Both the position numbers and the translations under genes were made by a program. 64,000 bases of DNA from Halosegnis rubeus (GTDB taxonomy: Archaea; Halobacteriota; Halobacteria; Halobacteriales; Haloarculaceae). Where the stretch lies: positions 139,481 through 203,480 of the forward strand of contig NZ_QJOW01000003.1 in assembly GCF_009184545.1 (NCBI RefSeq), written 5' to 3'. The notes beneath the pieces were generated by a model, which had not been told where the DNA came from, made no database searches, and saw nothing but the letters and a program-made list of their open reading frames with translations. How positions within the stretch are numbered: position 1 is the stretch's first letter; each line of letters begins with the position of its first letter. Positions 1 to 64,000 of this stretch are shown piece by piece.

Positions 1-164
1 TTGACACCGAATATCTCAAGAATAGACACAGTATTCGAAAGCGACAATCCAGCAAGATGCAGCTGAATACTAAGCTTCATCAATAATCGCGGTGTCGCTT
101 CTCGTTCAACAAACGCTAAGTCAATCTCATCCAAACAACCGCTGAGGCTAGCGTTTTCGGGCAT
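1..164 (-). CDS. IS6-family transposase, N-terminal part (cut by window edge)
   Basis: On the minus strand an ATG at 164 opens 54 codons that run off the left edge. The visible protein begins MPENASLSGCLDEIDL, continues with FVEREATP and then MKLSIQLHLAGLSLSNT and ILEIFGV. From memory, the segment of the form 'EATP...MKL.I.LHLAGLSLSNT' is the conserved N-terminus of haloarchaeal IS6-family transposases; the catalytic DDE part would lie outside the window. Base composition is clearly lower in GC than in the core genes that follow, which fits a mobile element. I cannot tell whether the copy is complete or a remnant. An inverted repeat overlaps its start codon. Confidence 0.72.
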   Translation of the reverse strand, partial: MPENASLSGCLDEIDLAFVEREATPRLLMKLSIQLHLAGLSLSNTVSILEIFGV

Positions 165-190
165 GGATCACTCAGAAAACGCTACGCCTC
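144..190. repeat. Near-perfect inverted repeat around the transposase start codon
   Basis: The arms are 144-158 (GAGGCTAGCGTTTTC) and 175-190 (GAAAACGCTACGCCTC). They are reverse complements of each other except for one extra base, and are separated by a 16-base loop that contains the transposase ATG (162-164, read on the minus strand). In RNA this would form a hairpin hiding the start of translation. It may instead be part of the element's end. Both roles are inference. Confidence 0.6.
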
Positions 191-366
191 ACCTTTCAAT
201 CCTTATCTGAACACCGCCGGAATCTGGTGCTCGAAGGTCTCATACGCGTCTTCAATAACGAGGTTGTAGCGTCCGGGTATCTGTCCGGGGCCTGCCATTA
301 TGCACACAACGATACTGAGGGTCAAAAAGGGGTGCGTTAGCCTTGCCGGATTTTCTCACGAGAGGG
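165..366. other. Intergenic, probable end of the IS element and flank
   Basis: Between the transposase start and the toxin-like gene no convincing coding region is visible on either strand. Short open frames here lack recognisable motifs and haloarchaeal codon bias. The outer end of the IS element should lie in this stretch, but I could not identify a terminal inverted repeat because the other end is outside the window. Confidence 0.5.
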
Positions 367-810
367 CTACGTTTCCCAAAAGGCACGCTGTCGTTCTTCA
401 ACCTCAGAAAGAACCATGGAGAGAACATCCCGCCAGTCCTCCGGGTGTGATGCGTCGTCACCAGGAGTTAGTGCGTCCGGTCCCGGGTGGACATGGTCAC
501 GAGTATTGTGTCCGGATGGATGCCGATCCCATCGATAATCGAAGTCTCCGGTCTCGTGTTCCTCGTGGTAATGGAGCGAGAAATCCCCGTTTTCGAACCA
601 GACCACCTCCAAACGAGCGGAGCGGACTCGGTTTGGGTAGAACCGTTGGTCATACACGCACACCAAACGTTCGGGAGCGAACGCTGGCTGCTCATCTATT
701 CGAATAAAACGGTCGTCGGTTGCGAATCGCTCTTGGATGACATCAAGGTGGTCAAAATCAATCGGTGCACCGGAAAGCGAACGGGCCTCGTCGTCTGACC
801 CGCCCGTCAT
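367..810 (-). CDS. Toxin-like protein of a haloarchaeal toxin-antitoxin-type pair (TumE/DUF6516-like)
   Basis: A 147-residue protein with a central His/Arg-rich motif, YHEEHE followed by FDYRWDRHP and HNTRDHVHPGP, then a conserved-looking helical tail ending in EERQRAFWET. From memory this histidine-rich signature marks the TumE/DUF6516 family, described as the toxin half of TA-like modules; I cannot run a profile search. It starts at an ATG that overlaps the stop of the upstream helix-turn-helix gene by four bases (ATGA at 807-810), so the two are translated as a pair. It sits next to an IS fragment in a lower-GC region, as expected for an accessory module. Toxicity is inferred from family and context only. 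Confidence 0.6.
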   Translation of the reverse strand: MTGGSDDEARSLSGAPIDFDHLDVIQERFATDDRFIRIDEQPAFAPERLVCVYDQRFYPNRVRSARLEVVWFENGDFSLHYHEEHETGDFDYRWDRHPSGHNTRDHVHPGPDALTPGDDASHPEDWRDVLSMVLSEVEERQRAFWET

Positions 811-1382
811 ACGGCGGACTGTAGATCCGCAGCGTCACCGGACTCGGTAGTGAGAGCGCGTTCGAGAAGCGTCACCCGATGACGAGCCGTTTTCCAGGCC
901 GTGAGATGCTCCCAGACATCTTCAATGGATTGGCCGGTCTCTGCCGCATAGCGTGAAATCGAGATGTCGTCGGGAGACGCACCGTCGAATTCATTCTCAA
1001 GAGACTCCAGACGCTTCGATTCCGTCTTCAGAAAGTCCAAGAGCTCCTCGGTAGCATACTCCTGTCGAAGCGTTTGGACGCGCCGCCAGTTCAGGTACTC
1101 CTGGTTACGTTCGTAGGTGGCTGGTGAGTCCGTGACTTGGGTCACGATACCCATCCGTTCGAACCAGTCCAAGTACTCACGTGCAGCATCCACACCGTGG
1201 CCCGCTAAATCGGCCACTTCGCTTGCCGTCGCCGGACTATCGATTCCAAGGACCGCATCGAAGAAGTCGTCCCGGGTTCGCTCACCACGGACTAGTTCCT
1301 CCGGAGGAGTCAACGCATCGAAGTCTGGTGCCTCAGAACGCTCGTCGGTATCTGCTTTCAGTTCAGAGCCCGGTTCTTCCAT
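807..1382 (-). CDS. Winged-helix regulator, probable antitoxin partner (DUF7342-like)
   Basis: A 191-residue acidic protein. Residues about 25-100 look like a winged helix: a 'LTPPEELVRGERTRDDFFDAV' type lead-in, then SPATASEVADLAGHGVDAAREYLDWFERMGIV, where the second helix is the recognition helix. The C-terminal half is helical (EELLDFLKTESKRLESLENEFDG and WEHLTAWKTARHRVTLLERAL) and probably dimerises. I recall this organisation in haloarchaeal DUF7342 proteins, commonly paired with the downstream toxin-like gene. It is the first gene of a two-gene operon with its own TATA-like box. Self-repression by the pair is plausible but not shown. Confidence 0.62.
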   Translation of the reverse strand: MEEPGSELKADTDERSEAPDFDALTPPEELVRGERTRDDFFDAVLGIDSPATASEVADLAGHGVDAAREYLDWFERMGIVTQVTDSPATYERNQEYLNWRRVQTLRQEYATEELLDFLKTESKRLESLENEFDGASPDDISISRYAAETGQSIEDVWEHLTAWKTARHRVTLLERALTTESGDAADLQSAV

Positions 1383-1406
1383 ACTAGCCGTCTCGGGCTG
1401 AACGGG

Positions 1407-1413
1407 AATAAAT
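1407..1413 (-). promoter_or_regulatory. TATA-like box of the toxin-antitoxin-type operon
   Basis: ATTTATT on the minus strand lies 25 bases upstream of the ATG at 1382, the usual spacing for a haloarchaeal leaderless transcript. Confidence 0.55.
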
Positions 1414-1503
1414 CTTCTCTAGGCGTAATAATCCGTCCACCTCCGAAAGGCATCGTCAGCTAACTTGGTCTACGAATGTATAAAGAAGGTCAGTTACCGT
1501 ATT

Positions 1504-1782
1504 TCAAATAGGAATCTCAGTTGCAAGCGATTCGTCAGTTGGAGACCAAGTGTGTTTATTCCGCTCAGCGAGGCCGACGTTCTTGAGACGGCTTAGAATC
1601 GAACCCACCTTGTTTCGCTCTTGTTCGTTTGAATTCGGATTTTTGAATGGTGAATCAGGTAATTCGCTCACATCTCCGTGAATGACACGACGCACAGCGC
1701 CACCGGTATTTTGACGGAGGGCTCTCAGAACGAACTGTTCCTCCTCTGTCAGCGCCGTACGCCCGGGAATTCGAGGGTTCAA
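1504..1782 (-). CDS. Small hypothetical protein, possible winged-helix remnant
   Basis: A 92-residue frame that can only start at TTG (1782), because an in-frame stop lies three codons upstream. The sequence contains TEEEQFVLRALRQNTGGAV and ILSRLKNVGLAERN, which resembles the second half of a winged helix with its wing. Codon use has less third-position GC than the core genes. The weak start, short length and position between accessory genes suggest either a small regulator or the surviving end of a longer gene. I do not recognise a named family. Confidence 0.4.
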   Translation of the reverse strand: MNPRIPGRTALTEEEQFVLRALRQNTGGAVRRVIHGDVSELPDSPFKNPNSNEQERNKVGSILSRLKNVGLAERNKHTWSPTDESLATEIPI

Positions 1783-1793
1783 ATCGATTCAGT

Positions 1794-1874
1794 ATGAACG
1801 GGTCTGATGATGTACCGCACATTGTCGTCACTGAAGCCGGCGATATCGCGGTCGAAACGCGGATGACGGAGTGA
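1794..1874 (+). other. Short open frame, 26 codons, possible leader or remnant
   Basis: An ATG at 1794 opens 26 codons (MNGSDDVPHIVVTEAGDIAV and a short tail ending MTE) before TGA. It is divergent from the 1504-1782 frame. The composition looks protein-like, but nothing else supports expression and no family is recognised. Confidence 0.2.
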
Positions 1875-1928
1875 CGTACAAGCACCTAGAGAAGTCGCTC
1901 TTTACTCTAGATATCTAACAGAGGCTGA

Positions 1929-2108
1929 ATGGACGACCTGCTGGATGACATCGACGAAGATGCAACGGCAGCCTTAGAGGCCGCCGAGAATCCGGAGACC
2001 CGGTATCATCTCCGCGAGATACGCCAGCGACTCGTACAAGTGTACGAACAGCAGGCACAGGCTGGAGCCGAGACGCCACAGTCTGCGTCGCCCCAGTCGC
2101 CCGACTGA
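1929..2108 (+). CDS. Small conserved-looking haloarchaeal protein, unknown function
   Basis: A 59-residue acidic protein (MDDLLDDIDEDATAALEAAE, then NPETRYHLREIRQRLVQVYEQQ and a Ser/Pro/Gln-rich tail). The middle predicts as amphipathic helix. It begins about 28 bases after a TATA-like CTTTACTC stretch, consistent with a leaderless gene, and ends 48 bases before ligA in the same direction. Function unknown; its place upstream of ligA may be simple synteny. Confidence 0.6.
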   Translation: MDDLLDDIDEDATAALEAAENPETRYHLREIRQRLVQVYEQQAQAGAETPQSASPQSPD

Positions 2109-2156
2109 CGCCCGCGACGCGACCGATTTTTGCCGTCCGCTGGCTTAACACGAACA

Positions 2157-4298
2157 ATGACCGAGCAGACGGATTTCTCTACCTTCGGCGACGACGGGGA
2201 CGACTCGGACGACCAAGCCGACCCGACGGACACCACCGTCCCCGACGACGCGCCGGAGAATCCGTACATCGCCCCCGAGGAACCGACGTTCGCGCCCGCC
2301 GACTCCCTCTCCGAGGAGGAAGCACGCGAGCAGGCCGACGCACTCCGGGAGGCGATTCGCTACCACGACCACCGCTACTACGTGGAGGCCGACCCAGTCA
2401 TCGGCGACCGCGTCTACGACACGCTGTTCGACCGGCTCCAGACGCTCGAGGCCGCCTTCGATATCGACGCGAGCGACTCGCCCACTCGACGCGTCGGCGG
2501 CGAACCGGTCGACTCCTTCGACACCGTCGAACACGTCGCCCCCATGTTGTCCATCGACTCATCGGGCGAGGAAAGCGAGGTCAGGGAGTTCGCCGACCGG
2601 GCCGAACGCGAGGCCGGTCCCCAGCGGTTCGTCTGTGAACCGAAGTTCGACGGCGTCTCCATCGAGGTCGTCTACGAGGACGGCGTCTACGAGCGGGCCG
2701 TCACCCGCGGCGACGGCGAGGAGGGCGACGACGTGACCAGAAACGTCCGGACGGTCGCGTCGATTCCCGAGCGACTGCACGGTGAGTACCCGGACTTCCT
2801 CGCCGTGCGCGGGGAACTGTACATGCCCCGCGAGGCGTTCACGGCGTACAACCGCGAGCGGATGGAACGGGGCGACGACGCCTTCGCCAACCCGCGCAAC
2901 GCGACCGCCGGGACGATTCGCCAGCAGGACCCGGCCGTCGTCGCCGAGCGTCCCCTCGACTGCTTCTTCTTCGAGACGCTTGCGGGTGCGGCGTTCGACA
3001 CCGCATGGGAGCGTCACACCACGCTCCCGGAGTGGGGACTTCCGGTCAACGACGAGGCGCGACGGGTCGACGATATCGACGGAGCAATCGAGTACAGGGA
3101 TGCGCTGCTGGACCGGCGTGACGACCTCGATTACGAGATCGACGGTACGGTCCTCAAGGTGGACGACCGCGACGCCTGCGAGCAGTTGGGGACGACCGCG
3201 CGCGCCCCGCGGTGGGCCTTCGCCTACAAGTTCCCCGCGCGCTCGGAGGAGACGACGGTCCGGGACATCGCCGTGCAGGTGGGCCGGACGGGCCGGCTCA
3301 CTCCCGTCGCCCTGCTCGACCCCGTAGAGGTCGGCGGCGTGATGGTGTCGCGTGCTTCCCTCCACAACCCCGACCAGATTGCCGAGCTCGGTGTCGGCGT
3401 CGACGACGTGGTGAAACTCAAGCGCGCCGGCGACGTGATTCCGTACGTCGACGCCGTCGTCGAGGCGAAAAGCGAGGGGTACTACGAGTTTCCTGACCAC
3501 TGTCCGGTGTGTGGCTCTGCGGTCGAACGCGACGGTCCTCTCGCCTTCTGTACCGGCGGACTGGCGTGTGACGCTCAACTCCAGCGCGCGGTCGAACACT
3601 ACGCCAGCCGCGACGCCCTCGATATCGAGGGGCTGGGCGAGAAATCCGTCGGCCAACTGATGGACGCCGGACTCATCGGCTCCCTGCCGGACCTCTACAC
3701 GCTGGACCGCGAAGCCGTCACACAGCTGGAGGGGTGGGGTAAGACGAGCGCCGACAATCTCGTCTCGGCAATCGAGGCGAGCCGCGAGCCGGACCTCGAC
3801 AGCTTCCTCGTCGCTATCGGCGTCCCCGAGGTCGGGCCGACGGTCGCACGCGACCTGGCGCGCGCGTTCGGGAGCTTCGACGCCGTGCGCGCGGCCCCAC
3901 GCGACGAACTGGAAGCCATCGACGGTATCGGTGAGGTTGTCGCGGGCGAGATTCGAGAGTTCTTCGACTCCGAACAGAACGAGCGAGTCATCGAGGGGTT
4001 GCTCGACCACGTCGACCCGGAAGAGATGGACGTGGAGACGGGCGACGCGCTGGAGGGGCTGACCTTCGTGTTCACGGGGTCGCTCTCGGGGATGACCCGC
4101 GGCGACGCACAGGCGTTAGTCGAGCAGTACGGCGCGAACGCCACCTCGTCGGTGTCGAGCAAGACCGACTACCTCGTCGCGGGCGACAGCCCCGGCAAGA
4201 GCAAGACCGACGACGCCGAGGCCAACGACGTGCCGATTCTCGACGAGGAGGCCTTCCGCGAGCTACTGGCCGACAACGGTATCGAGTACGAGCCCTGA
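2157..4298 (+). CDS. ligA: NAD-dependent DNA ligase LigA (LigN)
   Basis: Seals nicks in duplex DNA using NAD+ as adenyl donor. The 713-residue protein has the full bacterial LigA order: Ia domain (residues about 50-115), adenylation domain with the KFDG motif (catalytic Lys about 163), OB fold, a four-Cys zinc finger (CPVCGSAV ... CTGGLACD), a helix-hairpin-helix block and a C-terminal BRCT domain (FVFTGSLSGMTR). I chose the ATG at 2157; an upstream in-frame start adds only nine residues. An acidic extension of about 45 residues precedes the Ia domain, a salt adaptation. Haloarchaea are known to carry this bacterial-type ligase (LigN in Haloferax) beside an ATP-dependent one, an accepted case of transfer from bacteria. 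Confidence 0.96.
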   Translation: MTEQTDFSTFGDDGDDSDDQADPTDTTVPDDAPENPYIAPEEPTFAPADSLSEEEAREQADALREAIRYHDHRYYVEADPVIGDRVYDTLFDRLQTLEAAFDIDASDSPTRRVGGEPVDSFDTVEHVAPMLSIDSSGEESEVREFADRAEREAGPQRFVCEPKFDGVSIEVVYEDGVYERAVTRGDGEEGDDVTRNVRTVASIPERLHGEYPDFLAVRGELYMPREAFTAYNRERMERGDDAFANPRNATAGTIRQQDPAVVAERPLDCFFFETLAGAAFDTAWERHTTLPEWGLPVNDEARRVDDIDGAIEYRDALLDRRDDLDYEIDGTVLKVDDRDACEQLGTTARAPRWAFAYKFPARSEETTVRDIAVQVGRTGRLTPVALLDPVEVGGVMVSRASLHNPDQIAELGVGVDDVVKLKRAGDVIPYVDAVVEAKSEGYYEFPDHCPVCGSAVERDGPLAFCTGGLACDAQLQRAVEHYASRDALDIEGLGEKSVGQLMDAGLIGSLPDLYTLDREAVTQLEGWGKTSADNLVSAIEASREPDLDSFLVAIGVPEVGPTVARDLARAFGSFDAVRAAPRDELEAIDGIGEVVAGEIREFFDSEQNERVIEGLLDHVDPEEMDVETGDALEGLTFVFTGSLSGMTRGDAQALVEQYGANATSSVSSKTDYLVAGDSPGKSKTDDAEANDVPILDEEAFRELLADNGIEYEP

Positions 4299-4380
4299 GT
4301 GTCCGCGAGCGAGAGACGAGCGAGCGGTTTACGAGTCGGCCGACGGGAGGCGCGACTGCGATTTTGGAATAAAAGCGCGC

Positions 4381-4542
4381 TTACGAGCGGTCGATGTCGA
4401 GCTCTTCTTGGAGGTCCTCCAGCCATCCCTCGTCGTTGAGTTCCTCCAGCCGGTCGCGGAAGTGGGACTCACAGAGTCCGACCTTGAGCTGGTCCTTCTC
4501 GACCGCGACGGCGGCGTCTGCATCGCAGTAGTGACACTGCAT
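4381..4542 (-). CDS. Small zinc-binding-like protein, DUF6757-like
   Basis: A 53-residue protein beginning MQCHYCDADAAVAVEKD, with a CxxC pair at residues 3-6, then GLCESHF (a third Cys and a His), then a charged helix EELNDEGWLEDLQEELDIDR. The two Cys plus Cys/His could bind one zinc. I recall this pattern as a short haloarchaeal family (DUF6757). It is too short for the usual ORF cutoffs but has typical codon use. It is convergent with ligA and lies downstream of the PHP gene on the same strand, 32 bases away. Function unknown. Confidence 0.72.
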   Translation of the reverse strand: MQCHYCDADAAVAVEKDQLKVGLCESHFRDRLEELNDEGWLEDLQEELDIDRS

Positions 4543-4574
4543 ACACCAACGTACGCGGCCGGTCGTGAAAACGG

Positions 4575-5378
4575 CTACGGGTGTGGCAGTTCTGTTGCGG
4601 CGAGGAATCGGTCGTACGCCGTCGGCGTCATCCCCGAGACGCCGAGCGTGTGGTCGTGTGCGTCACTCCCCCCCGTCGAGAGCAGGTCGAACGTCCCGAT
4701 AGCCTCGGCCAACAGATCGGGCTCGGGGTCGATATCGTCGGCGTAGGGGTACCAGCGCTCGACGGCGTCGAGGTGTTCACACAGTTCGAGTGCGGCGTGG
4801 GGGTCGTCGTAGCGGAACGGGTGGGCGAGTCCGACGAGCGCGCAGGCGTCCTCGAGCAGTTCGCGGCCGGTCTCGAAGTCGGGCACGTCGCGGGCGACGA
4901 AACACGGCCCGTCGTCGCCGATGTACCGGTCGAACACGTCGTTCACCGAGAGGTCGGTCACCTCGGTGACGGCCCGCGCGATGTTCGGCCGGCCCAGCCC
5001 GGGATGCGCCTCGATGTCGAGTTCGACGCCGAGCTCGGCTTCCAGGTTCTCGATAATCTGTCGGCCCCGCTGGACGCGGTCGGTCTGTAGGCGTTCGGTC
5101 TCGCGTTCGAGGTCCATCGTCGGCTCGACGCCGTAGCCGAGCAAGTCGACGCGCTGGCCATCGGCCTCGACGCGGAGTTCGATGCCGTGAATCAGCCGAA
5201 CGCCGTCGCGATACTCCCACGGGGTGTCGAGGCCCGGATGGAGGCGGTCGTGGTCGGTGATGGCGACGGCGTCGAGATTCGCGGCCTTCGCCGCGACAGG
5301 TACGTCCGCTAGCGCCATCTCACCGTCGGAGTTCGTCGTGTGGGAGTGGAGGTCGGCGACGAGAGGCTCGTCGGTCAT
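4575..5378 (-). CDS. PHP-domain metal-dependent phosphoesterase
   Basis: A 267-residue single-domain PHP protein. It shows the signature metal ligands in order: DLHSHTTNSDG near the N-terminus, AITDHDRLHPG, a GIELR glutamate, later ARPNIARAV-like text, AHPFRYDD, and GGSDAHDHTLG near the C-terminus. These form the trinuclear metal site of PHP phosphoesterases, which hydrolyse phosphomonoesters or nucleotide 3',5'-bisphosphates. The substrate here cannot be predicted. The start is the ATG at 5378. It is transcribed away from the DUF5789-like gene. Confidence 0.85.
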   Translation of the reverse strand: MTDEPLVADLHSHTTNSDGEMALADVPVAAKAANLDAVAITDHDRLHPGLDTPWEYRDGVRLIHGIELRVEADGQRVDLLGYGVEPTMDLERETERLQTDRVQRGRQIIENLEAELGVELDIEAHPGLGRPNIARAVTEVTDLSVNDVFDRYIGDDGPCFVARDVPDFETGRELLEDACALVGLAHPFRYDDPHAALELCEHLDAVERWYPYADDIDPEPDLLAEAIGTFDLLSTGGSDAHDHTLGVSGMTPTAYDRFLAATELPHP

Positions 5379-5464
5379 ACGACACGTACGGCCACCACCA
5401 TCATACCAGTTCGGCCTTAGTGGTCCTTAATCAATTATCAGTGTGAAACCGTGACCATACACAA

Positions 5465-5489
5465 CGTTCATTAACGTTCTCGGTCGTTC
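5465..5489 (+). promoter_or_regulatory. CGTTC motif repeated three times at exact 10-base spacing
   Basis: CGTTC occurs at 5465-5469, 5475-5479 and 5485-5489, just upstream of the start at 5506. A 10-base period puts all three copies on the same face of the helix, as expected for a binding site of an oligomeric or array-forming protein. A TTAA core lies within the array, so a bound protein would cover the promoter. No known factor is assigned. Confidence 0.35.
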
Positions 5490-5505
5490 ATGTGGTATGC
5501 GATGC

Positions 5506-5784
5506 ATGGCCGATGTCGACGCGAACTTGGACGCACACAGCTACCCGGCGACCGCGAGTGAACTCATCGAGGCGTACGGTGAGACGGAACTCGAACTCCA
5601 GAACGGCTCGGAGACCTTCGGCGAGGCGCTGGGTCGACTCGGCGAGACGACCTACGAGAGCGCCGACGACGCGAAGACCGCCGCGATGTCTGCCGTCTCG
5701 GAGGGTGCAATCGGTCGGAAGGGGTACTCGGACCGCGACGCCCCGACCGTCGGCGGCATGGGCCCGTCTCCGGTTAGCTTCTGA
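5506..5784 (+). CDS. Haloarchaeal small protein, DUF5789-like
   Basis: A 92-residue protein. Key text: HSYPATASELIEAYGETELE, GSETFGEALGRLGETTYES and AIGRKGYSDRDAP. I recall this as the DUF5789 family, small haloarchaeal proteins of unknown role. ATGs at 5497 and 5506 are in frame; I chose 5506 because MADVDAN looks like a normal terminus and the distance to the TTAA box fits. A divergent relative lies at 15635-15952 (shared 'YPA..SELI' and 'ETFGEALGRL'-type pattern). It is monocistronic. Confidence 0.75.
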   Translation: MADVDANLDAHSYPATASELIEAYGETELELQNGSETFGEALGRLGETTYESADDAKTAAMSAVSEGAIGRKGYSDRDAPTVGGMGPSPVSF

Positions 5785-5938
5785 GCGTCAGATTCGGCCC
5801 TTTTCGGCATCTTTCTCACTGCCAGCGACATCCACGTTCAAATACGATTGCGACACAGTCTCGACGTGACGCAGGAGTCGCGGCGACGGGCCACGGCGGG
5901 AGTACGGCCCACCTGTCGCCGAGGGGCCGGGCCGTCTG

Positions 5939-6934
5939 TTAATCCAGCCACTCGATAGCTGCGTCCATCTCGAACGGAAGTTGCCCGACGCGGTACCCCT
6001 CGACGTGTCCGTCCGGGCGGGCCCGGAAGACGACGGTCGGCTCGTGGGCCACCTGCGGCTGTTCACCGGCAACGGCCGCCCACTCGTCGTCCCGGAACGA
6101 CGAGCAGTCGACGAACAGCACCGCAGACGGGTGGGCCGCGAGCTGGTCGCGAGTCTTCGCGTCGGCGGTCTCGCGCACGGCAGCCACCGGTGTGTCAGCG
6201 CGGTCGCGTTTGGTCGGCGGGCGCGGTCGCGTCACTTCGACCAACTGCTCGCCCTCGACGAGGAAATCGAGCGCGTGCCCGCTGTCGAGGTCGATCTCCG
6301 GCTCGAAGGCGAGGTCGGCGTCGGCCAGCAACTTCGCGACGATGAACTCCCCCATCGTCGCGGCCATCCGGCCCACGTCCAGCCCCTCGCTCGTCCCGAG
6401 CTTCGAGGCCATCGTGTAGCGGTACTCGTCGAGCGCACCCGTCGAGAGGAGTCGCTCGAAGAAGGCGACTCCCTCTTGGGGCGTCGCGTCCGGGAAGCCG
6501 CCCGCGTGGTCGGCAAAGAAGCGCCGCGTCGTGTCCCGGCCGTCCTTCGAGAGGAAGACGGGGAGGAAAAACCACACGACGTGGTCGTAGCTCGCCAACA
6601 GCGGGTCGACGAGTTCGAACCGGGCGAGCAGCTCCCGCTGTGCCCACCGCGCGACGGGGTAGGGCACCTCGGTGAAGTCCTGCTTGTTCGTGCGCCACAG
6701 CACCTCCGGCGTCGTGGTGTTACCCATCCAGTAGGCGTGTGAGTTCCAGCAGAACAGCGCGAAGTCGCCGTTGTCCATCTCCAGTCGGCAGGCCTCGTAG
6801 CCAGCCGGCGGGTCGAACCACGGCGTCTCCAACCGTGCACCGAACGATTCCTCCAGCGGCGCGAGCAGTTGGTCGCGGACCCGCTGGTCGGACCACGACT
6901 CGTTCGACACACGGAAGCGAAGCGGCCCTGCCAC
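5939..6934 (-). CDS. Haloarchaeal protein DUF5784-like, possible nuclease-fold C-terminus
   Basis: A 331-residue protein starting at GTG (6934), with a TTTAC-type box about 25 bases upstream. The N-terminal two thirds are rich in aromatic residues (CWNSHAYWMGN, VVWFFLPVFLSKDGR). Near residue 230 it has ALDFLVEGEQLVEVTRPRPP, in which a hydrophobic strand with D and E-V-T resembles the core of a restriction-endonuclease-like fold. The active lysine is not obvious, so nuclease activity is only a guess. I recall the family as DUF5784, widespread in haloarchaea with no known function. Confidence 0.7.
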   Translation of the reverse strand: MAGPLRFRVSNESWSDQRVRDQLLAPLEESFGARLETPWFDPPAGYEACRLEMDNGDFALFCWNSHAYWMGNTTTPEVLWRTNKQDFTEVPYPVARWAQRELLARFELVDPLLASYDHVVWFFLPVFLSKDGRDTTRRFFADHAGGFPDATPQEGVAFFERLLSTGALDEYRYTMASKLGTSEGLDVGRMAATMGEFIVAKLLADADLAFEPEIDLDSGHALDFLVEGEQLVEVTRPRPPTKRDRADTPVAAVRETADAKTRDQLAAHPSAVLFVDCSSFRDDEWAAVAGEQPQVAHEPTVVFRARPDGHVEGYRVGQLPFEMDAAIEWLD

Positions 6935-7032
6935 ATCTTCCCCTCGGTCTCTGCGGGTTTACTCTTGTCCCGCGGCTCGTGTGAACAATACCCATACATT
7001 TTAGTGGACACAATTGCAACGGTTGTTCATCC

Positions 7033-7206
7033 ATGGGAATGGGAAACTTTGACGAGGCAGAACACGAGCGCCGCGAGGCGAAACACTCCAGCGTCGACGC
7101 GACGAGCGACGACACCCGCACCCAGTATCGCGGTAGCGTGAGCTACGACTCCGGTGAATCGACAGAAGCCCTGCTCGACCAGTTCGAGCAGATGAAATCT
7201 GATTAA
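7033..7206 (+). CDS. Small haloarchaeal protein, DUF5786-like
   Basis: A 57-residue, highly charged protein: MGMGNFDEAEHERREAK, then a variable middle, then SYDSGESTEALLDQFEQMKSD. A glycine-rich start and an 'S.EALLDQ...K' tail are what I remember of the DUF5786 family. A TATA-like ATTTTAG stretch lies about 30 bases upstream. Function unknown. Confidence 0.72.
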   Translation: MGMGNFDEAEHERREAKHSSVDATSDDTRTQYRGSVSYDSGESTEALLDQFEQMKSD

Positions 7207-7294
7207 CCTCCCACTCCTCCCGGTCCATCGACTCCGATAGCGGCGGCCACGTCCCGACCGAGTCCTTTACCGCCCCCGCGACGAACCACCTGCC

Positions 7295-9046
7295 GTGAAA
7301 CCCGCGCGGATGCTGTCGGAGTTCCCTGCCCCATCGTTCCGTGGCGCACAGGAGCAGGCACTCGAAGATATCCGCGACGCCTTCGACGCCGGCAACGATG
7401 TCGTCCTCGTGCGTGCCCCCACCGGCTCCGGCAAGTCACTGCTCGCGCGCGCCATCGCCGGCTGTGCGACGACGCCCGGCGAGACCGACCACATCGAGTC
7501 GTTCGGGGCCTACTACACCACGCCGCAGGTCTCCCAACTCGACGACGTTGCGAGCGACGACCTGCTCGACGACTTCTCTATCATCCGCGGCAAGGGGAAC
7601 TACGACTGCATCCTCCCCGGCGAGACAGACACTCCCGTCACCGAAGCGCCGTGTGCCCGCGAGACCGGCTTCGACTGTCCCGTGAAACACCGGTGTCCGT
7701 ACTTCTCGGACCGCGCTATCGCCTCGAACCGCAACATCGCCGCGATGACGCTCGCGTACTTCATGCAGACGGCCGGCTCGGACGTGTTCGGCAAGCGCGA
7801 CGTGGTCGTCATCGACGAGGCCCACGGGCTCGCGGAGTGGGCCGAGATGTACGCGACCATCGACCTCTCGCCCCACCGGGTCCCGGTCTGGGACAGCTGT
7901 GAACCCCCTGCCGTCGACGGGCTGACCGACGTGGAAGGATACGCCGAACGACTCCTCCGGGTCTGCGGTCGCCGACAGGAGGAGCTGCGCGCTGAAACCG
8001 AGCTCACCCGCCGGGAGGTGGCAGAACGCGACCGCCTCTCCGAGCTCGTCCGCGAGCTCCAGTGGTTCATCGAGGACGCGAGCGACCCCGAGTCCCTGAC
8101 GACGTGGGTTATCGACCAGCCCGACGGGGCCGGCTCCGCCATCACGGTGAAGCCGATGGACCCCGCCCGCTATCTCCACCACACCGTCTGGGACCGGGGC
8201 AACAAGTTCGCGCTCTTATCGGCGACGATTCTCAACAAGGAGGCGTTCTGTGCGAGCGCGGGACTCGCCCCCGACAACGTCGCGCTCGTCGACGTGCCCC
8301 ACACCTTCCCGCTGGAGCATCGCCCGCTGTACGACGTGACCTGCGGGAAGATGACCTACGACCACCGCGACGAGACGCTGCCCGAAATCGCCCGCACCAT
8401 CGTCCGCCTGATGCAACGACACCCCGGCGAGAAGGGGTTAATCCACGCCCACAGCTACGCCATCGCCGACGAACTGGTCACGCTGCTCGACGAGATGGGC
8501 GTCGGCAGCCGCGTCCGCACCCACGACGCCGACAGCCGCGACCAAGCGCTCCTCGGCTGGAAGAGCGAGGACTCCAACGCCGTCTTCGTCTCGGTGAAGA
8601 TGGAAGAGGCGCTGGATTTGAACGGGGATCTCTGTCGGTGGCAGGTGGTGTGTAAGGCTCCGTATCCGAACACGCGCGATTCGCGGGTAGCGCGGCGACT
8701 GGAGGACGACCAGTGGGCGTGGTACTTCCGGACGGCGCTCCGGACGGTAATTCAGGCGGCCGGCCGGGTCGTGCGCGCCCCCGACGACTACGGCGCGACG
8801 TATCTGGTCGACTCCTCGCTGCTCGACGTGTTCGACCGCGCTCGCGCAGACACGCCCGCGTGGTTCCGCGAGCAGGTCGACGCGATGGAGCGACCGCACT
8901 TGCCGGCGTTCGACCCCGGCGCGGCCAACGCCGGCGCGACCCCGACGCGCAACTACGGCTCCGGAGAGACGAACGAGTCCGACGACACCACACGGTCGCA
9001 GTCGCTGTCCGACCACCCGCTCGGTGACGTGTGGGGGACCGACTAG
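7295..9046 (+). CDS. XPD/DinG-type superfamily 2 DNA helicase with iron-sulfur cluster
   Basis: A 583-residue ATP-dependent 5'-3' type helicase. Walker A is APTGSGKS (residues 41-48) and the DEAH box is VVIDEAH (about 171-177). Between them four cysteines (about 105, 120, 128, 134: YDC, APC, FDC, HRCPYF) match the Fe-S cluster of XPD/Rad3/FancJ/DinG helicases. The C-terminal motor ends with an arginine-finger motif VIQAAGRVVRAPDDYG. Translation starts at GTG (7295). It probably works in repair or in resolving DNA structures; the exact orthologue (XPD or DinG-like) cannot be settled from the motifs. Its stop overlaps a tiny convergent gene by four bases. Confidence 0.88.
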   Translation: MKPARMLSEFPAPSFRGAQEQALEDIRDAFDAGNDVVLVRAPTGSGKSLLARAIAGCATTPGETDHIESFGAYYTTPQVSQLDDVASDDLLDDFSIIRGKGNYDCILPGETDTPVTEAPCARETGFDCPVKHRCPYFSDRAIASNRNIAAMTLAYFMQTAGSDVFGKRDVVVIDEAHGLAEWAEMYATIDLSPHRVPVWDSCEPPAVDGLTDVEGYAERLLRVCGRRQEELRAETELTRREVAERDRLSELVRELQWFIEDASDPESLTTWVIDQPDGAGSAITVKPMDPARYLHHTVWDRGNKFALLSATILNKEAFCASAGLAPDNVALVDVPHTFPLEHRPLYDVTCGKMTYDHRDETLPEIARTIVRLMQRHPGEKGLIHAHSYAIADELVTLLDEMGVGSRVRTHDADSRDQALLGWKSEDSNAVFVSVKMEEALDLNGDLCRWQVVCKAPYPNTRDSRVARRLEDDQWAWYFRTALRTVIQAAGRVVRAPDDYGATYLVDSSLLDVFDRARADTPAWFREQVDAMERPHLPAFDPGAANAGATPTRNYGSGETNESDDTTRSQSLSDHPLGDVWGTD

Positions 9047-9129
9047 AAAACCGAGACGGCAGCTGCCGCGACCGAGGAGCCACCCATCAACAGCACCATG
9101 ACGATGGCGATGATCTGGCTTCTGTCCAT
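9043..9129 (-). CDS. 28-residue single-pass membrane protein
   Basis: ATG at 9129 reads MDRSQIIAIVMVLLMGGSSV followed by AAAAVSVF and stop. One hydrophobic helix after a charged MDRSQ start is a pattern I recall in a family of about 30-residue haloarchaeal membrane peptides. Its stop overlaps the helicase stop. Function unknown. Confidence 0.62.
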   Translation of the reverse strand: MDRSQIIAIVMVLLMGGSSVAAAAVSVF

Positions 9130-9183
9130 ACACGACGAGACGCAGCGAGCCGAATAGATGTATCGGCTCCGTCGGACGCGGAG

Positions 9184-9189
9184 TTTAAA
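9184..9189 (+). promoter_or_regulatory. TATA box of the NMD3-taw2 operon
   Basis: TTTAAA 24-29 bases upstream of the ATG at 9213. Confidence 0.6.
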
Positions 9190-9212
9190 CGCGAGAACGG
9201 CCCAGGTCGGGT

Positions 9213-10334
9213 ATGAGCGATGCTCGCCAGTTTTGTCCCCGGTGTGGCGACCCGGTGGCCCGCCCCGACGACGCCGACCTCCCGGGCGGTGCCCGCGACT
9301 CCGACGCCCTCCTCTGTGACGACTGTTACTTCGAGGACTTCGAGTTGGTCGACGCTCCCGAACGCATCGAGGTGTTGGTTTGTTCACAGTGTGGCGCGGT
9401 CCAGCGAGGCAACCGCTGGGTGGACGTCGACGCCGACGACTACACCGACATCGCAATCGACGAGACCGCCGAGTCGCTTGGCGTCCATGTCGACGCTCGC
9501 GAGGTGACGTGGGGCGTCGAGCCCGAACAGGTCGACCAGAACACCATCCGGATGCACGCCACCTTCACCGGCTTCATCCGCGACACGCCACTGCAGGAAG
9601 AGGTAACCGTCCCCGTCTACATCGCCCGCGGGACCTGTGACCGCTGTGGGCGCATCGCCGGCGACTACTGGAACGCCCTCGTCCAGGTCCGGGGCACGAA
9701 CCGGACCCCTACGACTGGGGAGATGGACCGCGCCGAGACCATCGCCCGCGAGTACATCGCCGAGCGGGAGGCGACGGGCGACCGCAACGCATTCATCACG
9801 AGCGCGAAGCGGGGCGACAGCGGGCTGAACATCAAAATCTCGGCCAACCAGATGGGCGAAGCAATCGCCCACCGCATCGTCCGTGAGTTCGGCGGCTCCG
9901 TGTCGGCCGCAGAAACTCTCACTACCGAGGACGGCGACGGCAACGAACTCTACCGGGTGACGTTCGTCGCCCGTCTCCCCGAGTTCACCCCCGGCGACGT
10001 GGTCGACTTCGATGACGGCGACGGCCCCGTACTCGTGACGAGCGCCCACGGAAATCTGAAGGGCGTCCGCGTCGAGACGGGCGAGCGCTACGAGGCGAGC
10101 CACGAGGAGGGTATCGCGCCCGACGGCCGCAAGCTCGGTGACCGCGCCGACGTCGAGGAGACGACCCTCGTCGCGGTGGAGGACGACCGCGCCGTCCAGG
10201 TGCTTGACCCCGAGACGTTCGAGTCGAAGACCGTCCCGCGGCCCGACTACATGGACACCGACGCGACCGAGGTGCCGGTGCTCCGGTCGCGGGCCGGGCT
10301 ACACGTCCTGCCCGAGGAAGGAGCCGATGTCTGA
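9213..10334 (+). CDS. NMD3-like ribosome biogenesis protein
   Basis: A 373-residue homologue of eukaryotic NMD3, the adaptor of the large ribosomal subunit. The N-terminus carries the CxxC pairs of the NMD3 zinc modules: FCPRCGDPV, LCDDCYFEDF, VCSQCGAVQRG and GTCDRCGRIAGDYW. The C-terminal part (PGDVVDFDDGDGPVLVTSA) is a small beta-barrel domain. In archaea there is no nucleus, so the protein likely acts in 50S maturation; that role is inferred. Its last eight bases overlap the start of the methyltransferase gene, implying coupled translation. Confidence 0.9.
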   Translation: MSDARQFCPRCGDPVARPDDADLPGGARDSDALLCDDCYFEDFELVDAPERIEVLVCSQCGAVQRGNRWVDVDADDYTDIAIDETAESLGVHVDAREVTWGVEPEQVDQNTIRMHATFTGFIRDTPLQEEVTVPVYIARGTCDRCGRIAGDYWNALVQVRGTNRTPTTGEMDRAETIAREYIAEREATGDRNAFITSAKRGDSGLNIKISANQMGEAIAHRIVREFGGSVSAAETLTTEDGDGNELYRVTFVARLPEFTPGDVVDFDDGDGPVLVTSAHGNLKGVRVETGERYEASHEEGIAPDGRKLGDRADVEETTLVAVEDDRAVQVLDPETFESKTVPRPDYMDTDATEVPVLRSRAGLHVLPEEGADV

Positions 10335-11325
10335 ACTGGCGGTCGTCGTCGCCCGCGAGCAGACCGAGTCGGTGCTCGATTCGCTCGCCGCCGCCGGACT
10401 CTACGACGACACGCGCTCGATTCAGCCGCACGGCGAGGGAGTCGCAATCCCAGTCACCGACGCCCCCGACGGCCACGAGACGGTCCGCGTGGACCTGCCG
10501 GCGCGCAACCGCGACCTCCGCGAGCTGCTCGCTAATCGTGGCTGGAGCGACGCCGACCTCGACCGCCTGCCGACCTCGTGGGCAGTCGTCGGCTCCTGTC
10601 TGCTCGTGCAGGGCGACGACTTCCCCGACCCGGCCGCCGTCGGCGACGCGCTCCTCGAACTCCACGGCGAGGCCGACACCGTCCTCGTCTCACACGGTAT
10701 CGCGGGCAACCGGCGCGAACCCGACGTGGAGGTCATCGCCGGGACGGGCGACACCGAAGTCATCCACACCGAACACGGCACGAAGTACGCGCTCGACCTC
10801 ACGCGGGTGATGTTCTCGCCCGGAAATCAGGCCGAGCGCGCCCGGATGGGTGAGGTCGTCGCCGCGGACGAACGCGTCTTCGATATGTTCGCCGGCATCG
10901 GCTACTTCACGCTCCCGATGGCCCGCGCCGGCGCGGACGTGACGGCCGCCGAAATCAACCCCGAAGCGTACCGGTATCTCGTGGAGAACGCCGTCCTCAA
11001 CGGCGTCCAAGACAAGCTTTCGGCGTTTCGCGCCGACTGCCGGGACGTGGACGTTCTCGCCGACCGCGTCGTGATGGGCTACTACGACGCGCCCGACTAC
11101 CTCGACACCGCGCTCGCCGCCCTCGATTCGGGCGTCGTCCACCTCCACGCGACCGCCCCGACGGACGACCCGTGGACGGAGCCGGTCGCCGCGCTCGAAG
11201 CCGCCGCAGGCGAGCGTCTCGTCGAGATACTCGACCGCCGGGTCGTCAAGAGTCACGCACCGGGCGTTGACCACGTTGTCGTCGACGCACGAATCGGGGA
11301 ATCGGCCCGACGTCGAAGCGTTTAA
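10327..11325 (+). CDS. taw2: tRNA wyosine-type aminocarboxypropyltransferase Taw2 (Trm5/TYW2 family)
   Basis: A 332-residue SAM-using enzyme. The fold motif is FDMFAGIGYFTLPMARAGA followed by AAEINPEAYRYL. The motif after strand 4 is DRVVMGYYDAPDY; TYW2-like enzymes have MGY-type residues here, whereas Trm5 methyltransferases have NLP. That points to transfer of the aminocarboxypropyl group of SAM to C7 of the wyosine precursor at tRNA-Phe G37. The start ATG (10327) overlaps the NMD3 end by eight bases; a longer open frame upstream lies inside NMD3 and is not used. Trm5 remains the main alternative. Confidence 0.82.
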   Translation: MSELAVVVAREQTESVLDSLAAAGLYDDTRSIQPHGEGVAIPVTDAPDGHETVRVDLPARNRDLRELLANRGWSDADLDRLPTSWAVVGSCLLVQGDDFPDPAAVGDALLELHGEADTVLVSHGIAGNRREPDVEVIAGTGDTEVIHTEHGTKYALDLTRVMFSPGNQAERARMGEVVAADERVFDMFAGIGYFTLPMARAGADVTAAEINPEAYRYLVENAVLNGVQDKLSAFRADCRDVDVLADRVVMGYYDAPDYLDTALAALDSGVVHLHATAPTDDPWTEPVAALEAAAGERLVEILDRRVVKSHAPGVDHVVVDARIGESARRRSV

Positions 11326-11327
11326 TC
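11321..11327 (+). promoter_or_regulatory. TATA box of mdh
   Basis: TTTAATC 28-34 bases upstream of the mdh ATG, overlapping the end of the preceding gene. Confidence 0.55.
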
Positions 11328-11354
11328 GCTGACCGCGAGTCGTTGTAGGCGAGC

Positions 11355-12266
11355 ATGACCAAGGTCAGCATCATCGGTGCTGCGGGAACGGTCGGTGCCG
11401 CCGCCGGCTACAACATCGCACTGCGCGACATCGCGGACGAACTCGTCTTCGTCGACATCCCCGACATGGAGGAGAAGACCGTCGGGCAGGCGGCCGACAC
11501 CAACCACGGCATCGCCTACGACTCCAACACCGTGGTCCGGCAGGGCGATTACTCGGCCACCGAGGGGTCGGACGTGGTCGTCATCACGGCCGGTATCCCG
11601 CGCAAGGAGGGCCAGACCCGCATCGACCTCGCGGGCGACAACGCGCCCATCATGGAGGACATCGGCTCGTCCATCGCGGAGTACAACGACGACTTCGTGT
11701 CGATTACCACCTCGAACCCGGTGGACCTGCTGAACCGCCACCTCTACGAGACGGGCGACCGCGACCGCCACAAGGTCATCGGCTTCGGCGGCCGCCTCGA
11801 CTCAGCGCGGTTCCGCTACGTCCTCGCGGACCGCTTCGACGTCCCGGTCAAGAACGTCGAGGCGACGATTCTCGGTGAGCACGGCGACGCACAGGTCCCC
11901 GCCTTCTCGAAGGTTCGCGTCGACGGCCGCGACCCCGAGTTCGAGGGCGAGAAAGAGGAAATCCTCTCGGACCTTCAGGAGTCCGCGATGGACGTGATTT
12001 CACGGAAGGGTGCGACCCAGTGGGGGCCGGCGACTGGCGTGGCCCACATGGTCGAGGCCGTGTTGAACGACACCGGCGCAGTTCTGCCGGGGTCGCTCGC
12101 GCTCGACGGCGAGTACGGATACGAGGACACCGCCTTCGGCGTCCCGGTCAAACTCGGCGCTGACGGCATCGAGGAGGTCGTCGAGTGGGACCTCGACGAG
12201 TACGAGCAGAAGCTGATGGACGAGGCTGCCGAGAAGCTCTCCGACCAGTACGACAAAATCGCCTAA
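11355..12266 (+). CDS. mdh: Malate dehydrogenase (NAD-dependent, LDH-like type)
   Basis: Interconverts malate and oxaloacetate in the citric acid cycle. The 303-residue protein shows the nucleotide motif GAAGTVG (8-14), Asp34 at the end of strand 2 (NAD preference), the substrate loop [10 protein letters not shown] with Arg83 and Arg89, and the catalytic His176 in ILGEHGDAQ. An arginine at the specificity site marks malate rather than lactate dehydrogenase. It closely fits the well-studied tetrameric Haloarcula enzyme. Acidic residues are abundant. It is monocistronic with its own promoter. Confidence 0.96.
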
Positions 12267-12297
12267 CTCCAACGGTTGCTTCGACGGTCGTTCGGGT

Positions 12298-12387
12298 TTA
12301 CTCGTCGCGGTCGTCCTCTTGGACGCTCGCGCCGACGAAGCCGGCCCACTCCTCGACGTGCCGGTTACGGTCTTCTGACTGTGACAT
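12298..12387 (-). CDS. 29-residue acidic peptide, unknown
   Basis: ATG at 12387 gives MSQSEDRNRHVEEWAGFVGA followed by SVQEDDRDE. The charge pattern and codon use resemble those of real haloarchaeal genes, and I have an uncertain memory of similar 'RHVEEWAGFVGA' peptides. It lies convergent with mdh. Function unknown. Confidence 0.45.
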   Translation of the reverse strand: MSQSEDRNRHVEEWAGFVGASVQEDDRDE

Positions 12388-12428
12388 ATCCGCATATCCC
12401 ACAGCATGGCATATAACGATTGTGCCGG

Positions 12429-12680
12429 TCAGACCACCCGCTCGTCGCCGTCGTAGATTCTGATGGCGTCGACCGGACACGACCGCGCGGCGAACTTCGC
12501 GTCCAACTCCGCCTCGCTCGGGAGCTCCTGCACTCGCACGTCTGCCCCCCAGTCGGCGTCGCTCGCCTCGCCGTCCGTCAGAACGGCCTTGCCGGCGTCG
12601 TTGTCCTCGACGAGCCCGTCCCACTCGGCGGTACACTGGAACATCCCGATACAGGTGTCGCGGTCGTACTCGATGCGCAT
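12429..12680 (-). CDS. 3Fe-4S-type ferredoxin
   Basis: An 83-residue electron carrier. Cysteines sit at 10 and 16 (DTCIGMFQCTAEW) and at 68 (ARSCPVDAIRIYD), the C-x5-C...C-P arrangement that binds a single [3Fe-4S] cluster in small ferredoxins of the type serving cytochromes P450 or dehydrogenases. A second cluster motif is absent. Two acidic stretches surround the cluster, as expected in high salt. The partner enzyme is not encoded nearby. Confidence 0.85.
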   Translation of the reverse strand: MRIEYDRDTCIGMFQCTAEWDGLVEDNDAGKAVLTDGEASDADWGADVRVQELPSEAELDAKFAARSCPVDAIRIYDGDERVV

Positions 12681-12706
12681 ACGCTTCGTGCGCGCGTGAG
12701 GACAAA

Positions 12707-12713
12707 GAGTATA
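12707..12713 (-). promoter_or_regulatory. TATA box of the ferredoxin gene
   Basis: TATACTC on the minus strand, 27 bases upstream of the ATG at 12680. Confidence 0.6.
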
Positions 12714-12747
12714 GCGGCGGCGGGGCTCGTCGTGACAGGGGAGATGG

Positions 12748-12753
12748 TTTAAA
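12748..12753 (+). promoter_or_regulatory. TATA box of hel308
   Basis: TTTAAA 25-30 bases upstream of the ATG at 12778. Confidence 0.6.
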
Positions 12754-12777
12754 CCGAATCACGCGCTAGCGAGCACA

Positions 12778-15075
12778 ATGGAAGTGTCCGACGTACCCGC
12801 GGTGCCGGAGTGGCTCCCCGGCCATCTCGACGCCGATGGGGTCGAGTCGCTGTATCCGCCACAGGCGGCGGCCGTCGAGGCCGGCGTCACGGAAGGCGAG
12901 TCGCTCGTCGCCTCGATTCCGACCGCCTCGGGGAAGACGCTCATCGCCACGCTCGCCATGCTCTCTGCGGTCAAGCGAGGCGGCAAGGCGCTGTACATCG
13001 TCCCCCTCCGCGCGCTCGCCTCCGAGAAGAAAGCAGAGTTCGAGCAGTTCGAACAGTACGGCGTCGACGTGGGCGTCTCCACGGGCAACTACGACTCCGA
13101 CGGTGAGTGGCTCGCGAAGAAAGATATCATCGTCGCCACCTCCGAGAAGGTGGACTCGCTCGTGCGCAACGGCGCGCCGTGGCTCGCCCAACTCGACTGC
13201 GTGGTCTCCGACGAGGTCCACCTCGTCGACGACCCGACACGCGGGCCGACCCTCGAAGTCACCCTCGCGAAACTCCGCTCGCGAAATCCGGGTCTCCAGA
13301 TTGTCGCGCTGTCCGCGACCATCGGGAACGCCGGCGAACTCGCCGACTGGCTCGATGCCGAACTCGTCGACTCCTCGTGGAGACCTATCGACCTCCGGAA
13401 GGGCGTCCACTTCGGGCAGGCGCTCCACTTCGACGACGGGACACAGGAGCAGCTCAGCGTCCAAGGCAACGAGAAGCCGACCGCCGCAATCGTCCGCGAC
13501 ACGCTTCGGGATACGGTTGAGGACGGCGAGACGGTCGAGGAGGGTGGCTCGACGCTCGTCTTCGTCAACTCCCGCCGGAACGCCGAGGCCGCGGCGCGGC
13601 GACTCGCCAACGTCGTGAGCCCGGAACTCGACGGCGACGAACTCGCCGCGCTGGCCGACGTGGCCGACGAGATTCGAGACGTGAGCGACACCGAGACGAG
13701 CGACGACCTCGCGGACGCGGTCGAGAAGGGGGCGGCCTTCCACCACGCCGGTCTCTCGCCGGGCCACCGCGAACTCGTGGAGGCTGCCTTCCGCGACCGA
13801 CTCGTCAAGTGCGTCTGTGCGACCCCGACGCTCGCGGCCGGCGTCAACACCCCGTCGCGGCGTGTCGTCGTGCGCGACTGGCGGCGCTACTCCGGAGACG
13901 CCGGCGGGATGCAGCCGCTGTCGGTGCTGGAAGTCCACCAGATGATGGGCCGTGCCGGTCGACCGGGGATGGACCCCTACGGCGAGGCGCTGTTGCTCGC
14001 GAGCAGCCACGACGAACTCGACGAGCTGTTCGAGCGGTACGTGTGGGCCGACCCCGACCCGGTACAGTCGAAGCTGGCCGCCGAGCCGGCGATGCGAACT
14101 CACCTGCTCGCAACCGTCGCCTCCGGGTTCGCCGACTCGCGGGAGACGCTGTTGTCGTTCCTCGACGGGACGCTCTATGCGGCCCAGACCGACGAGCAGG
14201 GCCGACTCGAACGGGTCACCGACGACATGCTCGCGTATCTCGAACGCAACGACTTCATCGAGCGGACTCGGGAGGGCGATGCCGAACGACTGACGGCGAC
14301 GAATCTGGGCCACACCGTCTCCCGGCTGTATCTCGACCCGATGAGCGCGGCGACCATCATCGACGGAATCGCCGACGCCGACGACCCCTCCGCGCTCGGT
14401 CTCTACCATCTCGTCTCGCGCACGCCGGACATGTACCAGCTGTATCTCCGGTCGGGCGAGCGCGAGCAGTACACGCAGATCGCGTACGACCACGAGACCG
14501 AACTGCTCGGGGCACAGCCCTCGGAGTTCGAGGAGTCGCGCTTCGAGGACTGGCTCGCCGCGCTCAAGACGGCGAGGCTGCTCGACGACTGGGCAAGCGA
14601 GACCGACGAGGACCGCATCACCGACCGCTACGGCGTCGGTCCTGGCGACATCCGCGGCAAGGTCGACACCGCCGAGTGGCTGCTGGGCGCGGCGGAGTCG
14701 CTGGCCGGCGAGCGCGGCTTCGGCAACGTGCAGGCGATTCGCGAAGCGAAAAAACGGGTCCAGTACGGGGTCCGCGAGGAGCTCATCGACCTCGCGGACG
14801 TGCGCAACGTCGGGCGAAAGCGCGCGCGGAGACTCTACGAGGCCGGTATCGAGGACCGCGACCAACTCCGGAACGCGGACAAGTCGGTCGTGCTCGCCGC
14901 GCTCCGTGGACGTGAACGCACCGCAGAGACGGTGCTCGAACACGCCGGCCACCCGAATCCGGAGATGGCCGGCGTGACCCCCGACCCAGACGCCGAACCG
15001 GTGGCTGCGACCGACGCGAGCAATTCGGGCGAGTCGGCCGACGAGAACGACCAGTCGAGTCTCGGTGACTTCTGA
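12778..15075 (+). CDS. hel308: DNA repair helicase Hel308 (Hjm)
   Basis: A 765-residue 3'-5' superfamily 2 helicase that acts on stalled replication forks. Walker A is PTASGKT (48-54), the DExH box is [11 protein letters not shown], motif VI is [11 protein letters not shown]. The C-terminal part has the ratchet helix domain and a helix-hairpin-helix [16 protein letters not shown], ending in an acidic tail SSLGDF. That final motif resembles a PCNA-interacting tail only loosely. It shares one base with the next gene (TGATG), so hel308 and cgi121 form an operon. Confidence 0.95.
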
Positions 15076-15587
15076 TGGAACTGGTCGAGGGCGTCGCGAC
15101 GGTCGGAGGAGAGCGGTTTCCGGACACGGACGCGTTCGTCGACCGACTCACGGATATCGGTGTGGAGTACGGGGTAACGGTCCAGGCGTTCGACGCCCGC
15201 TACATCGTCGGCGAACGGCACCTCGCGCGCGCGATGAGACTCGCAGACCGCGAACGCGACCGCGGCGACGCCATCGCTCGGAACCGCGCCGTCGAGATTC
15301 TGCTGTACGCGGCGGGTCGCCGCCAGATTCGCCGGGCACTCGACCTCGGCGTGAGCGAGGGCGAGACGCCCGCCGTCGTCCTCGTCGCGAGCGAGGGAGC
15401 GACCGGCAACGAGCCGGGGGCCAGTGAGGCGGTCACGCGACTGCTCGACGCTCAGCCGACGCTCGGCGACTACGACCCCGAACGGGTGCGAGCGTTCTTC
15501 GATATCGGAGCGGCAGAAGCAGAAGCGACGGACGCGACGCTTGCCGATCTCGTGTTAGAGCGGATCGCGCTGCTCGTCATCGAGTGA
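15075..15587 (+). CDS. cgi121: KEOPS complex subunit Cgi121
   Basis: A 170-residue subunit of KEOPS, which makes the t6A modification at position 37 of ANN-decoding tRNAs; Cgi121 recruits the tRNA. Recognisable parts: VQAFDARYIVGERHL near the N-terminus, and the helix ARNRAVEILLYAAGRRQIR, in which the 'EILLYAAGRRQI' pattern is the family hallmark. Its ATG overlaps the hel308 stop by one base. A fused Kae1-Bud32 and Pcc1 would be expected elsewhere in the genome. Confidence 0.9.
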   Translation: MELVEGVATVGGERFPDTDAFVDRLTDIGVEYGVTVQAFDARYIVGERHLARAMRLADRERDRGDAIARNRAVEILLYAAGRRQIRRALDLGVSEGETPAVVLVASEGATGNEPGASEAVTRLLDAQPTLGDYDPERVRAFFDIGAAEAEATDATLADLVLERIALLVIE

Positions 15588-15634
15588 TAGCCTCGATCGT
15601 TTAATTCTCCGGACAGCGAGCGTAGGTGTGGTGA

Positions 15635-15952
15635 TTGCAAACGGGTGACACCCCCTCGGAGGAGCCGGAACACCGCCAGCACGAGCGCGCACAACAGGTC
15701 GGACAGATACTCGAAGCGACGGAGGCGGCGACGGCCGAACGGGCGTACCCGGCGAGCAGCGACGAGCTCGTCGCTGAGCACCGAGCGACGGAGTTCGACC
15801 TCGCAAACGAGACGGAGACGCTAGAGGACGCGTTCGACCGATTGGCCGACGAGTTTGCGTCGCCGGCAGAGGCGCGCGAGGCGCTCACCGCGGAGATAAC
15901 GCGGGACGAACGGTTCGACGAGACGTCTACCGACGAGCCGGCTCAACAGTAG
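15635..15952 (+). CDS. DUF5789-like small protein with TTG start
   Basis: A 105-residue acidic protein. An in-frame TGA directly precedes the TTG at 15635, and no later ATG or GTG would give a sensible N-terminus, so TTG is the likely start. After a polar region, RAYPASSDELVAEHRATEFD and TLEDAFDRLADEFASPAEAR match the pattern of the 5506-5784 protein, making the two divergent paralogues. Its stop overlaps the convergent gene 15943-16101 by ten bases. Function unknown. Confidence 0.65.
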   Translation: MQTGDTPSEEPEHRQHERAQQVGQILEATEAATAERAYPASSDELVAEHRATEFDLANETETLEDAFDRLADEFASPAEAREALTAEITRDERFDETSTDEPAQQ

Positions 15953-16101
15953 TCGGCGAGCGCAGGTGTGTCGTCGGTCGGCATCGAGAGCCACGCGTCG
16001 TCGCGGGACACGTCCGCAATGAGGTACGTGTCGCCGTCGACGGCAGCCATTACTTCGCCGTGTGCACCTGCACTCCCGGCAACCGCTGAGTCCGGAACCA
16101 T
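15943..16101 (-). CDS. Small haloarchaeal protein, DUF7556-like
   Basis: A 52-residue protein: MVPDSAVAGSAGAHGEVMAA, then VDGDTYLIADVSRDDAWLSM, ending DDTPALADYC. The 'YLIADVSRDDAWLSM' core is what I recall of the DUF7556 family. It has haloarchaeal codon use and a start preceded by a lower-GC stretch. Function unknown. Confidence 0.65.
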   Translation of the reverse strand: MVPDSAVAGSAGAHGEVMAAVDGDTYLIADVSRDDAWLSMPTDDTPALADYC

Positions 16102-16407
16102 GCTTGTTAGTAGTTAACACGAGTATATAAACTTGACGAAATGGGGGACGGTGGCACGCACCGGTGTTTTGTTCGATTCGAGAATACCTCGCGCGGAGGC
16201 TGGAATACCGGTGGATATCGGTGGGAACTGTGGACGCTCGGCGAGTCATTCTCGGCTCTGTGTCACAGAGTCGCACAATCGGGCGTGAGCGCACCAAACC
16301 GGGTGCAGCGTTGCTGTCGATGCTGTTGTCGGGAATATAGGCGTATGTACGTCACTTGCTGGCATTGCGGTAAGTTTAACCACATCCAATATGTACAATC
16401 GTTCGAA
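16102..16407 (+). promoter_or_regulatory. Intergenic region with promoter of the ABC importer operon
   Basis: 306 bases without a convincing gene. The open frame continuing upstream of 16408 has no haloarchaeal-like protein sequence. The stretch is lower in GC. TTTAA at 16375-16379 sits about 30 bases before the ATG at 16408 and is the likely TATA box. Upstream, TTAGTAGTTAACACGAG (about 16106-16122) may serve the divergent gene 15943-16101. No riboswitch-like structure was recognised. Confidence 0.5.
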
Positions 16408-18297
16408 ATGGCTGAAGACAGTGAATTCAAGCGCCGCCGGTTCCTGCAAGCGACCGGTGCTGCCGCCCTGACTGCAAGTGTTGCTGGTTGTTCGAGTGAC
16501 GGTGGAGACGCCACGGCCACTGACTCCGGCGACGGCGGAGACGGTAGCGACGGCGGAGACGGTGGCGACGACGGAACGGCCACTCCCGAGTCCTTCGACG
16601 GCCTCGACGCCTACCCGTACTCGGCCAACGAGACCGATGTCCAGAGCGCAATCGAGGTAATGGAGGAGGCCGGCTACGGTCCCGACAACACCTTCGAGCT
16701 CGACTGGCTCCAGTACACGAGCCCGACCTGGCTGGAGATGGCGAACACCATCCGTTCGCGCCTCCAGCAGGCCCACATCGAGATGAACATCAGCGAGGCG
16801 TCCTTCTCGGAGCTGCTCAGCACGACCGAGCAGGGCGACCACGAGGCGTACACGCTCGGCTGGATTGCCGACTACCCGGCACCGCAGAACTTCCTCCAGC
16901 TCATCAACCCACAGAACACCGTGTACGACGCCGAGGGGACGACCCCGAACGGCGCACGCCTGTTCTGGTCCGAGGACGCGATGGTGGACTCGAGCGTCAC
17001 CCAGTACATGGAGGACGGGTACTCCATGATTACGAGCAACCCGGGCACCTCCGACGAGGCACAGCAGGCCCGCGACGACGCCGTCCCAATGATGGAGGAG
17101 GCCCTCTGGGAGTCGGCCGCCCTCATCCCGCTGTACAGCAGCGTCACCGAGTCGATGTGGTACGACTACGTCGACTTCAACCCGGCGGGCGGCATGGGTC
17201 CGTCCCGCGCCAAGACGAACAACTCCGTCAACGCCATCGAGGGCCGCGACCGACTCAGCGGCACGTCGGCTACCCTCAGCACGCTCGACCCCGTCGCTTC
17301 CGGTGACACGGCGAGCGGTGCCAAGATCATGAACATGTTCGATGCACCGCTCAACTACTTCAACGGCGAGGCGCAGGTCAGCAACCTCCTTGTTGAAGAT
17401 TACGAGCTGAGCGACGACCTCACCACGTACACGTTCACGCTGAAGGAAGGTGTGCAGTTCCACGAGGACTACGGCGAAGTCACGGCCGCGGACATGGTCT
17501 ACTCGCTCCGTCGTCTCGCAGAGTCGTCCAACTCCTCGAACAGCTCCTTCCTCACCGGCGACCTCAACGTCGTCCGAGAGGAGAACGACAACGGCGAAGT
17601 CGTGCCGGAGTCGATGGCCATCGAGCAGACCGGCGACTACGAGTTCACGATGGAACTCGAAGAGCCGTTCGCGTTCGCGCTCGAAATCATGGCCTACTCG
17701 GCCTTCTCCGCCGTTCCGGAGGGTATCGTGGGCGACATCGAGGGCTACGAGGGCGAGATGGGATACGAAGAGTTCTCGCTCAACAACCCGATCGGCAGCG
17801 GTCCGTTCCAGTTCGTCGAGTGGAACTCGGGCAACGGTGGCAACTTCACCTACGACACCTTCGACGACTACCACGGCGAGCCGGCCTCCTTCGACGGTAT
17901 CGACCTCCAGATCCTGACGGACACGAACGCCATCTTCAACCGCTTCATCAACGGGAACGCGGACACCGGTGGCGTCCCGACCTCCCAGTACGACCCCGAT
18001 CTCGTCTCCATCGAGGAGACGCAGGGCGCACAGGAGCTCGGTACCTACGGTCCCGTCGAGGAGAACGACGTCACCTACCAGTACGCCCGCACGCCGACCA
18101 TCAACACCTTCTACGTCGGCTTCAACCTCGAGGAGGTTCCCCAGCCGGTTCGTGAGGCGATGGCGTACGTCATCAACCGCGAGCAGTTCGTGCAAGAGGT
18201 CTTCCTCTCGCGCGGTTCCCCGTCTTACCACCTCACCCCGGCTCCGATTTACCCGGGCGGTGGCGAGACGTACCGCAGCCACTGGCAGGGTAACTAA
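16408..18297 (+). CDS. dppA: Peptide-type ABC importer substrate-binding lipoprotein with circularly permuted domain
   Basis: A 629-residue SBP_bac_5 family protein. Start: MAEDSEFKRRRFLQATGAA gives a twin-arginine signal (RRR 9-11) and lipobox ending at Cys28, then a Gly/Asp/Ser linker to about residue 60. The mature part is in the wrong order. Residues about 66-280 are the family's usual C-terminal half: YPYSANETDVQSAIEVMEEA, then YTLGWIADYPAPQNFL, then GGMGPSRAKTNN. Residues about 281-629 are its usual N-terminal half: TLDPVASGDTASG, TFTLKEGVQFHEDYGEVTAA, PIGSGPFQF and VREAMAYVINREQFVQ, ending SHWQGN. Family termini both lie in domain I, so permutation is structurally possible. It heads the importer operon; 211 bases separate it from the first permease gene. 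Confidence 0.9.
   Translation: MAEDSEFKRRRFLQATGAAALTASVAGCSSDGGDATATDSGDGGDGSDGGDGGDDGTATPESFDGLDAYPYSANETDVQSAIEVMEEAGYGPDNTFELDWLQYTSPTWLEMANTIRSRLQQAHIEMNISEASFSELLSTTEQGDHEAYTLGWIADYPAPQNFLQLINPQNTVYDAEGTTPNGARLFWSEDAMVDSSVTQYMEDGYSMITSNPGTSDEAQQARDDAVPMMEEALWESAALIPLYSSVTESMWYDYVDFNPAGGMGPSRAKTNNSVNAIEGRDRLSGTSATLSTLDPVASGDTASGAKIMNMFDAPLNYFNGEAQVSNLLVEDYELSDDLTTYTFTLKEGVQFHEDYGEVTAADMVYSLRRLAESSNSSNSSFLTGDLNVVREENDNGEVVPESMAIEQTGDYEFTMELEEPFAFALEIMAYSAFSAVPEGIVGDIEGYEGEMGYEEFSLNNPIGSGPFQFVEWNSGNGGNFTYDTFDDYHGEPASFDGIDLQILTDTNAIFNRFINGNADTGGVPTSQYDPDLVSIEETQGAQELGTYGPVEENDVTYQYARTPTINTFYVGFNLEEVPQPVREAMAYVINREQFVQEVFLSRGSPSYHLTPAPIYPGGGETYRSHWQGN
16531..16563 (+). repeat. Duplicated 15-mer in the lipoprotein linker
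   Basis: GACGGCGGAGACGGT occurs at 16531-16545 and again at 16549-16563, encoding the Gly/Asp-rich tether that follows the lipidated cysteine. Such linkers expand by slippage. Confidence 0.7.
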
Positions 18298-18508
18298 ACT
18301 CACCCTGTCCCCGTAGTATCGACATATTCAACCATTCGGAATACTCATCCACTCGCAAGCATTGCGTCTAACAGTCACACGATAACCACTCTCCAGATAT
18401 GATACGAAACGAACGACACGCGTCTCCCGCAGGTCCCCGCGCTTCGCGTATACCGGTGGCGAGACATGTAGACCGGTCCCCCAACCAGACGGGCGGTGAC
18501 ACGACAGC

Positions 18509-19612
18509 ATGAACAAGCTGGTGTATCTCGGGAAGCGAATCGCGCTCGCGATACCCGTCGTCCTGTTCGGGCTCACGATGGCGTTTCTCATTCTGTACGC
18601 CGGGCCTCTCGACCCGGTGTACAGTATCCTCGGCCGAAAGGCGAGTGAGGCAGACATCCAGCGATTGCTCGTCGACCTCGGTTATCGGTATCCTAACGGG
18701 CAGGAAGTGCCGCTGTGGGACCAGTACCGCATGGTGATGACCGACCTGTTCACGCTCAACTTCGGACAGTCGTGGGTCGTCCAGCGCGGTCGACCGATCA
18801 TCGACCTCATCGGTGCACGCATGTCGGCGACTATCTGGCTCGGCTGGTGGTCGGTGGTTATCGCACTGTTCGTGGGGATTCCGGTCGGGCTGTTTGCCGG
18901 GCTCCGCGCGAACACGTTCAGCGATTACTTCGCGTCTGCCGGCGGAATTCTCTGGCGTGCGATGCCGAACTTCTGGCTCGCCGTCATCCTCTCCGGCCTG
19001 CTGTCTGCGGGTGGTGCGCTTTCATTCTACCGTGATTGGGGTGCCGACTATGGGCTCGCGACGAAGGTCGTCGGGACGCCACCGGAGGTGAACAACCTCT
19101 TCAACGTCATTCCATTATTCGACGGGATTCCCGTACTTGAGATGCTGTTCCTTCCGATTCCGGAACTGCAGAACATGGCCGTCGCGTTCAAGTGGATTCT
19201 CCCTGGCGCGCTCGTGTTGGGGTCGGCGTCGATGGGGAACGAGGTCCGTATCGCTCGGACCGCCGTTCTGGAAAGTATCAACTCGAAGTACGTCGAGACC
19301 GCACGCGCGAAGGGCGTCTCCGCACGCCGTATCGTGTTCAAGCACGTCGGCCGCAACGCGCTGATTCCGCTGTTGCCGATTATCATGGGCGAGTTCTACC
19401 TGCTCATCGGCGGGTCCGTTCTCGTCGAGGCTATCTTCGGTATCAATGGACTGGGGAGTCTCTATCTCAGAGCCATCTTCCAGACGGATATCCCCGTCAT
19501 CATGACGCTCACGTTCATCTTCACCATCATCCTCGTGGTGTTCAACATCACGCAGGACCTGCTGTACACAATCGTCGACCCGCGTATCTCGCTCGACGAC
19601 GTCGAGGGGTAA
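18509..19612 (+). CDS. dppB: ABC importer permease, DppB type
   Basis: A 367-residue inner subunit of the peptide/opine/nickel-type importer. It opens with the DppB pattern KRIALAIPVVLFGLTMAFLI, then an extracytoplasmic loop, then five further hydrophobic segments. The EAA loop that docks the ATPase is SKYVETARAKGVSARRIVFK with HVGRNALIP following. A family-typical end GINGLGSLYLRAIFQTDIPV is present. It starts at ATG 18509 after 211 lower-GC bases without a gene and is followed seven bases later by the second permease. Confidence 0.93.
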   Translation: MNKLVYLGKRIALAIPVVLFGLTMAFLILYAGPLDPVYSILGRKASEADIQRLLVDLGYRYPNGQEVPLWDQYRMVMTDLFTLNFGQSWVVQRGRPIIDLIGARMSATIWLGWWSVVIALFVGIPVGLFAGLRANTFSDYFASAGGILWRAMPNFWLAVILSGLLSAGGALSFYRDWGADYGLATKVVGTPPEVNNLFNVIPLFDGIPVLEMLFLPIPELQNMAVAFKWILPGALVLGSASMGNEVRIARTAVLESINSKYVETARAKGVSARRIVFKHVGRNALIPLLPIIMGEFYLLIGGSVLVEAIFGINGLGSLYLRAIFQTDIPVIMTLTFIFTIILVVFNITQDLLYTIVDPRISLDDVEG

Positions 19613-19619
19613 CATATTC

Positions 19620-21158
19620 ATGTCAGACACAAACACTCCGAACGACTCATACGACGGCGACCAGTCGTCGCTCACGTCGCGTCTGGCCGCGAATCCGCGG
19701 CCGGCGCTCCGCTGGGCGGCCGTCGCCGCCGTCCTGCTTGTCCTCGAGTTCGGTGCGTTTATCGGCGGCACGCTGACCGTCCTCCACGCGCTGGTACTCG
19801 GCGTTACCGGGCTCATCGCCGCGATGCTCGGTCTCACCATCTCGAAAGGCATCGAGACTAGCATCAACGAAGTCCAGGCGTCGATTCTCTCACAGATCGA
19901 CAGCGTCCGGAGCACCGCAGAGGGAATTCCGACGCTGCTCAGCCGGGAGACGATTCCGAACCAGGGCCACAGGCTCGGTCCCGATGGCCCGTGGGCGGAG
20001 ACGTTTATGGGACTCGAGCCGCGGCTCGCGTGGCTGCTCCGTGTCACGCTCATCGTCGTCTACGCATTCGTCGTCGCCTACTGGCTGTTCCGCGGCTGGG
20101 ACATCTTCCGCATCTACTATCGACAGGCGGACTGGACGCCGACCGACGACATCATCAACCGACTCCGCAGCCACCGCTGGGGTGTGTTCGGTGTCCTCAT
20201 CATCCTCCTGTTTCTCACGATGGCGCTGTTCGGTCCCGCGCTCGGGCCGACAACCGTCGAAGCGAACATCCAGTCGCCGTACGGACACTACGTCGAGTAC
20301 TACTCCAACGAGACCGGCCAAGTCGAGAACGTAACCGTTGGGAACGCCAACTTCAACTCCAAGTCGAAGGGTGCCGGCACGAACGTGGGGCCGATGAGCT
20401 ACGACAGCTTCGACCGGTTCCATCCGTTCGGGACACTCACCAACGGACGTGACCTCTTCACGTTCATGATGGGCGGTGCCCGGACAACGATTACGGTGGT
20501 CGGTATCGCTATCGGAATGAGTGCAGGCATCGCAGCCGCGTTGGGCATGATATCGGCCTTCTACAGCGGTACCGTAGACCTGGGCGTCCTCACAGTCGCT
20601 GACGGTATTACATCCGTTCCACAGCTGCTCTTGCTCATCATGGTGAGTGCAGTGTTCGCCGGCCACTGGATAACGAATGTACTCAACGGCGGGTTCTTAC
20701 TCGCGATACTGTTCGGGCTAACCGGCTGGCCGGGGCTGTGGCGCGCCGTCCGTGGACCGGCCTTACAGGTCGCACAGGAGGAGTGGGTCGACGCCGCAGA
20801 GAGCTTCGGCCAACGGCCAGCGCTTATCATGTGGAAACACATGTTCCCGTACGTGGTCGGTTATCTACTCGTCTACGCGTCGATGTCGGCCGGTGGTATC
20901 ATCATCGCGATGTCGGCGCTCTCGTTCCTCGGGAACGGACTCGGTGTGACCGCACCGACGCCAGCGTGGGGTCGCGCTATCGACCTCGGACAAAACTACG
21001 TCTCCACGCCGTCGTGGCACATCTCCCTAATTCCGGGCCTGATGATCGTCGCCCTCGTCACGGGTGCGAACGCCCTCGGCGACGGACTGCGTGACGCCAT
21101 CGATCCGGAGACCGAGTCTGGGAGTGGTGAACAGACGGCTGCAGGAGGTGGTGCGTGA
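19620..21158 (+). CDS. dppC: ABC importer permease, DppC type, with long N-terminal extension
   Basis: A 512-residue permease, about 200 longer than bacterial DppC (about 300). Two hydrophobic segments near residues 30-70 and one near 135-155 precede the normal DppC start at about residue 180 (NRLRSHRWGVFGVLIILLFL). The core has the usual HPFGTLTNGRDLFTFMMGGA-like region and the EAA loop QEEWVDAAESFGQRPALIMW KHMFP. Haloarchaeal DppC proteins are often extended this way; the role of the extra segments is unknown. The stop overlaps the next ATG by one base. Confidence 0.92.
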   Translation: MSDTNTPNDSYDGDQSSLTSRLAANPRPALRWAAVAAVLLVLEFGAFIGGTLTVLHALVLGVTGLIAAMLGLTISKGIETSINEVQASILSQIDSVRSTAEGIPTLLSRETIPNQGHRLGPDGPWAETFMGLEPRLAWLLRVTLIVVYAFVVAYWLFRGWDIFRIYYRQADWTPTDDIINRLRSHRWGVFGVLIILLFLTMALFGPALGPTTVEANIQSPYGHYVEYYSNETGQVENVTVGNANFNSKSKGAGTNVGPMSYDSFDRFHPFGTLTNGRDLFTFMMGGARTTITVVGIAIGMSAGIAAALGMISAFYSGTVDLGVLTVADGITSVPQLLLLIMVSAVFAGHWITNVLNGGFLLAILFGLTGWPGLWRAVRGPALQVAQEEWVDAAESFGQRPALIMWKHMFPYVVGYLLVYASMSAGGIIIAMSALSFLGNGLGVTAPTPAWGRAIDLGQNYVSTPSWHISLIPGLMIVALVTGANALGDGLRDAIDPETESGSGEQTAAGGGA

Positions 21159-22222
21159 TGGCGGAAGAACCGGTACTGTCCGTCTCCAACCTCCAGACGG
21201 TGTTCCACACCGACAAGGAGACCATCCGCGCCGTCGACGGTATCTCGTTTGACGTACACGAGGGTGAGACCGTCGGCATCGTCGGCGAATCCGGCTCCGG
21301 GAAGTCGGTCACCGCACGCTCCATCATGGGTATCGTCGAAAGCCCCGGCGAGGTTCTCCCCGGGTCGTCCATCAATTTCAACGGTCGGGAGCTAACGGAG
21401 CTGTCGGACACCGAGTACGAACAGCTCCGTGGTAGCGGCATCGGGATGGTGTTCCAGGACCCACAGCAGTCGCTGAATCCGGTCTACACCATCGGTAACC
21501 AGATTAGAGAGGCGCTGCGCATCAATCAGGGACTCCGTGGTGCAGAGGCGCGCGAGGAGGCGATTAACCTGCTTGAGGATGTCGCTATCCCCGACGCTGC
21601 CCGTCGGCTGGACGAGTATCCACACGAGTTCTCCGGCGGAATGCGCCAGCGGGCCGTCATCGCGATGATGCTCGCGTGTGATCCCGAGTTCCTCATCTGT
21701 GACGAGCCGACGACGGCACTCGACGTGACTATACAGGCTCAGATCCTTGAGCTCCTGGACGGGCTACAGGAAGAGCGGAACCTCTCGATTCTGTTTATCA
21801 CTCACGACATGGGTGTCATCGCCGAAATCGCTGACCGCGTCAACGTGATGTACGCCGGCCAGATCATCGAGTCGGCCCCCGTCGAAGACCTGTTTGCGAA
21901 CCCGAAACACCCCTACACCGAGGGACTGTTGGGAGCAATTCCGGGCGAACAGGCCGACGGCGAATCGCTGCGAACCATCGAGGGTGACGTGCCGACACCG
22001 AACGAGGAGGCGACGTACTGTCGGTTCGCGCCCCGGTGTCCAGAGGCGTTCGACGCGTGTGATGCGGTCGCGCCCGCACACGTCAGCGTCGGCGAGGACC
22101 CGGACCACACCGCGGCGTGTCTGTTGTACCCCGAAGAGCAGACCGAGGAGGAGCGGGTCAGCCACCACCGGTCGCTCGGAGCGAAGTCGCGTGAACGACC
22201 CGCAGGTGATGTGAATGAGTAA
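21158..22222 (+). CDS. dppD: ABC importer ATPase, DppD type
   Basis: A 354-residue ATPase. Walker A is GESGSGKS (43-50), the signature is FSGGMRQR, Walker B is LICDEPTTALD and the switch His is in LFITHDMGV. A C-terminal oligopeptide-transporter domain has CRFAPRCPEAFDACD and ends AACLLYPEE; in relatives these cysteines bind an iron-sulfur cluster. GTG at 21155 and ATG at 21158 are adjacent; I chose the ATG. Eight bases overlap the next gene. Confidence 0.94.
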   Translation: MAEEPVLSVSNLQTVFHTDKETIRAVDGISFDVHEGETVGIVGESGSGKSVTARSIMGIVESPGEVLPGSSINFNGRELTELSDTEYEQLRGSGIGMVFQDPQQSLNPVYTIGNQIREALRINQGLRGAEAREEAINLLEDVAIPDAARRLDEYPHEFSGGMRQRAVIAMMLACDPEFLICDEPTTALDVTIQAQILELLDGLQEERNLSILFITHDMGVIAEIADRVNVMYAGQIIESAPVEDLFANPKHPYTEGLLGAIPGEQADGESLRTIEGDVPTPNEEATYCRFAPRCPEAFDACDAVAPAHVSVGEDPDHTAACLLYPEEQTEEERVSHHRSLGAKSRERPAGDVNE

Positions 22223-23549
22223 CGCAATCGAGCGCAAGCAGACGGCAGCCAGCGGCGAGACGCTGGTCGACGTACAGGACCTGAAGAAGTACTACGGCGG
22301 CAACGGCTTCTTCGCACCGCCGCCGGTGAAGGCGGTCGATACGGTCAACTTCGAAATCAAGCGGGGCGAGACGTTCGGGCTTGTCGGCGAGTCCGGCTCC
22401 GGAAAGAGCACGCTCGGTCGCACGCTCGTTCGGCTCGAGCAGGCGACCGACGGGAGCGTCAGCTTCGACGGCACCGACATCACGGAGCTGTCCGGCTCCG
22501 AGTTGAAAAAGTGGCGCAGCAACGCCCAGATGGTGTTCCAGGACCCCGAGTCGAGTCTCAACGACCGGATGACCGTCGGCGAAATCATCCGCGAGCCGCT
22601 TGACGCCCACGGCTGGAAGACCAAGTCCGAACGGCGCGAGCGCGTCACCGAACTGCTCTCGGAGGTCGGGCTCCGCGAAGAACACTACTTCCGGTACCCA
22701 CACCAGTTCTCGGGCGGCCAGCGCCAGCGTATCGGTATCGCCCGCGCGCTCGCGCTCGAACCCGAGTTCATCGTCCTCGACGAGCCGGTGTCCGCCCTCG
22801 ACGTGAGCGTGCAGGCGAAGATCATCACGCTACTCGAGGATCTCCAGGAGGAGTTCGACCTCACCTACCTGTTCATCGCACACGATCTCTCCGTGGTCCG
22901 GCACATCTGCGACCGCGTCGCCGTGATGTATCTCGGCAAGATCATGGAAATCGGCGACACGGAAGAACTGTACGAGGATCCACAGAACCCGTACACGCAG
23001 GCGTTGCTGTCTGCGATTCCGCGCCCCGACCCGACGGTCACCATCGACCGTATCACCCTCCCCGGGACGCCGCCGAGTCCCCGCGACCCACCCCAGGGGT
23101 GTCAGTTCTCGACGCGGTGTCCGGCGAAGATTCGCCCCGAGGCGTACGCCGACGTGCCCGACGAGACCTGGGACGCCGTCGAACAGCTCCGCGAGGTCAT
23201 CCGCGAGCGGTCGCGGATGTCGCTGTCCGCGACCGACCAGATGCGCAAGCGGCTCGGTCGGTTCTCGCGGTTCGACGACATCGACGAGACGGTCGAGGAC
23301 CTCTTCGAGGAGCTGTCGGTTCCACAGGCCGTCCAAGACCACGTCCAGCACGCCGTCGAGCTGGTGAAGGATGGCGAACCGGAGGAGGCCCGCACGTATC
23401 TCCGCGACGAGTTCGGCGGCGTCTGTGACACGACGCGGCCGGACCACCATCAGGTGAGCGCCAGCGGGCGCGAGAGCTACTGTCACCGACACGACGCCGA
23501 GTACGACGACGTGACGGCGGTCCTCTCGAAGTACAGCGACGGTGCGTAA
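22215..23549 (+). CDS. dppF: ABC importer ATPase, DppF type, with C-terminal extension
   Basis: A 444-residue ATPase that pairs with DppD. Walker A is GESGSGKST (58-66), signature FSGGQRQR, Walker B VLDEPVSALD, switch His in LFIAHDLSV. After GCQFSTRCPAKIRPE the C-terminal domain is interrupted by about 100 charged residues (WDAVEQLREVIRERSR, later EARTYLRDEFGGVCDTTRPD) before ending near ESYCHRHDAEYDD. The family's cysteine set is therefore split by an insertion. I believe similar extensions occur in other haloarchaea, but cannot check. Its last eight bases overlap the next gene. Confidence 0.93.
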   Translation: MSNAIERKQTAASGETLVDVQDLKKYYGGNGFFAPPPVKAVDTVNFEIKRGETFGLVGESGSGKSTLGRTLVRLEQATDGSVSFDGTDITELSGSELKKWRSNAQMVFQDPESSLNDRMTVGEIIREPLDAHGWKTKSERRERVTELLSEVGLREEHYFRYPHQFSGGQRQRIGIARALALEPEFIVLDEPVSALDVSVQAKIITLLEDLQEEFDLTYLFIAHDLSVVRHICDRVAVMYLGKIMEIGDTEELYEDPQNPYTQALLSAIPRPDPTVTIDRITLPGTPPSPRDPPQGCQFSTRCPAKIRPEAYADVPDETWDAVEQLREVIRERSRMSLSATDQMRKRLGRFSRFDDIDETVEDLFEELSVPQAVQDHVQHAVELVKDGEPEEARTYLRDEFGGVCDTTRPDHHQVSASGRESYCHRHDAEYDDVTAVLSKYSDGA

Positions 23550-23934
23550 TCGCTGGCTGCGTCTCGTCGAGTTCGCCGTCTGGGTCGCCGCCGTGACGGC
23601 TGTCGTCGTCGCCGTCGCCGCCGTACCGTCGTTTCTGCTCGGCACCGGCCTGTTGACGCTGAAGTACGTCCTGTTCGTGGTCGGCGTGTTGCTGTTCGGC
23701 TTCGGGAGCATCGCCATCCAGCCGAAGCGTCCGCGTCGTGACAGCGAACTCGTCACGACGGAGTCTGCAGACGAGTACGACTTCGAGGCGCGACTCCAGG
23801 ACCTACCACCTCTCGCGGGTCGTCGGCTGCCGTTCAACGACCGTATCGGGCGCGACGCGAAGCTGTTCGCGGTCGGGCTGGCCGTGCTGGCGGTGTCGGC
23901 GCTGTTGGAGTACGGATTCGGCGTCGTCCGATAG
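23542..23934 (+). CDS. Small haloarchaeal membrane protein of the importer operon
   Basis: A 130-residue protein starting at GTG (23542) inside the end of dppF. Two hydrophobic hairpin segments (about 11-32 and 35-58) precede a polar region with Arg/Pro clusters (QPKRPRRDSE) and LPPLAGRRLPFNDRIGRDAK, then a third helix near the C-terminus. The translational overlap ties it to the importer operon, but no transport function can be assigned. Confidence 0.72.
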   Translation: MRNRWLRLVEFAVWVAAVTAVVVAVAAVPSFLLGTGLLTLKYVLFVVGVLLFGFGSIAIQPKRPRRDSELVTTESADEYDFEARLQDLPPLAGRRLPFNDRIGRDAKLFAVGLAVLAVSALLEYGFGVVR

Positions 23935-23975
23935 ACACGCACACCATTTATCCGTGCGGCTGTCCGTCTCCACGT

Positions 23976-24635
23976 ATGGTCGAGACGAACCCCGACGAGA
24001 ACCCGGACGCGCACGACCGCGCGGCCCGCGGGACCGACTCCGTCAAGGACGCATGGCAGCGAACTATCGAAGACACGCGAGCGATGGCGGCCGACCGCGA
24101 GGAGGCCGGCTACGAGACGCTCGTGGTGTTCGCCGACGACACGGCACCGGCAATTCCCGAACACGGCGACGACGATGACGACAGCTGGGGGTTCTCGTAT
24201 CTCCTCCCGAAGAGCGACCGCGCCGAGTTCGCCGACTTCGTCGCCGACGCGGAGTTCGACGAGACCGGCGTGTATCAGGCGCGAGAACAGGGTGACGTGT
24301 TCATGGTCGTGGAGTGTATCGACATGGACGCGGAGCGCGTCCTCTTCATCGCCAGCGCCTACCAGATGCGTACCGCCGTCGATCTGGTTCGGACCGCGAT
24401 GGACCGCGACGAGATGTACACCCACGTCCGCGACCTGAGCGGCGAAATCGTCGGCACTATTCACCACGACGACCCGTCGGGCTTCTTCCCGGACCCGGAC
24501 GAGTACTACGCCTTCGAGCCAGAGCAGCTCAACCAGATGCCCGGCGGACTCCCGGGACAAGAGCCTGACGACGAGGCGGCTCCGGAAGCCGACGCCGAAG
24601 ACGAGGACACGGCCAGCTCCGAGGACGACGCCTAA
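23976..24635 (+). CDS. Haloarchaeal protein, DUF7529-like (copy 1)
   Basis: A 219-residue acidic protein. Core text: DSVKDAWQRTIEDTRAMA, GYETLVVFADDTAP, then GDVFMVVECIDMDAERVLFI and TAVDLVRTAMDRDEMYTHVR with HHDDPSGFF. The C-terminal 35 residues are almost all acidic and small. I recall the family as DUF7529. The protein at 33801-34292 shows the same order of motifs and is a divergent paralogue. A TTTATC box lies about 30 bases upstream. Function unknown. Confidence 0.65.
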   Translation: MVETNPDENPDAHDRAARGTDSVKDAWQRTIEDTRAMAADREEAGYETLVVFADDTAPAIPEHGDDDDDSWGFSYLLPKSDRAEFADFVADAEFDETGVYQAREQGDVFMVVECIDMDAERVLFIASAYQMRTAVDLVRTAMDRDEMYTHVRDLSGEIVGTIHHDDPSGFFPDPDEYYAFEPEQLNQMPGGLPGQEPDDEAAPEADAEDEDTASSEDDA

Positions 24636-24707
24636 TTCTGTCGTTCGGGCGGTGACGGTCCCCACGGAAGTGTAAGGTCTTAGTACCGCGCCCACGGCGT
24701 TCGGGGT

Positions 24708-25553
24708 ATGAACGTCGCAGACGCCATGACGCCGCGTGAGTCGCTCGTGACCGCGGTCGTTCCGGGTTCGCGGACGGACGTGCTCGACCGACTCCAGGAC
24801 GACGAGTTCTCGTCGATTCCCGTCGTGAACGAAGAGACCGGCGCGTTTCGCGGGCTCGTCTCCCGCGAACAGCTCATCGCCAACCCCGAAGAGGACCAGC
24901 TCGCCCTGCTCACTGAGGAGGTGCCGACGATCGGTCCGGATGCCGACCTGAGCGAAGCGGCTCGCATCCTGCGTGAGGGCGACCAGCGCCGGCTCCCCGT
25001 CGTCGAGGACGACGAACTGGTCGGCCTCATCACCATCACCGACCTCGTGCGCGCCGTCGCCGAGGGCGACGTGGCGGTCGACACGACCGCGGACCTGTTG
25101 ATGGAGACGACCGTCAACGCCGTCTACCAGGCGACGCCGCTCACCATCGCCGAGCGCGAACTCGCCTTCGCCGAGGAGCCGTACGGCGTCGTCCTCGACC
25201 CGGAGGGGAAGCCGACGGGGATGCTCACCGAGGTCGACGTGCTCGACGTGGCCCGCATTGTCGAGGGTGAGGAGTCGACGGGCGACTCGATTGCCGACGA
25301 CGACGACGACTGGAAGTGGGAGGGTATCAAGGCGGTCGGCTCGCGGTATCTCCCCACTCGAAACGTCAAGATTCCGGCCGAGCCGGTCGAGATGTTCATG
25401 ACTGACTCGCTCATCACCGTCGGCCAATCCGAGCCGGTGACCGACATCGCACAGCTGTTCATCACCGAGGATATCGAGCAGGTGCCGGTCATGTCGGGCG
25501 ACACGCTCGTCGGCATCGTCCGTGACGCCGACCTGCTGGAGGCGATTGCGTGA
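24708..25553 (+). CDS. Four-CBS-domain protein
   Basis: A 281-residue protein built of four CBS modules (about 1-60, 66-125, 127-185 and 210-281), for example MNVADAMTPRESLVTAVVPG, RRLPVVEDDELVGLITITDL and EDIEQVPVMSGDTLVGIVRD. CBS pairs bind adenosine nucleotides or SAM and report energy state. No catalytic domain is attached. Its TGA overlaps the GTG start of glyS (GTGA), so it is probably co-transcribed with the tRNA synthetase; a regulatory link is only suggested by this. Confidence 0.88.
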   Translation: MNVADAMTPRESLVTAVVPGSRTDVLDRLQDDEFSSIPVVNEETGAFRGLVSREQLIANPEEDQLALLTEEVPTIGPDADLSEAARILREGDQRRLPVVEDDELVGLITITDLVRAVAEGDVAVDTTADLLMETTVNAVYQATPLTIAERELAFAEEPYGVVLDPEGKPTGMLTEVDVLDVARIVEGEESTGDSIADDDDDWKWEGIKAVGSRYLPTRNVKIPAEPVEMFMTDSLITVGQSEPVTDIAQLFITEDIEQVPVMSGDTLVGIVRDADLLEAIA

Positions 25554-27316
25554 GCGAACTGGAGACCGTCGCCGAACTCGCCAAGCGCCGCGGCTTCTTC
25601 TTCCAGACCGCGGAGTCGTACGGCGGCGTCGGCGGCTTCTTCACCTACGGCCCGCAGGGTTCTGCGCTCAAGCGCAACGTCGAGGACAGATGGCGCGACC
25701 GCTTCGTCACCCGCGCCGGCAACATGGAGGTCTCTGCGCCGGACGTGATGCCCGAACCCGTCTTCGAGGCCTCGGGCCACCTCGACGGCTTCGACGACAT
25801 GATCGTCGAGTGTCCCGAGTGTGACGCCTCACACCGTGCTGACCACCTCGTCGAGGACAACTCTGAGTACGAGGACGCCGAAGCGCTCGGCATCGAGCGT
25901 GTCGCCGACCTGCTGGGCGAACTCGATATCGCCTGTCCCGACTGTTGCACGCCGCTTGCCGGCGAATCGGTCGAGGAGTTCAACCTCATGTTCGGTACCG
26001 ACATCGGGCCCGGCTCCTCACAGCCCGGTTACCTCCGTCCGGAGACGGCACAGGGTATCTTCACCGAGTTTCCCCGACTGAAGGAGTACGCTCGCGGGCA
26101 GCTCCCGTTCGGCGTCGCCCAAATCGGTGACGCCTACCGGAACGAAATCGCCCCCCGGCGCGGTCTCATCCGCGTTCGCGCGTTCACGCAGGCGGAACTC
26201 GAACAGTTCATCGACCCCGCCGAAGACGAACCGGATATCGAGTCCGTCGCCGACGTGGAACTGCCACTCTACTCCGCCACGGCACAGGAGGGCGACGGCA
26301 AACAGGAGACGTACACCGTCCGCGAGGCGGTCGAGGAGGGCGTCATCGAGTCGGAGTGGATCGCCTACTACCTCGGTCTCGCGCGCGACTGGTACGACGC
26401 AATCGGCATCGACATGGACCGCTTCCGCTACCGCCAGCACAAGGCGGGCGAGCGCGCCCACTACGCCGCCGACTGTTGGGACGCCGAGACGGAACTCGAC
26501 GGCGAGTGGGTCGAGGTGACCGGCTTCGCGTATCGCAGCGACTACGACCTCACCAACCACGCCGAGGCGACCGGTGACACCTTCACCGTGTTCAAGCAGT
26601 ACGACGAGCCGAAGACGGTCGAGCGCCCGAGCGTCGACCCCGACATGGCGACCCTCGGTCCCGAGTTCGGCGGGCAAGCCGGCGCGGTCGCCGACGCGCT
26701 TGACGCACTGGCCGCCGCGGGCCCGGACGCCTTCGACGGCGAGACCGTCGCGGTCGAAGTCGACGGCGAGTCGGTTGAGGTGGACGCCGACGTGGCGAAC
26801 TTCGAGGTGGAGACCGTCACCGAGGCGGGCGAACACATCACGCCCCACGTCGTCGAGCCGTCCTTCGGTATCGGCCGGCTGTTCTACTCCGTGCTCGTCC
26901 ACAGCTACGAGACCGACGAGGTCGACGGCGAAGAGCGGACGTATCTCTCCTTGCCGGCCGAACTCGCGCCGACGTTCGCGTGTGTCGTCCCGCTGGTCTC
27001 GAACGAGCCGGCCATAGTCGAGCAGGCCGAACGGGCGCGCGAGCAGTTGCGCGAGGCCGGCCTGGCCGTCGCCTACGACGAATCGGGCGCTATCGGTCGC
27101 CGCTACCGCCGACAGGACGAAATCGGCACCCCAGTCTGTGTCACCGTCGACCACGAGACCATCGAGAAAGAGCCGACGAGCGTCACCGTTCGCGACCGCG
27201 ACACCACCGCACAGGCGCGTATCCCGGTCGAGGAACTGCAGGAGTGTCTGCTCGCGCTCCGTGCCGGTACCGACTTCGCCGACCTGCTCGAGCGCGACAC
27301 CGTCACCCCACTGTAG
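25550..27316 (+). CDS. glyS: Glycyl-tRNA synthetase
   Basis: A 588-residue class II enzyme that charges tRNA-Gly, of the archaeal/eukaryotic alpha2 type. It begins with the family motif KRRGFFFQTAESYGG and YGPQGSALKRNV. A zinc-ribbon insertion has VECPECDASHRADH and IACPDCCTPLAG. Motif 2 is YRNEIAPRRGLIRVRAF, motif 3 is EPSFGIGRLFYSVL, and the anticodon-binding domain fills the last 120 residues. Start is GTG (25550), overlapping the CBS gene by four bases. Confidence 0.96.
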   Translation: MSELETVAELAKRRGFFFQTAESYGGVGGFFTYGPQGSALKRNVEDRWRDRFVTRAGNMEVSAPDVMPEPVFEASGHLDGFDDMIVECPECDASHRADHLVEDNSEYEDAEALGIERVADLLGELDIACPDCCTPLAGESVEEFNLMFGTDIGPGSSQPGYLRPETAQGIFTEFPRLKEYARGQLPFGVAQIGDAYRNEIAPRRGLIRVRAFTQAELEQFIDPAEDEPDIESVADVELPLYSATAQEGDGKQETYTVREAVEEGVIESEWIAYYLGLARDWYDAIGIDMDRFRYRQHKAGERAHYAADCWDAETELDGEWVEVTGFAYRSDYDLTNHAEATGDTFTVFKQYDEPKTVERPSVDPDMATLGPEFGGQAGAVADALDALAAAGPDAFDGETVAVEVDGESVEVDADVANFEVETVTEAGEHITPHVVEPSFGIGRLFYSVLVHSYETDEVDGEERTYLSLPAELAPTFACVVPLVSNEPAIVEQAERAREQLREAGLAVAYDESGAIGRRYRRQDEIGTPVCVTVDHETIEKEPTSVTVRDRDTTAQARIPVEELQECLLALRAGTDFADLLERDTVTPL

Positions 27317-27877
27317 ATGACACACGAGGTCCAGCGGCGACTCATCCACGCCTCGGGCGGAGTGTTCCCGCTCGCGTACGTCGCTGACCTCTACCCGTAT
27401 CGCGTCCTCCAGTACGGCTTCGCAGTCGGCGTCCTCGCCGTCGCCGTCCTCGAAACCCTTCGATTGTCGGGCGTCGTCAACTGGGCGCTGTTCGACCGGC
27501 TCACCCGCGAGTACGAACAGGAGAACGTCGCCGGCTACGCGCTGTACGTCGTCTCCATCGCCATCGTCCTGTGGCTGTTCTCCCCCGTGATTGCGATTCC
27601 CGCCTCCCTGATGTTGACCTTCGGCGACCCGATTTCCGGACTGCTCGGCTCCGGCGAACGTCGCCGCGTCAAGCAGTCGTTCGTCCTTCTCGTGATGTTC
27701 GGCGTCTGCAGCCTGCTCGCGCTCCCGTTCGTCGGGAGCTACGCCGCCGTCGCTGGGGCCGTCGCCGCCACCCTCGCGGACGGTGCGACGCCCACCGTTG
27801 CGGGCTACGTCATCGACGACAACCTCACGATTCCCCCTGCCGCAGCGGCCGCGATGCTCGCCGTCATGGGGCTGTAG
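27317..27877 (+). CDS. Dolichol kinase-like membrane protein (SEC59/VTE5 family)
   Basis: A 186-residue protein with about six hydrophobic segments. It opens with EVQRRLIHASGGVFPL, where 'RRLIHA.G' is the family start, has LTFGDPISGLLG at about 98 (the conserved GDP-A/I motif that contacts the nucleotide), and the tail TLADGATPTVAGYVIDDNLT. Relatives are CTP-dependent polyprenol kinases or phytol kinases. In haloarchaea dolichol phosphate carries glycans for protein N-glycosylation. The ATG follows the glyS stop directly. Exact lipid substrate unproven. Confidence 0.82.
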   Translation: MTHEVQRRLIHASGGVFPLAYVADLYPYRVLQYGFAVGVLAVAVLETLRLSGVVNWALFDRLTREYEQENVAGYALYVVSIAIVLWLFSPVIAIPASLMLTFGDPISGLLGSGERRRVKQSFVLLVMFGVCSLLALPFVGSYAAVAGAVAATLADGATPTVAGYVIDDNLTIPPAAAAAMLAVMGL

Positions 27878-27917
27878 GGACACAGCGCTTTTTCGTCCCG
27901 ACGGTCTCTACTCCGGT

Positions 27918-28547
27918 ATGAGCGACTTCGACCGCGAGGCCGAACGCGAGAAACTCCGCGAGAAGTACGAACAGGACAAGCAGAAACGCGAACAGTCCGA
28001 GCGCCTCTCCGAACTCCTGCTCAAAGGTGCGACGATGACGGACAAACACTGCGACGAGTGTGGCGACCCCATCTTCCGGTGGGACGGCCAGGAGTTCTGT
28101 CCCACCTGCCAGCAGGCCGGCGGGGCGGAAGCAACCTCACAAGACACGCAGCCACAGCCCCCCGACCAACCGCAACCCGACGCGAGCGAGGAACCGTCGG
28201 TTGAGGTCGAACCCGAGTCGGAGACCGAGCAAGCCGTGGAGCCGACGGAACCGGCGGAGCCACAGCCGCGACAGTCGACGGATTCACAGCCGCGACAGCC
28301 GACCGAACCACAGCCAAAACAGCCGACGGACCCGCAGCCCCGACAGCCGACACAGCAGTCCGAGCCGGTGACCCACGCGCCGCTGACGGACGCGGGCGAC
28401 CTCGCGGCCGCACGCGCGTCGCTCGAACGCACCCTCGCGAGACTCTCGAAGCAGGCCGAACAGGCCGACACGCTCTCGGAGACGCGAAAATACCTCGCCG
28501 GCGCGAAAGAGGCCGCCGAGGCGCTCGACGCCGCAGAACAGATTTAA
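27918..28547 (+). CDS. Sjogren/scleroderma autoantigen 1 (p27)-like zinc protein
   Basis: A 209-residue protein. Residues 1-35 form a charged coiled-coil-like helix. At residues 36-64 KGATMTDKHCDECGDPIF plus EFCPTC supplies four cysteines (45, 48, 61, 64) for one zinc, the hallmark of the p27 autoantigen family conserved in archaea. The middle (about 70-155) is low-complexity Pro/Gln/Thr with an eight-residue tandem repeat. The C-terminal 75 residues are helical (AARASLERTLARLSKQAEQA). Role in archaea unknown. Its stop overlaps the convergent hef stop by four bases. Confidence 0.85.
   Translation: MSDFDREAEREKLREKYEQDKQKREQSERLSELLLKGATMTDKHCDECGDPIFRWDGQEFCPTCQQAGGAEATSQDTQPQPPDQPQPDASEEPSVEVEPESETEQAVEPTEPAEPQPRQSTDSQPRQPTEPQPKQPTDPQPRQPTQQSEPVTHAPLTDAGDLAAARASLERTLARLSKQAEQADTLSETRKYLAGAKEAAEALDAAEQI
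28263..28358 (+). repeat. Four tandem copies of a 24-base unit inside the p27-like gene
   Basis: Units start at 28263, 28287, 28311 and 28335. Each encodes eight residues of the form QPRQPTEP. The copies differ by a few bases, mostly silent, so the array is not brand new. Unit length is a multiple of three, so expansion keeps the frame. Confidence 0.85.
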
Positions 28548-30991
28548 CCCGCGTACTCGCTGCCGACGACCTCGCGCACCCGCTGTGCGGTGACGGGACC
28601 GACGCCTTCGACTTCCTGAAGCTCCTGCTCGCCTGCTGTCATCACTGCCTCGACGCTGCCGAATGATTCGAGCAGCGCGCGCGCCGTCACCGGTCCGACC
28701 TCCGCGACCGAACTGACGACGTACTCCTGTTGTTCGTCCAGCGTCTTGTTCGATTTCTCGCCGTGGACGCGCACCTCGCGGTCGCTTTCCTCCTGTTCGC
28801 GGCGAGCGATGACGTCGAGCAGGTTCGCCGTCCCCTGTTCGTCCTCGGTGAAGAGGACGCTCGCGCCGAAGTCGACGGCGAGCGAGGCCAGCGCCCCCCG
28901 AATCGCGTTCGGGTGGACGTTGCGCTTCCCGTAGAGGTTCTCCCCCTCGACGATGACGACCGGGCGCGCGTAGTTGCGGACCGCGTCGCCCACCTGCTCG
29001 AACATCGAGCGGTCCTCGCCGAGCAACGTGTCGAGGAAGTCGTCCACGCTCTTGCGCTCGACGACGACGCGGTCCGAGAGCACGTAGTCGCCGACGGCCA
29101 GCGTCTCCAGTCGCGTCTCGATGCCGTCGCGCTTCGAGAGGTCACGCGCGATGGTCGAATCGAGTTCGCGCTGGTCGGCGACGATTTCGACGCCCGACTC
29201 GTCGGTTCCGGCGACGGCGGCCACGCCGTCGTTCTCTTCGTCCTCGGCCGCCGACGCTTCTGATTCCTCCCGTTCGCCGGCAAACGAATCCAGTCCGGCC
29301 TGTCCGTCGCCCTCACCATCGTCTACTGGCGCGTCGGCCCCTTCGTCGTCGTCGCTGTCGTCCGTGGCTCCCTTCGCTGTCGTCGCTGAGTCCCCATCGC
29401 TCTCCTCGAAGCTCCCCAGTGACTCCTGGCTCAGTTCGGATTCGAGTTCGCTCGTCATCCCCTTCAGCGAGCGGAGTTCTTCTTCCATCTGCTTTTCCTC
29501 GTTTTGTGCCATCCAGAAGAACGCCTCGTCGCGGGTGTCGTTCGCGATCAAGACGACGACCTTCCCCTCCGACGCGCGGCCGGTCCGCCCCTTCCGCTGG
29601 ATTGACCGCACGCCCTTCGGCACCGGCTCGTAGAACAAGACGAGGTCCACGTCCGGCACGTCCAACCCCTCCTCCGCGACGCTGGTGGAAACGAGCACCT
29701 CGAACTCGCCGGCCCGGAAGGCGTCGAGCGTCTCCTTCTGCTCTGTCTGTGTCATCCCGTCGGAGCCTTCCTTGTCGCCTTGGCCGACAAACCGCCGCGC
29801 GTCGAACGACTCGTTCAGGAACTCCGTCAGGGTCTCTGCCGTGTCGCGGCTCTCGGTGAAGACGATGGCGCGCGAGCCACCCTCCAAGCCGAACGTCTCG
29901 GCAAGCAGGATGCGCGTCTTCCGGAACTTCGGGTGAAGCCCGTCGAACTCCTCGGCGAGTCGCATCGCCTCTTTCACCTTCGGCTCGGAGACGAACCGCT
30001 GGCTCGCCTTCGAGGCTCCCGACGAGCGGGCCTGCTCGCGCTGGCGCTCGAAGTAGCGACGGAGGGACTCAACCGACTGCGTCTCGACGAGTTCGGTCGC
30101 CCGCCGGAGCTTCATCACCTCGGCGTGGGCCGACATCCCCTTGTAGCCCGACGAGTCGTCGTTGTTGATGAGCCGCTGGAGCTGTGCGCGCACCTTGTTC
30201 AGGTCGCGCTGGCTCATGTTCGGATCCGTCGAGTTCGTCACGCCCAACTCCTTCAGCTTCGCGAGCCGCTCTCTGATGACCTCGTTGAGCGCGTCCCGAA
30301 TCGCGAGCACGTCGTCGGGCAAGTCGACGTGTTGCCAGTCCACTTCCGTCCGGTAGGTGTGTTTCTCCACGTCGGCGTCGGCGTCGGTCATCACCTCCAC
30401 TTCTACCAGGCCGAGATTCTCACACACAGTCAGAATCTCCTCTTCGTCGCCGCCGGGGCTCGCGCTCATCCCGGTGACGAGCGGCTCTTCCGCGTCGGCG
30501 TGGTAGCGCTCGGCGATGTAGTTGTACGCGTAGTCGCCGGTGGCGCGGTGACACTCGTCGAAGGTGATGTGCGTCACGTCCGCGAGCGAGATGCGGTTGC
30601 CGACGAGGTCGTTCTCGACGACCTGTGGGGTAGCCATCACGATGCGGGCCGACTCCCACAGCTCGGCGCGGTCGTCGGGTCGCACGTCGCCGGTGAAGAC
30701 GACGATGTCGTCGTCGGCCACCTCCAGCGCCTCGCGGTAGAAGTCGGCGTGCTGTTGGACGAGCGGCTTCGTCGGCGCGAGCATCAGCGAGGTGCCACCG
30801 TACTCCGCGAGCCGGTGGGCCGTAACGAGACAGGAGACGGTCGTCTTCCCGAGTCCGGTCGGGAGACAGACAAGCGTGTGGGTCTTCGACGCGGCGTCGG
30901 CCAACTGGGTCTGGTAGGCTCTGTCTTCGAGAAAGCCCTCGCTCACCAGTGGCCGGTCGAGATACTCTACGTCGGCGTCTGCGGCCGCCAT
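28544..30991 (-). CDS. hef: Hef: fork-structure helicase/nuclease (FancM/XPF type)
   Basis: An 815-residue fusion of a superfamily 2 helicase and an XPF-type nuclease that processes stalled forks. Helicase part: Walker A LPTGLGKTT (43-51), DECH box ITFDECHRATGDYAY, motif VI SIQRKGRTGR. A low-complexity acidic linker (about 510-590) follows. Nuclease part: VVVERKSVDDFLDTLL carries the ERKxxxD active site. The end is a double helix-hairpin-helix (ARALLESFGSVEAVM and GVGPVTAQRVREVV). In Haloferax hef is needed when Hjc is absent. A TTATTC box lies 22-28 bases upstream of the start. Confidence 0.95.
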   Translation of the reverse strand: MAAADADVEYLDRPLVSEGFLEDRAYQTQLADAASKTHTLVCLPTGLGKTTVSCLVTAHRLAEYGGTSLMLAPTKPLVQQHADFYREALEVADDDIVVFTGDVRPDDRAELWESARIVMATPQVVENDLVGNRISLADVTHITFDECHRATGDYAYNYIAERYHADAEEPLVTGMSASPGGDEEEILTVCENLGLVEVEVMTDADADVEKHTYRTEVDWQHVDLPDDVLAIRDALNEVIRERLAKLKELGVTNSTDPNMSQRDLNKVRAQLQRLINNDDSSGYKGMSAHAEVMKLRRATELVETQSVESLRRYFERQREQARSSGASKASQRFVSEPKVKEAMRLAEEFDGLHPKFRKTRILLAETFGLEGGSRAIVFTESRDTAETLTEFLNESFDARRFVGQGDKEGSDGMTQTEQKETLDAFRAGEFEVLVSTSVAEEGLDVPDVDLVLFYEPVPKGVRSIQRKGRTGRASEGKVVVLIANDTRDEAFFWMAQNEEKQMEEELRSLKGMTSELESELSQESLGSFEESDGDSATTAKGATDDSDDDEGADAPVDDGEGDGQAGLDSFAGEREESEASAAEDEENDGVAAVAGTDESGVEIVADQRELDSTIARDLSKRDGIETRLETLAVGDYVLSDRVVVERKSVDDFLDTLLGEDRSMFEQVGDAVRNYARPVVIVEGENLYGKRNVHPNAIRGALASLAVDFGASVLFTEDEQGTANLLDVIARREQEESDREVRVHGEKSNKTLDEQQEYVVSSVAEVGPVTARALLESFGSVEAVMTAGEQELQEVEGVGPVTAQRVREVVGSEYAG

Positions 30992-31052
30992 TACCTGCGA
31001 TTGTTCGTTCTCGTGAATAAGGGTTCGCGTAGCGCGGTGAATGTAAAACGGG

Positions 31053-32933
31053 TCAGTCGCTCTCGTCGATGACGCGCGACTCGAAGTCCTCGGGGAGCGA
31101 CTCGAGGTCGCCGGCCTGCACGCTCCAGAGGTCGGCGTACAGTCCTCCCTCCGAGAGCAGCGTCCCGTGGTCGCCCCGCTCCGTCACTTCCCCGTCTTCC
31201 ATGACGAGAATCTCGTCTGCTCCCTTCACCGTCGAGAGCCGGTGGGCGATGGCGAACGTCGTCCGGTCTGCAGACAGCGAGTCGAGTGACTTCTGGATGA
31301 GATACTCTGTCTCGGTGTCGACGGCGCTGGTCGCCTCATCGAGGACGAGCAGCTCTGGGTCATGTAAGACGACGCGTGCGATGGCGATTCGCTGGCGCTG
31401 GCCGCCAGAGAGCTTCACCCCTCGTTCGCCGACGCGGGTGTCGTAGCCGTCCGGGAACGACCGGATGAACTCGTCGGCTTCTGCGGCCCTCGCGGCCTCG
31501 CGCACCTGCCGGTCGCTCGCGTCGAAGTCGCCATACCGGATGTTGTCGGCGATGGTGCCGTCAAAGAGGAACGTCTCTTGGCCGACGTAGCCAACGTGAC
31601 TCCGGAGCGATTCGAGGGTCACGTCACGGATGTCGTGGTCGTCGACCCGAACCTCGCCGTCGGTCACGTCGTACATCCGGAGTAGGAGCTTGAGCATCGT
31701 CGACTTCCCCGCACCAGTGGGGCCGACGAGCGCGACTGTCTCGCCCGGCTTCGCCTCGAAGCTCACGCCGTCGATGACGGTCTCGGAGTCGTCGTACGCG
31801 AACGTCACGTCGTCGTAGACGACGTTCCCCTCCGCGTCGGTGAGTTCGGTACCGTCTTCGGGGTCGTCGACCTCGACGGGGATGTCCATCAGCCCGAAGA
31901 CGCGCTCTGAGGAGGCCTTCGCGTTCTCGTACTGGTCGATGATGTTCGATACCTCCGCCAGCGGGGTCGCGAACCGCTGTGACAAGAAGAGAAACGAGAC
32001 GAACGTCCCGACCTGGAGCTGGCCGGTCGCACCCGGCGGCGCGCCGACGAACAGCCAGTAGCCCCCCACGAGGAACGTGAGCGAGAAGGAGACACCCGCG
32101 AGCAGTTCCATCCCCGGCCGGTAGAAGTACGAGAGCCGCAGCATCGACATCGTGTCCTCGAACAGCTGTTTCGATGAGCCGCGAACCCGCTCGGTCTCGT
32201 AAGATTCGCTCGCCGTCGTCTTCGTCAGCTCGATGCCCGCAATCGAGTTTTCGAGACGCGTGTTGAGCTTCCCCATCGAGGAGCGGCGGGCCGCATACAG
32301 CGGCTCGGCTCGCTTCATGAACCAGTAGGTAAACGCGGCCATGACGGGTGCGACGAGCAGCGTGACGACCGCGAGATACGGATTTTCGAGAAAGAGCACG
32401 ATACCGATACCGAGCAGCATCGCGCCCAGCCGGACCGCGCCGGTGAGCGCGTTGTCCAGGAACATCTCCAGATTCTCCGTGTCGGAGGAGAGAATCGACA
32501 TCGTCTCGCCGGTCTGTTTGTCGTCGAAGAAAGACATATCTAGCCGGCTCATCTTCTCGAAACAGTCCACCCGGACGGCGTGCATCACGCCGTGGGCGAA
32601 CTCGTTTGCGGCGACGCCGTACACGTAGGTGAACACGCCCGTCAGGAGGAACGCCCCGCCGATGAACGCGACCGAGAGCCAGAACAGCGGCTCTTGGCCA
32701 CTCGGCAACAGCGACCCCGGGACGAGCGGAAGCGAGTACGTCTGGCCGTTGAGTCGGTTCACGGCCGCGCCGAGCACGAGCGGCGGGGCGAGCGAGGCGA
32801 ACTGTGCGAGCAGGTTGGCGATGACTCCGAGCGCGAACCAGCCGTATCTGGGTTCGCCGTAGGCCGCAAACAGCCGTCGCATCGGTTGGTCCACGTCCGC
32901 GCGGTAGCGGTCGAAGACGCTCTCGTCTGTCAT
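31053..32933 (-). CDS. ABC exporter, fused membrane-ATPase half transporter
   Basis: A 626-residue type I exporter of the MsbA/lipid-or-drug family that works as a dimer. Six membrane helices occupy about 30-330, with intracellular loops between. The ATPase has Walker A GPTGAGKST, signature KLSGGQRQRIAIARV, Walker B LLVLDEATSAVD and the switch His in FAIAHRLSTVK. The ATG at 32933 follows a short N-terminus (MTDESVFDRYRADVDQPMRR). Substrate unknown. It lies 61 bases upstream of hef on the same strand; a shared transcript is possible but hef has its own TATA-like box. Confidence 0.93.
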   Translation of the reverse strand: MTDESVFDRYRADVDQPMRRLFAAYGEPRYGWFALGVIANLLAQFASLAPPLVLGAAVNRLNGQTYSLPLVPGSLLPSGQEPLFWLSVAFIGGAFLLTGVFTYVYGVAANEFAHGVMHAVRVDCFEKMSRLDMSFFDDKQTGETMSILSSDTENLEMFLDNALTGAVRLGAMLLGIGIVLFLENPYLAVVTLLVAPVMAAFTYWFMKRAEPLYAARRSSMGKLNTRLENSIAGIELTKTTASESYETERVRGSSKQLFEDTMSMLRLSYFYRPGMELLAGVSFSLTFLVGGYWLFVGAPPGATGQLQVGTFVSFLFLSQRFATPLAEVSNIIDQYENAKASSERVFGLMDIPVEVDDPEDGTELTDAEGNVVYDDVTFAYDDSETVIDGVSFEAKPGETVALVGPTGAGKSTMLKLLLRMYDVTDGEVRVDDHDIRDVTLESLRSHVGYVGQETFLFDGTIADNIRYGDFDASDRQVREAARAAEADEFIRSFPDGYDTRVGERGVKLSGGQRQRIAIARVVLHDPELLVLDEATSAVDTETEYLIQKSLDSLSADRTTFAIAHRLSTVKGADEILVMEDGEVTERGDHGTLLSEGGLYADLWSVQAGDLESLPEDFESRVIDESD

Positions 32934-33011
32934 TACCCAGTCTGTGAAACGACCCCGATTAGGGGTTGTGTTTCCACGACCACTCAAGTGCGAGCCACGC
33001 CACGACGTGGT

Positions 33012-33284
33012 ATGGACGCGGCCGCCCTCGTTGACCGACTCGACCGCTTTGGCGGGAGCGACGCCGAGCGAAGAGCCGTCGCCAGACAGGCGCGCGACCT
33101 CGCCGACTCGGGTGCCTTCGCCAGCGACGCGGGGTACGAACTCACCCCCGCGGTCGTCATCGAACACCTCGTGGACGCGCCCGACGGCGGTCCCGCCGAC
33201 CGCTGGAACTGGTGGCTCGGCTCGCTGGAGGCGGCCCACGGCGCATACCGTCGCTTCCAGGTCGAGCGCTGGCAGGAGCGGTGA
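33012..33284 (+). CDS. Small haloarchaeal protein, unknown function
   Basis: A 90-residue protein, MDAAALVDRLDRFGGSDAER at the start, then TPAVVIEHLVDAPDGGPADR and a Trp-rich end NWWLGSLEAAHGAYRRFQ. Codon bias and the ATG spacing from the divergent ABC exporter support a real gene. The Trp/aromatic tail looks like a protein-interaction helix. No family recognised. Confidence 0.65.
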   Translation: MDAAALVDRLDRFGGSDAERRAVARQARDLADSGAFASDAGYELTPAVVIEHLVDAPDGGPADRWNWWLGSLEAAHGAYRRFQVERWQER

Positions 33285-33329
33285 TCCGTCGACGAGTGGC
33301 TTTTTGCTGACACCGGTCGGACCTCCGGT

Positions 33330-33764
33330 ATGGACATCGAGACGGTGCTCGCGCCGGTCGACGGGAGCGACGAGTCGCTGGCCGCCGCCGAGTACGGCCT
33401 CGCGATCGCGGACGCCTACGACGCCTCCGTCCACGCGCTGTACGTCCTCGGCGAGGAATCGACGGCCGGGCTGAAGGCCGGCGAAATCGAGGAACAGGAG
33501 GTCGCCGCCGCCTCTACCGCGTTCATCGACGAGATTCGCGCGCTCGCCGGCGACGTGCACGTCGAGCAGTCGACCACGCACGGCTTCTCGGCCTCGCGGC
33601 TCTCACAACACCCCGGCAGCGTCATCCTCGACGCCGCCGAAGAAATCGACGCCGACTTCCTCGTCGTCCCGCGGGAACCGCTCGTTGGCGACCCGACGGC
33701 CGTCATCGAGAAGGCCACCGAGTACGTCATCGCGTACGCCTCACAGCCCGTGTTGTCGGTGTAG
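33330..33764 (+). CDS. Universal stress protein (UspA family), ATP loop not obvious
   Basis: A 144-residue UspA-fold protein with the usual start ETVLAPVDGSDESLAAAEYG and strand ALYVLGE. The C-terminal part VVPREPLVGDPTAVIEKATE lacks the clear G-x2-G-x9-G-S/T phosphate loop seen in ATP-binding members, so it may be of the non-ATP type. It is followed by another small gene in the same direction. A second Usp (35365-35733) keeps the loop. Confidence 0.85.
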   Translation: MDIETVLAPVDGSDESLAAAEYGLAIADAYDASVHALYVLGEESTAGLKAGEIEEQEVAAASTAFIDEIRALAGDVHVEQSTTHGFSASRLSQHPGSVILDAAEEIDADFLVVPREPLVGDPTAVIEKATEYVIAYASQPVLSV

Positions 33765-33800
33765 CCGAACGCTTTTTCGACGGACGCACCTCCCCCACGT

Positions 33801-34292
33801 ATGGACGAGTCGACAGCCGCGAACATCGAGTACGTCGTCGGCGAGGGTATCGTCGAGGGTATCACGGCAAACTGGGAGGCGCTGCTCGCGACCGCAGACG
33901 ACGTCGCCGCCGGACTCGACCGCGATACCGTCGTCTGTGAGCCGACCGACGTGACCGTCGTCCCGGCGACCGACCGGTTCGGACTCACGGCGGTGGTCGA
34001 CGACGACACGTTCGGCCGACTCGACGCGCTCGACCCCGACGCGTTCGAACCGACCCACGTCGCCCGCGCCGAGAGCGACGGTCTCGTGCTCTTGCTCGTC
34101 GTGTTCGAATCCGACGAGCAGGCCGTCGTCCTCCCGCTGTACTACGAGCGAACTGCAGACGCCGAGGGCGTGCTTCGCGACCACGACGGCGCGCTCCCGA
34201 TTCGGGTCCGGAGTCTCACGGCGCTCGAACCGGTCTCGTTCGTGCTCGATTCACCCGAGTACGTCTTCCCCGAGACCCCCTTCGACGACTAG
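33801..34292 (+). CDS. Haloarchaeal protein, DUF7529-like (copy 2)
   Basis: A 163-residue acidic protein. GIVEGITANWEALLATADDV, ESDGLVLLLVVFESDEQAVV, LPIRVRSLTALEPVSFVL and DSPEYVFPE match, in the same order, the blocks of the 23976-24635 protein, so the two are paralogues. This copy lacks the acidic C-terminal tail. The stop overlaps the convergent DUF5806-like gene by four bases. Function unknown. Confidence 0.65.
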   Translation: MDESTAANIEYVVGEGIVEGITANWEALLATADDVAAGLDRDTVVCEPTDVTVVPATDRFGLTAVVDDDTFGRLDALDPDAFEPTHVARAESDGLVLLLVVFESDEQAVVLPLYYERTADAEGVLRDHDGALPIRVRSLTALEPVSFVLDSPEYVFPETPFDD

Positions 34293-34900
34293 TCGTCTCC
34301 GACCTCCTGGACGTGGCCACACTCCGGGCAGGTCACCTCGTCGTGGCGCAGGCCGGCAGAGCGGTCGCGCACCTCGCGCATCACCTCCGAAATTCTGTCC
34401 TCGGCGTCCAGCTCCTCGTCGACGGTGAGTTCGACCCCTTCCACCTCGAGCAGGAACTTCGCCACCTCCGTCACCTCGTACATTAGATCGTCCAGCTCCT
34501 CGGCGGTGAAGAAGTCACACATCGCGCCGTAGAGGAACGTCGCGCCCGCCTTCTGTACCTTCTCCTCGAAGGAGGCCCGCGCTTGGTTCACGGCCTGCGG
34601 GGAGTAGGTGTCCGTCATGAACGGGACGAGTTCGGGCAGGTTCTCGCCGATTTTCGTCATCTCGACGCCCGTCTCCGTCCGGAAGTCCGCACACAGCCGC
34701 GCGATGGCCCACTCGCGGGCGGTGATGTAGGTGCGGTCGCGCAGGAACTCGTTGGCGCGGTCGTAGGTCGCGCCGTCGATCTTCGAGAAGCGGGCGTACT
34801 CCTGTACGTCCTCGGGCACGTCCGCCTCTTCCGGCTCCTCGCGTTCGTCTTCGACGCGTTCGACGGCCGGCGTCGGCTCCTCCTCGGGCGTCTCTGTCAT
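34289..34900 (-). CDS. Haloarchaeal protein, DUF5806-like
   Basis: A 203-residue protein. A disordered acidic N-terminus (about 1-35) is followed by a helical region with DRANEFLRDRTYITAREWAI and FMTDTYSPQAVNQARASFEE, then a single CxxC near the end (VTCPECGHVQEVGDD). One CPECGH motif is half a zinc ribbon, so metal binding would need a dimer. I recall this architecture as DUF5806. It lies 50 bases downstream of the SHOCT protein gene on the same strand, suggesting a two-gene unit. Confidence 0.7.
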   Translation of the reverse strand: MTETPEEEPTPAVERVEDEREEPEEADVPEDVQEYARFSKIDGATYDRANEFLRDRTYITAREWAIARLCADFRTETGVEMTKIGENLPELVPFMTDTYSPQAVNQARASFEEKVQKAGATFLYGAMCDFFTAEELDDLMYEVTEVAKFLLEVEGVELTVDEELDAEDRISEVMREVRDRSAGLRHDEVTCPECGHVQEVGDD

Positions 34901-34950
34901 GGCTGAAACTCCAGCACGGTGGCGAAAAAGCGTGTCGCCCGCCCCGGCGG

Positions 34951-35283
34951 CTACCGGAGCTCGCGTTCCAGCTCTCGGTCGACGGTCGCGTCGTCGTCGA
35001 GTTCCATCAGCCGTTCGAGTCGGTGTTCGAACTCCTCGTCGGTCAGTTCTCCGTCGGCGTACCGGCGCTTGAGCCGTTCGACCGGGTCGTCCGGTGTCTC
35101 GTCCGTGTCCTCCTCCTCGTCGTCGGTGAGGATGCCGATCAGCGGGAGGACGACGGCGAAGCCGACGACCCAGATGACCCAGAACCACGAGACGTTGGCA
35201 AACAGCGCAATCATACCGGCACCCAAGATGAGGAACACGGTCACGCCCGCGATATCCTCACGCGCGTTCGAGACGACTCCCAT
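34951..35283 (-). CDS. SHOCT-domain membrane protein
   Basis: A 110-residue protein with two membrane helices (about 14-32 and 33-50) and an acidic linker, then a short C-terminal domain, PVERLKRRYADGELTDEEFE, followed by HRLERLMELD. The 'LKxRYAxGEITxEEFE.RL' pattern defines SHOCT, a small oligomerisation or anchoring motif. Such proteins are common in haloarchaea; no enzyme activity is expected. Confidence 0.85.
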   Translation of the reverse strand: MGVVSNAREDIAGVTVFLILGAGMIALFANVSWFWVIWVVGFAVVLPLIGILTDDEEEDTDETPDDPVERLKRRYADGELTDEEFEHRLERLMELDDDATVDRELERELR

Positions 35284-35364
35284 GTGTGGGACTCCGCCGC
35301 TCGGATAAAAAAGCCCGCGCTCGTCGCCGGGACTCTTTTATGACCCGCAGGCGTCACCGAGGGC

Positions 35365-35733
35365 ATGAACGTCCTGCTTGGCATCGGCGGGAGCGAGGAC
35401 TCCTTTCGCGCCCTTGATAAGACCATCGACCGGGCCCAGGAGGCGGGCGACTCGCTCACCGTCGCCATCCTCGAGAACCCCGACTCCGACCCCGACCCCG
35501 ACGACCTCGCCGAGCGCGCACGTACGGCACTCGAAGACGCCGGACTCACCCCCGACGTGCACGTCCTCGAAGGCCACGCCGGCAGTCAGCTCGTCGACTT
35601 CGCCGAGCGCGAGGGCCACGAACTCATTGTCCTCGGCGGCGGTGAGACCAGCCCACTTGGGAAGGTCCAGCTCGGCTCTATCGCGGAGTTCGTCCTGTTG
35701 AACGCCACCGTCTCGGTCACCTTGGTCCGATGA
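35365..35733 (+). CDS. Universal stress protein (UspA family), ATP-binding type
   Basis: A 122-residue UspA protein, shorter than the usual 140. It starts MNVLLGIGGSEDSFRALDKT. The C-terminal ELIVLGGGETSPLGKVQLGS has the glycine-rich phosphate loop of ATP-binding Usp proteins. Its stop overlaps the acetyltransferase start (ATGA, 35730-35733), so the two are translated together. Confidence 0.86.
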   Translation: MNVLLGIGGSEDSFRALDKTIDRAQEAGDSLTVAILENPDSDPDPDDLAERARTALEDAGLTPDVHVLEGHAGSQLVDFAEREGHELIVLGGGETSPLGKVQLGSIAEFVLLNATVSVTLVR

Positions 35734-36275
35734 GTCGCATCTACCCCGACGAAGTCGCCGGACCGTACGACCCGCCCCCGCGCTCGCTCACGGACAAGGC
35801 CGGCCGCGACATCGAGATTCGTCGCTTCGAGGACGACATGGAAGCGCTCGTCTCGATGTATCTCGACTTCGACCCGGAGGACCGCGCGCAGGGGATTCCC
35901 CCGACGACCGACGAGCAGATTCGCGAGTGGCTCGACACCATCGTCACCGAGGCGGGCGTCAACGTCATCGCGTGGCACGACGGCGACGCCGTCGGCCACG
36001 CCACGCTCGTCCCCGACTTCGATGACAACGAAGGGACGGAGGGCCTCGACGAGTTCGAACTCGCCATCTTCGTCCTCGCGGAGTACCAGGAGTCGGGCAT
36101 CGGCTCACAGCTCATCACCGCCCTGCTCGGGGCCGGCCGCGCGGAGGAAATCGACCGGGTGTGGCTCACCGTCGAACGATGGAATCACGCCGCCGTCGCG
36201 CTGTACGAGAAGGTCGGCTTCGAGCCGTCCGACACCGGGAGCTTCGAGTTGGAGATGGGCGCGAAGCTACGCTGA
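35730..36275 (+). CDS. GNAT-family N-acetyltransferase
   Basis: A 181-residue acetyltransferase. The acetyl-CoA loop is EYQESGIGSQLITALLGAG (Q/R-x-x-G-x-G/A variant with GIGSQL), preceded by the strand ELAIFVLAE and followed by DRVWLTVERWNHAAVALYEK and VGFEPSDTG, the usual motif B end. The first 45 residues (MSRIYPDEVAGPYDPPPRSL) are an extension before the fold. Coupling with a Usp gene hints at stress-related use; Usp-GNAT pairs or fusions exist in other organisms. Substrate unknown. The last nine bases overlap pyrC's stop. Confidence 0.86.
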   Translation: MSRIYPDEVAGPYDPPPRSLTDKAGRDIEIRRFEDDMEALVSMYLDFDPEDRAQGIPPTTDEQIREWLDTIVTEAGVNVIAWHDGDAVGHATLVPDFDDNEGTEGLDEFELAIFVLAEYQESGIGSQLITALLGAGRAEEIDRVWLTVERWNHAAVALYEKVGFEPSDTGSFELEMGAKLR

Positions 36276-37532
36276 CCGGACGTTCTTTCCGACGCGCTCG
36301 CCGAACTCACCGTCCTCGTACACGACCGACCCGCGCACCAGCGTCAGCGACGGGAACACGCCGTCCATCCCCTCGAAGGGCGTCCACTCGCAGTTCGTGT
36401 GGAGGTCCCCACCGCGAATCTCTCGTGGTCCCGACTCCACGAGCACGAGGTCGGCGTCGTTGCCCTCAGCAACCGTTCCCTTCGTGTCGAGACCGAACAC
36501 CTCCGCGGGGGTCGCCGCGGTGAGGTCGCGCACGCGCTCGTAGCTCAACTCGCCCCGGTCGGCTGCCGCTAGCAGGAGGGGAAGTGCCGTCTCGACGCCG
36601 GGTACGCCCGACGGGGCCGACCAGATGTCGGTGTCCTTCTCGGCGCGGGTGTGTGGCGCGTGGTCGGTGGCGATCATGTCGACGGCGCCGTCGGCGACGC
36701 GCTCGAAGACGGCCTCGCGGCGCTGCTCGCTCCGGAGCGGCGGGTTCATCCGGCCGTGCGTGCCCAACTCGGCGAGGTCATCGCGCGACAAGAAGAGGTG
36801 GTGTGGCGTCACCTCGCAGGTCATCCCGGTTTCGGCCGCGGTGTCGATACCTTCTGGCGTGGAGGTGTGGGCGACGTGAATCTGGGTGTCGTGCTCGCGG
36901 GCGGTCTCGCAGGCCCGCTCGACGGCGACGGCCTCGGCCTCGGCAGTCCGGTAGGCGCTCCACGCGTCGGCGTCGTCCCGGTCACGGACCGATTCGTCGA
37001 ACAGGGTCGCGTCCTCGGCGTGGACCGTGACGCGGGTGTCGGTCTCGCCCGCGGCGACGAGCGCGTCCTCGAACAGGTCGGCGTCGATACCCATCTCGCC
37101 CGTCGAGTCGGCGAGGAACACCTCACCGAGCGCGAACAGCGGGCGTGCGAGCAGGGAGTCGGGGTCCCACGGCTCGGTGACGCCGCCGTTGATGCCGTAG
37201 TCGACGTACGACTCGGTCGCGAGAGTGGCTTTCCGGTCGAACGCCTCTCCGTCGACGGTCGGCGGGTCGGTGTTCGGCTGGTCGACGACGGTCGTCACGC
37301 CGCCGGCCGCGGCCGACTTCGACCCGCTCGTCCACGTCTCCTTGTGCGAGTACCCCGGCTCGCGGAAGTGGACGTGAGCGTCGATCATCCCCGGGAGCAG
37401 CCGCTTACCGGTGGCGTCGATGACACGCTCGTCGTCGGTCGGGGTGAGATCGCCGACGGCGGCGATGGTCTCGCCGTCGACCCGCACGTCACACACTCGG
37501 CCATCGGCGAGCGTCGCGTCCTGAAAGAGCAT
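36267..37532 (-). CDS. pyrC: Dihydroorotase
   Basis: A 421-residue amidohydrolase that cyclises carbamoyl-aspartate to dihydroorotate in pyrimidine synthesis. The metal ligands are visible: DAHVHFREPGYSHKETW (HxH plus substrate Arg), TVHAEDATLF, IHVAHTSTPEG, and MIATDHAPHTRAEKD with the catalytic Asp. The class I type with R-x-PG after HxH is clear. ATG at 37532 follows a TTTTTATCC box about 25 bases upstream. It follows the lipoate-ligase-like gene by 35 bases on the same strand. Confidence 0.94.
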   Translation of the reverse strand: MLFQDATLADGRVCDVRVDGETIAAVGDLTPTDDERVIDATGKRLLPGMIDAHVHFREPGYSHKETWTSGSKSAAAGGVTTVVDQPNTDPPTVDGEAFDRKATLATESYVDYGINGGVTEPWDPDSLLARPLFALGEVFLADSTGEMGIDADLFEDALVAAGETDTRVTVHAEDATLFDESVRDRDDADAWSAYRTAEAEAVAVERACETAREHDTQIHVAHTSTPEGIDTAAETGMTCEVTPHHLFLSRDDLAELGTHGRMNPPLRSEQRREAVFERVADGAVDMIATDHAPHTRAEKDTDIWSAPSGVPGVETALPLLLAAADRGELSYERVRDLTAATPAEVFGLDTKGTVAEGNDADLVLVESGPREIRGGDLHTNCEWTPFEGMDGVFPSLTLVRGSVVYEDGEFGERVGKNVRSA

Positions 37533-37567
37533 ACTCCGACTCCGGCGTGCCGAGGATAAAAATGGGA

Positions 37568-38245
37568 CTACCGCAGGTGCTCGACGGTCGCGTCGCGGTC
37601 GCCGACGAGCGCCGATTCGAGGGCGCGGGCCACCCGGTCGGGGTCGCCGTCTCCGCCCGCTCGCGTGACACTTCCGACGCTGCCGGGGTCGAACGCGACA
37701 CCGAGCGCGTCGTACACCTCTGTAAGTACAGCGGCGATCTGCTCGTGGTCCCGAACGACGGCGATACCGGCGGTCTGTGCGACGCCCTTCGAGACGCGCT
37801 GTGCGAGACCGACGATCTTCCCGTCGGCCGACAGGGAGTGTTGCCCCGGACAGAAGGCGTCGGGTGGCTCTCCGCGTTCGGCCGTCACCCCCACCGTTTC
37901 GAGTGCGCGTTGCACGTCCGCGATCGCGGCGTCGTACCGGTCGTCCATCCCGACCCGGAGGTCGTCGAGCGGTTCGAGCCGGAGGAACGCGACCGTCGAC
38001 CCCGTGTACGCGACCGCGCGCCCGCCGACATCGCGCTCGTGTGGCGGGTAGCAGTGGTCGCGCGCGGCGGCCCGCGCCTGCTCGTAGCCGTCTTCGCGGG
38101 TGTCGCGGCGACCGAACGCCAGTTGACGGTGTGGCCGCCACGCCCGCACCGCACCCTCGCCGTCGCTCGCCACGTCCGCTCGCAGCGCCGCCGTGACGGC
38201 TCGGTCGGCGTCGATGTCTGCTGCTCGCCCTCGGACGATTCGCAT
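37568..38245 (-). CDS. Lipoate-protein ligase-like protein (BPL/LplA/LipB fold)
   Basis: A 225-residue cofactor-ligase fold protein. Diagnostic parts: WRPHRQLAFGRRDTREDGYE, ERDVGGRAVAYTGSTVAFLR (the RRxSGGG-like loop, here VGGRAVAYTG), and FCPGQHSLSADGKIVGLAQR with the conserved GKIxGxAQ lysine. These bind the acyl-adenylate. Acceptors would be 2-oxoacid dehydrogenase or glycine-cleavage proteins, not encoded here. It may be an amidotransferase rather than a ligase. The ATG is at 38245, 50 bases from the divergent M23-like gene. Confidence 0.82.
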   Translation of the reverse strand: MRIVRGRAADIDADRAVTAALRADVASDGEGAVRAWRPHRQLAFGRRDTREDGYEQARAAARDHCYPPHERDVGGRAVAYTGSTVAFLRLEPLDDLRVGMDDRYDAAIADVQRALETVGVTAERGEPPDAFCPGQHSLSADGKIVGLAQRVSKGVAQTAGIAVVRDHEQIAAVLTEVYDALGVAFDPGSVGSVTRAGGDGDPDRVARALESALVGDRDATVEHLR

Positions 38246-38295
38246 ACCGCTCCGACGAGCGCGACGGCTAAAGGTGTCCCCTCCTTCACTCAGGT

Positions 38296-39132
38296 ATGGT
38301 CACGCTCCCGGCGTCGGTGCTCTCCGGGTACGAGCGATTCTCCCGGTACAACTCGCCGTATCCGGCCCACGACCGCGGCTGTGCAATCGACCTCTATCCG
38401 GGCGAGAACGGTGGGCCTGCCCCGTCACCGGTCGCCGGAGAGGTCATCGACACCCGGACCGTCCGGTGTCCTCCACGGCCGTACGCCGTCGACACCGACC
38501 ACCTGATTCTGGTCGACACCGGCGAGCACGTCGCCCGTATCCTCCACGTCGACCCGGCTGTCGGGGCGGGCGACGAGGTGGCCGTCGGTGACTCGCTCGG
38601 TCGGCTCGTCCGGTCGGGCTTCTTCGGCCGGTGGGTCGACGACCACGTCCACCTCGGTTTCCGCGCGCCCGACGCGAACCCGTACCGTGCGTCGGGGTCG
38701 CTCCCGCTCGCCGTCGACTGTGCGGTCAGCCCGCTCGCGTGGGACGGGACGGGCGAGATTGTCGAGGTCGGGGAGACGCACGTTCGGCTCGACACGCCCG
38801 TCGGTGGGGACGGATTCGCCGCGCTCGCCAGCGACGAGGGAATCCCGCTCGACGGCGGTCTCGCCCACTACACCGGTGCGGGAACGTTCGGGTTGTCGTC
38901 CGGGACGCTCTCGCTGCTCGGGACCGAGGTCGCGACCGAGAGCGACGACGGACTCGTGTGGCGGGACGTGGCGGTCACGGTTGACGGGGTGGACGCGACG
39001 GGGCTGTCGCTGTTCGCCACGCAAATCGAGTTCGGGGCGAAACTCGTCTTCCACGAGGGCCACGACTTCGTGGTCGGCGAGTCGGTTCGCGTGGCCATCG
39101 ACGAGACGGCCGACCCGATACGGCTGGGGTAG
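38296..39132 (+). CDS. M23-peptidase-like protein
   Basis: A 278-residue soluble protein without a signal peptide. The first 140 residues carry all four M23 metal-site features in order: AHDRGCAIDLYPGENG (His-x6-Asp), then VDTGEHVARILHVDPAVGAG, and DDHVHLGFRAPDANPY (His-x-His). These match the lysostaphin-like zinc site. The second half is beta-rich (GTGEIVEVGETHVRLDTPVG and SGTLSLLGTEVATES). Archaea lack murein, so a cell-wall role is unlikely; the substrate is unknown. Haloarchaeal relatives are usually annotated as hypothetical. Confidence 0.68.
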   Translation: MVTLPASVLSGYERFSRYNSPYPAHDRGCAIDLYPGENGGPAPSPVAGEVIDTRTVRCPPRPYAVDTDHLILVDTGEHVARILHVDPAVGAGDEVAVGDSLGRLVRSGFFGRWVDDHVHLGFRAPDANPYRASGSLPLAVDCAVSPLAWDGTGEIVEVGETHVRLDTPVGGDGFAALASDEGIPLDGGLAHYTGAGTFGLSSGTLSLLGTEVATESDDGLVWRDVAVTVDGVDATGLSLFATQIEFGAKLVFHEGHDFVVGESVRVAIDETADPIRLG

Positions 39133-39231
39133 CCGGCTTGTGGTGGCGACTCGTTGCGTCGATTCTGCCGTCGCGCGACGCGCGTGTCCGATGCCGTGGT
39201 CTCTTTGTCACGGGAGAAACTACCCCAAGAC

Positions 39232-40854
39232 ATGGACAACGAGGCAGTAGACGGGTTCGGCTCGCGCCGGTCGACCGTGTACGGCAGCGAGGGGATGGTC
39301 GCGACGAGCCAGCCGCTGGCGGCGACCGCCGGACTGGAGACGCTCGAAGCCGGCGGGAACGCCTTCGACGCGGCGGTCGCGACGGCGGCCGCGCTCAACG
39401 TCGTGGAGCCGACATCGACGGGGCTGGGCGGGGACGTGTTCGCGCTCTACCGGACGGCAGACGGCGAGGTCGGCGCGATGCGCTCGTGTGGCGGTGCACC
39501 GGCGAACGCGACCCGTCAGGAGGTCCGTGAGGCCGTGGCCGACGAGGACGAGGACCCGAGCGAGGCTGAGATGCCGATGCTCGGTCCACAGACCGTGACG
39601 GTCCCGGGGACGGCCCGCGGGTGGGAGGCGACGACCGAGCGGTTCGGCGAGCGCACCCTCGGCGAGAACCTCCAACACGCCATCCGGTACGCGACCGAGG
39701 GGTATCCGGTGTCGCCGGTCATCGCCGACGCGTGGAGCTACGCCGAGAATCTCTTCGACGACGAGAACGCCCGGGACGCCTACCTCGTGGACGGGGAGCG
39801 CGCACCGGAGGCGGGCGAGCACGTCACCCTCGACGCGCTCGGCACGACCCTCGAAACCATCGCCGAGGAGGGCGCAGACGCCGTCTACGAAGGCGAAATC
39901 GGCGAGCAAATCGTCGCGGAAGTACAGGAGGCGGGCGGCTTCCTCACGATGGACGACCTCGCCGACTTCGAGCCGGAGTTTCCCGACCCGGTGTCGACAC
40001 ACTACAACGGGACCGAGGTGTACGAACTGCCGCCGAACAATCAGGGGCTCATCGTGTTGGAGGCGCTCAACATCGCCAGCGAAATCGGTGCGAGCGAGGC
40101 CGAGGGCACCGAGCGCGTCCACCTGTTTGTGGAGGCGCTCAAACGGGCGTTCCACGACGGCCACCGCTACATCACCGACCCCGAGTACGAGGAGCTGCCG
40201 CCGCTCAACAGCACCGAGTGGGCCAGCGAGCGCGCGAGCGACATCGGGGAGACGGCCGGCGACGTGGAGTTCATGCAACAGACGGGCGAGGACGCCGACA
40301 CCGTCCTGCTGTGTGTGGCCGACGGCGAGGGGAACGTGGTGTCGTACATCAACTCCCGGTTTGCCGGCTTTGGCTCCGGGCTGGTCGCCGGCGACACGGG
40401 GATTGCACTCCAGAATCGCGGGGCGTCCTTCTCGCTCGAGGACGACCACCCCAACCGGTTCGAACCGGGGAAGCGACCGTTCCACACCCTGATTCCGGGG
40501 CTCATCGACTTCGCGCCCGACGCCGACGCCGAGGACTGGGCGGCCTTCGGCGTGATGGGCGGGTTCATGCAGCCGCAGGGGCACCTCCAGACACTGGTAA
40601 GTCTCGTTGACGACGGGCTGACGCCACAACAGGCGCTCGACCGACCGCGCTGGCGCTACCGAGAGGACGGCCGGCTGGCTGTCGAGGCGCGGTTCCCGAC
40701 CGAGACGCAAAACGGGCTGTTGCGTCGGGGTCACGACCTCGCGGTGCTCCCGCCGATTCAGTTCGGGGGTGCGCAGTTCGTGCGCCGAAACGACGACGGC
40801 GTCCTCTCGGGCGCGACGGAGCCACGAAAAGACGGGAACGCCGTCGGTCGCTGA
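39232..40854 (+). CDS. ggt: Gamma-glutamyltransferase family protein
   Basis: A 540-residue N-terminal nucleophile hydrolase. The precursor region begins VYGSEGMVATSQPLAATAGL with AGGNAFDAAVATAAALNVVE (family start), has TVPGTARGWEATTERFG, and the cleavage region DADTVLLCVADGEGNVVSY, where the Thr starts the small subunit. The downstream FAGFGSGLVAGDTGIALQNRG matches the glycine-rich substrate loop. No signal peptide is present, so it is probably cytoplasmic. It would split or transfer gamma-glutamyl groups, and gamma-glutamylcysteine is the main thiol of haloarchaea. The ATG at 39232 starts near MDNEAVDGFGSRR. Confidence 0.9.
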   Translation: MDNEAVDGFGSRRSTVYGSEGMVATSQPLAATAGLETLEAGGNAFDAAVATAAALNVVEPTSTGLGGDVFALYRTADGEVGAMRSCGGAPANATRQEVREAVADEDEDPSEAEMPMLGPQTVTVPGTARGWEATTERFGERTLGENLQHAIRYATEGYPVSPVIADAWSYAENLFDDENARDAYLVDGERAPEAGEHVTLDALGTTLETIAEEGADAVYEGEIGEQIVAEVQEAGGFLTMDDLADFEPEFPDPVSTHYNGTEVYELPPNNQGLIVLEALNIASEIGASEAEGTERVHLFVEALKRAFHDGHRYITDPEYEELPPLNSTEWASERASDIGETAGDVEFMQQTGEDADTVLLCVADGEGNVVSYINSRFAGFGSGLVAGDTGIALQNRGASFSLEDDHPNRFEPGKRPFHTLIPGLIDFAPDADAEDWAAFGVMGGFMQPQGHLQTLVSLVDDGLTPQQALDRPRWRYREDGRLAVEARFPTETQNGLLRRGHDLAVLPPIQFGGAQFVRRNDDGVLSGATEPRKDGNAVGR

Positions 40855-40864
40855 CCCGGGAAGG

Positions 40865-40872
40865 TCTATACA
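40865..40872 (+). promoter_or_regulatory. TATA box of the htpX-pspAB operon
   Basis: TCTATACA 21-28 bases upstream of the ATG at 40893. Confidence 0.6.
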
Positions 40873-40892
40873 TCTCCACGCTAAGTGAGGGT

Positions 40893-41774
40893 ATGGAGTG
40901 GAAGACAGATTGGGGACTGCGGGCGCGCATGGGGTTCACCATGTTCCTCCTGTTCGCGCTGTATCTCGTATTCGCAGTCGTCATCACGACGTTCTTCAGC
41001 GGAAGCGCACAGCTCTTCTTGGGGCTGATGGTGGTGTTCATGGGCGCACAGTTCTTGTTCTCGGACAAGCTGGCGCTGTACTCGATGGGCGCACGCGAGG
41101 TCTCGGAAGACGAGTATCCACAGCTTCACGCGACCATCGGGCGACTCGCACAGCAGGCCGACCTCCCGAAGCCGAAGGTGGCCGTCGCCGACTCACGCGT
41201 TCCGAACGCGTTCGCGACCGGCCGGTCACAGTCCAACAGTGCGGTCTGTGTCACGACGGGCATCATGGACACCCTCTCCGACGAGGAGCTGGAGGGCGTC
41301 ATCGCCCACGAACTCGCCCACGTCAAGAACCGCGACGTGATGGTGATGACCATCGCGTCGTTCCTCTCGACGATCGCCTTCCTCATCGTCCGGTGGGGAT
41401 GGCTGTTCGCCGGCGGCAACCGCGAGGGCGGGAATCAGGCTCCCGTCTTCGTCGCCATCATCGCGTCGCTGGTCGTCTGGATTCTGTCGTTCCTGCTGAT
41501 TCGGGCGCTCTCGCGCTACCGCGAGTTCGCGGCCGACCGCGGCGGGGCAGCCATCACGGGCAAGCCGTCGGCGCTCGCGTCTGCGCTGTTGAAAATCAGC
41601 GGAAAGATGGACAGCGTTCCGAACGACGACCTCCGCGAGCAGTCGGAGATGAACGCGTTCTTCATCATCCCCATCAAGGCCGGCACCATCGGCCGACTGT
41701 TCTCGACACACCCCTCGACGGAGAAGCGCGTCGACCGACTGCGTGAGCTCGAACGCGAGATGGAAACACAATAA
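40893..41774 (+). CDS. htpX: HtpX-family membrane zinc metalloprotease
   Basis: A 293-residue integral membrane protease that clears damaged membrane proteins. Two helices (about 13-34 and 38-56) precede the active site HELAH (139-143) in EGVIAHELAHVKNRDVMVM. Two more helices (about 150-172 and 185-210) follow, then the third zinc ligand region REFAADRGGAAITGKPSALA with its Glu/Asp. The end THPSTEKRVDRLRELE is family-typical. Its stop shares one base with pspAB, so the two form an operon. Confidence 0.94.
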   Translation: MEWKTDWGLRARMGFTMFLLFALYLVFAVVITTFFSGSAQLFLGLMVVFMGAQFLFSDKLALYSMGAREVSEDEYPQLHATIGRLAQQADLPKPKVAVADSRVPNAFATGRSQSNSAVCVTTGIMDTLSDEELEGVIAHELAHVKNRDVMVMTIASFLSTIAFLIVRWGWLFAGGNREGGNQAPVFVAIIASLVVWILSFLLIRALSRYREFAADRGGAAITGKPSALASALLKISGKMDSVPNDDLREQSEMNAFFIIPIKAGTIGRLFSTHPSTEKRVDRLRELEREMETQ

Positions 41775-42397
41775 TGGGGCTGTTCGACTCGGTCAAACAG
41801 GCACTCGGCGTCGCCGCCGAGGCCGACGCGACCCGCGAGGGTGACCCCGAAGCGCTCTTTGGCCTCTCGACGGCCGCGGTGACGATGGAGGCGCAACTCG
41901 ACTTCGCCCCCGCCGACGAGGCCGCGCTCTGCTTTTCGGGCGTGGACTCGACGGCGTTTACCGACGCGCGCGACGAGGTGGCGGCCGTCCTCGACGCCGG
42001 CGAGTCGGAGACGGGTACCGTCTTCGAGTTCCGAACCGACGCTCACGGCTACGACTGGGTCGTCCTCGCCGACACGGAGTTCGAGGACCTCGTGACGAGC
42101 GTCCACTTCGCCGCCGACACGATGCAAGAATCCGGCTTCGGCTCGCGGCTGCTCGCGGCTGCGTTCCCCTTCGAGCGCGACGGCACCGTCGCCTACTGGC
42201 TCTACTCCTTCCGTCGGGGGAGCTACTACCCGTTCGTCCCAACCGGCAACCGGAACCACGACTCCAGTACGGAGTTCAAACTCGAATCCGTCCTCGATTC
42301 GGAGCTCACAATCGAGGAGGACAAGGAGTACTGGTATCCGATGTGGCCCGAAGGCGACGCCCGCCCGTGGGGTCGTCCACTCGAACCCGGCGAGTAG
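41774..42397 (+). CDS. pspAB: PspA-associated protein PspAB
   Basis: A 207-residue soluble protein. The start MGLFDSVKQALGVAAEADAT and the tail YYPFVPTGNRNHDSSTEFKL with EYWYPMWPEGDARPWGRP are what I recall of the PspAB family, which occurs beside HtpX and PspA genes and is thought to serve membrane stress. The coupling with htpX seen here supports this. PspA itself is not in the window. Confidence 0.82.
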   Translation: MGLFDSVKQALGVAAEADATREGDPEALFGLSTAAVTMEAQLDFAPADEAALCFSGVDSTAFTDARDEVAAVLDAGESETGTVFEFRTDAHGYDWVVLADTEFEDLVTSVHFAADTMQESGFGSRLLAAAFPFERDGTVAYWLYSFRRGSYYPFVPTGNRNHDSSTEFKLESVLDSELTIEEDKEYWYPMWPEGDARPWGRPLEPGE

Positions 42398-42480
42398 ACT
42401 CCTATCTAAACGTGCCCATTCGACGCGAGCGACCGCGCTTTCGTCGGGCGATTTCACTTTCAGTATGCTGTTAACGTGGG

Positions 42481-42487
42481 TTTATAT
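42481..42487 (+). promoter_or_regulatory. TATA box of radA
   Basis: TTTATAT 24-30 bases upstream of the ATG at 42511. Confidence 0.65.
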
Positions 42488-42510
42488 CCCCGGACGCACA
42501 ACCGATTGGT

Positions 42511-43545
42511 ATGTCCGCAACACAGGACCTCGAAGACCTCCCGGGCGTCGGTCCGGCCACCGCCGATAAGCTTCAGGATACCGGCTACGACTCCTATCAG
42601 TCCATCGCCGTCGCCTCTCCGAGTGAGCTTTCGAACAAGGCCGACGTGGGCGAGTCGTCGGCCTCCGACATCATCAACGCCGCCCGCGAGGCAGCCGACA
42701 TCGGCGGCTTCGAGACCGGAACGAGCGTGCTCGAACGCCGCGAGGAAATCGGCAAACTCCAGTGGCTCATCCCCGAGATCGACGAGATGCTCGGCGGCGG
42801 CGTCGAGACCCAGTCCATCACCGAGGTGTACGGCGAGTTCGGCTCCGGGAAGTCCCAGATTACCCACCAGCTCGCGGTGAACGTCCAGCTACAGGCCGAG
42901 AACGGCGGTCTCCACGGTCGCTGTATCTTCATCGACACCGAAGACACGTTCCGCCCCGAGCGCATCGACGAGATGGTTCGCGGACTCGACGACGACATCA
43001 TCGACTCCGAACTCGACTACCGCGACATCGAGGGCAGCGCCGGCGACGACGAGGCCATGGAGGCGCTCGTGGACGACGTGCTCGCGAAGATTCACGTCGC
43101 GAAGGCGTTCAACTCCAACCACCAGATTCTCCTCGCCGAGAAATCGCTCGAAATCGCGAAGGAACACGAGGACGACGACTATCCCGTCCGACTGCTGTGT
43201 GTCGACTCGCTCACGGCCCACTTCCGTGCCGAGTACGTCGGTCGTGGTGAACTCGCGAACCGCCAGCAGAAACTGAACAAGCACCTCCACAGCCTCGACC
43301 GCGTCGGCAACCTCTACAACGCCGCCGTCCTCGTCACGAACCAGGTGCAGTCGAACCCGGACGCCTTCTTCGGCGACCCGACCAAGCCCATCGGGGGGAA
43401 CATCCTCGGACACAAGTCAACGTTCCGGATGTACCTGAAGAAGTCGAAGGGCAACAAGCGCATCGTCAAGCTCGTCGACGCGCCGAATCTAGCCGACGGC
43501 GAGTCGGTGATGCGCGTCGAGAACGAGGGTGTAAAGCCCGAGTAG
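42511..43545 (+). CDS. radA: Recombinase RadA
   Basis: The archaeal Rad51/RecA homologue that catalyses strand exchange. The 344-residue protein has an N-terminal helix-hairpin-helix domain ([20 protein letters not shown]), the polymerisation motif near residues 68-90, Walker A GEFGSGKS (108-115), Walker B-like [20 protein letters not shown] and the DNA-binding L2 region [20 protein letters not shown]. No intein is inserted, although RadA inteins are known in some haloarchaea. The stop shares one base with the next gene. Confidence 0.97.
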
Positions 43546-44417
43546 TGGCCCTCGACGCGTCGACGCGCGAACTGCTCCTGCTCGCGTTCGCCCGCCGCCG
43601 GGGCATCCTGGAGACCCTAACGACCGACGCGGGCACTCCCGAAGCAGTCGCCGAGGCGACGGACACCGACCCGTCGGTCGCCGAGGCGGTCACTACGGCA
43701 CTCGCTGACCGCGGTTTCCTCGAACGAGTGGGCCGGGAGTACGAGCCGACGAACCGACTGCTCGGCTTCCTCACCAAGACGGACGTGCGCTCTATCGGGT
43801 CGCTCCCGGCGACGCTCGACGCGCTGGACGCGTGGACCGACCACGACACCGACCCTGAGCGTACCCGCGTGAACCGACTCGGCGAGCAGTGGGCACGCGA
43901 CGAACACGCCGTTCGCGCGGCCGTCACCGCCGCGGTTCATGCCGCGCCGACGGCCGAGCGCGTCGTCTGTCTCCGCGACGGTCCCGGTCGCCACGCCAGC
44001 GAGTTCGCCACTCGCGGCTACGACGCGACGATTCTGGAATCCACAGCCCGCGGCGACACGGTCGCTCCGCTTCTTGCTCCGACCGAGGTACGACTCGAAA
44101 TAGGGGGGTACGACACCATGCCACAGACCGACCTCGCCTTCGCGGTGGGAATGCTCGCGCGGTCGGACGACGACCGCGCTCGCCGGTGGCTCGCGGCCGC
44201 GGGCGAGGCTGCGCCGACCGTCGTCTGCATCGAACCGGTACGCGACCGGTCGCCAGAGGGTGCACTACTCGACGTGGAACACCACCTCCGGGATGGAGGT
44301 CGCGTCCGCCCCGAGTCTGCGCTGCGGTCGCTGTTTGCGGATGTCGGGCTCGACTGTTCGGTCACGGCGCTCCCGGGTACGGAAGGAGTCGCCCTCGTCG
44401 GGCGTCGGGTTCAATAG
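43545..44417 (+). CDS. Winged-helix plus methyltransferase-like protein
   Basis: A 290-residue protein starting at GTG (43545) overlapping the radA stop. Residues 1-75 are a winged helix (ELLLLAFARRRGILETLTTD, TALADRGFLERVGREYEPTN), the dimerisation module of O-methyltransferases. The rest resembles a degraded Rossmann methyltransferase: RVVCLRDGPGRHASEFATRG is at the SAM-binding position but the usual G-x-G-x-G is changed to DGPGRHA. Whether it still binds SAM is doubtful. Overlap with radA suggests co-translation, possibly also with the following pimT-like gene (22 bases away). Confidence 0.65.
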   Translation: MALDASTRELLLLAFARRRGILETLTTDAGTPEAVAEATDTDPSVAEAVTTALADRGFLERVGREYEPTNRLLGFLTKTDVRSIGSLPATLDALDAWTDHDTDPERTRVNRLGEQWARDEHAVRAAVTAAVHAAPTAERVVCLRDGPGRHASEFATRGYDATILESTARGDTVAPLLAPTEVRLEIGGYDTMPQTDLAFAVGMLARSDDDRARRWLAAAGEAAPTVVCIEPVRDRSPEGALLDVEHHLRDGGRVRPESALRSLFADVGLDCSVTALPGTEGVALVGRRVQ

Positions 44418-44439
44418 CATCGCCCTCCGATTTCGAGCT

Positions 44440-45180
44440 ATGGACGCGGAGCTGCTGCGGGCAGATATGGTCGACAGCCTCGAACACGAGGCGAAAGCCG
44501 TCATCGCCAGCGACGCCGTCGCGAGCGCGATGCGGACGGTCCCCCGCGAGCCGTTCGTCCCCGACGACGTGCTCCCGTACGCCGACCGCGCGGCCGAGCA
44601 GTTCGGCACGCGCGTGCTCGCCCCCTCCGACGCCGCCCGACTGTTCGAGGCCGTCGCCCCGGAGCCGGGCGAGTTGGTGCTCGTCGTCGGCGTCGGCGTC
44701 GGCTACACGGCGGCCGTCCTCGCCGAGCTCGCCGGCGGTCGACACATCCACGCCATCGACATCGACCGCAGACTCGTCTATGAGGCGCGGTCGAACCTCC
44801 GGAAGGCGGGGTACGGGGAGGTGCTCGTGGACTGCGCCGACGGCGCGGACGGGCTTCCCGCCTATGCCCCCTACGATCACATCCTCGTCGAGGCGGCCGC
44901 CATTCGTCCCCCGAAGCGATTACTCGCGCAACTGTCCGAGTCGGGCCGTCTCGTTCTCCCGCTCGGAGGCGGCAATCAGACGCTCACGGTCCTCGACGGG
45001 GACGGCGAGCGCCGCGAACGGCTCGGCACGGTCGCGTTCGCCCCGATGCTCGTCGAAGGCGAGCAGGCGACCACGCTCGAACGCAATCGCACCTCTCGCG
45101 AGGAACACGAGCGCAGCCGACAGGCCGCAAACAAAAAGAACGGGTGGGAACAGGAGTGGATCGACTGGGACCGCTACTGA
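44440..45180 (+). CDS. Protein-L-isoaspartate O-methyltransferase-like protein
   Basis: A 246-residue SAM-dependent enzyme of the PIMT family that repairs isoaspartate in aged proteins. Motifs: AMRTVPREPFVPDDVLPYAD (family N-terminus), ELVLVVGVGVGYTAAVLAEL (SAM loop, GVGVG in place of the common G-T/S-G-S-G), HAIDIDRRLVYEARSNL, and ESGRLVLPLGGGNQTLTVL. The usual substrate loop containing TISQP is replaced by FGTRVLAPSDA, so its substrate may differ. The ATG at 44440 was chosen; upstream frame belongs to the previous gene's 3' end. Confidence 0.8.
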   Translation: MDAELLRADMVDSLEHEAKAVIASDAVASAMRTVPREPFVPDDVLPYADRAAEQFGTRVLAPSDAARLFEAVAPEPGELVLVVGVGVGYTAAVLAELAGGRHIHAIDIDRRLVYEARSNLRKAGYGEVLVDCADGADGLPAYAPYDHILVEAAAIRPPKRLLAQLSESGRLVLPLGGGNQTLTVLDGDGERRERLGTVAFAPMLVEGEQATTLERNRTSREEHERSRQAANKKNGWEQEWIDWDRY

Positions 45181-45241
45181 CGCGCGTCCGACGCGGCTTT
45201 TTGTACATCGAGCCGCACGGGTGGGCTATGGAGGCGTCCGC

Positions 45242-45535
45242 GTGACCGACACCGAAATCGAGGTGACGGTCGCCGACCCCGATGACCCCCGTCCCTCTGT
45301 CGTCGGCGAGTCGCGGCTCGACGTAGCCGTCGACGGACAGCTGTATCCGACGGCCGAACTCGCCGACGGAGGGTATCTCGCGTGGTGGTTCGAGGCGGCC
45401 GACTCACCGGCACCGGACGCGAACGCCACGACCGAGTGGGTCGCCGCGCCGACCCGGTTTCTGGCCGCCGCGACGCTGCGTGAACTCTGGGCCGACCCCA
45501 CCGTCTTCGACCGCATCGCCAACGGTTCCGTGTAG
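45242..45535 (+). CDS. Small acidic haloarchaeal protein, unknown function
   Basis: A 97-residue protein read from GTG at 45242 (MTDTEIEVTVADPDDPRPSV). The first half is beta-rich; the second (LAWWFEAADSPAPDANATTE and RFLAAATLRELWADPTVFDR) is helical. A long upstream open frame in the same phase is out of frame with pimT and not real. No family recognised. Confidence 0.55.
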   Translation: MTDTEIEVTVADPDDPRPSVVGESRLDVAVDGQLYPTAELADGGYLAWWFEAADSPAPDANATTEWVAAPTRFLAAATLRELWADPTVFDRIANGSV

Positions 45536-45579
45536 CGCGCACCGTCGCGCTTTTCTCCGCCACCGTCTCCAGGTGAGAC

Positions 45580-45990
45580 GTGCCCGACGACGACCCCGAG
45601 GAGCGACTCGCCGACGCGCTCGAACGCGTGGCACACGGGGCCGTCGTCTCGATTCCGCTCACCCGCCAGTACGGGCTCGTGGGCGTCGTCGCGGCGTATC
45701 TGCTGATGCTCTCGCTCAACAACGTCCTCGAAGTGGCCGTGCTCTGGCGGCTCGAAGACCTCCAGCCGCTCACGGTCGCTCACCTCAAGCCTGTCGCCGC
45801 GGCCGTCCCGCTCGCCGCGGTGACGCTGGTCGGTCACCGGCTCGTTCCCGGGCTGGCCGGCGCGGTCGTGGCGACGCCCGTCGGGCTCGCCGTCTACGCG
45901 GGCGTCCTGTCGTGGCTCGGCTTTGCGCCCGCAGAGCGCCGGCTCGTCGGCGCGCTCGTCGACCGCTACCGGTCGGTCACTCCCGGATGA
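45580..45990 (+). CDS. Membrane protein resembling only the C-terminal end of a polysaccharide flippase
   Basis: A 136-residue protein from GTG (45580). The text QYGLVGVVAAYLLMLSLNNV, EVAVLWRLEDLQPLTVAHLK and AAVPLAAVTLVGHRLVP matches the last four-helix part of Wzx/MATE-type oligosaccharide flippases ('..G..GAA.AT..S....N.....V...L...PF...'). A full flippase has about 450-500 residues and 12-14 helices, so this is either a gene remnant kept in frame or a small membrane protein of its own. Its end overlaps a convergent gene by 14 bases. Confidence 0.5.
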   Translation: MPDDDPEERLADALERVAHGAVVSIPLTRQYGLVGVVAAYLLMLSLNNVLEVAVLWRLEDLQPLTVAHLKPVAAAVPLAAVTLVGHRLVPGLAGAVVATPVGLAVYAGVLSWLGFAPAERRLVGALVDRYRSVTPG

Positions 45991-46420
45991 CGAGCAGCGC
46001 GGTGTTCTCCCGGCGGTCGACGTACTCCGAGTTCGCCGGCGGCTTCACCTCGAAGGAGACGGTGCCGTCGGCCTGATTTTCGCCCAACGACGGGTCGATG
46101 TCGAGATTCGCCGTTCCGGACTCGTCGGTGGTCGCGGTCGCGACGCCGTCGAGCATCGCGGAGTCCCCCCGCGCAATGACCGTCGCCCCCGAGACCCGAC
46201 TTCCGTCCGGCCCGACAACAGCGACCGACACGGTGTCCGTCTCGCCGAGCGTCGCGACCTCCGGCTCTGGCTGCACGTCAAGTTCGCTCACGCCGATAGC
46301 CGAGATGCCCGAAACCATGTTCATCATCACGGACAGCGACGCCACGCCCACTACCAGCGCGATGACCAGTCGAATCGGTAACCCCTCGATAGCCCGCTCG
46401 TCGTCGAGTGTGTCGAACAC
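45977..46420 (-). CDS. Membrane-anchored protein with pilin-like N-terminus and Ig-like domain (DUF7382-like)
   Basis: A 147-residue protein. It begins MFDTLDDERAIEGLPIRLVI followed by a hydrophobic helix ALVVGVASLSVMMNMVSGIS. The charged start directly before the helix resembles archaeal class III signal peptides of pilins and archaellins, but no clear cleavage motif is seen. The rest is a beta-sandwich (VSGATVIARGDSAMLDGVAT, SGTANLDIDPSLGENQADGT), like a carboxypeptidase-regulatory/Ig-type surface domain. I recall similar proteins as DUF7382. Probably exposed at the cell surface. Confidence 0.65.
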   Translation of the reverse strand: MFDTLDDERAIEGLPIRLVIALVVGVASLSVMMNMVSGISAIGVSELDVQPEPEVATLGETDTVSVAVVGPDGSRVSGATVIARGDSAMLDGVATATTDESGTANLDIDPSLGENQADGTVSFEVKPPANSEYVDRRENTALLVIRE

Positions 46421-46441
46421 GGGGGCGGTGGCCCGTCATCG

Positions 46442-47497
46442 GTGATAAGTTATCGGCCCGAGATTGAAGTGAGAGACCGCGCCACGACCGACGTGACGAC
46501 TATCGGCCGCACGGACGGCGACGGACCGCGGCTCCCGCTCGGGCGGTATCTCGCCCGGGACGGGAGCCACGGGGGAGACGTGGCCCTCGACTGTGCCCGA
46601 CCACACGCGATGTGTCTGGTCGGAAAACGAGGCAGCGGGAAGTCGAACACGCTCGCGCTGCTCGCCGAGGGTCTCTGTGCCGTCGACGGGACCGTTCCGG
46701 TCGTCGTGGACCCGATGGGTGGCTTCGCCGGTCTCGACGCCCTCGGCGTCACGGTGTGTGAACCGCGCGTCTCCGCTGGGGCGATTCCGGCCCGCGAGTG
46801 GCCGCGACTCGTCGGACTCGACCCGAGGGAGCCGGCCGGAGCACTCGTCTGGACGGCCGCGAGTGAGCGTCCGACGCTCGCCGAGATGCGCGAGTACGTC
46901 GACAGCGAGGGGACCCGACCCACCCGTCGGGTCGCGGCGAACCACCTCGCCCGCGCGGCCTCGTGGGAGGTGTTCGCGCCCGAGGGCATACGCCGGCCGA
47001 CGGAGCCGACCGTCCTCAACCTCGCCGGCGTCTCCGACCGAGCAGCGAACGCCGTCGTCCGCGCGGTCGCGACGGGGCTGTACGAGCGCCGGCTGTCGGG
47101 GGAGGGACCGTTGCCGTGGCTGCTCGTCGACGAGGCGCACGTCTTTCTCGACGGAGTCGCCGCGCCCGCGCTGGACACCCTACTCACCCGGGGACGCGCA
47201 CCCGGCGTCTCGCTCGTGCTTGCGACCCAGCGGCCCGACGCGCTCCCCGAGACGGCCGTCTCGCAGGCCGACCTGCTGGCGACCCACCGACTCACCGGTC
47301 GTGCGGACACGGCGGCCGTCGCGGGCGCACGCGGCGACTACGTGGACGGTCCCGTCGAACCCCGGATTCCCGCAGGCGTCGGTGACCTGCTCGTTTTCGA
47401 CGACGCCACCGAGCGCGCCCACAGCGTCCGGGTCAGCGAGCGCGCGACCAGCCACGGCGGAACGGCACCCACCCTCGGAACCGACGGATACGAGTAG
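46442..47497 (+). CDS. HerA/VirB4-like ATP-binding protein
   Basis: A 351-residue P-loop ATPase starting at GTG (46442). Walker A is LVGKRGSGKSNT, followed by the family phrase VVVDPMGGFAGL. Walker B is PLPWLLVDEAHVFLDG, sensor region GVSLVLATQRPDALPETAVS. These are the landmarks of the HerA-FtsK/VirB4 superfamily. No NurA-type nuclease is adjacent, and the N-terminal HAS barrel of HerA is short, so it is likely one of the haloarchaeal stand-alone relatives. Possible roles: DNA translocation or protein/DNA pumping at the membrane. Confidence 0.82.
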   Translation: MISYRPEIEVRDRATTDVTTIGRTDGDGPRLPLGRYLARDGSHGGDVALDCARPHAMCLVGKRGSGKSNTLALLAEGLCAVDGTVPVVVDPMGGFAGLDALGVTVCEPRVSAGAIPAREWPRLVGLDPREPAGALVWTAASERPTLAEMREYVDSEGTRPTRRVAANHLARAASWEVFAPEGIRRPTEPTVLNLAGVSDRAANAVVRAVATGLYERRLSGEGPLPWLLVDEAHVFLDGVAAPALDTLLTRGRAPGVSLVLATQRPDALPETAVSQADLLATHRLTGRADTAAVAGARGDYVDGPVEPRIPAGVGDLLVFDDATERAHSVRVSERATSHGGTAPTLGTDGYE

Positions 47498-47517
47498 TCC
47501 GCCCGCGCGACACCTGT

Positions 47518-47883
47518 ATGGACTGGGACCCGACGCTCGCGCTCGTCGCCGTCGGCGGTGCGCTCGGTGCTGTCTGCCGGTGGGGCGTCAGCGTCGCGCT
47601 CGTCGGCCCCGCTTTTCCAGTCGGCACGCTCGCCGTGAACGTTCTCGGCGCGTTCTTGCTCGGTGTCCTCCTGTATGAGCGGCGGCTCCGGAACGTGATC
47701 CCCTTTCGCGTCCGACTGGTCGCAGGGACGGGATTCCTCTCGTCGTTCACGACCTACTCGACCTTCGCGGCCGAGACGGTCGCGCTCGCGCCGGCGCTCG
47801 CGGGGCTGAATCTCGCAGCGAACTACGCGCTCGGCTTCCTCGCCGTGCTCGCCGGCCGCCGCGTCGCGAGGTGGCTGTCGTGA
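47518..47883 (+). CDS. crcB1: Fluoride channel subunit CrcB/Fluc (first copy)
   Basis: A 121-residue four-helix protein that dimerises antiparallel to export fluoride. The landmarks are GGALGAVCRWGVSVAL, FPVGTLAVNVLGAFLLGVL (pore Asn in T-x3-N) and GFLSSFTTYSTFAAET (the phenylalanine track and break helix). The second copy overlaps its stop by four bases (GTGA), so the pair probably makes a heterodimer, as in other organisms with two adjacent crcB genes. Confidence 0.93.
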   Translation: MDWDPTLALVAVGGALGAVCRWGVSVALVGPAFPVGTLAVNVLGAFLLGVLLYERRLRNVIPFRVRLVAGTGFLSSFTTYSTFAAETVALAPALAGLNLAANYALGFLAVLAGRRVARWLS

Positions 47884-48230
47884 CGCTTACGCCGCTGTTC
47901 GTCGCGCTCGGCGGTGCACTCGGTGCCGTCTGCCGGCATCTGGTCGATACGCATATCGAGCGCGCACGGGTCGACACGCTCGTCGTGAACGTCCTCGGTA
48001 GTCTACTCCTCGGGTTCGTCCTCGCCGCGCCGCTGGGCGAATCGGCGGTCGCGCTCGCCGGGACCGGCTTCTGTGGCGCGTTCACGACGTTCTCGTCGTT
48101 CGCGTTCGAAACGGTCCGGCTCGCAGAAGATGGGTTCGTCCGGGCGGCGGCAGCGAACGCCGTCGGCACGTTCACGCTCGCCGTCGTCGGTGTCGTGGTC
48201 GGGGGATGGGGCGGGTCAGTCGTCTTCTAA
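47880..48230 (+). CDS. crcB2: Fluoride channel subunit CrcB/Fluc (second copy)
   Basis: A 116-residue partner of the preceding channel subunit. Landmarks: LGGALGAVCRHLVDTHIE, DTLVVNVLGSLLLGFV and GFCGAFTTFSSFAFETVRL. GTG at 47880 gives a four-base overlap and is preferred; GTG at 47871 would add three residues. Its last 15 bases overlap the stop of the convergent HalX gene. Confidence 0.92.
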   Translation: MTLTPLFVALGGALGAVCRHLVDTHIERARVDTLVVNVLGSLLLGFVLAAPLGESAVALAGTGFCGAFTTFSSFAFETVRLAEDGFVRAAAANAVGTFTLAVVGVVVGGWGGSVVF

Positions 48231-48785
48231 CTCCTGGAGCGCTCGCTCGAAGTCCTCGGTTGTGAACTCCGCGGTCGTCTCGTCGAGCTTTCCGCTTAGC
48301 TCCTCGATCTCCTCACACAGTTCCGCGTACGCGTCGCTCCCTTCCAGCTCGCGCTCGCTTTTTTGCGTCTCCAGTGCGGCGCGTTTCGAGACGAGCGCGT
48401 AGTACTCGCGCAGTTGAGCGTCGTACTCCGACCGGGAGAGCAACTGCTTGACGGCGTCGCGAAGCTCTTCGCGCCGAACCGGCTTCACGAGATAGTCGTC
48501 GAACCCCATCTCGATGATGTCGAAATCCGGCTCGACGGCGGTCACCATTGCGACGCGACAGCCGTATCCGGCCGCGCGGATGGCGCTCAAGACCTCGTCG
48601 CCGGAGGTGTCGGGCATCAGCCGATCGATGAGCGCGACGTCAACGTCCTCGTCGGCGGCTTCGATGCCGTCTTCGCCACTGTAGGCTGTCCGGACGTCGT
48701 AGCTGTCGGCCAGCCACGCGGCATACAGATCTGCGAGGTCGGGCTCGTCGTCGACGATCAGGACCGTCGGCTGACCGTCACTCAC
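48216..48785 (-). CDS. Response regulator with HalX domain
   Basis: A 189-residue two-component receiver. The acidic pair DDE (12-14), the phosphoacceptor Asp54 in ALIDRLMPD and the conserved Lys in DDYLVKPVRREEL are all present. The C-terminal 75 residues (LREYYALVSKRAALETQKSE, ELEGSDAYAELCEEIEELSG) form the coiled HalX domain found only in haloarchaea. There is no DNA-binding domain and no histidine kinase nearby, so the partner and output are unknown. Confidence 0.92.
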   Translation of the reverse strand: MSDGQPTVLIVDDEPDLADLYAAWLADSYDVRTAYSGEDGIEAADEDVDVALIDRLMPDTSGDEVLSAIRAAGYGCRVAMVTAVEPDFDIIEMGFDDYLVKPVRREELRDAVKQLLSRSEYDAQLREYYALVSKRAALETQKSERELEGSDAYAELCEEIEELSGKLDETTAEFTTEDFERALQELEDD

Positions 48786-49100
48786 GACGACCCCCCGGGC
48801 TACGGTTCACAGTACCACATCAACACCGGGGATGTATGAGGTTTTGGGCGCGCTGTCGATTAATGAATGTATAGCTTGCTGATTCAAGCTTTATTTTCCA
48901 AACCGCAACACTGCGGAACACAGACCGCACGTGGACTCATCATAAACGCGCCAGAACTACACGAGGAGGTGGCGTCGTGGCGTGAACACTGTTTTACGCC
49001 TCTTGATACCACAGTGCGTGATGCTGGTGAGTCAGGGTCAATTGGTTCACCAGTACGAACCGACACCACAGCTACTCTCGGTGTAACCGTCCACAGAAAG
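48786..49100. other. Lower-GC intergenic region at the 3' side of tRNA-Asp
   Basis: 315 bases with no convincing gene. The only long open frame (48867-49151, plus) ends by reading through the tRNA, a common artefact. The stretch includes runs such as CTTTATTTTCC and is lower in GC than its neighbours. Since it abuts the tRNA 3' end, a favoured integration site, it may be a scar of a lost element, but no direct repeat of the tRNA end was found within it. Confidence 0.4.
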
Positions 49101-49173
49101 CGCCCGAGGCGGGATTTGAACCCGCGTCACGACCGTGACAGGGTCGTATGATGGGCCACTACACCACCCGGGC
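49101..49173 (-). tRNA. tRNA-Asp (anticodon GTC)
   Basis: A 73-base gene on the minus strand. The acceptor stem pairs GCCCGGG with CTCGGGC (one G-U). The anticodon arm reads CGACC-CTGTCAC-GGTCG with anticodon GTC. The T arm has GCGGGTTCAAATCCCGC, and the discriminator is G, as in tRNA-Asp. No intron is present and CCA is not encoded. Confidence 0.96.
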
Positions 49174-49200
49174 CGACGCATTTCCTCGTAGCCCGGTGGT

Positions 49201-49208
49201 ATGTATAA
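49201..49208 (-). promoter_or_regulatory. TATA box of tRNA-Asp
   Basis: TTATACAT on the minus strand, 28-35 bases upstream of the tRNA 5' end. Confidence 0.6.
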
Positions 49209-49413
49209 GACTTTCCAACCGACGGCGGGGTCGCGTGTGTGGTCACGCACTGCACGGACACAAGAGTCTTGTACCATCACGCACCTTCGGGACATATGGT
49301 CGCTCGGTCGGCGAGCGATAGCCGTCTCGCGCGCGTTCCGAAAGTGCTTTGTGCTGGTGGATAATACCACGCTGTAGTATCTCAGAACTTCTCCCAGCGG
49401 GCCTCAGCCACAC

Positions 49414-49641
49414 ATGGTAGATGTAAGCCAACACGACCTCGTCCCAGAGCACAGGGTCGTCTCCGATTCGGAGCTCGACGACGTGCTCGACGAGTACAAT
49501 ATCGACCGCACAGACTTACCGAAAATCAAACGCACCGACGCCGCAGTCCCCGACCAAGCCGAGGTCGGCGACGTGCTCGAAATCGTGCGCGACTCCCGGA
49601 CGACGGACCAGGCCGTCGTCTACCGACTGGTGATTCAGTAA
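49414..49641 (+). CDS. rpoH: RNA polymerase subunit H
   Basis: A 75-residue subunit equivalent to the C-terminal part of eukaryotic RPB5. It contains [35 protein letters not shown] and [17 protein letters not shown], all of which fit the archaeal H subunit. It is the first gene of the RNA polymerase operon, one base from rpoB''. Confidence 0.95.
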
Positions 49642-49642
49642 C

Positions 49643-51205
49643 ATGGACAGACAAAAACGCCGCGCCGTCTCAAGAGAGTACTTCTCCCGTGACCGTCTCG
49701 CCGAACACCACTTCCGCTCGTTCAACTCCTTCCTCGAACGCGGCATGCAGCGTGTCGTCGACGAGAAAGAGTCCATCGAGACGGACATCGGTGACAAGGA
49801 GGGCCAAGAGCCAGTCCGCGTCGACCTCGCCGACGTGCGCGTCGAGACGCCGCGCGTCCGTGAGGCCGACGGCTCCGAGGAACTGCTCTACCCGCAGGAG
49901 GCACGCCTCCGCAACATCACCTACTCCGCTCCGGTGTTCATGGAGATGGACATCGTCCGCGGCGGCGAAGAAGAGCCCGAACAGGTCGTCGATACCGCCG
50001 AGACCAAAATCGGTCGGATGCCGATTATGGTCGGCTCCTCGAAATGTAATATCCACGACTTCTCCGACGAGGAACTGATCGAAATCGGCGAAGACCCCGC
50101 CGACCCCGGCGGCTACTTCATCGTCAACGGCTCCGAGCGCGTGCTGATGACGAGCGAGGACCTCGCGCCGAACAAGATTCTCGCCGAGTACGACACGAAG
50201 TACGGCGACGAGATTCAGGTCGCGAAGACGTTCTCCCAACGGCGCGGCTACCGTGCCCTCGTCCTGTGTGAGCGGAATCGTGAGGGGCTGCTCGAAGTCT
50301 CGTTCCCCTCGGTGTCTGGGTCTATCGACTTCGTCACGCTCGTTCGCGCGCTCGGACTCGAATCCGACGAGGAGATCGTCCACCGCGTGAGCGACGACCC
50401 CGAGATCGTGAAGTTCATGCTGGAGAATCTGGAGGCCGCCGAGGTCGGTTCCACCAACGAGGCAATCGAGACGCTCGGCCAGCGCGTCGCCTCCGGGCAG
50501 GGCAAAAACTACCAGCTCAAGCGCGCCAACTACGTCATCGACCGTTACCTCCTCCCGCACCTCCACGAGGAGGGCATCGAAGACGAGGAGGTCCGGATGA
50601 ACAAGGCCGTCTACCTCTGTCGGATGGCCGAGGCGTGTTTCGAACTCGCGCTCGGTCGACGCGAATCCGACGACAAGGACCACTACGCCAACAAGCGGCT
50701 GAAGGTGTCTGGCGACCTCATGAAGGACCTGTTCCGCACCGCGTTGAACAAGCTGGCACGCGACGTGAAGTATCAGCTCGAACGCGCGAACATGCGAAAC
50801 CGGCAGCTCTCGGTGTCGACGGTCGTCCGCTCTGACGTGCTGACCGAGCGGCTCGAGCACCCGATTGCGACCGGGAACTGGGTGGGTGGCCGCTCCGGCG
50901 TCTCGCAGCTGGTGGACCGCACCGACTACATGGGCGTGCTCTCACACCTGCGCCGGCTCCGGTCGCCGCTGTCGCGCTCTCAACCCCACTTCGAGGCGCG
51001 TGACCTCCACGCGACCCAGTGGGGTCGCATCTGTCCCTCCGAGACGCCGGAGGGACCGAACTGTGGGCTCGTGAAGAACTTCGCGCAGGCGATGGAGCTG
51101 TCACAGAACGTCGAGGACGAACGAGAACTAAAGCGAGAACTCGCCTCCATGGGCGTAAACGGCATCCCCGGCATCGAGACCGTGGAGGCCCCCGCAGACG
51201 ACTAA
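49643..51205 (+). CDS. rpoB2: RNA polymerase subunit B''
   Basis: A 520-residue subunit, the N-terminal part of the split second-largest polymerase subunit. Landmarks: [60 protein letters not shown] and, near the end, the rifampicin-region equivalent [20 protein letters not shown]. The split B''/B' is typical of haloarchaea and methanogens. One base separates it from rpoB'. Confidence 0.97.
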
Positions 51206-51206
51206 C

Positions 51207-53033
51207 ATGAGTAGCCAGAGAGAATCCAAGGTGTACGTCAACGGGTCGCTCATCGGGACCCACCCGCAGCCGCATGAACTCGCGAACAACGTCAGAGAGG
51301 CCCGCCGCCGCGGCGAGGTCTCCGAGATGGTCAACGTCTCTGTCAAGGAGGAGACGAACGAGGTCATCATCAACGCCGACGCCGGTCGTGCCCGACGACC
51401 GCTGTTCGTCGTCGAGAACGGTGAGCCGCTCGTCTCCGACGAGGAGCTCGAAGCCGTCGAGAACGGCGAACTCGGCTTCGACGACCTCGTCGACCGCGGC
51501 TACATCGAGTACATCGACGCCGAGGAGGAAGAGGACATCCTCGTCGCCGTCGAGGGCGATGAGGTCACCGACGACCACACCCACCTCGAAGTCGACCCGC
51601 AGCTCATCTTCGGCATCGGTGCCGGGATGATTCCGTATCCGGAACACAACGCCTCGCCCCGCATTACGATGGGGTCGGGGATGATCAAGCAGTCGCTCGG
51701 GCTGCCGTCGGCGAACTACCGCATCCGTCCGGACACCCGCCAGCACCTCCTGCATTACCCGCAGCTGTCGCTGGTCAAGACACAGACGACCGAGCAGATC
51801 GGCTACGACGACCGTCCCGCCGCACAGAACTTCGTCGTCGCGGTCATGTCCTATGAGGGGTTCAATATCGAGGACGCGCTCGTCCTCAACGGCGGCTCCG
51901 TGGACCGCGCGCTCGCCCGCTCGCACTTCTTCCGAACCTACGAGGGCGAAGAGCGCCGCTACCCCGGGGGACAGGAGGACCGCTTCGAGCGCCCCGACGA
52001 GGATGTCCGTGGCGCACGCGGCGAGGAGGCGTACACGCACCTCGACGACGACGGGCTCGTCAACCCCGAGACGCAGGTCGGCGAGAACGACGTGCTGCTC
52101 GGGAAGACCTCACCCCCGCGATTCCTCGAAGAGCCGGACGACATGGGCGGACTCTCGCCACAGAAGCGGCGCGAGACCTCCGTCACGATGCGGTCCGGCG
52201 AGTCCGGTGTCGTCGACACGGTGACCCTGATGGAAGGCGAGGACGGGTCGAAGCTCTCGAAGGTCAGCGTGCGCGACGAGCGTATCCCCGAACTCGGGGA
52301 TAAGTTCGCGTCCCGCCACGGCCAGAAGGGCGTCGTCGGCCACATCGCCCCACAGGAGGACATGCCGTTCACGCAGGACGGCGTCGTGCCGGACCTCATC
52401 TTGAATCCGCACGCGCTGCCGTCGCGGATGACCGTCGGCCACATCCTCGAGATGATCGGCGGCAAGGTCGGCTCGCTGGAAGGCCGCCGTGTCGACGGCA
52501 CCGCCTTCACCGGCGAGGACGAGGATGACCTCCGTAACACACTCGTCGAGGACGGCTTCAAGTCCAACGGGAAGGAGGTCATGTACTCCGGCGTGACGGG
52601 CGAGAAGATCGAGGCCGAGATTTTCGTCGGCGTCATCTTCTATCAGAAGCTCTACCACATGGTGTCGAACAAGATTCACGCCCGCTCGCGTGGGCCGGTG
52701 CAGGTGCTCACGCGACAGCCGACCGAGGGGCGCGCCCGCGAGGGTGGGCTTCGTGTCGGCGAGATGGAGCGGGACGTGCTCATCGGGCACGGCGCGGCGA
52801 TGGCGCTGAAAGAGCGTCTGCTCGATGAGTCCGACCGCGAGTTCATCCACGTCTGCGGGAACTGTGGGATGAGCGCGGTCGAGAACGTCGAGCAACGGCG
52901 GGTCTACTGCCCGAACTGCGACGAGGAGACAGACGTTCACGAGGTCGAGATGAGCTACGCGTTCAAGCTCTTGCTCGATGAGATGAAGGCGCTGGGTATC
53001 GCGCCGCGAATCGAACTCACGGAGGCGGTCTAA
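51207..53033 (+). CDS. rpoB1: RNA polymerase subunit B'
   Basis: A 608-residue subunit, the C-terminal part of the split second-largest polymerase subunit. Landmarks: [60 protein letters not shown] (active-centre lysines and the GQKG loop) and the zinc region [19 protein letters not shown] with CPNCDEE following. No intein. Confidence 0.97.
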
Positions 53034-53036
53034 ATC

Positions 53037-55994
53037 ATGAGCACAGGAGAAGCACCCAAACAGATTGGGTCACTCAGCTTCGGGCTGATGGACCCCGAGG
53101 AGTACCGCGAGATGTCGGCCACGAAGGTCATCACGGCCGACACCTACGACGACGACGGCTTCCCCATCGACATGGGGCTGATGGACCCGCGACTGGGGGT
53201 CATCGACCCCGGACTCGAGTGTAAGACCTGCGGACAACACTCGGGGTCGTGTAACGGCCACTTCGGCCACATCGAGCTGGCCGCGCCGGTCATCCACGTC
53301 GGCTTCCAGAAGCTCATCCGCCGACTCCTCCGCGGGACGTGTCGCGAGTGTTCGCGACTCCTCCTCACCGAGGACGAGGCCGACGAGTTCCGCGACCGAC
53401 TCGACAAGACGCGGAGTCTCGGCGAGGACCTCGGTGACGTGACGAAGGCCGCGATCCGCCGCGCGCGAAAGGCGTCGAACTGCCCGCACTGTGGCGAAAA
53501 GCAGTACGACATCCAACACGAGAAGCCGACCACCTACTACGAGGTGCAGGACGTGTTGTCTGCGGAGTACTCCGAACGCATCGCCGCCGCGATGGAAGGC
53601 CGTCCGGTCGGCGACGAGGAGGAGGGCGAGGTCGACCGCGAGCCGATGGGACCGACGGACCTCGCAGAGGAGACGGGCATCGACACCTCCCGCATCCAGG
53701 ACATCCTCTCCGGTGAGTTCCGCCCGACGAAGGAGGACCGCGAGGCGCTCGAGAAGGCGCTCGACGTGGACCTCACCGAGGAGGACATGAACAAGCTGAT
53801 GCCCTCGGACATCCGCGACTGGTTCGAGGACATCCCGGATTACGACATCGAGACGCTCGGTATCGACGCCGAGAAGTCGCGTCCGGAGTGGATTATCCTG
53901 ACCGTCCTGCCGGTGCCGCCGGTGACCGCACGGCCGTCGATTACGCTCGACAACGGCCAGCGCTCCGAGGACGACCTCACCCACAAGCTGGTGGACATCA
54001 TCCGCATCAATCAGCGATTCATGGAGAATCGCGAGGCGGGTGCTCCACAGCTCATCATCGAGGACCTCTGGGAGCTACTCCAGTACCACGTCACGACGTT
54101 CATGGACAACGAGATTTCGGGGACGCCGCCGGCACGCCACCGGTCGGGTCGCCCGCTCAAGACCCTCTCCCAGCGGCTCAAGGGGAAGGAGGGCCGCTTC
54201 CGTGGCTCGCTTTCGGGCAAGCGCGTGAACTTCTCGGCCCGTACCGTCATCAGTCCGGACCCGACGCTCTCGCTCAACGAGGTCGGCGTGCCCGACCGAG
54301 TCGCGAGCGAGATGACCCAGACGATGAACGTGAACGCGCGCAATCTACAGGACGCGCGCCGCTACGTCGCCAACGGGCCGGAGACGCACCCCGGTGCGAA
54401 CTACGTGCGCCGTCCGGACGGTCGCCGGCTGAAAGTGACGGAGAAGAACTGCGAGGAGCTGGCCGAGAAGGTCGACCCCGGATGGGAGGTGTCGCGACAC
54501 CTCATCGACGGCGACATCGTCATCTTCAACCGACAGCCGTCGCTCCACCGGATGTCCATCATGGCCCACGAGGTCGTGGTGATGCCGTACAAGACGTTCC
54601 GGCTCAACACCGTCGTCTGTCCGCCGTACAACGCTGACTTCGACGGCGACGAGATGAACATGCACGCCCTCCAGAACGAGGAGGCACGTGCGGAAGCGCG
54701 CGTCCTCATGCGCGTTCAAGAGCAGATTCTCTCTCCGCGTTTCGGTGAGAACATCATCGGCGCGATTCAGGACCACATCTCCGGGATGTATCTGCTCACC
54801 CACGACAACCCGCGGTTCAACGAGACACAGGCGCTCGACCTGTTGCGTGCGACGAGCGTCGACGGGCTACCGGAGCCGGACGGCACCGACGAGGACGGTC
54901 TCGAGTACTGGACCGGTCGCTCCGTCTTCTCGGAGCTGCTGCCCGAGGACCTCAACATGGAGTTCGAGGGGACGCTCGGCGAGCCGGTCGTCATCGAGGA
55001 CGGCCAGCTCGTGGAGGGGACCATCGCCGAGGACGAGGTTGGCGAGTTCGGCGGCGAAATCGTTGACACCATCACGAAGGTGTACGGCAACACCCGCTCG
55101 CGCGTGTTCATCAACGAGGTCGCGACGCTCGCGATGCGGTCGATTATGCACTTTGGCATCTCCGTCAGTATCGACGACGAGTCGGTCGACAGCGAGGCCG
55201 AAGACCGCATCCAGGAGGCGATCGACAACGCGTACGAACGGGTCCAGGAACTCATCGAGACGTACGAGGCGGGCGAACTCGAATCCCTGCCCGGCCGGAC
55301 GACCGACGAGACGCTGGAGATGAAGATCATGCAGACGCTCGGGCGGGCACGCGACTCGGCGGGCGACATCGCCGACGAGCGACTCGACGAGGACAACCCG
55401 GCGGTCGTGATGGCCCGTTCGGGCGCGCGTGCGTCGATGTTGAACCTCACGCAGATGTCGGCCTGCGTCGGCCAGCAGGCAGTGCGTGGCGAACGAATTA
55501 ATCGAGGGTACGAGGACCGCACCCTCAGCCACTACAAGAAGGACGACCTGTCGGCGGACGCCCACGGCTTCGTGGAGTCGTCGTACCGGCAGGGGCTCAA
55601 CCCACAGGAGTTCTTCTTCCACGCGATGGGTGGCCGCGAGGGACTCGTGGACACGGCAGTCCGCACCTCGAAGTCCGGCTATCTCCAGCGCCGGCTCATC
55701 AACGCGCTCTCTGAACTGGAGTCGCAGTACGACGGCACGGTCCGGGACACCTCGGACACGGTCGTCCAGTTCGAGTTCGGCGAGGACGGCACCTCGACGA
55801 CGCAGGTCGCCCACGACGAGGAGAACCCAATCGACGTGGACGACATCGCGGCCCGCGTGATGAACGCGGAGTTCACCGACGAGACGGAACGCGAGTCGTT
55901 CCTCAAAGGCGACACGCTCCAGACGAACCTCTCGGAGCACCAGGACACCTGGCGAACCGGCGCGAGCAGCCCGGAGGTGGAGTCCGATGACTGA
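53037..55994 (+). CDS. rpoA1: RNA polymerase subunit A'
   Basis: A 985-residue subunit, the N-terminal part of the largest polymerase subunit. It has the zinc modules [20 protein letters not shown] and CRECSRLLL ... CPHCGEKQY, the active-site magnesium motif [10 protein letters not shown] with preceding [16 protein letters not shown], and the trigger-loop/bridge region [20 protein letters not shown]. Relative to some archaea there is an acidic insertion near 190-260 ([20 protein letters not shown]). It overlaps rpoA'' by eight bases. Confidence 0.97.
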
Positions 55995-57183
55995 CGCCGA
56001 AGTCAAGACGGTCGTGCAGGAGACCGAACTCCCGAAGCGACTCCGCGAGGAGGTGTACGACGCGGTCGAGGAACACAACGCCAGCGTCGAGGAGGCACAA
56101 GACATCGCGACGGCCGTCGAGTCGCGGTATCTCGCCACTCGACTCGACCCGCTTGACCCCGTCGGCACCGTCTCGGCACAGTCCATCGGTGAGCCGGGGA
56201 CGCAGATGACGATGAACACGTTCCACTACGCGGGCGTCGCAGAGATCGACGTGACCTCCGGGCTGCCACGGCTCATCGAGCTGGTGGATGCCCGGAAGAC
56301 GCCGGACACGCCGGTGATGCACGTGTACCTCGACGAGGAGCACGCTCACGACCGCGAGAAGGCCCACGAGGTCGTCTGGAACATCGAAGCGACCCGGATT
56401 CTCGCGCTCGGTGACGTGTCGACGAACGTCGCGGACATGCTCGTGAGCGTCGACCTCAACGAGGAGACGCTGCGCGAGCGGTGGCCGACCTACGACAGCC
56501 TCGGCGAAATCGTCGACGAGGTCGCGGGCACCATCGAGTCGAACCTCGGCGTCGAGACGACGCGCCCGGAGCCGACGACCATCGAGTTCGGTCCCGACGA
56601 GCCGTCCTACCGCGAACTGCTCCAGCTGGTCGAGGAGCTTCGCGACATCGTGTTCAAGGGTATCGACGACGTGTCACGCGTCGTCATCCGGAAGGAAGAA
56701 GTCGAGTCCGGCGACGAGGAGTTCATCCTCCACACCGAGGGGTCGGCCTTCGGCAAGGCGCTGAAGATCGACGGCGTCGACAGCAGTCGGACGACGTGTA
56801 ACAACATCCACGAGATTCACCGCAACCTCGGTATCGAGGCGGCGCGTGAGGCCATCATCAACGAGACGCGCGACACGCTCGAAGAACAGGGGCTGGACAA
56901 CGTGAACATCCGCCACCTGATGCTCGTTGCCGACATCATGACGAACAACGGCGAAATCGAGTCCATCGGTCGCCACGGCATCTCCGGCAACAAAGACTCC
57001 GTGCTCGCCCGCGCAGCGTTCGAGGTGACGGTGAACCACCTGCTCGATGCGGCGATTCACGGCGAGGTCGACGACCTCGACGGCGTGACGGAGAACGTCA
57101 TCGTCGGCAAGCCAATCAAACTCGGCACCGGTGACGTGGACCTGCGGATGGGCGGTAGCGCACCGACCAGCGCGGACGACTGA
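55987..57183 (+). CDS. rpoA2: RNA polymerase subunit A''
   Basis: A 398-residue subunit, the C-terminal part of the largest subunit. Landmarks: [20 protein letters not shown] (trigger loop end), [20 protein letters not shown] and the C-terminal [20 protein letters not shown] with [20 protein letters not shown]. The end ADDXX region is short. It is followed 62 bases later by the NusA-like gene. Confidence 0.97.
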
Positions 57184-57245
57184 ACGCGGCGCTGTTTCTG
57201 TCCTCTGCACGATACCGTTTTTGCCCGCGCGCTCCAACCCGGACT

Positions 57246-58052
57246 GTGATACGGCTCTCCGACGAGGCCCGCCAGCTTATCGGCTTCATCGAGACAGAGT
57301 CCGGGGCGACGGTCCGAGACTGTCTCGTCAACGACGAGCGGGTCGTGTTCGTCGTCGCGCCGGGCGAGATGGCCGATGCCATCGGCCCGCAGGGACAGAC
57401 GGTCGCGCGCATCGAAGACCGCATCAACAAGCGGGTCGAACTCGTGGAGGACGCCGACGACCCCGGAACGTTCGTGGCGAACGCGCTCCGGCCCGCGGCC
57501 GTCTACGACGCGACCGTCCGCGACCGCGAGGGGGAGACCGTCGCATACCCGGAGGTGAACACCGCCGACTTCGGGGCTGCCATCGGGCGGGGCGGCCAGA
57601 ACATCCAGACTGCGACGGACCTCGCGGACCGGCACTTCGACATCGATGCCATCGAACTCGTCCCCGAACCCGACTCCGTGCTGGAGACCGTCGCCGACGT
57701 GACGGGCGTCGAGCCGGCGGACGCGCTGTTCGATACGCGCGACGAGCGGCTCGTCGTGCTCGCGTCCACCGGCTCGCGAGAGGCGATTCGGGAGGCGCGC
57801 GGACAGTTGCGCGAGGCTCTGGGCTGGCCAGTCGTCGTCGTCACGTACGCGAGCGACCCGGCGACGCTCATCGAGCACGCGCTCGCGCCCGCCGACGTGG
57901 AGAACGTGACCGTCTCGGCGCTCGGGACGGCCTACGTCGAGGTGAGCGAGGACGACCGCGGGCTGGCTATCGGGTCGTCCGGCAAACGGATTCGCTTGGC
58001 GCGACTACTCGCGTCGGAGTACGCGGGACTCGACGACGTGGCTCTCACCTAA
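57246..58052 (+). CDS. nusA: NusA-like transcription factor, duplicated two-KH unit
   Basis: Archaeal NusA-like proteins usually have about 140 residues and two KH domains. This one has 268, from GTG at 57246. Residues 1-138 are the normal unit, with KH loops GPQG (47-50) and GRGG (114-117). Residues about 140-268 repeat it: [13 protein letters not shown] aligns with [27 protein letters not shown] with [14 protein letters not shown], and AIGRGGQNI with AIGSSGKRI (GSSG, 243-246). In the second unit the first KH loop is lost ([10 protein letters not shown]). The family binds RNA near the polymerase and its position between rpoA'' and rpsL is conserved. The extra unit may be a pseudo-domain or may add RNA contacts. 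Confidence 0.88.
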
Positions 58053-58106
58053 CGGCGGGTAGACGCCCGCCTGCGACGGGATTCTCGACGCGACGAAAGA
58101 CGATGC

Positions 58107-58110
58107 TTAA
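58107..58110 (+). promoter_or_regulatory. TATA-like core upstream of rpsL
   Basis: TTAA within GATGCTTAAGTGG, about 30 bases before the rpsL ATG, in the 86-base gap after nusA. The ribosomal genes may therefore have an extra promoter inside the polymerase operon. Confidence 0.45.
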
Positions 58111-58138
58111 GTGGCTGGGTAGGGAAGTAGGCAGTACT

Positions 58139-58567
58139 ATGGCGAACGGCAAGTACGCCGCGCGCAAGCTCAAGAAGGACCGTCAGCAGCGACGATGGTC
58201 CGACTCTGATTATGCGCGACGTGCCCGTGGGCTCGGACAGAAGTCCGACCCCCTCGAGGGTGCGCCGCAGGGGCGCGGCATCGTACTGGAGAAGGTCGGT
58301 ATCGAAGCGAAACAGCCCAACTCGGCAATCCGGAAGTGCGTCCGAGTCCAGCTCATCAAGAACGGCAAGCAGGTCACCGCGTTCTGTCCCGGTGACGGTG
58401 CGATTTCGTTCATCGACGAGCACGACGAGGTCACCATCGCCGGTATCGGTGGGGCGAAAGGTCGTGCGATGGGCGACCTCTCGGGTGTCAACTACAAGGT
58501 CGAGAAGGTGAACGGCGTCGCGATGCTCGAACTCGTGCGCGGGAACCAGGAGAAGCCAGTCCGATGA
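58139..58567 (+). CDS. rpsL: Small ribosomal subunit protein uS12
   Basis: A 142-residue decoding-centre protein. Landmarks: [40 protein letters not shown] with [13 protein letters not shown], and [23 protein letters not shown] at 58139 chosen because the upstream frame is in the nusA 3' region. It overlaps rpsG by four bases (ATGA). Confidence 0.97.
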
Positions 58568-59181
58568 GCGACGAGACCGAAGCGCCGGAGCCGGACGCCC
58601 CGGCTTCGACGGACGACGAGCGGGTCTCCGCACAGCTGTTTGGCGTCTGGAGTATCGACGACATCAGCTACGACGACGAGTCCACCCGTCGCTACATCAA
58701 CGTCACCCCGATTGCACACACGCAGGGGCGACACTCCAACAAGCAGTTCAAGAAGTCCGAACTCTCCATCGTCGAGCGGCTCATCAATCGCTTGATGCAG
58801 ACGGAAGAGAACACGGGCAAGAAACAGCAGGCCACCCGCATCGTGCGTGAGGCCTTCGAACTCGTCCACGAGCGCACCGACGAGAACCCGGTGCAGGTGC
58901 TCGTGACGGCAGTCGAGAACGCCGGTCCGCGCGAGGAGACCGTCCGCCTGAAGTACGGTGGCATCTCCGTCCCGCAGGCCGTCGACGTGGCCCCGCAGCG
59001 CCGCGTCGACCAGGCGCTGAAGTTCATCGCAGAGGGTGTACAGGGGTCGTCGTTCAAGACCACGACGCCGGCCGCAGAGGCACTCGCCTCCCAGCTGACC
59101 GGTGCCGCGAACTACGACGTCCAGACGTACGCCGTCAACCAGAAGGAAGAAAAAGAGCGCGTCGCGGCCGCCGCCCGATAA
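58564..59181 (+). CDS. rpsG: Small ribosomal subunit protein uS7
   Basis: A 205-residue 16S-rRNA-binding protein of the small subunit. After an acidic start ([20 protein letters not shown]) come [33 protein letters not shown]-like text ([20 protein letters not shown]) and [18 protein letters not shown]. Elongation factor 2 often follows in haloarchaea but does not here. Confidence 0.96.
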
Positions 59182-59212
59182 TCTCTGTCGTCTTCTCTCC
59201 GCTTTCGCGAGC

Positions 59213-59439
59213 TTACAGCGGCTGGTGTGGGACGATTTCCGGTCCCGCCCGCACGGTCGCGTCGACGCCGAACACGTCCGCGAGCAGCTGCTCCGTGACG
59301 ACCTCTTCGGGCGGGCCCCAGTCGTACGGTACCCCGTCGCGCCGCTGTCGGTCGGTGTCCCCGTCCCCGTGCTACTGCTGCAGCCAGCTAACAGCGCGGC
59401 ACTCGCCGCCGTTCCGGTCAGGAATGTGCGTCGTCGCAT
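59213..59439 (-). pseudogene. Small Tat lipoprotein gene broken by one missing base
   Basis: ATG at 59439 reads MRRRTFLTGTAASAALLAGC, a twin-arginine lipoprotein signal with lipobox cysteine, then SSSTGTGTPTDSGATG. In this frame the sequence then becomes Arg/Ser-rich nonsense. The -1 frame continues as sensible acidic protein: VPYDWGPPEEVVTEQLLADV, FGVDATVRAGPEIVPHQPL and TAA at 59213-59215. The frames join if the run of four C at 59332-59335 (G on the coding strand) had five. The span of 227 bases would then be 228, a clean 75-residue protein. A TTTAGG box lies about 28 bases upstream. Either a real mutation or an assembly error. Confidence 0.72.
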
Positions 59440-59542
59440 ACCCACGCCTCTCGTTTTGGCTCACCTAAACACATCGACCTTTCGGCCGGCCTAATTCGGC
59501 ACGCACGTGAATTTATGCCACACCGCACGCCACTTCACTGGT

Positions 59543-60406
59543 ATGGTGATGAGCGCCGCGGAGGCGATGGAGCAGTACGGACCGAGCGAGATAACGACAG
59601 ACCGGATACTGACGGTCGAGGACCCCGCCTACACCGACGAGAATGTCGCCCTCGTCACGGGCGCGGCGAGCGGCATCGGACGTGCCATCTCGCTGTGTCT
59701 GGCCGGTAACGGGCTAACCGTCGCCGGCGTCGACGTGGACACGGACGGACTCGACGAGGTGACCGACCGCGCCGAGACGCTCGGTCTCCCCGGCGGTATC
59801 GAGCCGGTCGAGGCCGACCTCACCGAGGAGTCCGACATCGAGCGGGCGGTCGAACAGGCCGCCGACATCGGTGACCTCCGGTATCTCGCCAACGTCGCGG
59901 GACTCCAGACCATCGCGCCCATCGCTGAGTTCCCGACCGAGAAGTACGACCTGATGCACGACGTGATGCAGCGTGCGCCGCTCCTGTTGAGCAAGGCCGC
60001 CTGGCCTCACCTCGAGGAGTCCGGTGGCGTCATCGGCAACATGTGTTCCGTCCACGGCCACATCGTCACGGAAGACAAGGTGGCGTACAACACCGTGAAG
60101 TTCGCGCTCCGAGGACTGACACAATCAATCGCCGCCGAGGGCGACGGCGACATCCGTGGTTTTTCCGTCTCTACGGGGTTCGTGAAGACGCCGCTGGTCG
60201 CCAAACAGCTCCCCGACTCGGCCGAGTCGCGCGGTCTCTCCGTTCCCGAGACGGTCGAACAGGTCATCCTCGGAGCGAGTAAGGTGAAACGAATGATGGA
60301 GCCGTACGAGGTGGGAAATCTGTTCGTCCACGGCTTCTCGCACCACGCCAGCCACCTCAACGGCGACGACATGACTCACGACGGCGGGATGTCGACGACC
60401 TACTGA
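59543..60406 (+). CDS. Short-chain dehydrogenase/reductase
   Basis: A 287-residue NAD(P)-dependent oxidoreductase. The cofactor loop is VTGAASGIGRA, strand NVAGLQ, and the catalytic set is Ser in MCSVHGHIVTEDKVAYNTVK with the YxxxK pair (Tyr and Lys in YNTVK). The end HHASHLNGDDMTHDGGM is typical of the 3-hydroxybutyrate dehydrogenase branch. I chose ATG 59543; ATTTATG at 59511-59517 is the likely TATA box, 26-32 bases away. ATG 59549 is a near alternative. Substrate unproven. The last seven bases overlap the convergent gene. Confidence 0.87.
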   Translation: MVMSAAEAMEQYGPSEITTDRILTVEDPAYTDENVALVTGAASGIGRAISLCLAGNGLTVAGVDVDTDGLDEVTDRAETLGLPGGIEPVEADLTEESDIERAVEQAADIGDLRYLANVAGLQTIAPIAEFPTEKYDLMHDVMQRAPLLLSKAAWPHLEESGGVIGNMCSVHGHIVTEDKVAYNTVKFALRGLTQSIAAEGDGDIRGFSVSTGFVKTPLVAKQLPDSAESRGLSVPETVEQVILGASKVKRMMEPYEVGNLFVHGFSHHASHLNGDDMTHDGGMSTTY

Positions 60407-61905
60407 CTCAACCACTCGGTGAACGTCCCCTCGATGAGCGTCCCCTCCTGCTCGTCGAGATACTCGGCTTGCATCCCCCACAGCGCCTCGGTGAACGGCT
60501 CGCCGGCGTCGAACCGCTCGTGGACCCGGGTGCGCTTCCAAGAGGCGGGGGTCACGCCGCGGTCGACGCGCTCGCGGAGCGGCCGGAGATACCGGTTCGC
60601 CTCTTCGGGACTGACGCCGCTGCGCTCTAACCCGGACCGCGCGAACTCGAACAGCTCCGCGTACAGCGTCTCCGTGTTCGTCGTCACCTCACCGTCGGCA
60701 GTCACCCACTCCATGTCGGCGTCGAGTCCGTCATCCGCGGCGGCATAGAAGTTCTCGCGGGCCGTCTCCCACGACTGGTCGTACACCGGATGTTCGAGCC
60801 GGCGCAGCGACTCCATCAGCCCGGCGAAGGCCGCGAGAAACGCAATCGAGTCGCGCACGGTCGGCTGGCTCGCGATTGGGCGGAACTCGATGCGTGCGTT
60901 CGCGCTCGTGCGCGAACTCCCCTCGATGACCGGCCGCACCCACCGCCAGTAGGACCCGTGTTTGTGCCGGTAGTGGGCAAAGCGGTCGTCGAAGCGTCCC
61001 CCTTCCGACTGGAGTTCGGGGACGACGGTCGTGTCGGCGGCCACCCGGTCGACGGCCTCCTCGATGGTGTCGAAATCGCGAGGGAACCGCACCTTCGGGT
61101 CGTTGTCGGGGTTGAGCACCGACTCGAAGACGTGGATGCGGCCGCTGTCCGGAGACTCCTCGATAACCCGCGCCGGCTCGTCGGTGTACAAATCCGGCGG
61201 GAAAAACGGCGAGTTCACGCCGAGGGCGAGCAGCGGGCCCGCGATACGCAGCGCGTACCGGAAGTACGAGTGGAGTTCCGACGCTTGTGGCACCTGATAG
61301 TGGGGCTGTATCGACGTGATGAGACTCTCGGGCATCACGGTCTGTGCGTCGAGTTCCACCCCCGGCGCGTCGAGCGCCATGTCGGCGCTGAACTCGGTGT
61401 TCGCCATCGCGTGATAGCGGACGGCGTCGCTCATGTTCGTGGCGAGCCGAATCCCGCCTTCCTCGATGGAGTCGGCGAGATACGACCCCGCGGTCTCGCC
61501 GACCGGCGGCTGGGTCCAGATGCCGTCCGAGACCAGTCGCAACCCTTCCGTCGTCGCGACATCCTGTGTGGCCGAGAGCCGCGCCTGCACCTCTGCTTCC
61601 TGTGCGCGCAGGCCGTATCCCGACAGCGGCTGTGGCGAGGTCGACATCTCGGCGTTGTGAAGCCCCAACTCCTTCTCGAAGCCCACGTACTCCAGCAGTC
61701 GTCGGGGGACGCGCGCGAGCGCCCCTGAGTCGTCGACGGCGTAGAACTCGTACTCGAAGCCGACGACGCCCTGCGCGTTGTCGAAGGTCCCCTCGTGGAG
61801 TTCGCGTTTCAGCTCCTCGATCTCGGCTTCGACACGCGCCGCGAACGTCTCGGAGTCGGTGTCGAGTATCTCTCGTACTTCCGTTGCGAGCTCCGAGCCT
61901 GACAT
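60400..61905 (-). CDS. Glutamate-cysteine ligase-like (GCS2-type) protein
   Basis: A 501-residue ATP-grasp-like carboxylate-amine ligase fold protein. Near residue 50 NAQGVVGFEYEFYAVDDSGA shows the E-x-E substrate/metal motif; AEMSTSPQPL, RYHAMANTEFSADMALDAPG, and ANARIEFRPIASQPT follow in family order. Haloarchaea use gamma-glutamylcysteine as their main thiol, but a different, shorter GshA makes it in Halobacterium/Haloferax, so the true amide product here is unknown. ATG at 61905 matches a normal N-terminus (MSGSELATEVREILDTDSET). It is the last gene of a three-gene minus-strand unit. Confidence 0.75.
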   Translation of the reverse strand: MSGSELATEVREILDTDSETFAARVEAEIEELKRELHEGTFDNAQGVVGFEYEFYAVDDSGALARVPRRLLEYVGFEKELGLHNAEMSTSPQPLSGYGLRAQEAEVQARLSATQDVATTEGLRLVSDGIWTQPPVGETAGSYLADSIEEGGIRLATNMSDAVRYHAMANTEFSADMALDAPGVELDAQTVMPESLITSIQPHYQVPQASELHSYFRYALRIAGPLLALGVNSPFFPPDLYTDEPARVIEESPDSGRIHVFESVLNPDNDPKVRFPRDFDTIEEAVDRVAADTTVVPELQSEGGRFDDRFAHYRHKHGSYWRWVRPVIEGSSRTSANARIEFRPIASQPTVRDSIAFLAAFAGLMESLRRLEHPVYDQSWETARENFYAAADDGLDADMEWVTADGEVTTNTETLYAELFEFARSGLERSGVSPEEANRYLRPLRERVDRGVTPASWKRTRVHERFDAGEPFTEALWGMQAEYLDEQEGTLIEGTFTEWLSQ

Positions 61906-61930
61906 ACTGGGTCGGTCGGGCGCGGGGGAT

Positions 61931-62866
61931 TTAGAACCCGTCGGCTGCGCCCGCAAGCAGCGCGGTGAGCCGGTCGCGGTGGAATTCGACGGCCGCCGTC
62001 CCCGTTCGTTCCGGGTAGCCCGGACGCGTCACCTCACCGTTGGAGTCGACGGCCGACCGGACCACCGCAGCGAGCCGGTAGACGCGTGGTACCGACGGGA
62101 GTGGTCGCTCGGCGGCGTAGCCGTCCCGAAACGCCGCCTGCAGCGGCTTCGCGTCGCCGTACCACGCACAGATGAGGTGGTCGGCCTTCGCAACCGACAG
62201 CGCCGGGTCCGCGGCCAGCGGTTCACCCCAGTCGAGCACGGCCGTCACGCCGGCGTCGTCGTCGTAGACGGCGTTCCCGGGTCGGAAATCCCACGGGTAG
62301 AGCCGCGCCGGCGGTCGCTCGGGAAGGTCGGCGTCGGCCAGTGTGGTCTCCACCGGCTCGCGAAGCTCCGCCAGCGACGACGGAAGCGCCGCCAGTCCCT
62401 CGGTGAGGTGGTCGTCGAACCACGCCCGCCAGTCGGCGTCGCTCGCACGTAGCTCCCCGTCGACGAGCGTCACGTCGCCGTAGCCGTCGAATCGGAACGT
62501 CTCGTGGCAGGCGGCGAGCCAGCGGCCGAACGAGCGAGCGACGGTCTCTCGTGTCGCGAGCGGTAACCCGGCGAACCGCTCGTGGAGGTCGTCGCCGGGC
62601 GCTCGCTCGACGACTGCGTAGCGCCCAGCTTCGTACCGTCCCTCCGCGAGAATCGCGGGCATCGGGACGGGCGTTCGCTCGCGGACCGCACGCGCTAGCG
62701 CCAACTCGGTCCGGAACGCCGCGGGTCGCGCGGACAGTTGGACCACCACCTCGCGGTCCTCGAGCGTCACAAGATGTGTCTGTTTGTGGTTTCCCCGCTG
62801 GACGGGGTTGACCCGCTGTACCGACTGGCCGGGAAGCGCTTCGGTCACGGCGTCGACCGCGTTCAT
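61931..62866 (-). CDS. Aminoglycoside-phosphotransferase-family protein
   Basis: A 311-residue kinase-fold protein. The catalytic loop is YPWDFRPGNAVYDD (Asp and Asn in D-x4-N; the usual His before Asp is Trp), the metal Asp is in AVLDWGEPLAADPA. The N-terminal lobe has GNHKQTHLVTLEDREVVVQL. Members phosphorylate sugars, choline, nucleosides or antibiotics; substrate here is unknown. I chose the ATG at 62866; an upstream extension is Arg-rich and lies between genes. It is 25 bases from the following GCL-like gene and 47 from the preceding HAD gene. Confidence 0.85.
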   Translation of the reverse strand: MNAVDAVTEALPGQSVQRVNPVQRGNHKQTHLVTLEDREVVVQLSARPAAFRTELALARAVRERTPVPMPAILAEGRYEAGRYAVVERAPGDDLHERFAGLPLATRETVARSFGRWLAACHETFRFDGYGDVTLVDGELRASDADWRAWFDDHLTEGLAALPSSLAELREPVETTLADADLPERPPARLYPWDFRPGNAVYDDDAGVTAVLDWGEPLAADPALSVAKADHLICAWYGDAKPLQAAFRDGYAAERPLPSVPRVYRLAAVVRSAVDSNGEVTRPGYPERTGTAAVEFHRDRLTALLAGAADGF

Positions 62867-62913
62867 ATCCTCGAGGTAGGACTGTGGACGTATGGACTCG
62901 GCGCTCGCGGCAC

Positions 62914-63582
62914 TCACGCTCCGAGCACGGCCGCCAGTTCGTCGACCGACCGGAGGGTGTGGGTCGGCCGGCGGTCGCCGGGACCGTCGCCGTCGGCATC
63001 GAGCCACGCGACCGGGAGGCCGGCGTCGAGCGCCCCGTCGACGTCGTGTTCCAGCGAGTTCCCCACGTAGAGGACGCGCTCGGGGGATACTCCGAGGGTG
63101 GCGACCGCGCGGTCGAACGGCTCACGGTGGGGTTTCCGCCGGTCGAGGTCGCCGGCGTACACGACCGGGTCGAACGCGCCGTCGAGTCCGAGCGCGGCGA
63201 GCTTCGTCGACTGTCGCGGTTCCGGTCCGTTCGTGAGCAGTCCGACGGAACCGTTCGCGCGCGCGGCCGCGAGCGCTCGCTCGGCCCCCGGGAGGAAGCT
63301 CACGTCCGTCCAGTCGAGCCGGTCGACGAACGCCTCGGACCACGCGCGAGCGTCGAGCTCGCAGTCGTGGTCGGCGGCGACGCGCGCGATTCCGTCTGCG
63401 AGCTGTTCGGTCTCGCCCTCGAACTCAGTAATCGCGCGCATCGCGGTCCACAGGTCGGCTGGCTCGCCGACCGGCTCGACGCCGAGGTCCTCGAAGGCAC
63501 CGTGAAAGACTGGCTCGATGGCCTGCTCGTGGCGACAGAGCGTGCCGTCGAGGTCGAACAACACCGCGGCGTACCGTCCCAT
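62914..63582 (-). CDS. HAD-superfamily hydrolase
   Basis: A 222-residue phosphatase-type HAD protein. Motif I is VLFDLDGTLC (nucleophile Asp and acid Asp), motif II VGLLTNGPEPRQSTK, motif III Lys in DLDRRKPHREPF, and motif IV YVGNSLEHDVDGAL. A helical cap sits between motifs I and II. The ATG at 63582 gives MGRYAAVLFDLDG; longer frames upstream add nonsense. First gene of the HAD-APH-GCL-like unit. Substrate unknown. Confidence 0.9.
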   Translation of the reverse strand: MGRYAAVLFDLDGTLCRHEQAIEPVFHGAFEDLGVEPVGEPADLWTAMRAITEFEGETEQLADGIARVAADHDCELDARAWSEAFVDRLDWTDVSFLPGAERALAAARANGSVGLLTNGPEPRQSTKLAALGLDGAFDPVVYAGDLDRRKPHREPFDRAVATLGVSPERVLYVGNSLEHDVDGALDAGLPVAWLDADGDGPGDRRPTHTLRSVDELAAVLGA

Positions 63583-63689
63583 ACACGCGGAAGGGACTGC
63601 GTCGATGCAAGAGTTTCGGGGACGGCAGACGACAGAACCCGAACGAATCCCCACGGGGCTTTTGTACCAGCGGCCGGTCTTACCATACA

Positions 63690-64000
63690 ATGAGTGATTC
63701 GCCCGGCAATCACCCGTCGATTTCGGCGGCGACGCCGGCTACAGACGCCGACCGAGCGTGGACGTTTGAGGCCGTCCACTCCGTGTCTCGGACGTTCACG
63801 CTCACCATCGAACTCTTAGAAGAGCCTGTCGACGCCTGGGTCTGTACCGGTTATCTACTCTGCCGTATCGCCGACACCATCGAGGACGACCCGTCGATTT
63901 CACCCCGCGAGCGCGCTCGCCTGCTCGAGCTGTACGACGACGTGCTCGACCCCGACCACCCCGCGACCGTCGAGACGTTCCTCACCGAGGTCGAACCCCA
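63690..64000 (+). CDS. Squalene/phytoene synthase (start only; cut by window edge)
   Basis: The first 103 residues of an isoprenyl head-to-head synthase. AVHSVSRTFTLTIELLEEPV and GYLLCRIADTIEDDPSISPR match the start and the first Asp-rich motif (D-x-x-E-D) of the family. The 'SVSRTF...CRIADTIED' form is closer to farnesyl-diphosphate farnesyltransferase (squalene synthase) of haloarchaea than to CrtB, which starts differently. GGCTTTTGTA at 63657-63666 is a probable promoter element about 25-30 bases upstream. Squalene and related polyprenoids serve haloarchaeal membranes. Confidence 0.85.
   Translation, partial: MSDSPGNHPSISAATPATDADRAWTFEAVHSVSRTFTLTIELLEEPVDAWVCTGYLLCRIADTIEDDPSISPRERARLLELYDDVLDPDHPATVETFLTEVEP

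Follow-up and report, generated by a model that had tools for sequence, protein, structure and literature searches.

A circularly permuted family-5 substrate-binding protein in a haloarchaeal peptide-type ABC importer operon, and recurrent permutation among its relatives

Within the window, the whole stretch of 64,000 nucleotides from Halosegnis rubeus, one gene encodes a substrate-binding protein (SBP) of family 5 (SBP_bac_5, cluster C) in which the two halves of the canonical chain appear in the wrong order. This raises the question of whether the gene is a working SBP with a rewired chain, an artefact or a remnant, and of how such an order could arise. We find that the protein is a genuine circular permutant. 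We are highly confident that the locus as one whole is best explained as a working permuted importer SBP which most likely arose by duplication in place and which belongs to a recurrent pattern in its family. The coordinates of the gene, its parts and its neighbors are collected in Table 1.

Table 1. Features of the permuted SBP gene and its operon (window positions)
Feature	Position	Strand	Evidence
Circularly permuted family-5 SBP gene, type A, 629 aa	16408..18297	+	ORF translation, Pfam, rotation scan, pairwise matches
Tat lipoprotein signal, residues 1-28 (RRRF...AGC, Cys28)	16408..16491	+	sequence; RR/F/C invariant in 33 relatives
Acidic G/D/S/T linker, residues 29-65, immediately ahead of the new N-terminus	16492..16602	+	sequence; linkers of relatives
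C-terminal block of the canonical order, residues 66-280	16603..17247	+	residues 68-267 match 413-606 of canonical L052
Closing junction, about residues 272-281, old C-terminus joined to old N-terminus without leftover linker	17221..17250	+	sequence comparison, rotation scan
N-terminal block of the canonical order, residues 281-629	17248..18294	+	residues 282-625 match 70-409 of L052
DppB-like permease	18509..19612	+	conserved beside A, B, C and canonical types
DppC-like permease, 512 aa	19620..21158	+	operon comparison
DppD-like ATPase	21155..22222	+	operon comparison
DppF-like ATPase	22215..23549	+	operon comparison

Block order and predicted fold of the window protein

The first-pass annotation had read the protein as SBP_bac_5 halves in swapped order, and this reading is borne out by several comparisons. 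Pfam SBP_bac_5 (PF00496) scores the protein at 199.6 bits against a cut-off of 32.4, with the match split into two stretches, and in the whole-genome search profile positions 239–362 lie upstream and positions 2–260 downstream. Similarly, the N-terminal part of the best-scoring PDB chains matches window residues about 289–622, while their positions about 320–450 match residues about 60–180, and the pairwise matches to the close canonical relative L052 (Table 1) fall in the same exchanged order. The chain ends in ...ETYRSHWQGN, just where canonical relatives run on into YPYGYNET, and the counterpart of that segment, YPYSANET, sits near the start of the protein at residues 69–76, as had first been noticed. 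The whole SBP_bac_5 content is present with near-full-circle coverage in another order: both blocks are kept, their order is swapped and the old termini are joined.

To compare the normal order with re-ordered halves, as the first-pass annotation had proposed, every rotation of the protein was scored against a linear canonical profile. The score rose from 486 to 735 bits with a cut near residue 276, and the canonical control L183 gained nothing against the same profile. With a broader canonical-only profile the window protein gains 150 bits on rotation. Of 12 controls, all but one gain at most 1 bit, and the exception, a divergent sequence, gains 12. The final scan used chained scores and the canonical-only profile, under which canonical L002 gains 0. 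An apparent gain for L002 with a small general profile (162 to 244 bits) was rejected as spurious, HMMER having divided the match into domains, and two sequences that turned out to be permuted (L165 and L199) were taken out of the canonical seeds. A single collinear full-length match to the family was also searched for, and none exists: the NCBIfam equivalogs for DppA (NF043070) and OppA (NF011684) give 68 bits against a cut-off of 1005, with a split match, and 52 bits against 947, respectively, and no solved PDB chain was found with a full-length collinear match to type A, the arrangement of the window protein, or to the type D described below.

The protein carries MAEDSEFKRRRFLQATGAAALTASVAGC, which contains both the twin arginine motif and the lipobox cysteine (Cys28) of a Tat-exported lipoprotein. 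Residues R9, R10, F12 and C28 are invariant across 33 relatives (motif RRRFLQATG...AGC), and the Pfam TAT score of 15.1 lies below that model's own cut-off of 22.7. A signal of this kind followed by an acidic linker at the new start, as originally described, is present in the sequence. On the opposite strand, a 685-aa open frame (window 16246–18303) spans the entire SBP gene; it looks like a codon-usage shadow of the high-G+C sequence and not a gene.

To ask how the rewired chain might fold, residues 62–629 were modeled in native order with AlphaFold2, leaving out the signal and linker and supplementing the alignment with canonical relatives, each half of which was entered as its own row. This modified input raised the pLDDT from 74 to 93.8 and the pTM from 0.69 to 0.89 relative to the 33 permuted sequences alone, and returned one model. 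Model residues 211–567 (protein 272–628) superpose on OppA 1–331 (Z 24.7, rmsd 4.1 over 315 residues) and residues 220–566 on DppA 1–323 (Z 23.7). Sequential aligners superposed only the N-half on OppA without placing the C-half in the same frame, and they yielded no full-length sequential alignment of the model to any solved chain. That both halves close into one fold is consequently a prediction resting on the pTM of 0.89, and in these terms the model supports the preserved fold that the first-pass annotation had expected. Because the superpositions end at OppA 331 and DppA 323, the type-A break falls at about OppA residue 331–334, which we take to be a loop in domain III.

Conservation and operon context

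The window stems from a 12-contig draft assembly, and an assembly or rearrangement artefact could in principle have swapped the halves of a single gene. The first-pass annotation had suggested searching other genomes for the same order, and it is kept in over 30 genomes from about 13 genera, at 45–97% identity. Relatives at 97%, 65% and 45–62% identity share it in independent assemblies, single-contig genomes among them, and this conservation rules out a single-gene artefact or misassembly, the probability of which is now practically nil. Nor is it at all probable that the gene is an inactive remnant left behind by a rearrangement, a reading for which the unusual order is the sole argument: dN/dS between the window gene and its nearest relative (L006, 97% identity) is 0.082, invariant residues are spread over the full length of the 33-member alignment, the operon is conserved and the predicted fold is confident. 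A canonical paralogue (C6), encoded in the same genome, is 38–41% identical to the window protein over the N-half.

The operon itself is intact, as first annotated. In the window and in relatives, the two permeases and two ATPases that characterize a Dpp/Opp-type operon (DppB, C, D and F) lie directly downstream of the SBP gene, and SBP genes of types A, B and C as well as canonical ones precede this same set. Genes of type B' and most of the type-D genes checked precede more distant permease/ATPase sets. Two D-type genes on Haloferax gibbonsii pHG2 (L227 and L230) form an orphan subgroup, with no permease or ATPase genes detected nearby. Judging from sequence, the window protein is likely the membrane-anchored SBP of a peptide-type (Dpp/Opp-like) ABC importer, and its function is likely unchanged ligand capture for that importer; once folded into its two lobes, it would be expected to bind ligand and to dock on DppBC in the manner of its canonical relatives.

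Recurrence and origin of the permutations

The first-pass annotation had described a single permutation. Type A is real, yet the scope was underestimated, since it is one of at least five arrangements that require about nine changes. When start points are read from a doubled profile of the circularised type-A alignment, the window's own family shows four discrete starts, namely the canonical N-terminus (about q276–285), A (q66), B (about q190–204) and C (q395), and each of these four rotations forms one collinear span over nearly the full circle. Other haloarchaeal subfamilies contribute two further types, B' (L018, L019, L130, L165 and L199) and D (L008, L141, L162, L163, L166, L174, L176, L193, L200, L202, L206 and further members), such that haloarchaeal family-5 proteins have at least five distinct break points. 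The rotation gain for type B' is only 8–13 bits, within the noise of one control (12 bits), and the B' call is based on direct pairwise matches. Between L199 and canonical L146 the signals are collinear (6–31 on 8–33), after which residues 30–113 match 463–541 and residues 113–541 match 58–485. Similar pairwise swaps are seen for L050 against canonical L183 and for L008 against canonical L016. Type C is visible independently of the profiles built here as well: by Pfam alone, residues 60–399 of the type-C protein L099 match profile positions 64–361 in two stretches. A reading of L098 as truncated after q401 was rejected; it is a type-A protein with a longer loop.

Two fusions were noted among these loci. 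A 975-aa frame (L089 2729–5653; G008 C1 about 2521992–2523173) appears by eye to combine a B-type permuted SBP with a kinase-like domain and a transmembrane-like stretch, with no Dpp permease detected downstream, and may be a sensor that makes use of the permuted SBP. An 880-aa protein (L192 349–2988; G150 C3) carries a canonical window-family SBP followed by two apparent cupredoxin repeats and a C-terminal anchor.

The number of events was read from trees of the SBPs and of their neighbors. In a tree of 96 family members, type A is one clade (0.993) among canonical proteins with C nested inside it, and the B clade is separate from the B-type protein L050. In a 64-taxon ML tree, A and C are nested among canonical proteins and nine topology changes are required, with bootstraps giving 8 changes in 41 trees, 9 in 933 and 10 in 26. 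The tree of the DppBCDF permeases and ATPases is independent of SBP order, as permutation cannot affect the neighboring genes; there, the B-type L086 (the same gene as L050) lies distant from the B clade of 26 members, C stays inside A, and the type-A L219 falls outside A (0.724), making a single origin of A uncertain in that tree. Haloarchaeal family-5 SBPs have thus been permuted independently about nine times (at least eight; 8–10 over bootstraps) at five or more loop positions, and type C is a second permutation on top of a type-A permutant. One or two ancient permutations followed by reversions and gene transfer could give the same distribution with far fewer events, and the similar break in L130 and the four-member B' clade, only two canonical branches apart, together with the unsettled origin of A in the operon tree, would fit such a history. 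We consider it improbable, as the break points differ among types, a reversion requires the same multi-step process to strike the original termini, the operon genes set two B origins apart and the count stays at 8–10 across bootstraps.

Type A most likely arose in place, within the operon, from a tandem duplication and fusion. The second signal would then have been lost, followed by a deletion from the first linker to the new start and a truncation at the 3′-end, leaving the old termini, neighbors in domain I, joined and the chain opened in the loop at about OppA residue 331–334; we infer this order of steps for type A. Two observations support the route proposed at the outset, a tandem duplication in which the outer halves were lost. 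Type-C proteins (L048/L099) retain HWQGYDGSDTGGSDFEGLSGYPYSPNEN between their blocks, matching the end of the A-type linker of the window protein, ESFDGLDAYPYSANE, and this internal linker is a fossil of the type-A linker, as expected of two fused tandem type-A copies that lost the second signal. In addition, another haloarchaeon (G051) encodes two family-5 copies fused in-frame (1197 aa, 69% identical over 545 aa) behind one Tat-type signal, the very form predicted as the duplication intermediate; it belongs to another family-5 subfamily and shows that the route is possible. This fusion (L249/L255, G051 C1 about 2362605–2365421) ends by eye in a dockerin-like tail. Separately, G247 has a same-strand tandem of canonical family-5 genes (L128/L133), the kind of starting point that permutation by duplication needs. 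The second of the two standard permutation routes (PMC3320104) is fission of a gene into halves that are then re-fused in reverse order, and the type-A junction bears no linker trace. Such an origin is nonetheless unlikely: the type-C internal linker sits at the very point where one tandem copy would adjoin the next, a fused tandem exists, and half-length SBP genes were not noticed in a non-systematic look at the inspected loci.

How common these proteins are was tallied by hand in 21 haloarchaeal genomes. About 37 of 105 family-5 genes are permuted, a rough lower bound given that the tally defaulted to canonical for some divergent genes, and 19 of the 21 genomes hold permuted genes; the sample is non-random, most genomes having been picked for window-family members. 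This amounts to about a third of the family-5 SBPs in the sampled genomes, whose permuted order may have been overlooked behind the label ‘ABC transporter substrate-binding protein’. The type-D order is also found in Alphaproteobacteria (Roseomonas, Nitratireductor, Ketogulonicigenium, Neorhizobium, Microvirga and Maritalea plasmids), where none of the proteins has a lipobox and both Sec-like and Tat-like signals occur.

The permutations could be adaptive, either by moving the tether to the other lobe, an idea voiced for TpMglB-2 (PMC4990184), or by being favored in the Tat export of a pre-folded protein, and the haloarchaeal permutants inspected do carry Tat-type signals, mostly with lipoboxes and linkers. 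The same kind of signal is found on canonical relatives in the same genomes, however, and the bacterial type-D proteins, which lack a lipobox and are partly Sec-like, show that permutation can do without Tat export and without a lipid tether; as a necessary cause both are rejected for type D, and adaptation of this kind seems doubtful overall. We regard it as a tentative possibility, somewhat short of even, that haloarchaeal family-5 SBPs are a hot spot of recurrent, including serial, permutation with a specific cause favoring rewiring. Such a cause may be a mutational route via fused tandems and low-complexity linkers, or selection on the position of the tether or chain ends.

Comparison with known permuted proteins

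Most natural circular permutants are isolated curiosities. In haloarchaeal family-5 SBPs a single fold has undergone about nine changes with several break points and serial permutation, close canonical kin occupy the same operon position and a fused tandem exists; with such matched natural pairs the long-standing question of how circular permutations originate and are tolerated becomes testable. The family is in this sense an experiment of nature on how proteins cope with a rewired chain order. Practically, automated annotation misreads permuted SBPs as split or partial domains, and they are natural templates for designing permuted binding-protein biosensors.

In the open-access full text we found no report of permutation in family-5 SBPs. 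Permuted ABC binding proteins as such are already known, and it is the recurrence in family 5 that is surprising. TpMglB-2 (Tp0684), a circularly permuted glucose-binding lipoprotein described as ‘Type Ic/Cluster Bc’, operates as a binding protein and resembles the window protein in being a lipid-tethered natural permutant among ABC binding proteins (PMC4990184). It differs in having a Type I/Cluster B fold in which strands of the N-lobe were moved, a break other than that of type A and membership of another family by sequence, whereas the only Pfam matches of the window protein are SBP_bac_5 and a weak TAT signal. The canonical cluster C proteins DppA, OppA and AppA (PF00496) are homologous to the window protein over the whole circle and have the same operon partners, and differ from it in that its block order is swapped. 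As for the route, permutation by tandem duplication with documented intermediates is established for DNA methyltransferases, swaposins and other families (PMC3320104). The methyltransferases and swaposins are unrelated to the window protein and are not secreted binding proteins, yet they took the same path by tandem duplication that we propose for the window family.

Follow-up and report, generated by a model that had tools for sequence, protein, structure and literature searches.

A double-length NusA-like gene with a second, diverged two-KH unit in Halosegnis rubeus and its relatives

Archaeal NusA and the double-length gene

The GxxG loop of a KH domain has a role in RNA binding. Passages of a study of aCPSF1 (PMC3095777) agree with this and describe a KH domain of that protein, KHa, that has no GxxG and was predicted not to bind RNA, yet is conserved. 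In passages of two reviews (PMC7289017, PMC8116511), archaeal NusA was described as made of KH domains only, two in number, and was seen as the KH portion of a split NusA, located on the RNA past the Rpo4/7 stalk; one of the two called its function unclear. According to passages of PMC8116511, aNusA binds RNA (citing Shibata, 2007), and the structure 2cxc is that of the archaeal NusA from Aeropyrum pernix.

The DNA analyzed here is a stretch of 64,000 nucleotides from Halosegnis rubeus (the window). An earlier note on it had pointed to a frame of 268 codons in the slot of the NusA-like gene, between rpoA'' and rpsL. The frame was confirmed, with a GTG start at 57246 and a stop at 58050-58052, and so was the slot, which is the normal archaeal position; 62 bases separated rpoA'' from the double-length nusA and 86 bases separated the latter from rpsL. 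The gene thus lies where an archaeal NusA-like factor is found, but its product does not have the size of about 140 residues and the two KH domains of such a factor; it has 268 residues and two two-KH units. The features of the locus were as follows.

55987..57183, + strand: rpoA'', upstream neighbour, 398 aa, without an intein in the window
57246..58052, + strand: NusA-like gene of double length, an open frame that starts with GTG and has 268 codons before the stop
57246..57662, + strand: copy A, residues 1-139, KH1 and KH2, canonical archaeal NusA unit (residues 1-140 alone scoring 161.7 bits with TIGR01952; structure match to 2cxc)
57384..57395, + strand: KH1 GxxG loop of copy A, GPQG, residues 47-50, with both glycines in 66/66 haloarchaeal short forms
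57585..57596, + strand: KH2 GxxG loop of copy A, GRGG, residues 114-117, with the adjacent basic residues 109 and 124 lost (F109, T124)
57663..58049, + strand: copy B, residues 140-268, KH3 and KH4, diverged NusA unit (TIGR01952, 61.8 bits; KH_5, 29.5 bits; phmmer to 2cxc, E 1.4e-13)
57765..57824, + strand: stretch of KH3 that corresponds to the loop, residues 174-193, four residues shorter than in copy A, without GxxG and with little conservation
57972..57983, + strand: KH4 GxxG loop, GSSG, residues 243-246, present in every full B copy compared
57987..58004, + strand: arginines R248, R250 and R253, following the KH4 loop and unchanged in every B copy compared
58139..58567, + strand: rpsL (30S protein S12), downstream neighbour

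Some related loci carried further frames around these genes. The rpoA'' gene, uninterrupted in the window, was interrupted near residue 72-76 in three of them, by longer stretches in L033 (1083-2540) and L036 (1402-2859) and by a shorter one in L032 (1531-2112); the interruptions look like inteins. Between nusA and rpsL, two frames were found in L033 (4850-5398, then 5398-5838) and one in L032 (4095-4643). Judging by their look, they would encode an MNT-like nucleotidyltransferase followed by a HEPN-like protein, as in a toxin-antitoxin pair.

The earlier note had also proposed that residues of about 140-268 align with residues 1-138 without large gaps. The homology stood: Smith-Waterman alignment of half A with half B scored 119, far above chance, the mean of 2000 shuffles of half B being 32 and their maximum 80. 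The alignment is not gapless, as copy B is shorter than copy A by four residues in the first KH loop and by three in the KH2 hairpin; for its first dozen residues no counterpart in copy A was clear from the sequence, and a helix was placed there in the structure model. Against the archaeal NusA profile TIGR01952 (curated cut-off, 74.35 bits), the whole protein reached 218.6 bits in two matching stretches, and copy A by itself also exceeded the cut-off, which places both in this family. Copy B by itself (E 8.6e-17, model positions 17-140 of 141) was homologous to the family but remained below its membership score. The Pfam family KH_5 (curated cut-off, 27 bits) was matched by half B of the window with a score over this limit, and by 5/5 of the B halves scanned (E up to 1). 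Two of the checks suggested in the earlier note, the self-comparison and the profile search of each half, revealed KH/NusA similarity in residues 140-268, and on these comparisons the stretch is a second, diverged NusA unit homologous to residues 1-139. An unrelated C-terminal domain behind copy A was considered and rejected, as the NusA profile matched copy B over most of its length.

In a full-length structure model made from the window protein and four relatives (mean pLDDT 94, pTM 0.84), four KH-like units lay in a row. Its best solved match was archaeal NusA 2cxc (Z 15.0, rmsd 1.9, 136 residues, model residues 4-139), followed by bacterial NusA; most rows of this comparison covered residues 7-168, so that copy B was barely tested by it. 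When copy B was predicted alone, from five sequences, the mean pLDDT was 54.7, which may be due to scarce data or to a need of copy B for copy A in order to fold. The good full-length model of copy B may lean on copy A.

Copy A is therefore like archaeal NusA (TIGR01952, 2cxc) in its two KH domains, its GxxG loops, the rpoA''-rpsL slot and the strong profile and structure match. Unlike archaeal NusA, the window protein adds a diverged second unit of 129 residues in the same chain, the first KH loop of which is lost. The same KH pair is found as KH1-KH2 in bacterial NusA (RNA complex 2asb/2atw; TIGR01953), where the motif RLAARL aligned with RLARLL behind the KH4 loop; the window protein, however, has four KH units against the two of bacterial NusA, and its 79.3 bits with TIGR01953 lie far under the cut-off of 253.4 bits, outside that family. 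Neither an S1 domain nor an N-terminal RNAP-binding domain was found in it by a Pfam scan (E up to 5), which returned KH families and a weak GGDEF_2 match. KH3 and KH4 of copy B follow the same order as the KH module of aCPSF1/FttA, in which KHa without GxxG is followed by KHb with GxxG, and model residues 142-202 matched 3af5 with a Z of 8.0 and an rmsd of 1.9 over 59, a Z of 8 that maybe reflects a common arrangement. Nevertheless, aCPSF1 has nuclease domains and copy B matches NusA by sequence, the likeness being one of layout only.

Sulfolobus NusA2 (9f9u/9fjl) also provides a second NusA-like unit per cell, but from a separate gene elsewhere, whereas the two units of the window share one chain. 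No second NusA gene was found elsewhere in the genome of the window with TIGR01952, the sole further match being weak (13.7 bits). Separate second NusA-like genes were seen in several other genomes of the phylum, such as G500 (C1:2272211-2272621) and G465 (C1:1769962-1770360).

Distribution, selection and origin of the long form

When the window protein was used as the query, matches were obtained in 89/96 genomes of the family, and the long form was present in eight of the 96: all six genomes of the genus of the window in this set and both of Halorarius (H. litoreus and H. halobius), a genus of the NCBI family Natronomonadaceae. Two of the eight long forms were incomplete, since the gene of G047 (L036) leaves its contig inside copy B and that of G071 (L032) is without 20 residues in copy A. 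No full second unit was found in the other 81 matching genomes of this survey, and seven genomes gave no match (G004, G010, G038, G051, G063, G075 and G087). In a search of 391 genomes of the class with a B-half model, the long form was detected only in G000, G019, G035 and G047, in a sample that left out the long-form genomes G059 and G071 and both Halorarius, and for which the negative rests on a table of match counts. With a model of the whole protein, 119/120 genomes of the phylum were matched, and only that of the window had the long form.

Four genomes with two B-model matches each (G021, G273, G361 and G396) were rejected as further long forms, as TIGR01952 showed one intact single-unit gene in each. 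G361 also contains a second nusA copy with a stop inside it (C3:581292-581654, 126 bits), located some 1.4 kb past the intact one and ahead of rpsL.

In the survey of lengths among relatives that the earlier note had advised, the frame ended at most one residue from the end of copy A in 84/84 of the short-form loci taken, to which some genomes contributed more than one, and the long form was limited to the eight genomes of the family. In the genomes searched, the doubled NusA is, from these matches, confined to Halorarius and one sister genus. By title or abstract start, no paper on a doubled or lost haloarchaeal NusA was found in the open-access literature, a scope outside which most subscription papers lie; the doubled NusA would represent a new form of a known factor, with no description found in the open literature searched.

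In a tree of rpoA'' with 77 rows, the eight long-form rows grouped together (99/79); their sister group consisted of four rows from a short-form genus, and the resulting set of 12 was supported at 97/96. This tree fits a single origin of the long form. A tree of NusA units was made from 89 rows (6 A, 6 B, 66 haloarchaeal short forms and 11 from elsewhere in the phylum). In it, the A rows formed one clade (99/92) and the B rows another (100/100), and the stem of the B clade measured 2.04 changes per column versus 0.28 for A. The B clade was placed inside the haloarchaea, beside family f4 and not beside A (96/92), a placement biased by the choice of 23 of the short-form rows as the best-scoring against B. 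The tree in which A and B were joined was 0.39 log units better (AU p 0.511), so that the two placements were equally likely and the joined one was not rejected.

The NG86 dN/dS, obtained for 15 pairs of the six complete long forms, was 0.11-0.55 in copy B and 0.12-0.44 in copy A, rates that are rough because of the high third-position G+C. Between the window and G035, dN was 0.029 in both copies, with a dS of 0.27 in B and 0.24 in A. Judging from these rates, copy B is under purifying selection. The long stem of B, taken together with its present low dN/dS, indicated that copy B would have changed fast on the stem and would now be constrained nearly like copy A.

The earlier note had read the gene as an in-frame tandem duplication that has diverged. 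A second in-frame two-KH NusA unit that has diverged was indeed found; the tree comparison did not separate duplication within the gene from fusion. It is rather unlikely that copy B was a second haloarchaeal nusA from another family, fused in frame behind the resident gene. Its grouping with family f4 in the 89-row tree would fit such an event, and adjacent nusA copies do occur, as in the separate, broken second nusA of G361; this grouping is set against the slightly better score of the tree joining A and B, the very long stem of B and the rows picked for their likeness to B, and neither an f4 fusion nor a stand-alone B-like gene was found in the surveys of the family (96), the class (391) and the phylum (120). 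An artefact of assembly or frameshift, or readthrough into an unrelated domain after the loss of a stop codon, has next to no likelihood. The same architecture was present in two Halorarius chromosomes and in several separate assemblies, the NusA profile matched copy B, and dN/dS was below 1 in 15/15 pairs; no support for an artefact was found, the only oddities being the 20-residue gap of G071/L032 and the contig run-off of G047/L036. The assembly artefact was rejected, as it was refuted by the recurrence in separate assemblies and by dN/dS.

RNA-binding loops and the role of the second copy

The claim that the second copy keeps one KH loop (GSSG) and has lost the other held, the lost loop being the first and GSSG the second. 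All four loop glycines, two in KH1 and two in KH2, were present in 66/66 short forms. GxxG was found in both KH domains of copy A; in copy B the KH1-type loop was gone, with a deletion, in 6/6 rows, and the KH2-type loop alone was kept (6/6). Mean pairwise identity among the long forms was 76% in the KH4 loop region, the best conserved of the B stretches compared, and 45% in the KH3 loop region. Two residues that flank the KH2 loop, 109 and 124, were basic in 63/66 and 65/66 short forms respectively; copy A had F (6/6) and T or E (6/6) there, and copy B had R at both (6/6), as well as R at 119 and 121 (A numbering) in 6/6. The earlier note had suggested extra RNA contact or a dimer-like shape; the conservation seen here speaks in favour of contact between RNA and KH4, the last of the four KH domains.

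A total of 61 positions were class-conserved in the short forms, of which 40 were kept in both copies, none was lost in both and seven were mixed. Four were lost in A only (82, 92, 109 and 124), all of them in KH2, and ten in B only, nine in KH1 and one in KH2 (Fisher p 0.005 on these 14 single-copy losses, which are few and were found rather than named beforehand). The changes appear to lie mainly in opposite halves of copies A and B. Since copy A gained R82, plus R92 in 4/6 rows, its KH2 may have shifted its charge without losing function. In copy B, R129 was lost in 4/6 rows. Eight positions were lost in L100, a short form on a long branch, so such losses were not unique to copies A and B.

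The reading that we regard as probable, if not strongly so, is that of a tandem duplication (or a join with a second haloarchaeal nusA) kept by selection, with the RNA contact shared between the copies. In the common ancestor, a gene of 139 residues would have undergone an in-frame tandem duplication, or would have been fused with another haloarchaeal nusA, and copy B would then have changed rapidly and settled. Copy A would retain the RNA-binding loop of KH1; copy B, without the first loop, would keep the KH4 loop and the invariant arginine cluster, with its KH3 as a structural spacer. From this pattern of loops and arginines, RNA is probably contacted jointly by KH1/KH2 in copy A and by KH4 in copy B. 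The long form would thereby offer the nascent RNA a longer binding track than the short form, near the stalk of the RNA polymerase.

It is unlikely, though worth serious consideration, that copy B serves structure or protein binding, like a dimer partner built into the chain, and makes no contact with RNA. The RNA loop of KH3 was lost in all rows, H130, present in 66/66 short forms, was replaced by Y in 6/6 B rows, and a KH domain lacking GxxG is known from KHa of aCPSF1, predicted not to bind RNA and with 25% of the pull-down signal of KHb in the passages of PMC3095777. KH4 argues otherwise, as it keeps GxxG and the basic residues at 109 and 124 in 6/6 B rows, has the two additional arginines at 119 and 121, and contains the best conserved B stretch. 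It is very improbable that translation begins inside the gene and yields copy B on its own: methionine was present in 0/7 of the B halves compared, and their candidate GTG/TTG starts shared no single aligned position across all seven, although the window does have GTG codons at residues 145 and 152, close to where copy B begins.

Haloarchaea without NusA and the meaning of the doubled form

According to a passage of one review (PMC7289017), all archaea encode NusA. Whole genomes were searched with TIGR01952 in 16 cases, and 6/16 gave a NusA over the cut-off. None over the cut-off was found in G004, G038, G051, G063 and G075, all of one genus, of which G024 has NusA, nor in G113, G114, G122 and G332, nor in G087, which is 73% complete. 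At seven loci (L112-L116, L118 and L119, from G038, G051, G004, G075, G063, G113 and G122), rpoA'' was followed by rpsL, the stretch was free of N, and no NusA-like frame was found in it; these assemblies are 94-99% complete. In the rpoA'' tree, the nusA-less loci occupied at least two separate places. The pattern looks like a repeated loss of archaeal NusA in haloarchaea.

Returning to the duplicated gene with shared RNA contact, a more specific version of it is possible, though doubtful. The copies would split one job, copy A keeping the KH1 RNA site and copy B having taken over the KH2 site as an arginine-rich KH4, with KH1 and KH4 as the working pair; together with the apparent repeated loss of nusA, NusA would then be an evolvable, sometimes dispensable tuning factor and no fixed core part.

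The long, short and absent NusA of related organisms are natural variants that can be contrasted for transcript 3' ends, elongation and RNA binding. Furthermore, the doubled NusA would reveal which parts can be lost once a second copy exists, namely the KH1 loop of copy B and the basic residues 109 and 124 of copy A, and would in this way point to the residues that are important. The doubled NusA may thus serve as a natural test case for an archaeal factor of unclear role.
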